A stretch of 32,202 bases of DNA from Candidatus Magasanikiibacteriota bacterium (GTDB taxonomy: Bacteria > Patescibacteriota > Patescibacteriia > Magasanikbacterales > UBA922). Positions within the stretch are counted from its first letter, which is position 1. Every line of letters begins with the position of its first letter. Below, piece by piece: positions 1 to 32,202 of this stretch. Location of the stretch: assembly GCA_018650085.1 (NCBI GenBank), contig JABIGQ010000028.1, positions 1 through 32,202 on the forward strand, given 5' to 3'. The notes under the pieces are model-generated. The model did no database searches and was not told the DNA's origin. It worked only from the letters and a program-made list of their open reading frames with translations. The position numbers and the translations under genes were made by a program.

Positions 1-3
1 ATT

Positions 4-21
4 CACTTTTTTATAAAAGTG
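4..21. terminator. Short perfect hairpin CACTTTT-TTAT-AAAAGTG, possibly the end of an upstream transcript
   Basis: 7-bp perfect inverted repeat read directly; overlaps the start of the sigma-gene promoter; no upstream gene visible. Confidence 0.3.
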
Positions 22-45
22 TAACATTTTTTCTATTACACCGTC
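20..45 (+). promoter_or_regulatory. Candidate ECF-sigma autoregulated promoter, TGTAAC (20-25) N16 CGTC (42-45)
   Basis: Matches the general ECF promoter form (AAC-containing -35, CGTC -10, 16-17 nt spacing) directly upstream of an ECF sigma gene; also carries the dyad GTGTAA(19-24)/TTACAC(36-41). Confidence 0.6.
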
Positions 46-52
46 TTCTTAT

Positions 53-658
53 ATGAAGGACATAAAAACCATTTTACAAGAAAAGAGGTATTTATATCTC
101 ATTATTACAAAAAAAGATCCAGATGCATTTGGTGCATTATATGATCTTTATATAGAGCGAATCTATCGATTTATCTTATTAAAAATAGATAATAGAGAAG
201 AGGCGCAAGATCTTACCAGTGATGTATTTTTGAAAGTATGGCATTACTTGATAGATGGAAAGAAAAAGGATGTAGGGAGTTTTAGTGGATTAGTATATAC
301 CACTGCTCGCCGTGTAGTGATAGATACCTATCGTACTCGTGCAAAACAAAAGACTTGCCCTATAGAATATGCAGATACAATATTATATACAGACGGAGTG
401 CTCAATGCAGAAAACAAGCAGGATGCAGCACAAGTATTAAGATCTATAAAACAATTAAAACAATCATATCAAGAAGTACTTCTCCTTCGCTATGTCGATG
501 GACTGAGCATGAAAGAGATGGCACAAATTTTAGAAAAAAATCATACAAATGTCCGTGTATTATTACACAGAGCCACAAAAAAACTTCAAGCATTATATGA
601 GCAAAAACATCCAAACAATATTCACACAGATAAAAGATCAAGAGATGATGTCTCCTGA
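53..658 (+). CDS. RNA polymerase sigma factor, ECF/sigma-70 family
   Basis: Region 2 motif DPDAFGALYDLYIERIYRFILLKI...AQDLTSDVFLKVW; region 4 LLLRYVDGLSMKEMAQILEKNHTNVRVLLHRATKKL. Confidence 0.92.
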   Translation: MKDIKTILQEKRYLYLIITKKDPDAFGALYDLYIERIYRFILLKIDNREEAQDLTSDVFLKVWHYLIDGKKKDVGSFSGLVYTTARRVVIDTYRTRAKQKTCPIEYADTILYTDGVLNAENKQDAAQVLRSIKQLKQSYQEVLLLRYVDGLSMKEMAQILEKNHTNVRVLLHRATKKLQALYEQKHPNNIHTDKRSRDDVS

Positions 659-1814
659 TCGTGATTGGGTGTCAAAAAATAAAGCACAAATGATGAGCCA
701 AATTCGTAATACAGTAGATGAAACGGTAGAACGTAGTATGGCAGATGCATTGTTTGGTATGGTAGATATCTTTGTTCCGGCAAGGATGTTTTTTGTTGCC
801 AGGGCAATGGCAGTATTTGCATTAATTATCTCAATGGTAGGAAGTGGGTGGTTAGCAAGTGTGAGTGCTTCTTCAAATAGTTTACCTGGTGATACATTAT
901 ATGGAGTAAAACTTGCTACAGAGAGAACAAAAGTAATGGTAGCTCATGCTACAGGAAACAATGAAGCAGTGACAAAGTATCATATGGCTTCTGCACAGAA
1001 GCGTTCAAAAGAATTAGAGCAAGTAAGTGAAGAACCAGCACGTGTAGAAGTGGGAATAAAAGAATTAAAAAAATCAGTAGAGTTAACAACAGAATCATTA
1101 GAAAAAACAAAACAAGATGATCCAGAGGCTGCAAAAGCATTGGCAAAAGATATTACAGAGCAGACAAAAGACATATCTTTATCTCTAAAAGAAGTATCAA
1201 GAGAAACTGCAGAAAAAGATATTGATATCGCAAAAGAAGTCCTAGATACAAAAAAAGCAGTGACAGATACAGGATTAGATGCTGTTGAGTTATTGGTAGA
1301 AGAATCTGTAGAGGGTATAGGAGAAGAAGATGCTGCTATGAAAGTATTGGTAGAGGAAAAAATGGAAGAAATTTTACTCAATGCAGAGGATATAAAACTG
1401 GTTGCTGAGGGAGTAAGTGATGCGGTATCCACTACTATGAATATGGTGGAAGTAGAAGAAACTACAACTACTATAGATGTAGTAGTTGAAGAAGAACAGC
1501 TTGTAGAGGAAGAAGTTATACCGGAAGATTCAATGGCTTTATTAGAAGAAAAAGTACATCAGGTTGATTTAAGTGTAAAGGAAGCAGATGTAGTTGTAGA
1601 AGAATTGCGAGTATTACTTGATGCCAATGATATGGTAGGGGCAGTAGAAAAAGCAAAAGAATTACAAGATTTATCATCTCAGACAGAAGGAGCATTGGTA
1701 GATATGGTAAAAGATGTAGAAGACAGTAATGAAGAAAAAATGGTAGAAGTAGTAAACGATGATGTAGTTTTAGAAGATGAGATAACTTCATCTAGTACAG
1801 AAGAATCTTTATAA
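597..1814 (+). CDS. DUF5667-like membrane protein with long acidic C-terminal tail; candidate sigma regulator
   Basis: N-terminal PDRDWVSKNKAQMMSQIRNTV, one hydrophobic segment (FFVARAMAVFALIISMVGSGWLASVSA), then SLPGDTLYGVKLATERTKVMVA; start 597 chosen over ORF-track 549; overlaps sigma gene by 62 bp. Confidence 0.75.
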   Translation: MSKNIQTIFTQIKDQEMMSPDRDWVSKNKAQMMSQIRNTVDETVERSMADALFGMVDIFVPARMFFVARAMAVFALIISMVGSGWLASVSASSNSLPGDTLYGVKLATERTKVMVAHATGNNEAVTKYHMASAQKRSKELEQVSEEPARVEVGIKELKKSVELTTESLEKTKQDDPEAAKALAKDITEQTKDISLSLKEVSRETAEKDIDIAKEVLDTKKAVTDTGLDAVELLVEESVEGIGEEDAAMKVLVEEKMEEILLNAEDIKLVAEGVSDAVSTTMNMVEVEETTTTIDVVVEEEQLVEEEVIPEDSMALLEEKVHQVDLSVKEADVVVEELRVLLDANDMVGAVEKAKELQDLSSQTEGALVDMVKDVEDSNEEKMVEVVNDDVVLEDEITSSSTEESL

Positions 1815-1815
1815 T
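1810..1815 (+). promoter_or_regulatory. Candidate -10 box (TATAAT) for the structured leader / S-layer transcript
   Basis: Perfect TATAAT overlapping the stop of the DUF5667-like gene; would place the TSS near 1822; no convincing -35. Confidence 0.35.
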
Positions 1816-1821
1816 ATTTTT

Positions 1822-2100
1822 TATACCTAGATAGCATAACATATTATGTTATCTCTGGTGCAAAAAAGCACTATTTATATGTATGATATTTCCTAGATAT
1901 CATATGGCAACGGTCGCTTATATGTTTTATGAGCGACTCATGCCATATGGTAGGTCTTTTTCAGAGGCAATCTAGGGGTCGTGGGAAGTGTTTCCTGCGA
2001 TAAAAATCGCGTTGTTTAATAACGCGTCCACTTGGCCAGAAAGGTTGACCCTAGATAGGGGGTTGGTGGTAACATAACTTTATTCTCATGTTACTAGACG
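1822..2100 (+). ncRNA. Candidate structured 5' leader / cis-regulatory RNA upstream of the S-layer-like gene
   Basis: Hairpins 1829-1854, 1858-1871, 1901-1949 (two-part stem), 1970-2056 closing helix with internal AAGTG/CACTT, GCGAT/ATCGC and GCGTT/AACGC helices, and 2069-2094; CCTAGAT at 1826, 1892 and 2050 all complementary to ATCTAGG at 1970-1976. Confidence 0.6.
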
Positions 2101-2147
2101 TTTCATTTTAGAAATGCGCTATAAGATGAGAGAGAATTATTTATTTT

Positions 2148-5100
2148 ATGAAAGCAATGAACATTGTAAAAAAAGCGTTCACATGGTCAGTTGTTCTTAC
2201 AACTATCTTGTGGAGTGTTGGTGCAGCTGCATTAGCCCCACTTGCTGTGAGTGCTGTAGAAACATGTCCTACATTATCTGCAGGAGATTTATATCTTGTA
2301 GATGGTAATACTGCTGTTTTTTATGTCACAGAAGGCATGAAAGCACGTTATTTTCCAAATGGACAAGTATTTGAAGCTTGGTATGGTGTAGGTGCAGGAA
2401 GTTATGATGGAACTATCTATACTCTTACTGCTGCTTGTGCTGGTGCATACCCACAAGAATCATCTCAAGCTGGTATTAATTTTCCTCCTGGATCATTAGT
2501 ACAACAACCAGTTGGAGCAGGCGTATATTACGTTGGTTTTGACAATCAAGTATCTTTACTTGGTAGCGCAGATGATGCTCGTGCATTATTTGGTGACGAT
2601 TGGGCAATGCGTATTGCTGGTCGTATACATACATATCACTGGGCTAACTATAATTCTGATGGTGCAACAGCATTGAGTGCTGATGTATATCCTGAAGGAT
2701 TGTTAGTTCGTGTTGATGATGTTGTTTATTACATCATGGCAGACGGTTTAGCACACGTAATGGGTGGTGAACTTGGATATCTTGCTGGTACTGTCGTAGA
2801 CGGTAGCGCTGATATGCTTCCTACTGTTTCAGAAGAAGCTGTTTCAGCTGATACTGTAACTGCTGATCCTTCACAAGGTGTTGCTACAGTTGTAGATGCT
2901 CCAGAAGGTGAAGATGAAACACCAGTAGTAGTTGGTGATGTAACTGTAAGTATTGCAGCAACAACACCAGTAGGTGTACAAGCTGCGTTAGGTAGTCTTT
3001 ATAATGATGTACTTCATTTCAATTTGAAAGCTGGAAGTGATGGCGCATCTGTTACAGGATTTACTTTGAAAAAAACTGGTCTTGTTGCAAATACACACAT
3101 CACTGGTGTGAGTGTTTGGGATGATGCTGGAGTACGTCATGGTGCTATTGCAACTGCTCTTGATGATAATGGACAAGTTACTATTGGTTTTGGTAATAAT
3201 CCTATCAATATTGCAGCAAATGGTACAGAAACTGTAAGCGTAAAGGTTAATGTATTGAGCACTGCTACTGCAACAAACTTTCAAATGGGAGTAGTTGCTG
3301 TAGAATCTGCTGCTGCGGTAGCTGGATTACCAGTGTATGGAAATCAATCAAGTATTGTTTCTGGTACACTTGCTTCTTATACTATTACTACTTCAAGTGT
3401 TTCTGGATATTCTGCTGAGTCAACTGCTCAGTCAAGTTCAAATGAAGGACAACTTGAAATTGGTGATGTACAAAAAGAAGCTGGTAAATGGACATTTGCT
3501 GAATCAGGAAATGAAGATCTTGAAATTGAAGAAATTACTTTTTACATTCAAGGAACTGTTAATGAAGAAAGTGATCTTAAAAACTGGACATTATATGGAC
3601 CTGCTAATGAAGTACTTGGAACAACAGAATTTGCAACAGATCGTTATGTAACTGTTCCTGTAAATTATACTTTGTTAAAGGGATATTCAAAAACACTTAC
3701 TTTGAAAGTAGATGTTGTAGAAGGATCTAATAAATATTTTGCTGTTTCAATCCAAAATGACTATGATACCATGGCAAAAGGATTAAGCACAGGATATTTT
3801 GTGGCTCCTAATGTGACTACATTTCCATCAGCTGGGTATATCCCAGGGAATGCTTGGTTTAAGATGAAACAAGGGACATTGTCTGTACAAAAAGACACTC
3901 TATCTCCTTCATCAAATGTACCAGCTGGTTCAACAGATGCTGTATTGGGTGTATATACTTTGAAAGCTATTGGTGAAGATGTTGAAATCCGAAAAATGGC
4001 TTTAGAAGTAGAAGTTGGACAACCTGCAGATGCAGATTTGACAGGTAATGTTAAAGTACAGTCAGAAGATGGTTCTGTAACTTACTTATCAACAGCATAT
4101 AGTAATGTTATTTCTGTTGCTTCAACAGGAGATTCAGCGTTTACAACTGGTACTCAGCGTGATTTGTCAACATATTTGACAATTAAATCTGGTGAAACAA
4201 AGAAAATTCGTATTGTTGCTAATGTAGCAGATGGTGCTACTGCTTCAGATACATATCTTGCTAAAGTAGGTCAATTCTACTTAAAAAGATTATCTACACT
4301 TGATTTTCAAACAAAACCAAGTGCAACTGTAGCTTATCCGGCTAATAGTTTAACTGTTAGCGCAGCGACATTAACACTTGCGAAAAACACTGCTGTAGGT
4401 AATAAAACTATTGCGTTAGGTGAACAAGATGTTGTTCTTGGTTCATTTAAATTGCAAGGTGGTACATCAGAGGACATTAATGTAACTACTGTTGTTGTTG
4501 ACTTTACAACCACAACTGCTATTGAAAATGTTGGATTGTGGGATGGTGATACACTTCTTGGAAGTGAAATTGTAAGTCCTTCACATTCATCAAGTAATAC
4601 ATTTTCTGTGAATCTTACTGTACCAATGAATACAGTAAAGACTATTAGCGTGAAAGGTGATGTAAAGACTGATACTGCTCGTGATGCTGATACAATGACA
4701 TCTACTGTTGCTGCCCTTACTGCTGTAGGTGCAACAACTGGTCAAGATGCTACTGGTAGTGTTAGTGCTACAGCATTACAAACTATGACATTTGGTACTG
4801 CAAAATTGAAAGTTACTAATGATTCATCTGTCGAAAGTAAAATTTTGATTTCAGGATCAAGTCAATTATTGGCTGTAACTAAATATGAAGCAATTAATGC
4901 AGATGTTAGATTAACTAAGCTAACATATTCATTACGTACTGAAGAAAATACAGGATCTGCTTCATCATCTAATTATGGTGATTTAGAATTACGTGATGCT
5001 GATGGTACTGTTCTTGCTACTGCTACAGTAGTCGATGATGGTACTGATGTACTTGTAACTTTCACTGGTTTTGAATATACTGTGGAAGCTGGAACAACTG

Positions 5101-5894
5101 ATAAATTATCAGTATATGCTGATATTACAGAATCTGGTGTTATGGAACCTGCTACTGTAGGTGTGGCTACTGTGTATTCAGATAGTAGTACATACTTAGA
5201 GGCATATGCTTCTACAGGGTTGCTTGCACGTAGTGCAGTTGGTAGTAGTACTAATCCAACAGCAAATGAGACTTACTTTGCTACAAGTAGTCCAATGTTG
5301 TTTCATAATACTACTCCTATAATTGAAAAATCAGATGCTTCACCAAGTGGTACAGCAAGTCCAGATACAGAGACTACATTGTTGGTATATACAATTAGTA
5401 ATCCAGGTGTTCGTGATATGCGTATTAGCACAACATCTGTATATATTTCAGCAGCTGGTTTAGGTACTGGTGGATACGTCTATGACTTTAAGTTATTTGA
5501 TGGTTCAACAGAATTGGCTAATGCTGTTACTACTGCTGGAGATTCTGGTACTAACTTAGTGACAACAACACTTGCACGTACTATTCACTTTAGTATTGCA
5601 AATGATACATCAAGCAGACTTGCAGACTTTATTGTTTCTCCAGGTGAGACAAAAACATTTAAAGTTACTGCAGATACATCTGCTATCCGTACTGGTTTAA
5701 CAACTAGCAATGCAACATTGAGTGCTAAAATCGATGGTGCTACTGGTTACAGTGATGGTGAAACTGGTTATGAAGATAACTGGTCAAATGGTGTTGTATA
5801 TTACTATTACACACCTGTAAATGGTAGTGAAAATAGTACTGCATATACTGCGTCAGATAGCTACGATATTAGTGGTAGCGCACTTACTTTCTAG
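2148..5894 (+). CDS. Large secreted S-layer-like surface protein
   Basis: Signal peptide-like N-terminus (FTWSVVLTTILWSVGAAALAPLAVSA), N-terminal module LYLVDGNTAVFYVTEGMKARYFPNGQVFEAWY, long Ser/Thr/Val-rich beta-type body, very few Cys. Confidence 0.75.
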   Translation: MKAMNIVKKAFTWSVVLTTILWSVGAAALAPLAVSAVETCPTLSAGDLYLVDGNTAVFYVTEGMKARYFPNGQVFEAWYGVGAGSYDGTIYTLTAACAGAYPQESSQAGINFPPGSLVQQPVGAGVYYVGFDNQVSLLGSADDARALFGDDWAMRIAGRIHTYHWANYNSDGATALSADVYPEGLLVRVDDVVYYIMADGLAHVMGGELGYLAGTVVDGSADMLPTVSEEAVSADTVTADPSQGVATVVDAPEGEDETPVVVGDVTVSIAATTPVGVQAALGSLYNDVLHFNLKAGSDGASVTGFTLKKTGLVANTHITGVSVWDDAGVRHGAIATALDDNGQVTIGFGNNPINIAANGTETVSVKVNVLSTATATNFQMGVVAVESAAAVAGLPVYGNQSSIVSGTLASYTITTSSVSGYSAESTAQSSSNEGQLEIGDVQKEAGKWTFAESGNEDLEIEEITFYIQGTVNEESDLKNWTLYGPANEVLGTTEFATDRYVTVPVNYTLLKGYSKTLTLKVDVVEGSNKYFAVSIQNDYDTMAKGLSTGYFVAPNVTTFPSAGYIPGNAWFKMKQGTLSVQKDTLSPSSNVPAGSTDAVLGVYTLKAIGEDVEIRKMALEVEVGQPADADLTGNVKVQSEDGSVTYLSTAYSNVISVASTGDSAFTTGTQRDLSTYLTIKSGETKKIRIVANVADGATASDTYLAKVGQFYLKRLSTLDFQTKPSATVAYPANSLTVSAATLTLAKNTAVGNKTIALGEQDVVLGSFKLQGGTSEDINVTTVVVDFTTTTAIENVGLWDGDTLLGSEIVSPSHSSSNTFSVNLTVPMNTVKTISVKGDVKTDTARDADTMTSTVAALTAVGATTGQDATGSVSATALQTMTFGTAKLKVTNDSSVESKILISGSSQLLAVTKYEAINADVRLTKLTYSLRTEENTGSASSSNYGDLELRDADGTVLATATVVDDGTDVLVTFTGFEYTVEAGTTDKLSVYADITESGVMEPATVGVATVYSDSSTYLEAYASTGLLARSAVGSSTNPTANETYFATSSPMLFHNTTPIIEKSDASPSGTASPDTETTLLVYTISNPGVRDMRISTTSVYISAAGLGTGGYVYDFKLFDGSTELANAVTTAGDSGTNLVTTTLARTIHFSIANDTSSRLADFIVSPGETKTFKVTADTSAIRTGLTTSNATLSAKIDGATGYSDGETGYEDNWSNGVVYYYYTPVNGSENSTAYTASDSYDISGSALTF

Positions 5895-5931
5895 TAGGTA
5901 TTATAATCTTATCTGATTAAGATATTGCATA

Positions 5932-5962
5932 AAAAGGGCCCCGACTTAGTTGGGGCCCTTTT
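5932..5962. terminator. Strong bidirectional-type intrinsic terminator
   Basis: AAAAGGGCCCC-GACTTAGTT-GGGGCCCTTTT perfect 11-bp stem, 38 bp after the S-layer-like stop codon. Confidence 0.92.
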
Positions 5963-5969
5963 GTCTCTA

Positions 5970-5998
5970 TTGAAAAAAAAACATATATTTACTATAAT
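5970..5998 (+). promoter_or_regulatory. Sigma-70-type promoter TTGAAA N17 TATAAT
   Basis: -35 5970-5975, -10 5993-5998, 17-nt spacer including an A tract; ATG 28 nt after the -10 box. Confidence 0.75.
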
Positions 5999-6026
5999 AG
6001 AGAGGTATTATATATAATTTTTTATT

Positions 6027-8102
6027 ATGAAAGAAAAACAGGTTGTATTTGCTATTAAATTTTTGGTATTAATTAGTTTTATTGTTCCATTTGTTGTTAT
6101 ATCAGAAAGTTTTATTTTTCCATTTATTGTCCCTAAAATAGTCTTGTTTAGGACAATTGTGTTATTAATGCTTGGGCTATATGTAATATTATTACGCAGT
6201 AATTTTAGACGATATATCCCACAGTGGGGTACTCCATTAACATTGGGTCTTTTACTTTTTATAGGTAGTATGATTATTTCTACATTTTTTGGTGTAGATT
6301 GGTATAGAAGTTTTTGGGATAGTCATGAGAGAATGTTAGGTACATTTACACTTTTCCATTATTTCTTATATTATATTATCATTGTTTCTGTATTTCGTAA
6401 AAAAGAAGATTGGTTGTTTTTTTTGAGGTGTTTTTTAGTACTAGGAGGAGTGATTATGATTATTGGAATTATACAATACTTTAAACAAGATTTTTTATTG
6501 AATCAAAGTGGTAATCGTGTAGCTTCAACATTAGGTAACCCTATATATCATGGCGGGCTTGGATTATTTATTTTTTATGCCTCTATCAGTACATATGTTT
6601 TTGATAAGGTTAACAGTTGGAAATTTGTATATCTATCATTAGCTGTTCTTGGTTTTTTTGGGGTGTTTCTAAGCGGAACTCGTGGTACTATGTTAGCCTT
6701 TTTTATTTCGTTGTTTATTTTTATATTAGCGATGTTGTTTTTTTCAAAACAGAAAAAATTACGACAAACGGTTGGTGGATTGTTAGTAGGGGTAGTATTT
6801 ATTGGATTGATGTTATTTATATTTAGAGATACTTCATTTGTGAGTAATATTCCGGGATTAGGACGTTTGTTAAGTATGGATTTATTTGGTAGTTCTGGTG
6901 AAACTCGTATTATGGCATGGCGTATTGCGTTTGACTCTTGGGTGGGGCGCCCATTATTTGGATGGGGGCCTAATAATTATTTTTATGCATTCAATGAGTT
7001 GTATAACCCTAGTTTTTTATTACATGGATATGGAGAAACTTGGTTTGATAATGCACATAATGCAGTAATGAATACTTTATCTACTCAGGGAATTGTTGGT
7101 TTTTTTAGTTATATGTTTTTGTTTTTAGTTGCACCAGTATTTTCTTTATGGATTATATTAAAATCAAAACAGAAAGAAGAAAAACTAATATTATTTCCTA
7201 TCATAACATCTGGATTTTTTATAGCTCATTTTATACATAATTTGTTTGTGTTTGAAAATCCAACATCATATTTATATTTCTTTTTATTTATTGGATTTAT
7301 TGATTATTTATATAGGGATACGATAAAAAAAGATACAGATGTTGAAATATCTAAAAAATCAGATGTATCAATTTTGTGGATAGGAGGGATCATGTTTGTC
7401 ATAATGTTAGTCATTTATGCTACTAATATACAGCCTGCAAAGGCAAATATGGGGGCTCTAGATGCATTGAGATATCTGAATGCAGGAGAGGAAGGCTCTG
7501 TTGAAATGTTAAAAGAAGTGTTAGTAATGCCAACACCGCATATTGATGATGTGCGATCTGATTTTGCAAGAACTTATGGTCAAATGTTGTCATCGGTTAG
7601 TACACAAAATGTGGGTAATATAGAAGAATTTGAAATCTTTTCTATTTTTATGATAGACGAATTGAAGAAAAACATTTCTCTTCATCCTAAGGATATTCGT
7701 ATACATTTACAGACTGCCCAAATATATCAAGAATTAGCGCGAGTTACGTTAAAAGTAGATTATTTATTACAGGCAGAAAAATTATTGGAGGATGCATTAG
7801 TATTATCTCCTAAAAGACAGCAAATAGTCTATTTTTTATCAATTATTAAATTTCGTTTAGGTAAATCAGTAGAGGCTATTGCATTGATAGATAAAAGTAT
7901 TGAAGAAGAACCAATGGTACAAGAAGGATGGTGGCGAAAGGCGGTGTTTTTACATGAACAGGGTCATCTACGAGAAGCACAGGAATTATTTATAAAAGCA
8001 GAAGAAATGGGGGTTAATTTTCATGGAAATGGAAAAGAATTAAAACAAAGCATTATGAGTTTACCTATTGTAGAGTTTCATACAGAGACTGTGTCTGAGT
8101 AA
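6027..8102 (+). CDS. O-antigen ligase / O-oligosaccharyltransferase-like polytopic membrane protein (Wzy_C-type) with C-terminal TPR-like region
   Basis: About 10 hydrophobic segments; GTRGTMLAFFIS and GWGPNNYFYAFN...WFDNAHNAVMNTLSTQGIVGF typical of Wzy_C/PglL/WaaL; TPR-like helices near the C-terminus. Confidence 0.82.
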   Translation: MKEKQVVFAIKFLVLISFIVPFVVISESFIFPFIVPKIVLFRTIVLLMLGLYVILLRSNFRRYIPQWGTPLTLGLLLFIGSMIISTFFGVDWYRSFWDSHERMLGTFTLFHYFLYYIIIVSVFRKKEDWLFFLRCFLVLGGVIMIIGIIQYFKQDFLLNQSGNRVASTLGNPIYHGGLGLFIFYASISTYVFDKVNSWKFVYLSLAVLGFFGVFLSGTRGTMLAFFISLFIFILAMLFFSKQKKLRQTVGGLLVGVVFIGLMLFIFRDTSFVSNIPGLGRLLSMDLFGSSGETRIMAWRIAFDSWVGRPLFGWGPNNYFYAFNELYNPSFLLHGYGETWFDNAHNAVMNTLSTQGIVGFFSYMFLFLVAPVFSLWIILKSKQKEEKLILFPIITSGFFIAHFIHNLFVFENPTSYLYFFLFIGFIDYLYRDTIKKDTDVEISKKSDVSILWIGGIMFVIMLVIYATNIQPAKANMGALDALRYLNAGEEGSVEMLKEVLVMPTPHIDDVRSDFARTYGQMLSSVSTQNVGNIEEFEIFSIFMIDELKKNISLHPKDIRIHLQTAQIYQELARVTLKVDYLLQAEKLLEDALVLSPKRQQIVYFLSIIKFRLGKSVEAIALIDKSIEEEPMVQEGWWRKAVFLHEQGHLREAQELFIKAEEMGVNFHGNGKELKQSIMSLPIVEFHTETVSE

Positions 8103-9186
8103 TCATATTATTGATGGTATAGTTTTGTTTTTGTAATGTAAGCCTTTTTGTATAAAGTTGCATATTTTCTTTATGTGTTAATGCGTATTGTATTTCTTTA
8201 GCTAACATTTCAGGATTATTAGGTTCTACTAATAATCCTGTTTTTTTATGGGCTATAAGAGAAGGTATTCCTCCGACTTTTGTAGCTATTATCGGTATTT
8301 TATTATTCATAGCTTCTAGAAGTGTGTAAGGTAATCCTTCTTTTTTTGATGGTAAACAAAAAATATCAAATGCTTTTAGGTATTGAGAGGCATTTTCTCT
8401 GTATCCAACAAATTTTATATTATTTAATAATAATTTTTCTTTTATATTTAAAAGTTCTTTTTTTTCTGGGCCATCACCAATAATGATAAATAATATCTTC
8501 TTTTTTTTTAGTATATTTGCAGCGTGTAATAATATATCGAGTCCTTTTGTTTTATAATGATTCGCTATAGTGCCAATAATAAATTTATCATTAGATATAT
8601 TTAGTGATTTACGTGCTTCTATCTTATTTAATATCTTTTGTGCAGATATTCCTATTGGGATTAAATGCATTTTCTTTTTTTGTATATGTATATTTTTTTC
8701 TCCAGATTTTTTATCTTGTGGTGAAAGTATTATAAATGCATGTTTTCTTTTTTTTGTTAATCTTTCAAGCCATTGATATATATTTTTTTTTATATGAGAA
8801 ATTGGTTCATTAAATACCCATCCGTGAACAGTATATATAACGAGTGGCTTTTTTTTTAATCCAATAGTTGCAAGAGAACAAATAATTCCGGCTTTAGTGC
8901 TGTTTATATGAATAATATCATATATTTGTGTTTTTATTAATTTGTGTATTTCTAAGATTGCAAGTATGTCTTTTATTGGAGATATAGTACGGATAAGCTT
9001 TTTGAGTTGTATAACTTTTATATTTTTTTTTAAAAGTCGATACTGTAAATCTTTTTTGCCTGTTTCTTCACCAATTGCGACACTGAGATCATATAGATCT
9101 TTATAGGAGTATGCTAAATCATATACGTATTGTTGTGCTCCTCCCCAAGTCCCTTGCGTGATGACATATAATAATTTTTTTTTCAT
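8065..9186 (-). CDS. Glycosyltransferase family 4
   Basis: KKPLVIYTVHGWVFNEP, IIGDGPEKKELLNIKEKL, FCLPSKKEGLPYTLLEAMNNKIPIIATKVGGIPSLI; overlaps 3' end of the 6027-8102 gene tail to tail. Confidence 0.9.
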   Translation of the reverse strand: MKKKLLYVITQGTWGGAQQYVYDLAYSYKDLYDLSVAIGEETGKKDLQYRLLKKNIKVIQLKKLIRTISPIKDILAILEIHKLIKTQIYDIIHINSTKAGIICSLATIGLKKKPLVIYTVHGWVFNEPISHIKKNIYQWLERLTKKRKHAFIILSPQDKKSGEKNIHIQKKKMHLIPIGISAQKILNKIEARKSLNISNDKFIIGTIANHYKTKGLDILLHAANILKKKKILFIIIGDGPEKKELLNIKEKLLLNNIKFVGYRENASQYLKAFDIFCLPSKKEGLPYTLLEAMNNKIPIIATKVGGIPSLIAHKKTGLLVEPNNPEMLAKEIQYALTHKENMQLYTKRLTLQKQNYTINNMITQTQSLYETLQ

Positions 9187-9190
9187 AAAA

Positions 9191-9241
9191 TTGACATGAG
9201 TTATATGATTGTAGTATACTATTATTCGCTAGATTAAGCAA
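9191..9241. promoter_or_regulatory. Bidirectional promoter with a shared palindromic -10 (TAGTATACTA)
   Basis: Plus: TTGACA 9191-9196 N18 TATACT 9215-9220. Minus: TTGCTT (9241-9236) N17 TATACT (9218-9213). Confidence 0.65.
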
Positions 9242-9246
9242 TTTTT

Positions 9247-10044
9247 ATGTTAAAAGTATCTGTTATCATGAGTGTGTACAATGGTGAGTCCTATGTACGA
9301 GAAGCGATTAAAAGTATATTGGGGCAAACATATACAGATTTTGAGTTTATTATTATTGATGATGGTTCAAATGATACATCTTCTAGTATTATACAGGATT
9401 TTTTTGATAAAGATAATAGAATACGGTGTATTACAAATAAAAAGTGTCTTGGGTTAACCGTTTCTTTAAATAAAGGGATTGCAGTTGCACAAGGGGAATA
9501 TATTGCTCGTATGGATGCGGATGATATTTCTATGACAAGAAGATTAGAAAAGCAAGTTGATTATTTAGATACACATAAAGAGGTGGGAGTAATAGGGAGT
9601 CAGGCATATATTATAGATGATAAAGGGGAAAAAATAGGAAAGAAGAACTTAGCACAATTAAATATAGATATAAAAAAAAGAATGTTGTTTAATAACCAGT
9701 GTATCCATAGTAGTTTGATGATCCGTAAAGATGTTTTAGATGATGTTGGTGGCTATAATGAGAGTTTTTTAAAGAGTCAGGATTATGAATTGTTGTTTCG
9801 TATATTATCAAAGTACTCTGTAGTTAATTTATCAGAGTATTTATTACAATGGCGATCACATGCAGGAAATATTTCTTATGCAAGTAGGCGACAACAATGG
9901 GATGCTATTCGAGCAAGGTGGTATGCTATATGGAGGTATGGTTTTTCATTTTTGTATGGTAGTGTGCATATTCTTATAAGAAGTGTGTGGTATCTATTTC
10001 CTATTACTGTACAGAAAAATTTATTATCTTTATCAAAAAAATAA
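9247..10044 (+). CDS. Glycosyltransferase family 2
   Basis: KVSVIMSVYNGESYVREAIKSILGQTYTDFEFIIIDDGSNDTS...YIARMDADD. Confidence 0.95.
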   Translation: MLKVSVIMSVYNGESYVREAIKSILGQTYTDFEFIIIDDGSNDTSSSIIQDFFDKDNRIRCITNKKCLGLTVSLNKGIAVAQGEYIARMDADDISMTRRLEKQVDYLDTHKEVGVIGSQAYIIDDKGEKIGKKNLAQLNIDIKKRMLFNNQCIHSSLMIRKDVLDDVGGYNESFLKSQDYELLFRILSKYSVVNLSEYLLQWRSHAGNISYASRRQQWDAIRARWYAIWRYGFSFLYGSVHILIRSVWYLFPITVQKNLLSLSKK

Positions 10045-10051
10045 TCTAGAT

Positions 10052-11176
10052 ATGAATAATGATTTACGACAAAAAAATTTAGGGTTATTTTTTACCTATG
10101 GAATGAGTTTAGAAAAATGGAAAAAGTATGGAATGTATGATAGAGAGCTTGCCTTATATAAATTAATTGCTAAAAAATTAGGAAAAGTATTTTTATTTAC
10201 TTATGGTGATGAGGATACTGGTTTTGTTGTAGATTTAGCAAAATATGGAATTGTTGTTTGTCATAAAAAAAAACATGTTCCTAATATAATATATTCATTG
10301 ATTCTTCCATTTGCATATAGAAGAGAAATGAAATCTATTGATATTATAAAAACAAATCAAATGATGGGAGTTTGGACTGCAATTATTGCAAAATGTGTGT
10401 ATAGAAAGCCTTTAATTACTAGAACAGGGTATACGTATAGTCGTTTTGCTTATTTAAAAAAGAAATATATCAAGTATATTTTTGGGAAAATCATAGAATG
10501 CCTTGCTTCTTTTTTTTCAGATAAAATTGTTGTAGCTACAAAAATAGAAAAACAGTATTATCCTACTTGGGTGTATAAAAAAATAACAATTATTCCAAAT
10601 TATGTAGATACTTCATTATTTAAACCTGATATATCAAAGAATAATGATAAAAAAGAAAAAAAGTTATTATGTATTGGGCGTCTGACAAAACAGAAAAATT
10701 TATTTAATCTTATTGAAGCTGTAGGTATAGTAGATAACGTCACATTACAAATTATTGGACAAGGAGAATTGAAAGAACAATTAATCGAGTTTGCAAAAGA
10801 AAAAAATGTACATGTAGAATTTTTAGGTGCTAAACCACATGAAGAATTACCTAAATATATAAATCAGGCTGATATATTTATTCTTCCAAGTTTTTATGAA
10901 GGGAATCCAAAGGTATTATTAGAAGCTATGGCATGTGGCGCATTGGTTATTGGTACGGATGTCGAAGGAATTCGGAAAATAATTTTAGATAGTAATGCTA
11001 TATTATCTGGTATAAATGTTAAACAATTGTGTGTTGCTATAAATAATTTGTTATTATATAATAATGTTGTAAAACAACAAATTAGTAAAAATATGCGTAA
11101 TTTTATCATAAATAATTTTAGCCTTGAACATGTTATTAAATTAGAAATAAAAAATATAGTATATATATTGAGTTAA
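10052..11176 (+). CDS. Glycosyltransferase family 4
   Basis: LLCIGRLTKQKNLFNLIEAV, IIGQGELKEQL, FILPSFYEGNPKVLLEAMACGALVIGTDVEGIRKII; start at internal ATG 10052 rather than 9983. Confidence 0.92.
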   Translation: MNNDLRQKNLGLFFTYGMSLEKWKKYGMYDRELALYKLIAKKLGKVFLFTYGDEDTGFVVDLAKYGIVVCHKKKHVPNIIYSLILPFAYRREMKSIDIIKTNQMMGVWTAIIAKCVYRKPLITRTGYTYSRFAYLKKKYIKYIFGKIIECLASFFSDKIVVATKIEKQYYPTWVYKKITIIPNYVDTSLFKPDISKNNDKKEKKLLCIGRLTKQKNLFNLIEAVGIVDNVTLQIIGQGELKEQLIEFAKEKNVHVEFLGAKPHEELPKYINQADIFILPSFYEGNPKVLLEAMACGALVIGTDVEGIRKIILDSNAILSGINVKQLCVAINNLLLYNNVVKQQISKNMRNFIINNFSLEHVIKLEIKNIVYILS

Positions 11177-11185
11177 TTGTTTATT

Positions 11186-11983
11186 ATGAGATATTTTGAT
11201 AGTAATTATCAGAGGTTAGTATATATAGAACAAAAAGCGGATCCTAAATACTGGGATAAACTTTGGGATGTGAAAAATTTTAAAAAAATAGTGTCGAGTA
11301 TAAGAAAAATAAGTTTTGTTTATTCAAATACTACAAAATATCTTTCAAAAGGTGCTAAGATTCTAGAAGGAGGCTGTGGTAAAGGACAATATGTGTATGC
11401 TTTGGATAATTGGGGGTATGATACATATGGTATTGATTATGCCAAAAATACGATTGAGCATATAAATAAACATTTCCCTGAGTTGCAAGTCATTTGTGGT
11501 GATGTGAGGAAATTACCATATAAGAAAGATTTTTTTGATGGGTATTGGTCATTTGGCGTGATAGAGCATTTTTATAATGGATATGATGATATTTTAAAGG
11601 AAATGAAACGAGTAATAAAATCAAATGGGTTTTTATTTATTACATTTCCACACATGTCTTTGTTAAGGAAAATAAAGAGCAAATTAGGGGGCTATCCATT
11701 ATTTGATACACAAATGGGGGACGATAATTTTTATCAGTTTGCGCTTGATTATAAAAGGGTGGTAAAGGATTTAGAGATGTATGGTTTTTCTTTAAAAAAG
11801 AAAAAATATTTGGATGGTGTGAAAGGATTAAAAGATGAGATATTGATAGGCAAAAAATATTTACAAAAATTATATGATGCTCGTAGTTTTGTGTTAAAAG
11901 TATTTAAACATTCTTTAGGAATCTGCTTAGCTCCTGTAACCTCACATAGTATATTATTAGTAATGGAATTAAAAGATAAATAA
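11186..11983 (+). CDS. Class I SAM-dependent methyltransferase
   Basis: ILEGGCGKGQYVYALDNWGYDTYGIDYAKNTIEHI; GYWSFGVIEHF; start at ATG 11186 rather than TTG 11177. Confidence 0.88.
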   Translation: MRYFDSNYQRLVYIEQKADPKYWDKLWDVKNFKKIVSSIRKISFVYSNTTKYLSKGAKILEGGCGKGQYVYALDNWGYDTYGIDYAKNTIEHINKHFPELQVICGDVRKLPYKKDFFDGYWSFGVIEHFYNGYDDILKEMKRVIKSNGFLFITFPHMSLLRKIKSKLGGYPLFDTQMGDDNFYQFALDYKRVVKDLEMYGFSLKKKKYLDGVKGLKDEILIGKKYLQKLYDARSFVLKVFKHSLGICLAPVTSHSILLVMELKDK

Positions 11984-11984
11984 T

Positions 11985-12629
11985 ATGAAGCAGAGAATGA
12001 TACAATTTATTTTAAAATACATATTATTTTTTCATAATTTTTTGTATAAACTTATTTCAAAGTTGGCTATTATAGCAAACCATGGTATACATCCAAAGCA
12101 TGATATTTTAAAATACGAAGAATTTTTTTTGAATTGTATTGATCCTGCGGATACTATTGTTGATATTGGTTGTAGTAGTGGGGAAGTAACTCGTGTTGTT
12201 GCTAGTAAAGCAAAAAAAGTAGTCGGTATAGAAATAGAACCAAAAAAGATTGCCAAAGCAAAAGGAAAAAAACATATAAATAACCTAACATATATAGTAG
12301 GTGATGCTACAAACTATACATTTGAAGATAAATTTGATAAGATTATTTTATCTAATGTTTTAGAGCATATTGAAAACCGTATTGACTTTTTGAAAAAAAT
12401 GCATACGATTTCTGATACAATACTTTTACGAGTTCCTATGATTGATCGTGATTGGATAACAATATATAAGAAACAATTGGATATTGAGTATAGGCTTGAT
12501 AAAACACATTATATAGAGTATACAATAAATTCTTTGAAAAAAGAGTTGAAAGAGTCAGGGTGGAATTTAGATTCTTTTTCAATTCAATTTGGGGAGTGTT
12601 GGGGCAAGCTTATAATGAAGAAAAAATGA
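11985..12629 (+). CDS. Class I SAM-dependent methyltransferase
   Basis: TIVDIGCSSGEVTRVVASKAKKVVGIEIEPKKIAKA...KIILSNVLEHIE. Confidence 0.87.
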   Translation: MKQRMIQFILKYILFFHNFLYKLISKLAIIANHGIHPKHDILKYEEFFLNCIDPADTIVDIGCSSGEVTRVVASKAKKVVGIEIEPKKIAKAKGKKHINNLTYIVGDATNYTFEDKFDKIILSNVLEHIENRIDFLKKMHTISDTILLRVPMIDRDWITIYKKQLDIEYRLDKTHYIEYTINSLKKELKESGWNLDSFSIQFGECWGKLIMKKK

Positions 12630-13690
12630 AATTTAAAAAAATAATACACTATATCATTGATATTATAAAAAATATTTTTTCAAAAAAAGATGTTATTTAT
12701 ATTATAGAAAATAGTAATTGGTCTATTGGGTGGGATGGTCATTATATTACTCGTGCATTGAAGTCATTTTTAAAGAGTGACTACAGAGTAACCTCAAAAT
12801 TTTTAGAAAACACGATTATTCATTTTGGGTCTATTCATACATTTTTAAAACAAGACTCTTTTGTCTCTATTTCTAGATCTAATAATATAGTAGTTACATG
12901 GTTTCATGTGGTTGCAGAAGACCCTCGTCTTAAAAAAGTACCTGAGTTAAATAAAAAAATAGATTTATTACATGTATCTTGTAATATTACAAAAAAGATG
13001 TTAGTCAAATATGGTATGCAGGAAGATAAGATTATCGTTATACCGCTTGGAGTTGACACTAAGATGTTTATTTCATCTAAAATAAAACAAAACATATTAA
13101 GAAAGAAATTAGATATATCGTCAGATGTTATTGTGGTAGGTTCTTTTCAAAAAGATGGTATTGGTTGGAAAGAAGGAAGTATCCCAAAATTAGAAAAAGG
13201 ACCTGATGTATTTTGTGATACTATAGAACAACTTGCAAAGAGGTATCCAATTCATGTATTATTAACAGGGCCAGCGAGAGGTTATGTAAAAAAACGCTTA
13301 AGTTCTCTTGGAATTAGATATACACATCGTTATTTAAAGAATTATATTGATATTGTTGATTATTATAATATATTAGATCTATATTTGATAACATCTAGAT
13401 ATGAGGGGGGACCTAAAGGACTTTTAGAAGCTTGGGCGTGTGAAATTCCTGTTATCTCAACTCAGGTTGGAATGGTTCAAGATATTGCGGATCATAAAAA
13501 GACTTGTTGGATAGCAGGCATAGAAGATGTTGATAGTCTAGTAAAAGGTATGGAATGGCTATTAGATAATGATATTAAAAGAAAAAACATAGTAAAAAAT
13601 GCAAAAAAACAAGTTCAATTGTATGATTGGGAACAAATAGGGTTTCTTTATTATAAAAAAATATATGAAAAAATTATTACGAAAAAATAG
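12626..13690 (+). CDS. Glycosyltransferase family 4
   Basis: LHVSCNITKKMLVKYGMQEDKIIVIPLGVDTKMF; LYLITSRYEGGPKGLLEAWACEIPVISTQVGMVQDI; ATGA overlap with upstream gene. Confidence 0.9.
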   Translation: MKFKKIIHYIIDIIKNIFSKKDVIYIIENSNWSIGWDGHYITRALKSFLKSDYRVTSKFLENTIIHFGSIHTFLKQDSFVSISRSNNIVVTWFHVVAEDPRLKKVPELNKKIDLLHVSCNITKKMLVKYGMQEDKIIVIPLGVDTKMFISSKIKQNILRKKLDISSDVIVVGSFQKDGIGWKEGSIPKLEKGPDVFCDTIEQLAKRYPIHVLLTGPARGYVKKRLSSLGIRYTHRYLKNYIDIVDYYNILDLYLITSRYEGGPKGLLEAWACEIPVISTQVGMVQDIADHKKTCWIAGIEDVDSLVKGMEWLLDNDIKRKNIVKNAKKQVQLYDWEQIGFLYYKKIYEKIITKK

Positions 13691-13709
13691 TAATATCCAG
13701 TTAGATAAG

Positions 13710-14486
13710 ATGAATACAAAATTATTTTCTAATGCTATAAAAGTATCAAAAAATAATGGAGTAAATGATTTTTTATGTTGGTTTGACAATAGTGAAACGA
13801 CAAGTCATGTTATTGTTTCGGGTTATCGAGATTTTTTTTCTTATATATTAGTTGATGAAGTATATAATTATATAAAAAACAAAGCCTTAAATTTATCTGT
13901 ATTAGATATTGGTTGTGGGGGGGGAAGGCTTATGAATGCTGCGGCCACTTGTTTTGAAATGGTTTATGGTGTAGATATTCATAATAACTTAGATATAACA
14001 AAGCAATTTTTACATTCTCAATCTAAAAATAATATTATATTAAATAATATACAAAATAAAATTTTTTTAATAGAAGATAAAAAAATAGATTTAGTATATT
14101 CATTTATTGTTTTTCAGCATATAATGACATTAGATTGTTTTAAGGCATATCTGTCAGAAATACAACGGGTATTACGAGATGATGGGATTGCTATTATTTA
14201 TTTTGGTAGACCTAAATATTTATCCCGTAAGGTTTTCCCATATTCAATTATTAATACATTATTTTATTTATTTGATAAATATATATATGAGCGGGTTATC
14301 AATTTATTGTTTAAAGGGTATAGAGAGTATCCTAATGTACCTGTGAATTATGTTAATTTGGTCGTTACTATGAGAAAAGCAAAACAATTATTTAAATATA
14401 ACGGGTTTATAATTATTAGTCAGGGTGTCTCTCGTAGGAAAGGTGGGTATGGGACACAGTATTATTTAGTTGTACAGAAAAAATAA
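13710..14486 (+). CDS. Class I SAM-dependent methyltransferase (start 13665 or 13710)
   Basis: VLDIGCGGGRLMNAAATCFEMVYGVDIHNN; YSFIVFQHIMTLDCFKAYLSEIQRVLRDDG. Confidence 0.87.
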   Translation: MNTKLFSNAIKVSKNNGVNDFLCWFDNSETTSHVIVSGYRDFFSYILVDEVYNYIKNKALNLSVLDIGCGGGRLMNAAATCFEMVYGVDIHNNLDITKQFLHSQSKNNIILNNIQNKIFLIEDKKIDLVYSFIVFQHIMTLDCFKAYLSEIQRVLRDDGIAIIYFGRPKYLSRKVFPYSIINTLFYLFDKYIYERVINLLFKGYREYPNVPVNYVNLVVTMRKAKQLFKYNGFIIISQGVSRRKGGYGTQYYLVVQKK

Positions 14487-14496
14487 TATTTTTTAT

Positions 14497-15378
14497 ATGA
14501 AATATAAACATATTAATGTATGTCTTTGTGCATATAATGCAGAAGCATTTATTGAAAAAACTATTAATAGTATTTTATCTCAAACATATACGCATTTTAC
14601 GTTATTTATAGTTAATGACGCGAGCACTGATGGTACCAAAAGTATTATTGAGCAATTTGTGAAAAAAGATAATAGAGTCGTATTTATTGATTTAAAAAAA
14701 AACATAGGAACATATGCAGCAAAAAATTTAGTATTAAAAGAGTTTGCTATTGGAGATTTTTGGGCACATCATGATGCAGATGATTATAGTGATTCAAAAC
14801 GCTTTGAAAAACAAATTGAATATTTAGAAAAATTTAATTTAGATGGGTGTGGTACTGCAATTAATGAATTTTATACGGATGGAATAAGTCCTCGTATTCC
14901 ATCTAATTTTCCTCTTGTATTAAATAATACAGATGGGTTTTATTATAGGGCTAACTATTATCCAGAAAAGATATCAACAGAAACTGTATTAGATAATATA
15001 GATGATTTAGCTAAATTAAAGATTGCTATGAATGGGTCTCTCATGTTTCGTTTAGATTTAGTACAGCAATTGGGTGGTTTTGATGGGCATACTCGGTTTG
15101 GGGCGGATTCTGATTTTTTATGGAGATTTATTACTTTTTATAATTTTGGTAATATACAAGAAGTATTATATAATCGTCGATTTCATGGTTCATCATTGAC
15201 TCAATCAAAAAAAACAGGGTGGAATTCTGATATAAGAAAGAAATATGCAAATGAGATAAAAGAAAAACATATCAAGAGGTTGAAATTTTTACATGAAAAT
15301 GAAAAAAAATTAGCCTGGAAGCACAGTGTTTATGATATGTTTTATCCAGAAGTATCTTATAATATATATAAAAAATAG
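14497..15378 (+). CDS. Glycosyltransferase family 2
   Basis: INVCLCAYNAEAFIEKTINSILSQTYTHFTLFIVNDASTDGTKSI...WAHHDADD. Confidence 0.93.
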   Translation: MKYKHINVCLCAYNAEAFIEKTINSILSQTYTHFTLFIVNDASTDGTKSIIEQFVKKDNRVVFIDLKKNIGTYAAKNLVLKEFAIGDFWAHHDADDYSDSKRFEKQIEYLEKFNLDGCGTAINEFYTDGISPRIPSNFPLVLNNTDGFYYRANYYPEKISTETVLDNIDDLAKLKIAMNGSLMFRLDLVQQLGGFDGHTRFGADSDFLWRFITFYNFGNIQEVLYNRRFHGSSLTQSKKTGWNSDIRKKYANEIKEKHIKRLKFLHENEKKLAWKHSVYDMFYPEVSYNIYKK

Positions 15379-15381
15379 AGT

Positions 15382-16461
15382 ATGAATAAACGTATTGGAA
15401 TTATTATTGATTCAAATCATTATCTAACAGATACAGGCCCTCTTTGTGCTGAATTAAAAGCACAACAGTTTGAAGTGTTTTTATTTGCAAATGGTGACAA
15501 AAAATTTAAGCCTGCAGATAACCCATATCTTCATAAAGAGCATTTATTGGAAGTGGTTCATGATGAAGTTGTCTGGTATACAGATTTAAAAGATTTATCT
15601 AAGAAATTAGAAAAAAAACAAGTTGTCGCAGTATTTACACAAGAAGCACTTCCTTTTGTTAATCAACCAAAATATTTTCAAAACAGAAAATATTTCATTT
15701 ATAATATTGTTCATAGTGTTGATAATTTTCATCCAAAAGCAATTGCAGCAGGTGTGATAGATAAGACTATAGCCCCATATGAAAGTTATGGTGATTATTT
15801 GGGATGGGAAAGAAAAGATTATGTTCCATTAGGAGTCCCAAAATATGATGTAGTTAATTTTTTAGATAAAGAAAAAATATTTAAGAAATACAATCTTCCA
15901 GGTAAATATATTTTGTTGCTTACACCAAATAATAATTTATTGAGTTGGTTTGTTGTTTATAGGATTTTACGGGAAGTGAAAAAGTCTGGGTATGTTGTCA
16001 TATTAAAAGGCAAGACGCCTAAATGTCATAAATGGATATATCGTTTGTTTGTAGATAAGTATTTTTTAAGTGATAGATCATATTATCCATTTGTAACTCA
16101 TGAACTTATTTCAGCTAGTGATGGTGTGATTGGTTTTGATACCACTGCTGTGGAAGAAATCTTAGTATTTGAAAAGCCTTTAGTTAATTTTTCTATTAAG
16201 CCTTATCGTGATAAAGCTGCACGTGAAGGGAATTTCAAACAATTTGTTCCTATGTGGGCATCAAAATTCTGTTTAGATCTTAATTTTTTTGATTATCAGG
16301 GTATAAAAGGACAATTTAAAAAATTACCAGAGTTTATGACCCATTTTTTAAAAAAAGGTGTTAATTATAAGAAAATTCAAAAAGATGTATTTTATGTTCC
16401 TGGAGAAGCTTCAAAACGAGTTGTAGATTATTTAAAAAATGAATTACATATAAATACTTAA
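15382..16461 (+). CDS. GT-B fold protein resembling CDP-glycerol/teichoic acid glycerophosphotransferase-type transferases
   Basis: DYVPLGVPKYDVVNFLDKEKIFKKYNLPGKYILLLTP..., ELISASDGVIGFDTTAVEEILVFEKPLVNF. Confidence 0.55.
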   Translation: MNKRIGIIIDSNHYLTDTGPLCAELKAQQFEVFLFANGDKKFKPADNPYLHKEHLLEVVHDEVVWYTDLKDLSKKLEKKQVVAVFTQEALPFVNQPKYFQNRKYFIYNIVHSVDNFHPKAIAAGVIDKTIAPYESYGDYLGWERKDYVPLGVPKYDVVNFLDKEKIFKKYNLPGKYILLLTPNNNLLSWFVVYRILREVKKSGYVVILKGKTPKCHKWIYRLFVDKYFLSDRSYYPFVTHELISASDGVIGFDTTAVEEILVFEKPLVNFSIKPYRDKAAREGNFKQFVPMWASKFCLDLNFFDYQGIKGQFKKLPEFMTHFLKKGVNYKKIQKDVFYVPGEASKRVVDYLKNELHINT

Positions 16462-16465
16462 TACT

Positions 16466-17083
16466 ATGAAAAAATATTTTATTTATGGAGTAATAATTGT
16501 ATTGATTAGTGTGTTGTTTGGTATATTTGTATGGTTTAAATCTTCCATTGATGAACAATCATATATGGACAAACAACATTGTGATCATTTAGATGATCGG
16601 TGGGGGAGTTTTTATGACAAACAAACGGACATTTCTTTTTGTTATAAATATGTGTGGGGAAAACCATATATTAACTTGGAGCAAGAAAAAAATAAAATAA
16701 GTAATATAAAAATTGCATTTGGAGAAAAAACTCAAGATAATCCAATTATTATTATCGCAAATAATGCATATATACATAAGAATAATGGTCCTGTTCGTCC
16801 AGATATTAAATGGGCGCAAGTGGATCTAGATATATTTGAAAATGATTTAGAAACATTATTTGGTAATGAAGAGGTTATTGTGCATAAAAATATTAAATTT
16901 TCTGGAAAAAATAGTATGCGTGTATATAGATCTTTAATCTTAGATGATATATTTGTAGAAAGAGTTGATTATTTTTTTCCAAAAGTACAGATGGGAAATA
17001 GTAATGATTATCATATGTATATAACAGGTTTATCTGAATCAGAAGCAGATATTGAAAATGTGATGAATAGTTTACATATATAA
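16466..17083 (+). CDS. Hypothetical membrane-anchored extracytoplasmic protein
   Basis: N-terminal TM segment FIYGVIIVLISVLFGIFVWF, then soluble domain with no recognised family. Confidence 0.7.
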   Translation: MKKYFIYGVIIVLISVLFGIFVWFKSSIDEQSYMDKQHCDHLDDRWGSFYDKQTDISFCYKYVWGKPYINLEQEKNKISNIKIAFGEKTQDNPIIIIANNAYIHKNNGPVRPDIKWAQVDLDIFENDLETLFGNEEVIVHKNIKFSGKNSMRVYRSLILDDIFVERVDYFFPKVQMGNSNDYHMYITGLSESEADIENVMNSLHI

Positions 17084-17084
17084 A

Positions 17085-17115
17085 AAAACATCAATTTTTC
17101 GTTAGTTGATGTTTT
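17085..17115. terminator. Intrinsic terminator
   Basis: AAAACATCAA(17085-17094)...TTGATGTTTT(17106-17115) immediately after the stop at 17083. Confidence 0.8.
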
Positions 17116-17122
17116 GTCTCAG

Positions 17123-17176
17123 CAATATAGATACACGTTATCTATATTGTAAGTGATGGGAATCATTTAGATTCCC
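17123..17176. repeat. Two further tandem hairpins between convergent genes
   Basis: CAATATAGATA-CACGT-TATCTATATTG (17123-17149) and GGGAATC-ATTTA-GATTCCC (17158-17176). Confidence 0.75.
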
Positions 17177-17217
17177 GTGGGGCGTGAACATATAAAGAAC
17201 TTGTTTTGTTGTGCCAG

Positions 17218-18042
17218 CTAGAAGTGTACTTGGTTAGCAGGAATGTAGAGAAGAGCGCCTGGGTTTCCTCCCCAAGGGCCGTTCATATCTGGTCCATATT
17301 TGGTGATAATCAGTGCTCCATTTGAAAGTTTACAGAAACCAGAGCCCCATACATCTTTTTGTTGCATGATAGATTGGTTGTCTGATAGTGATAGAATTCC
17401 ACAGTTTGTAGAATTTCCTCTGTGCAAAAGGTATACCTTTTGTTGATGATTAATCCATAAGCCGTGGAGTGTGCCTACATTTGCAGGAACATGAGCTATT
17501 AAGGCTTTTCCTTTTGTAGAATGATAGCTCATTACTTGCATTTCTTTTTTAGATCGTGATCCCTCTAGTGTATAAAGGTAATCTTTTTCGATCTGCCATG
17601 AGAAAAGGCAATGGTCTTTATTTTGTGTAGTCATCGATGGATGTGCTACATGATTATATTGCCAGTTGCCATTATCTCTTGGTGAAATAACATGGATTTT
17701 AGGATGTGAATTCCTCGTATAGAGTATATCATTTCCTTTAAATCCTACACCATCTAGCCCGTTTCGTGCTTTGGTTTGATCAAAATCGGGGAATAGACGG
17801 TATTGTGCTCCACTAGCACCAGAAATAAAAGTAGTTTCCAGAACAAGCATATCATTTTGTAGGGAAGTTTTGATCAACATGATTCTGCTACCGAAGTAGT
17901 CAGCTATAGCAATTTGATCTCCATCTTCAGTATATTGGACAGCAATTCCCATCGGTTGAAACGGTAGGGGAATGTTTTGACGTGTTTTTGCTGGTATGGT
18001 GACCAGGCCACCACTAAAATGTGTGTTAAATCTGGTATCCAT
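17218..18042 (-). CDS. Beta-propeller/NHL-like protein of unknown function
   Basis: Repeated short beta motifs (MGIAVQYTEDGDQIAIADYFGSRIMLIKTSL...; LHGLWINHQQKVYLLHRG); ATG at 18042 has SD-like AAGGTG; ORF-track TTG start at 18120 coincides with a -35 box. Confidence 0.6.
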   Translation of the reverse strand: MDTRFNTHFSGGLVTIPAKTRQNIPLPFQPMGIAVQYTEDGDQIAIADYFGSRIMLIKTSLQNDMLVLETTFISGASGAQYRLFPDFDQTKARNGLDGVGFKGNDILYTRNSHPKIHVISPRDNGNWQYNHVAHPSMTTQNKDHCLFSWQIEKDYLYTLEGSRSKKEMQVMSYHSTKGKALIAHVPANVGTLHGLWINHQQKVYLLHRGNSTNCGILSLSDNQSIMQQKDVWGSGFCKLSNGALIITKYGPDMNGPWGGNPGALLYIPANQVHF

Positions 18043-18091
18043 GTTGTGCACCTTTTTGTAGTTTATTCCATAAACTATGGAATTTACTAAT

Positions 18092-18155
18092 ATTAGACAA
18101 TAAAAAAACAATTTTGTCAATGGTTATTGACTTTGTCGGAGCTATTTAGTACAAT
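18092..18155. promoter_or_regulatory. Divergent sigma-70-type promoter pair
   Basis: Minus TTGACA (18120-18115) N17 TCTAAT; plus TTGACT (18127-18132) N17 TACAAT (18150-18155); dyad GTCAAT-GGTT-ATTGAC (18116-18131) between them. Confidence 0.7.
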
Positions 18156-18188
18156 ATGTATGTAATTTATTAGCTAAATCAAGCATAT

Positions 18189-18920
18189 ATGGCATATATA
18201 ATTTCTGAATTACATGGGCAATATGGGGGAAAAATTGCAGTAGCAGAACAAATGATTTTACAATCTAAGTTTGGAGGAGCCGATGCTGTAAAAGTGCAAT
18301 TGTATAGTGAAGATTTTGATAAGAATAGCATGGATGGAGATAGCCCAGGTGATTTTTTGAGTTTGACATTTGAAGAATTGAAGTCTTTAAAAGAATATGC
18401 TGATATGCTTCATATTGATTTTTTTGCTTCATTTTTTGATGAGGAGAGAATGCAATGGTGTATAGATTTAGATCTTCCATATTTAAAAATTGCAAATTGG
18501 ATTTCAAGAGAAAAACCTGAATTAGTTGAAAAATCGATTGCTACTGGAAAAAAAGTAATTATATCTCTTAATAATGAACAGGCTAAAAAGGGGAAACCAT
18601 ATGAAGCAGAAAATGTAATTTATTTATATACGGAACCATTATATCCGGGACGTTTGGAAGATATGCATATACCTAATTTCGTAGATTCTTGGTTTTCAGG
18701 GTATAGCGATCATACTATTGGTAATACGGCTGCAACATATGCATTGGCACGTGGTGCTAAAATCTTAGAAAAGCATTTTACTGTTGGAAAAAGTTGGCAA
18801 AAAACAAAAGAAGGAGGACATGCATGTAGTATGGATGTAGATGATTTACGTCAATTGCATGAGTTTGCTAGAGGATTTAGTATTTTAGAATATAAAAAAG
18901 TATTTCAATATGAAAGTTAG
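18189..18920 (+). CDS. NeuB-like sialic/nonulosonic acid synthase TIM-barrel domain protein, lacking the SAF domain
   Basis: AYIISELHGQYGGKIAVAEQMILQSKFGGADAVKVQLY; SGYSDHTIGNTAATYALARGAKILEKHFTVG; ends at 243 aa. Confidence 0.85.
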   Translation: MAYIISELHGQYGGKIAVAEQMILQSKFGGADAVKVQLYSEDFDKNSMDGDSPGDFLSLTFEELKSLKEYADMLHIDFFASFFDEERMQWCIDLDLPYLKIANWISREKPELVEKSIATGKKVIISLNNEQAKKGKPYEAENVIYLYTEPLYPGRLEDMHIPNFVDSWFSGYSDHTIGNTAATYALARGAKILEKHFTVGKSWQKTKEGGHACSMDVDDLRQLHEFARGFSILEYKKVFQYES

Positions 18921-19560
18921 TATTATTGTGACAGCCTATAATTATGGGCAATTTATCGAAAGATGTTTACGTAGTTTATTAGATCAAAATTTTGATTCTA
19001 AAAAGTATGAAGTTATTGTAGTAGATGATGCTTCACAAGATAATACATTGGATATTTTACAAAAATATATAGATAAGTATGATAATTTACGTGTAATCGC
19101 AAATAAAGAAAATGTTGGTGTTGCAGAATCAAGTAATAGGGGAATCCGAGAAAGTCTTGGGCAGTTTGTAGTGCGTGTGGACGCTGATGATTATGTAAAT
19201 GGTAATTTCATTTTATTTTTATCTGCATATCTAGAAGCAAATAATGCACTTTTAGGTGTTGCTTGTGATTATGTAAAAGTATCTAATGACGAAAGTTCTG
19301 TAGAACGATTTTATGCAACCGAGGAACCCATTTCCTGTGGAATCATGTATCGTAAAGATCTATTGGTAGAAGGAGGGTTATATAATAGTGATTTTCGTCA
19401 TTGTGAAGAAAAAGAATTGCGTGCTCGTTTGGGGAATAAATATCATATTGATAATTTAAAGATACCTTTATATAGATACAGAATTCATGGAGAAAATAAA
19501 ACAACTAATGTAGAGGAACTTAAGGAATTTGATAAAAAAATAAAAGAACTTTATTCTTAG
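18910..19560 (+). CDS. Glycosyltransferase family 2
   Basis: VSIIVTAYNYGQFIERCLRSLLDQNFDSKKYEVIVVDDASQDNTLDI...FVVRVDADDYV. Confidence 0.93.
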   Translation: MKVSIIVTAYNYGQFIERCLRSLLDQNFDSKKYEVIVVDDASQDNTLDILQKYIDKYDNLRVIANKENVGVAESSNRGIRESLGQFVVRVDADDYVNGNFILFLSAYLEANNALLGVACDYVKVSNDESSVERFYATEEPISCGIMYRKDLLVEGGLYNSDFRHCEEKELRARLGNKYHIDNLKIPLYRYRIHGENKTTNVEELKEFDKKIKELYS

Positions 19561-19565
19561 ATTAT

Positions 19566-20144
19566 ATGCATAAAGATAAACATATTATTGCCGTTATTCC
19601 TGCGCGTGGTGGCTCAAAACGATTAAAATATAAAAATATTTATCAAGTATTGGGGAAACCTATGCTTGCGTGGGCAATAGATGCCTGTAAAGGATCTCAA
19701 CATATTGATGAAATTTATGTTTCAAGTGAGGATATAAAGATTTTGACTGTTGCGGAGACACATGGGGCAAAATTAATTAAACGTCCCTCTGAATTATCTG
19801 AGGATCATGTATTTAAAATGGTCCCAATTCGTCATGCTGTGCAGGATATATTAGATAATCCACAAGAAAAGAACCCGGATGTTGTTATAATTGTTCAAGC
19901 AAATTCACCAGAAATAAAAACAAATGATTTGGATGGAGCAATACAGAAACTATTTGAACATAATCGTCAAGAAATTTTTTCAGTTGATAATAATTTAAAT
20001 CAAAATGCTTCATTTCGTGTTATAACACGAGAAGGTGTTTTTCAAAAAGAATTGAGTACAAACTGTGGTGTGTATATAACAAATGAGTATGATGTACATA
20101 CAAAAGAAGATGTAGAAGAAGTTGAAAAACGTATAAAAAAATAA
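19566..20144 (+). CDS. Acylneuraminate cytidylyltransferase-like (NeuA-type) nucleotidyltransferase
   Basis: IIAVIPARGGSKRLKYKNIYQVLGKPMLAWAIDACKGSQHIDEIYVSSEDIKI. Confidence 0.85.
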   Translation: MHKDKHIIAVIPARGGSKRLKYKNIYQVLGKPMLAWAIDACKGSQHIDEIYVSSEDIKILTVAETHGAKLIKRPSELSEDHVFKMVPIRHAVQDILDNPQEKNPDVVIIVQANSPEIKTNDLDGAIQKLFEHNRQEIFSVDNNLNQNASFRVITREGVFQKELSTNCGVYITNEYDVHTKEDVEEVEKRIKK

Positions 20145-20147
20145 TTT

Positions 20148-21890
20148 ATGTGTGGTATTGCTGGAATTATTTCTTCACAATCGATTTTATCAAATCAAGT
20201 TCCAAAGATGATTGCTTCAATGAAGCATCGTGGGCCAGATGATGAAGGTTTCCATCATAATAAACAGATTAGTATTGGTCAAAGTCGACTGTCTATTATT
20301 GATTTATCTGGGGGACACCAACCAATGTATAGTGATGATAATACATTGGTTCTTGCTTTTAATGGAGAAATTTATAATTATGTAGAATTACGAGTAGATT
20401 TGATAAAAAAGGGATATATATTTAATACACAAAGTGATTCAGAAGTATTAATTCATTTATATAAAGAGTACGGAAAAGACATGCTCGATTTATTAAATGG
20501 TATGTTCGTTTTTTCCATTATAGATTATAATAAAGAAGAAGTGTTTTTTGCACGTGATAGAATAGGCATTAAGCCGCTTTATTATTTTTGGAAAGATGGT
20601 ATGTTTGCATTTGCTTCAGAAATACAGGGGTTAACGTCTATTTTTGAAATTAAAAAAAATCTTACTATTAATATGGATGCTGTCTGGCATTATTTTAGTT
20701 TATTATATATTCCGCAGCCTCTTACTATCTATAATGAACTTCATGTATTCCCCGCAGGGAATTATGCTACCGTTTCTTTTGGAGCAAAAAATATTTCTAT
20801 AGTTGAATATTGGCGTCCTGTTATTAATGAAAAAAAATATAATAGCATTGAAGAATGTGCAGATAAATTGCAAGCATTAATATACGATGCTGTAAAGTTA
20901 CGTATGCGTAGTGATGTCCCATACGGCGCATATTTATCTGGTGGAGTTGATTCAACAATGATTGTGGCTAATATGACTAACTGTTCTTCTGATTTATTGA
21001 AAACATTTACAGCAAGGGTACATGATAGTGATTTAGATGAACATGAATATGCACTTGAAGCCTCAAAAAAATTTGGGACAATACATACTATTATAGATGT
21101 TCATGATATAGATTTTGATACCATGGCTCACCTTATTTCTTTTTTCGGGCAACCATTTGCAGATTCATCTATATTTCCTACATATCTTATTTCTAAAAAA
21201 ATTAGAGGATATGTCACTGTTGTACTTGGTGGAGATGGTGGAGATGAGTTATTTTCAGGATATGATAAATATTCAGCGTTATTAGAAGATGACTCTGACG
21301 TGACTGTAAAAAAATCATTTATCAATCGCGTTCCTGATGAAATAAAAGAACAATTATTTACTAAAAAATTTTTAGCAAAGAAAAAAAAAGATACTTATAG
21401 TTTTTTATGTTCTCATACACATAATCAAAATTATAAGGGGCATGATTTAATGCGTTTTTTAGATGTTGAATATTTTCTTAAATCTGATATTTTAGAAAAA
21501 GTAGATCATATGAGTATGGCGAATTCATTAGAAGCACGCGTTCCTTTGTTGGACCATCGTATTATCGAGTTTGCTTTAGGTATCCCTAATAAATTTTTAG
21601 TATCTAAAACAAGAAATAAAGTATTATTGAAACATCTTTTAGAGAGGCAGATGTCTAAAGAATTTGTTAATCGTCAAAAAATCGGGTTTATGTTGCCTAT
21701 TGCCTCATGGTTACGTGATTTTTCAGATAATATTCTTGATTTACCATGTGTTTCTGAATTAGAACATGTCTTTGATAAAGAAGCATTAAGTAATATGATT
21801 AGAGACTATAAGCAAGGTGATGATAAGTATGGGAATATATTATTTGCTTATATTGTTTTTTGTTATTGGACATCTTTACATACTTTTTAG
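20148..21890 (+). CDS. asnB: Asparagine synthase (glutamine-hydrolysing)-like amidotransferase
   Basis: MCGIAGI N-terminal nucleophile; MKHRGPDDEGFHH; PYGAYLSGGVDSTMIVANM; GGDGGDELFSGYDKY. Confidence 0.93.
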   Translation: MCGIAGIISSQSILSNQVPKMIASMKHRGPDDEGFHHNKQISIGQSRLSIIDLSGGHQPMYSDDNTLVLAFNGEIYNYVELRVDLIKKGYIFNTQSDSEVLIHLYKEYGKDMLDLLNGMFVFSIIDYNKEEVFFARDRIGIKPLYYFWKDGMFAFASEIQGLTSIFEIKKNLTINMDAVWHYFSLLYIPQPLTIYNELHVFPAGNYATVSFGAKNISIVEYWRPVINEKKYNSIEECADKLQALIYDAVKLRMRSDVPYGAYLSGGVDSTMIVANMTNCSSDLLKTFTARVHDSDLDEHEYALEASKKFGTIHTIIDVHDIDFDTMAHLISFFGQPFADSSIFPTYLISKKIRGYVTVVLGGDGGDELFSGYDKYSALLEDDSDVTVKKSFINRVPDEIKEQLFTKKFLAKKKKDTYSFLCSHTHNQNYKGHDLMRFLDVEYFLKSDILEKVDHMSMANSLEARVPLLDHRIIEFALGIPNKFLVSKTRNKVLLKHLLERQMSKEFVNRQKIGFMLPIASWLRDFSDNILDLPCVSELEHVFDKEALSNMIRDYKQGDDKYGNILFAYIVFCYWTSLHTF

Positions 21891-21897
21891 TTATTAT

Positions 21898-23691
21898 ATG
21901 ATTTTTGATAAAGAAAAAATAAATTATTTTAAAAAAGCATTTTTATACTTAAAGAAATATAGCAAATTGTCTTTTTTAGTTATTATATTTGCAATACTCA
22001 GTTCTTTTTTTGAAGGATTTGGTATTGGTACTATTATTCCATTATTTCAGTGGTTAATGGATCCATCAAGTCTTGATTTTTCTTCAATCCCATATGGAGA
22101 AGCTATTGAACTATTTTTATCTCAGTATGAACAAAGTACTGTATTAATAAGTTTGGTAGTTTTTATATTTAGTATGAATACTTTGAAAAATATTTTTACT
22201 TATTTAAATACTATTATAGTTAATAAAATATCTAATTATATCAAACGTGATTTGCAGGTAGATTTATTTAGTGCGATTACCAAATCGGGTTTGTCTTTTT
22301 TTCAGTCAATGCGCTCGGGGCATCTTATTGGAAGTATTTCTATTTACGCGGATAATGTGTCTCATTTTATTTTTTCTTTATTAAATTTCATTATTGTATC
22401 TTCTCGTATTGTTATTTATATAGCATTATTGTTATTGATTTCATGGCATTTTACTATTTTTGTGGGTATTGTTGGGATATGTATATTACCAGTTATTCGT
22501 TTGGTACTTGTGCGTATTCGTAGGATTGGTTTTCGCATTGCGGAACATGTTTCAGGTATTCATTCACGAATGAGTGAGATGTTTACAAATATCACACTTA
22601 TGAAGATTTTTGGTACTGAAGAATTAGAAACAAAAAAATTTGCAGAAGAAAGTCATAATTTAGCTCATAATTATTATATGGGTTCAGTGTATTCTAATAT
22701 ATTAAATCCTTTTTCAGAGATTGTTGTTATGGGGCTATTGTTATTGATTGGAGTTTTTCTATTTTTATATGGAGGCGCAACACAAAAAATGCTTGTTCCA
22801 GCTATTATTGCATATATTTATGTATTTTCTCGTTTATACACACAAATAAATAATTTCATACGTTTATTATCGACCGTTTATGCATATATTGAACCATTTA
22901 AAAAATATGAGAATTTGTTAAAGCAAGCAAAAAATGGTAAAATAATTTTTGGGGATAAAAAAATAAATAAATTTTCTAAAGGAATTGAATTTGAACATGT
23001 TTCATTTGCATATGGTGAAAGAACTGTATTACAAAATTTATCCTTATCTATAAAGAAAGGAAATTTTGTTGCATTTGTAGGTGCCACGGGTACTGGGAAA
23101 AGTACAATTGCCCATCTTATTTCAGGTCTATATGTTGTCAATGAGGGTAAAATTAGTATAGATGGAGAAAATATAAATGATATAGATGTATATGATTGGA
23201 GAAAGCATATAGGGTATGTTTCTCAAGATATAATGCTTTTTAATGATTCAATAAAAAATAATATTGCCTATGGCGTTTCTGATGTATCTTCTAAGGAGAT
23301 AGTAAATGCAGCAAAAGCGGCTAATATTCATGAATTTATCAGAACTTTACCAGAAGGTTATGATACAAATTTGGGTGAAAGGGGAGTTCGATTATCTGGT
23401 GGTCAAAGACAGCGTATTGCTATTGCACGTGCATTAGTTCGTAAACCAGATATATTAATTTTAGATGAAGCTACAAGTTCTTTAGATGTGAAAGTAGAGA
23501 AACAAATACAAGAAGAGTTGCGTGAATTATTTAAAGGGAAAACAATTATTGCTATTGCCCATCGTTTGTCTACTATTGTGGATGCTGATAATATTTTTGT
23601 ATTACATAATGGAACTATTTTAGAATCAGGAACACATGAAAAATTAATTAAACAAAAAGGTTTTTATACTCAATTATATAATTTACAATAA
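21898..23691 (+). CDS. ABC transporter, fused TMD-NBD (MsbA/PglK-like exporter)
   Basis: Walker A GATGTGKST, signature VRLSGGQRQRIAIARALVRKPDILILDEATSSLD, N-terminal TM domain; start 21898 rather than 21817. Confidence 0.93.
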   Translation: MIFDKEKINYFKKAFLYLKKYSKLSFLVIIFAILSSFFEGFGIGTIIPLFQWLMDPSSLDFSSIPYGEAIELFLSQYEQSTVLISLVVFIFSMNTLKNIFTYLNTIIVNKISNYIKRDLQVDLFSAITKSGLSFFQSMRSGHLIGSISIYADNVSHFIFSLLNFIIVSSRIVIYIALLLLISWHFTIFVGIVGICILPVIRLVLVRIRRIGFRIAEHVSGIHSRMSEMFTNITLMKIFGTEELETKKFAEESHNLAHNYYMGSVYSNILNPFSEIVVMGLLLLIGVFLFLYGGATQKMLVPAIIAYIYVFSRLYTQINNFIRLLSTVYAYIEPFKKYENLLKQAKNGKIIFGDKKINKFSKGIEFEHVSFAYGERTVLQNLSLSIKKGNFVAFVGATGTGKSTIAHLISGLYVVNEGKISIDGENINDIDVYDWRKHIGYVSQDIMLFNDSIKNNIAYGVSDVSSKEIVNAAKAANIHEFIRTLPEGYDTNLGERGVRLSGGQRQRIAIARALVRKPDILILDEATSSLDVKVEKQIQEELRELFKGKTIIAIAHRLSTIVDADNIFVLHNGTILESGTHEKLIKQKGFYTQLYNLQ

Positions 23692-23692
23692 T

Positions 23693-24583
23693 ATGGGAAA
23701 TCAATATGAGGGCATTGTCATCGATATAAATAAAAAACATGATGATATTAATAAAAGTAATGTTATGAGTAAGTCTTCTCATACAAATAATTTTTTTGTG
23801 AGTAGTTTTTATAAAATTTTGTTTTATTTTGGTTGGTATCAACGTCTTGTAGATAGTGGGTTTATACGTGGGTGGTTCCATGAATTTCAGGAGTATTGGG
23901 TATATTCTTTAGGCGGAAGACCTATAAGGTTACATGATTTTTTCTTTTTATACTCTTGGTATCGAGTTGAGTATCAAAATGTTGAATTAGATGATGAAGA
24001 AGATAAAGTGAAATTTTTATATTCATGGCAAAAACCAGAGAATATTTATTCTGTTTTTGGTGCTGTATATAGATATGCATTATCTCCATTTCAATATTTT
24101 GTATATAGAAAATATTTAAAGAAAGGTACTCGTATATTAGAATATGGTTGTGGTGTTGCCCCAATTATTTCTAGTCTTATAAATGATAAAAATGTTGATT
24201 TTGATTTTACTATTGCAGATATTCCACAATTTACATTTCATTATGCAAAATGGCGTTTAAAACAATTTGGAGTAAATATAATTGATATAGATCCAAATAT
24301 ATTACCAAAATTCCCACATTCATATGATACTATATTTTTATCAGAAGTATTAGAGCATTTACCAAATCCAGATGAAGTTATACAGCATTTGACAAAGCAT
24401 CTTGTTTCTGGTGGGCATCTTATATTTGACTATCTTATTTCAGATTGTGATGGTTTAGATACAAAAGGTGGTTTTTTTGAGCGTAAACAAGTATTAGAAC
24501 ATATAGAAAAGCATTATGATATCGTAATGGGGAAAGTAGATTATGATAATCATATGGGAAGAACAATAGCAAGGAAAAAATAA
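23693..24583 (+). CDS. SAM-dependent methyltransferase
   Basis: RILEYGCGVAPIISSLINDKNVDFDFTIADIPQFTFHYAKWRLKQFG...IFLSEVLEHLPNPDEVIQHLTKHL. Confidence 0.85.
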   Translation: MGNQYEGIVIDINKKHDDINKSNVMSKSSHTNNFFVSSFYKILFYFGWYQRLVDSGFIRGWFHEFQEYWVYSLGGRPIRLHDFFFLYSWYRVEYQNVELDDEEDKVKFLYSWQKPENIYSVFGAVYRYALSPFQYFVYRKYLKKGTRILEYGCGVAPIISSLINDKNVDFDFTIADIPQFTFHYAKWRLKQFGVNIIDIDPNILPKFPHSYDTIFLSEVLEHLPNPDEVIQHLTKHLVSGGHLIFDYLISDCDGLDTKGGFFERKQVLEHIEKHYDIVMGKVDYDNHMGRTIARKK

Positions 24584-24586
24584 TTT

Positions 24587-25558
24587 ATGAAGGTATATAT
24601 ATTAGATACAATTAAGAAAGGTGCTTGGGGGGGCGGTAATCAGTTTTTACGAGCATTGCGTAATATATATATGCAAAAAGGGGTATATACAGAAGATATA
24701 GAAAATGCTGATCTTATTATTTATAATAGTTATCAATCACTTACTGAAGTAGTGAGGTATAGAAAGAAATATCCTAATAAATTTTTTGTACATAGATTGG
24801 GCCCAGTTTTTTCATATCATCGTGGACAAAAGTGGAAATTAATTGATAAATTACTTGTTTTTTTTGCTAATCATATAGCAGATGCTGTTGTATTTCAATC
24901 TGAATGGACAAAAAAAGAATATATAAAATTGGGGTTCAATTTAGATATACCTTATAGTGTTATATATAATGCAGTGGATAATAAAATTTTTTTTAGTGGG
25001 AATAATAAAATTTTTAATAAAAAAAAGATACGATTAATCGGCACAAGTTGGTCAAAAAATAGACAAAAAGGATTTGAGTACTATAAATACTTAGATAAGA
25101 ATTTAGATTGGGATAGATATGAAATGACATTTGTAGGGAATAGCCCTTTTCTTTTTTCTTCTATAAATCATATATCACCAGTATCCTCTAAAGAATTAGC
25201 TTATATTTTAAAATCACATGATATATTTATTGCACCTATGTCTAAAGATGCTTGCTCAAATTCAATATTAGAAGCATTATCTTGTGGTCTACCGGTGGTT
25301 GCTTTAGATAGTGGGGCAAATAGAGAGTTAGTGAAAGAATCAGAAATGTTATTTTCTGATAAAGAAGATTTTTTAAGGGTAATCACACATGTTGTAAATA
25401 ATTATAATAGAATCCAGAGAAATATAGTAGTTCCTAATATATTGGGTGTATCAACGGCGTATTTAGATGTAATAAAAAAGAAAAAACAGGTATCATTTAT
25501 TTTGCTTATGTTAATGTCTGGTATTTTAGTAATATTATCATTTAAATCTAAAAAATAA
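24587..25558 (+). CDS. Glycosyltransferase family 4
   Basis: TIKKGAWGGGNQFLRAL; VVFQSEWTKKEYIKLG...YNAVDNKIF; IFIAPMSKDACSNSILEALSCGLPVVALDSGANREL. Confidence 0.88.
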   Translation: MKVYILDTIKKGAWGGGNQFLRALRNIYMQKGVYTEDIENADLIIYNSYQSLTEVVRYRKKYPNKFFVHRLGPVFSYHRGQKWKLIDKLLVFFANHIADAVVFQSEWTKKEYIKLGFNLDIPYSVIYNAVDNKIFFSGNNKIFNKKKIRLIGTSWSKNRQKGFEYYKYLDKNLDWDRYEMTFVGNSPFLFSSINHISPVSSKELAYILKSHDIFIAPMSKDACSNSILEALSCGLPVVALDSGANRELVKESEMLFSDKEDFLRVITHVVNNYNRIQRNIVVPNILGVSTAYLDVIKKKKQVSFILLMLMSGILVILSFKSKK

Positions 25559-25560
25559 TT

Positions 25561-26181
25561 ATGTTGAAATATTTTAAGTATACATATCATCGATTATTAT
25601 TAGAACGATATTTAGAAAAATATTCATATCTACTTTCTAAAAATATTATAGATATAGGTGCCGCAGAAAGACGGTATGATCATTTGTTTGATGCTAAAAT
25701 AACATCTGTAGATATTGTAGTTAATAAAGAAAAAAATATTTTGTATGGTAATCTTAATGAAGGATTAAATTTTTCAAATAATTATTTTGAGGGTGTCCTT
25801 TGTATAGAGGTACTTGAATATGTTCAAGATCCTCTAAAAAATATGCAAGAGATATCAAGATTATTGAAAAAAGGGGGATATGCCTTGGTCACAGTTCCAT
25901 TTATGTATCCAGATCATAAAGATAGAGTAAGATATACACGTAAAGTTTGGGATGATATATGTAATTTATATTTTTCAGAGGTTGAAATATATAAAATAGG
26001 TAATGGGTTAACAGTAATGTGGGATATTTTACGATTAAAATTACATAGGTTTAGATTTTCTTTTATTGGAAGATTATTTATTTTTTGTTTTTATCCATGG
26101 CTTTATTTTTTTCAAGTAAGTGGTTTAGATAGAAAAGAAGATGAATTTTATTCTGGTTTATTTTTAGTATTAAAGAAATAA
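25561..26181 (+). CDS. SAM-dependent methyltransferase (methyltransferase 11-type)
   Basis: NIIDIGAAERRYDHLFDAKITSVDIV...FEGVLCIEVLEYVQDPLKNMQEISRLLKKGGYALVTVPF. Confidence 0.85.
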   Translation: MLKYFKYTYHRLLLERYLEKYSYLLSKNIIDIGAAERRYDHLFDAKITSVDIVVNKEKNILYGNLNEGLNFSNNYFEGVLCIEVLEYVQDPLKNMQEISRLLKKGGYALVTVPFMYPDHKDRVRYTRKVWDDICNLYFSEVEIYKIGNGLTVMWDILRLKLHRFRFSFIGRLFIFCFYPWLYFFQVSGLDRKEDEFYSGLFLVLKK

Positions 26182-26184
26182 AAT

Positions 26185-26928
26185 ATGATGCGTGTTCGCA
26201 TAGATGATATTGGTTCTTCAACTAAATGGTATAATCAGCATGGTAAAAAATTGTTTTGTTGGAAAGGAATTCCATATTTTTATTTTCCATTTTCAAATGT
26301 GGGTTTTTTTAAACGTATGCCACTATTTCGTAAATGGGGAGTGTATGATGAATTAACACAAAGTGAATGGGGGAAAATATTATGTATTTTTAAAAAACAT
26401 AGTATTATCCCAATTATTGCTATTACTGCAACATGGGTAGATAAAGATAATAATCTTATTCCATTTCCTGAAAAATTTCCTGGGGAAGCTTCAATACTCA
26501 AACAAGCATTTCTTTCTGGTGATATAATGATTGCAAATCATGGGCTTACTCATTGTGTTGTTGGGAAGCATTTACCAAAATTTTGGAAATCAAATAGAAA
26601 ATATCATAGGGAATTTTGGGGGTGGTTACCACAGAATTTACATGAAGAACATATAAAAGAATCTCAGAAAATATTAGAGAATTATTTTGAAAAACCAATT
26701 TCAATTTTTGTACCTCCAGGTAATATATGGAGTAAAAAAACATATAAAGTATTAAAAAAAACAAATATTACAAAAGTTATTGCTAATAGATATATGATAG
26801 ATAGTAATGAAAAAATGGAGGGGATATCATTTTTTAATGATAAAGAAGATTGGAATTTTCATGATCGTGAGTTGAAATTATATGGTGAATCATGGTTGAA
26901 TAAATTAATTAGTTTATATGGATTATAA
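26185..26928 (+). CDS. Polysaccharide deacetylase-like protein
   Basis: RVRIDDIGSSTKWY; HSIIPIIAITATWV; GDIMIANHGLTHCVV; ISIFVPPGNIWSKKTYKVLKKTNITKVIANRY. Confidence 0.75.
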   Translation: MMRVRIDDIGSSTKWYNQHGKKLFCWKGIPYFYFPFSNVGFFKRMPLFRKWGVYDELTQSEWGKILCIFKKHSIIPIIAITATWVDKDNNLIPFPEKFPGEASILKQAFLSGDIMIANHGLTHCVVGKHLPKFWKSNRKYHREFWGWLPQNLHEEHIKESQKILENYFEKPISIFVPPGNIWSKKTYKVLKKTNITKVIANRYMIDSNEKMEGISFFNDKEDWNFHDRELKLYGESWLNKLISLYGL

Positions 26929-27736
26929 TTTTTCTGAAATCTTAAAACAAAAAATAAAAGAATATTATGTAAAGTATTATCGGGATGATTGTTCTATTTC
27001 ACGATTTGATCAATTAGCAGAAACGCGCGTAACAGAGGAAGTGTTGGAAACAAAAAGGTTGAAATATTTAAGGGATCATATGGATATCGATTTAAATAAT
27101 AAATCTGTTTGTATTGTGGGAGCAGGTACTGGTGGATTGGCAGTAGTCTTATATAAACAATATCATGCAGTAGTTTATGGAGTTGAGCCATATGAGCCAG
27201 GTTTAAATATTATAAAACAAAAATGTGAAGAAATGGGTATGAATCCAGATAATTTTTTATCTAATTCTGCGGAGGTTCTTCCATTTGAAGATGATCAATT
27301 TGATGTGGTCTATTGTTATACCGTACTTGAACATGTTCAAAATATAGAAAAGGCGATTGATGAAATGATAAGAGTATCAAAATTTGGAGGAGTTATATAT
27401 ATAAATACTCCAAATTATAGTTTGCCATATGAACGACATTATAAAATATTATTTCCAACATTTTTACCAAAATGGGTAGGGTATTTATATTTAATACTTT
27501 TGGGAAAAAGTCCAGTTTTTTTACAAACTATTAATTATGTTACAGAAAAGAGTATAAATAAAATTCTTGCTGGGAAAAAAGGAATATCATGGTTACGCTT
27601 GTATACACCAATTAAGCAGAATGTAAAAGGAAAAACAGCAAAAGTACTTTTGTTTTTTCAACGTTATTTTTCTTTTTATTCACATCAGGATATACTTATT
27701 CGTAAGATAAATAATAAAAAAAACACCAATAGGTGA
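26918..27736 (+). CDS. Class I SAM-dependent methyltransferase
   Basis: VCIVGAGTGGLAVVLYKQYHAVVYGVEPYEPGLNIIKQKC...FDVVYCYTVLEHVQNIEKAIDEMIRVSKFGG. Confidence 0.88.
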   Translation: MDYNFSEILKQKIKEYYVKYYRDDCSISRFDQLAETRVTEEVLETKRLKYLRDHMDIDLNNKSVCIVGAGTGGLAVVLYKQYHAVVYGVEPYEPGLNIIKQKCEEMGMNPDNFLSNSAEVLPFEDDQFDVVYCYTVLEHVQNIEKAIDEMIRVSKFGGVIYINTPNYSLPYERHYKILFPTFLPKWVGYLYLILLGKSPVFLQTINYVTEKSINKILAGKKGISWLRLYTPIKQNVKGKTAKVLLFFQRYFSFYSHQDILIRKINNKKNTNR

Positions 27737-27740
27737 ATTT

Positions 27741-27785
27741 GTACCCATATAGATATGACTTTTGTAAGCCTATCTATATGGGTAC
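27741..27785. terminator. Perfect 15-bp stem hairpin between convergent genes; no U tract on plus strand
   Basis: GTACCCATATAGATA(27741-27755) and TATCTATATGGGTAC(27771-27785), 15-nt loop, 4 nt after the operon stop. Confidence 0.7.
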
Positions 27786-27820
27786 AGTAAAAAAATATTT
27801 GTTTTTAGAGAATACTGAAG

Positions 27821-27853
27821 ATATTTACCTTACAAATAAGGTAAATATTTTTT
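27821..27853 (+). terminator. Intrinsic terminator overlapping the 3' end of the opposite CDS
   Basis: ATATTTACCTT-ACAAAT-AAGGTAAATAT then T run to 27853. Confidence 0.75.
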
Positions 27854-29312
27854 CTCCAGAACATTCTGGGACCCAAAGATCTCCTTCCGTGGTTGTGCAT
27901 GTGTCAGTACTTGAAGAAGCAAAATTGTTATAGACAGGGCTATCCTCAATTTCTATTACGCAGAATTGTCCACGGGTGGCATTATTAGCCCATCGCCCTA
28001 TTTGACACATTTCGTGCCAGTCGGCATGTCCGTATAATACGGTGACTTCTTCTGGAATCGTTTCTTCAAAATTTACAATATAAGCTCGTGTGTTTGAAGT
28101 CTCTGCGAAGAAGGAAAGAGGATGCTGTATCCTCCATTCATCTATTATATCAAGAACTACTCCTATACCAATTATTTCCATATCTGAGTTTCTGTGAGAA
28201 ACTAACATTTCTTCTGAATTTAGAGGAATGGTGTATTCAAAAAAATTAGTATTAAGGTTTTCTTCACTGATAAAAACAGATGTCCAACCTCCTCCTTCGG
28301 TTGTCATATCACAGTATACTTCAGTTGAATTTTGTATATCACCATTTAGATATACATCATAAATACCTGAAGTGGATGTTTCTTCTATTTGAAGTATATC
28401 TGCGCAAGATATTGGCAATACTGGTTCTATAATTGCATCAATCACCATATCTTCAACTACAGCTAAATCTAGTGGTATTTGATCAATTGCATTATCATTA
28501 GCAATATCATCTTGGATATCTTTTTGATAATCAGCTACATCATTCGTAGCATCCAGATCCATGTCTTCAGGAATGAAGATTGGAATGTCTGGTATAGATT
28601 CATCTACAGGCATAGAATCCAATGCAAGATCAATAACCATAGGTAGATCTTGTAGCATTGCATCTATAAGAGGTACATCTACAAGATGCACCATGTCTAT
28701 AGGCGTTAAATCTCTAACAGGTTCTGCATCAATGATTTCTGGCGTATCAACAAGCGCTGGAATATCTATGACGTTAATGTCTGGTAGAGGTGCTATGTCT
28801 ATAGGCGTTAAATCTCTAACAGGCTCTGCGTCAATGATTTCTGGCGTATCAAGCGCTGGAATATCTATGACAGGAAGATCTGTAAGAAAAATATCTATAG
28901 GAAGTGGTGTAGCATCTGTAATAGGTGCTACATCAATTACAGGAAGATCCTCAAGTAGAGCAAAATCTAGTTGGTCTGCTATATATATATCTTGTAACTG
29001 TGAGTCCAAGGGAACTGTATCAGGATCAGGCTCTATTCTTCTATCTTGTGCTGGTAGCACATCAGAAGAATCAGTTATATACAGATCTTCAGGCACTGTG
29101 CTGTCGAAAGTATCTGTATTTTCGTAATCAACAACTTGTTTCGTGTCTGTCGAAGTATCTGAGTTCTCAAGAACATCTACACGAGAATCAAAGAGGCTAG
29201 CCTCTCTGTTTTGATCGTGTAAGATATGCTCGGCATCTAATTGCATAAGATCTCCACTAGGAAGATCTATGCAGGAGTTCAAGAAGATGACAAAAAACAA
29301 GGAATAATGCAT
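27825..29312 (-). CDS. Putative lipoprotein: Asp/Pro/Ile-rich stalk plus C-terminal fibrinogen-like domain
   Basis: Lipobox-like FLNSC near N-terminus; long stalk; SCADILQIEETSTSGIYDVYLNGDIQNSTEVYCDMTTEGGGWTSVF; SD GGAG before ATG. Confidence 0.75.
   Translation of the reverse strand: MHYSLFFVIFLNSCIDLPSGDLMQLDAEHILHDQNREASLFDSRVDVLENSDTSTDTKQVVDYENTDTFDSTVPEDLYITDSSDVLPAQDRRIEPDPDTVPLDSQLQDIYIADQLDFALLEDLPVIDVAPITDATPLPIDIFLTDLPVIDIPALDTPEIIDAEPVRDLTPIDIAPLPDINVIDIPALVDTPEIIDAEPVRDLTPIDMVHLVDVPLIDAMLQDLPMVIDLALDSMPVDESIPDIPIFIPEDMDLDATNDVADYQKDIQDDIANDNAIDQIPLDLAVVEDMVIDAIIEPVLPISCADILQIEETSTSGIYDVYLNGDIQNSTEVYCDMTTEGGGWTSVFISEENLNTNFFEYTIPLNSEEMLVSHRNSDMEIIGIGVVLDIIDEWRIQHPLSFFAETSNTRAYIVNFEETIPEEVTVLYGHADWHEMCQIGRWANNATRGQFCVIEIEDSPVYNNFASSSTDTCTTTEGDLWVPECSGEKIFTLFVR
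28693..28871 (-). repeat. Intragenic tandem repeat, period 102 bp (34 aa), two near-identical copies
   Basis: Copy 28693-28772 and copy 28795-28871 differ by a 3-bp indel and a few substitutions; encode IPALDTPEIIDAEPVRDLTPID-type units. Confidence 0.85.
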
Positions 29313-29454
29313 GGTATTCTCCGTATGTTAGTGTCCATTTAGGACTTGTGTAAAGAACAAATCTGTCCCAACTGTCCAGTATTGAACAGTGAGCTGTAAA
29401 AACTATAAAGTGTTTATCGTTTCTATAGCTCAATGGTATTATGTAAAGGGGGGG

Positions 29455-29490
29455 GCTAGGGGAGTGACGCGTAAAAGCGTATCCCCTAGC
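29455..29490 (-). terminator. Strong hairpin after the stop of the 29491-30450 gene, followed on minus strand by a C8 run instead of a U tract
   Basis: GCTAGGGGA(29455-29463)/TCCCCTAGC(29482-29490) with inner ACGC/GCGT. Confidence 0.65.
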
Positions 29491-30450
29491 TTAGAATGAT
29501 CCAGAGATACCAAAGAACGTTTTTTTCCCGTCTGTTTGTACAGTAGGGATAGGCGTGTCTTCATCTCTAGACCAGAGTATGTAAGTTCCGGCACCAAGAG
29601 CAGTTCCTCCCAGTATCCAGCTTGCTATAGCGAGATATTGTGAAGTTTGCGCATCTTTGGCGGGATCTCTCCAGTCTGTGCGGTAGTTTTTCCACCTTTT
29701 AGTGGCCTCTTCTGCTTTTGAGCGGGCTTCTATGTGAGCCCATATTCCAGCAGCAGAAAGTAATCCTCCTATACTTATAGCCCCCAAACCAAGTGTACTA
29801 TGATCAGTATACCAAGGTTTGTTTAGTGGGGCTATGTGTAGAGGTTGGGATCCAGGCTGTTTCTTTTTTCCTATATCTATATCCGGAGACCAACGAGTGG
29901 TTTCTCCAGAAGATATAATAATTTCTTCTACAGCTTTATTTGAACTAATATAAATAGCTCTAAGGCTATATGTACCTGGTCTTAGTTCAATATCTGTTTT
30001 AAGTTTCCATCCTAATTCATCTACAGATTTATTTTCTCCTATAGATTCGCCACTAATAGTTACTATTAAACCATCTTCTGGGACTATATTAATAAATAAT
30101 TTCCCAGGTGGAAGATTATTTTTTAATAATGCTATGATAGTCTTTATCTCAGAAGTATTTGATTCAGTAGGATAGGTACTGATATATTGAGTAAATATTC
30201 CTAAAGCTTTTGGTTGATCATTGTTTTCAAGATAGCTTTTTCCTAAGTTATATAGGATCGTAGGATTGTTATCCTTCTGATATGCTGCCTCAAAGAATGT
30301 TATTGCTATTGCAAATTTTTTTTCTTTGAATGCTTTTGCTCCCTCCATATAAAGGATTTTCGCAGCATTTTTATCCGCGGTAGTATCTGCATATGTAGGA
30401 GTGGAGGCCAGAATGAACAAGCTGATGAAAAGAACAGTAATGCGACTCAT
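29491..30450 (-). CDS. Secreted/membrane TPR protein with PEGA-like region and two C-terminal TM segments
   Basis: Signal peptide FISLFILASTPTYA; TPR AAKILYMEGAKAFKEKKFAIAITFFEAAYQKDNNPTILYNLGKSYLENND; GKLFINIVPEDGLIVTISGESIGE; hydrophobic LGLGAISIGGLLSAAGIWA and YLAIASWILGGTALGAGTYILW; SD GAGGG. Confidence 0.75.
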   Translation of the reverse strand: MSRITVLFISLFILASTPTYADTTADKNAAKILYMEGAKAFKEKKFAIAITFFEAAYQKDNNPTILYNLGKSYLENNDQPKALGIFTQYISTYPTESNTSEIKTIIALLKNNLPPGKLFINIVPEDGLIVTISGESIGENKSVDELGWKLKTDIELRPGTYSLRAIYISSNKAVEEIIISSGETTRWSPDIDIGKKKQPGSQPLHIAPLNKPWYTDHSTLGLGAISIGGLLSAAGIWAHIEARSKAEEATKRWKNYRTDWRDPAKDAQTSQYLAIASWILGGTALGAGTYILWSRDEDTPIPTVQTDGKKTFFGISGSF

Positions 30451-30536
30451 GATTTTCCCTCGTTGTTTGGTTATGGGTTGTTTTATGCATTTTTTGCTAA
30501 AAATACATAAGTAAACTCATAAAAGGCCGATATATA

Positions 30537-30595
30537 TTCATAGCACGTTTTTTCTTATTTGTCAATTTGACTCCTCATGAAAATACAAGTACAAT
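30537..30595. promoter_or_regulatory. Divergent sigma-70-type promoter pair with -35 boxes 1 nt apart
   Basis: Minus TTGACA (30565-30560) N17 TATGAA (30542-30537); plus TTGACT (30567-30572) N17 TACAAT (30590-30595). Confidence 0.72.
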
Positions 30596-30623
30596 AAGTC
30601 TATTATTAATTAATTACACTATT

Positions 30624-32003
30624 ATGAACATTCTATATATAGGCTCAGGATTCGTAGGCGCTTGCTCTTCTGCTGTTTTGGCGGCTAGTGGGCATAATGT
30701 CTTGGTTTATGACATTGATGAAAACAAAGTAAATATGCTTGGTTCTGAAGATAGAGATACTATCGAATCTTGTCTTTTTGAAAAAGGACTCGGTGATTTA
30801 CTTGTCCGTAATAAAGAACGTATTTCTTTTACCAATGATTATAAAAAAGTAGAAGCATCTCTAGATACACTAGATGCTGTGTTTATGTGTCTTCCTACAC
30901 CAGAAGTAGGGGAGACTGGAGAAAGTAATCTTTCATACTATATCACCGCAGCAGAAACATTGGCGCAAGCATTGAAAAAAAGAAATAATGGAACACAAGA
31001 AAAACATATCGTGATTGTCAATAAAAGTACGGTCCCTATTGAAATGGTAGATCGTACCGCAGAAATTATGGATAACGCGGGCGTAAAGAATTATGGCGTG
31101 GTATCTAATCCAGAATTTCTTGTAGAAGGAAAAGCAGTAGAAGGATCATTGAAACCAAATCGTGTGGTTGTAGGAGCGTGGGAGCAAAAAGATTTTGATA
31201 TCATGAAAAAAGTATATCAACGATTTTATGATGCCCCTACTGTAGATTATATAGAAGTAAACCCAAAAGAAGCCGCAGCAGGAAAATTATTAGCAAATTA
31301 TTATTTATTTAATAAACTTGCTGTTTGTTTTGACGTCATAGGACGAACATGTGAAGCATTTGATCATATCCAATTTGAACATCTTCGCAGAATTATTACC
31401 ACAGATGATCGTATTGGAAATTGGGGATTTTATGATAGTTTGTATGCAGGAGGAAGTTGTTTTATAAAAGACGCGCGTTCACTTTCTCATCAACTCCAAA
31501 CAAAAGGAAAACCAGCAACATTGGTAAATGAAACATACCTTGCAAATAAACGGCAATTAGAATTATTTTTAGGACGAGCAAAGTCAGAAGCAGATATGGA
31601 CTTTTCAGGGAAAAAAATTGCTCTATTAGGCTTAGCATTTAAACGTGATACCAATGATACTAGAAATTCTCCAAGTCTAGATATTACACGAACTTTACTT
31701 GAAAATGGTGTAAAGAAAATAAAAGCATATGATCCAGCAGCAACGGACATGTTTAAAAAAGATTTTCCTGCATCAGAAAAGATTGAATATGTAAATCATG
31801 AGTTTGAAGCAATAAAAGATGTAGATATCGTTATCATTGCCACCGACTGGCCTCAATTTAGGGGGTTAGGAGACGTTATGATTGGAGAGTTGACTCATAA
31901 GCCACTTATCATGGATGGACGGCGTATGCTTCAGCATAGGTATCTTGATTTAACAAAAGCAGGATTTAAGATTATCGCTGTAGGAAGTCCATATTTAAAA
32001 TAA
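30624..32003 (+). CDS. UDP-glucose/GDP-mannose dehydrogenase family protein
   Basis: NILYIGSGFVGACSSAVLAASGHNVLVYDID; VNKSTVPIEMVD; NPEFLVEGKAVEGSLKPNRVVVGA; GGSCFIKDARSL; LGLAFKRDTNDTRNSPSLDI; start 30624 rather than TTG 30567. Confidence 0.92.
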   Translation: MNILYIGSGFVGACSSAVLAASGHNVLVYDIDENKVNMLGSEDRDTIESCLFEKGLGDLLVRNKERISFTNDYKKVEASLDTLDAVFMCLPTPEVGETGESNLSYYITAAETLAQALKKRNNGTQEKHIVIVNKSTVPIEMVDRTAEIMDNAGVKNYGVVSNPEFLVEGKAVEGSLKPNRVVVGAWEQKDFDIMKKVYQRFYDAPTVDYIEVNPKEAAAGKLLANYYLFNKLAVCFDVIGRTCEAFDHIQFEHLRRIITTDDRIGNWGFYDSLYAGGSCFIKDARSLSHQLQTKGKPATLVNETYLANKRQLELFLGRAKSEADMDFSGKKIALLGLAFKRDTNDTRNSPSLDITRTLLENGVKKIKAYDPAATDMFKKDFPASEKIEYVNHEFEAIKDVDIVIIATDWPQFRGLGDVMIGELTHKPLIMDGRRMLQHRYLDLTKAGFKIIAVGSPYLK

Positions 32004-32011
32004 TAAAATAT

Positions 32012-32202
32012 ATGTCAGAATTAACCACTGCAGCAAAAGATGTGTTAAAGCAAGAAGGGATTGTACATGTCATAAAAAAAACAGTATGTTATGTATATAG
32101 ACAATTACGAGATACGAGAAAAACATGTAAATTAGTAAAGAAATGGAATAAAAAGAAAAAGAGTCTTTGGAAATCATTTGATTTTGTATTTTCTGTCACA
32201 GA
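32012..32202 (+). CDS. Partial CDS running off the window, function not determined
   Basis: Open frame from ATG 32012 (MSELTTAAKDVLKQEGIVHVIKKTVCYVYRQLRDTRK...) 8 nt after the dehydrogenase stop. Confidence 0.55.
   Translation, partial: MSELTTAAKDVLKQEGIVHVIKKTVCYVYRQLRDTRKTCKLVKKWNKKKKSLWKSFDFVFSVT

Follow-up and report, generated by a model that had tools for sequence, protein, structure and literature searches.

The DNA that we analyzed (the window) is a stretch of 32,202 nucleotides from a Candidatus Magasanikiibacteriota bacterium with a genome of 1.0 Mb. The region studied here is the gap between a pair of genes, encoding an ECF-type sigma factor and a DUF5667-like membrane protein, and a gene for a very large protein that we call S-layer-like (Table 1). 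At the place of the weakly matching DUF5667-like gene, one homologous locus (L107) carried a clear DUF5667 protein (E 1e-11). A rough DUF5667 signature was seen upstream in 10/27 and 7/14 loci, counts that say little because many of the upstream genes are cut by the locus end.

The named relatives of the S-layer-like protein belong to Magasanikbacteria, Uhrbacteria, and other bacteria of the Parcubacteria group. The full 1248-aa sequence had no match in Pfam, NCBIfam, or the PDB, and neither Pfam nor NCBIfam recognized an S-layer-homology domain in it; the predicted structure of its N terminus (mean pLDDT 72, pTM 0.53) had no usable relative in the PDB. Because no known domain matches, the product is only presumed to be an S-layer or main coat protein. 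Its N-terminal part recurs in several other open reading frames of the same genomes (for example, in four places in genome G018), which hints at a shared surface domain that has no Pfam name.

Table 1. Genes and RNA features at the 5' end of the window
Feature	Position	Strand	Evidence
ECF-type sigma factor gene, upstream neighbor	53..658	+	Pfam Sigma70_r2 / r4_2; NCBIfam sigma70-ECF superfamily above cutoff
DUF5667-like membrane protein gene, upstream neighbor	549..1814	+	Pfam DUF5667 E 0.024, below curated cutoff
Two 5' leader hairpins (about 1832-1855 and 1856-1873), variable between genomes	1832..1873	+	RNA fold
P1 5' arm (CCTAGAT)	1892..1898	+	pairs with 1970-1976; own versus swapped arms across genomes
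P2 hairpin, family-wide TACTGTATGGC ... GCCATACAGTA element	1898..1952	+	inverted repeat, 80% complementary
P3 hairpin, sequence variable	1954..1968	+	RNA fold
P1 3' arm (ATCTAGG)	1970..1976	+	as 5' arm; P1 probability about 0.95 in sister genome
P4 hairpins (1978-2001 and 2008-2026), variable	1978..2026	+	RNA fold
Core element P5/bulge/P6; P5 = 2028-2032 with 2065-2069 and 2035-2037 with 2061-2063	2028..2069	+	R3 match, constrained fold, covariation in homologs
Conserved bulge motif, AAAGGTTGA in the window, AAAGGTCGA in most genomes	2040..2048	+	motif count, base frequencies
P6 hairpin CCCT-AGAT-AGGG, includes CCTAGAT 2050-2056	2049..2060	+	constrained fold; homologous P6 covaries
P7 hairpin, GAC (2097-2099) opposite GCGC (2116-2119)	2083..2132	+	pair probabilities near 1
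AU-rich start region without Shine-Dalgarno (SD) sequence	2133..2147	+	T before ATG, SD-like 4-mer counts
S-layer-like surface protein gene, 1248 aa	2148..5894	+	relatives in 82/95 genomes (same genus, family, order, or class)

The region from 1815 to 2147, which we take from its position to be the transcribed 5' untranslated leader of the S-layer-like mRNA, folded at -114.5 kcal/mol, compared with a shuffled mean of -75.5 kcal/mol (z -7.8), and the subdomains 1892-1976 and 1970-2056 reached z values of -8.7 and -5.3. A BLASTN search with the leader returned a convincing E-value for a single genome, of the same genus, and we therefore gathered homologous regions through the downstream protein, taking the upstream DNA of 70 of its relatives. 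In the 250 nt before the start codon, 68 of 69 homologous leaders had z values below -3 (median, -5.6), and folding them revealed a recurrent structural plan. Very stable hairpins of variable sequence were present in all of the leaders; the first of the two at the 5' end in the window is kept in the same-genus genome. Rfam 15 gave 0 matches at the gathering cutoff in the window and in 20 homologous loci, with only chance-level hits at a relaxed threshold, and no description of this RNA was found in the open-access literature searched, the coverage of which is incomplete. A structured leader outside the recognized riboswitch classes had already been proposed at this place in a sequence-only reading of the window, and that proposal stands: a match to a known family was sought and none was found, while homologs with abundant compensatory changes were.

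The same reading had gone further and proposed a switch in which ATCTAGG at 1970-1976 pairs either with CCTAGAT at 1892-1898, enclosing a long hairpin, or with CCTAGAT at 2050-2056, enclosing a multihelix domain, with a third CCTAGAT at 1826-1832 as a further competitor. All four words lie at these positions, and both the long hairpin (arms 1898-1922 and 1928-1952) and the multihelix fold of 1970-2056 are present. The first pairing is the helix that we call P1, and it is conserved. Across 32 genomes of the window's family, the P1 arms, taken with a 15-nt flank, fit their own partner better than swapped partners, and 0 of 10,000 permutations reached the observed value. The P1/P2/P3 domain as a whole is conserved within this family, and a counterpart of P2 was found in nearly all of the family's leaders.

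The other two pairings behaved differently. In the ensemble of the window's own genome, P1 had a probability of about 0.75, the alternative (1970-1977 with 2049-2056) had about 0.25, and the third pairing had 0; the corresponding forced folds were at -114.5, -113.8, and -108.9 kcal/mol. Thus, on paper, two pairings only 0.7 kcal/mol apart compete in this genome and the third never forms. However, the alternative showed no excess of pairing among the 32 genomes (2,315 of 10,000 permutations reached the observed value), and its probability fell to about 0 in the sister genome, which differs in the P6 sequence and in which P1 reached about 0.95. It also takes up CCTAGAT 2050-2056, which the conserved plan places in P6, within the 5' arm and the loop. 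The CCTAGAT word itself is not rare, occurring 5 times in the 32-kb window versus 3.1 expected by shuffling. Since the alternative lacks excess in the family and is absent from the sister genome, the competition is best seen as a local coincidence, although this one genome may have a behavior of its own. Covariation in the competing stems therefore speaks for P1 and not for the alternative; one set of helices is conserved, and a switch between CTAG helices is very improbable.

That reading did not single out the most conserved parts of the leader, which are the AAAGGTYGA bulge with P5/P6 and the P7 stem. The sequence AAAGGTCGA, with at most one mismatch, was found between -215 and -50 in 66/70 leaders, compared with 1.4 expected by shuffling, at a distance of 65 to 203 nt from the start codon (median, 120). 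Its nine positions were conserved, in percent, at A86 A91 A97 G90 G100 T100 C94 G100 A90, values that lean high, since the motif itself served to select the positions and two of them were set by eye. The motif occupies the 5' side of a bulge, one-sided and about 9 to 12 nt long (NNAAAGGUCGA), that breaks the rod formed by helix P5 and hairpin P6. In 56 matches of the covariance model R3 (described below), double-sided changes occurred in 14/14 pairs of P5/P6, 92.1% of the cells were paired (98% for P6), and 268 cells had double-sided changes, compared with 84.7 in shuffles. The covariation score was 0.871, versus 0.234 for shuffled alignments and at most 0.128 for slid partners; these alignments are fitted to the model, which biases the pair counts in favor of the structure, but the slid controls score far lower. 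Two other roles for the motif were considered. Pairing of its AAAGG part as an anti-SD site was put aside, given the distance from the start codon and a GGTCG part that is more constant than the first A's. For a pseudoknot between the bulge and P7 (GGUC with GAC), genomes without room for P7 still keep the motif, and this pairing is beyond the reach of covariation because both sides hardly vary.

For a first covariance model (R1), we used 16 leaders, none of them from a genome of the window's family. R1 recovered six held-out leaders from within that family (L072, L053, L039, L051, L036, and L069; E 4e-8 to 0.18), all in the position expected, and iteration produced models R2 and R3. On fresh named genomes, R3 found 11/11 Uhrbacteria-type leaders that were absent from its training (L147-L155, L157, and L158; E 6e-6 to 0.16), including L157, the motif of which is too diverged for a simple pattern. 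Over 95 whole genomes, every match up to an E-value of 0.022 lay directly upstream of the S-layer-like gene, one per genome, and no orphan copies occurred among the clear matches. Over 384 genomes across the phylum, the matches were members of the class, among them a new family (G350, with a DUF5667 gene upstream), plus three weak ones outside it (G359, G336, and G457; E 0.003 to 0.018) that we regard as noise, as they adjoin unrelated genes and are no more than chance predicts. The element therefore accompanies this gene and, at the sensitivity of the search, is limited to this class. Conserved structure, compensatory changes, and a fixed place before one gene are what generally mark a cis-regulatory leader, and all three are found here. 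As judged by sequence and covariation, the element is an uncatalogued cis-acting RNA family, conserved across the class before this one gene. A separate trans-acting small RNA that merely lies upstream of the gene would suit an element so compact, stable, and well delimited, but the same gene follows every clear match within the motif distances given above and orphan copies are missing among those matches, which makes this the most improbable of the explanations that we considered. A second, paralogous surface-protein gene (L133) lacks the element, which does precede the gene at L131 in that genome.

The copy in the window is a diverged member of the family. The best R3 match in the window, with filters off, was at 2028-2070 (13.9 bits, E 0.18), which is the homologous place, and the unconstrained fold favored a GGCC/GGTT hairpin over P5. 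The homology of this copy rests also on its position, the motif, the sister genome, and the accompanying P1, P2, and P7.

Between the core and the gene lies P7, a hairpin with a GAC/GCGC inner loop. GCGC was present on its 3' side in 48/70 leaders, compared with 3.9 expected, and GAC was present in the 5' half of 40/45 P7 stems (19% expected). When P7 arms were swapped between leaders, they fitted far less well than with their true partners (z 12). The hairpin ends mostly 11 to 20 nt before the start codon and is missing where the motif is less than 90 nt from the start (8/70 leaders). The start region that follows is the least paired stretch near the gene; in 69/70 leaders a T directly precedes the ATG, and an SD-like 4-mer was found in only 18/70. 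Across the window, an SD-like word preceded only about 4 of 21 gene starts, and initiation in this genome seems to be largely SD independent.

The folded leader probably controls or stabilizes the message of the S-layer-like gene. We lean, with modest confidence, toward a cis-acting leader-RNA family in which the bulge is bound by a trans factor or lends the message stability; a regulatory role is inferred. A trans-acting factor would recognize the bulge, and in some lineages the P7 loop as well; a protein is most likely (the surface protein itself, a ribosomal protein, or an RNA chaperone), and binding of this putative factor would set translation initiation on the surface-protein message or the lifetime of that message. 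The rod-like hairpins would hinder 5' decay and P7 would keep the start region open; a rearrangement between CTAG helices would not be needed. Ribosomal-protein leader RNAs are autogenous protein-binding leaders of this kind, in which a compact helix has a conserved one-sided loop near the start codon and a single transcript is the target. The present leader shares with them the compact helix, the one-sided loop near the start, and the single target; unlike them, it precedes a surface-protein gene, and no Rfam leader family matches it.

A constitutive leader that stabilizes the mRNA or enhances its translation, without sensing or a specific factor, a role already put forward for other S-layer genes, is a tentative second reading. 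The hairpins would guard a very abundant message at its 5' end, with P7 leaving a clear landing site at the start codon, as the very stable, variable hairpins in all leaders and the open, SD-poor start suggest. Leaders similar to that of Lactobacillus slpA exist in other S-layer genes. The slpA leader itself, described as the stem-loop leader of a stable mRNA (Boot et al. 1996, as cited in PMC6482533), also speaks for this reading, since in the cited part of that source it is, like the present one, long, structured, on an S-layer mRNA, and thought to protect the mRNA against decay. It comes from a different phylum, however, and a conserved bulge motif does not appear in the description given in that part of PMC6482533. 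Protection by structure alone needs no near-invariant nine-letter bulge amid freely changing stems. Because the nine bulge letters are almost invariant and the surrounding stems change freely, we favor a specific factor over mere stabilization.

Covarying stems around a compact, near-invariant core not far from the start codon would fit a riboswitch, in which a small molecule or ion linked to the cell surface (a cell-wall precursor, a cyclic dinucleotide, or Ca2+) binds to the bulge core and access to the start region changes through P7. A riboswitch candidate also exists upstream of S-layer-homology genes in other phyla: the SLH motif of Synergistaceae, Clostridia, and Negativicutes (Firmicutes), the function of which is unproven (Stav et al. 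2019, PMC6429828). Like the present leader, it is a structured RNA upstream of S-layer-type genes, whereas it belongs to SLH-domain genes in other phyla and the present one to a protein without a recognized domain in Patescibacteria, a distinction based on host range and downstream gene. A metabolite riboswitch is nevertheless unlikely, because the element has only one target gene and no conserved mutually exclusive helix was found among the 32 same-family genomes. We found no two mutually exclusive conserved folds that control a terminator or start site, as a riboswitch would have. Terminator-like patterns exist inside the window's leader, but an unsystematic look across the leaders saw no recurrent terminator, and the conserved letters are few for a metabolite aptamer. 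More speculative than the constitutive leader, although less doubtful than the metabolite riboswitch, is a sensory leader-RNA class of Patescibacteria in which the AAAGGUCGA bulge would directly sense the state of the cell surface, possibly as unassembled surface protein, a cell-wall precursor, or an ion, and set the production of the presumed main coat protein.

To our knowledge, gene regulation in these ultrasmall bacteria, most of them uncultured, is very poorly understood. A leader RNA that nearly always precedes the presumed main surface-protein gene, and whose core hardly varies, offers a concrete handle on it: the RNA is short enough to be made in vitro, serve as bait for its binding partner, and be probed for ligands. 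It could show how cells with genomes of about 1 Mb set the amount of their coat protein, apparently without SD-guided initiation, and the element would be a new entry for RNA-family catalogues.

The part of the leader 5' of the core differed between lineages. Within the window's family, the 3' arm of P2 (GCCATACAGTA, at 1941-1952 in the window) was conserved in sequence, and the 5' arm allowed wobbles and mismatches (TACTGTGTGGC and TACTGTACGGC), a pattern that would fit a second partner for the 3' arm. In leaders of other families (e.g., L045, L047, L049, L090, and L091), the P1/P2/P3 domain gave way to a long, rod-like hairpin in which a GGAGAGAGAAA-like 3' arm recurred.
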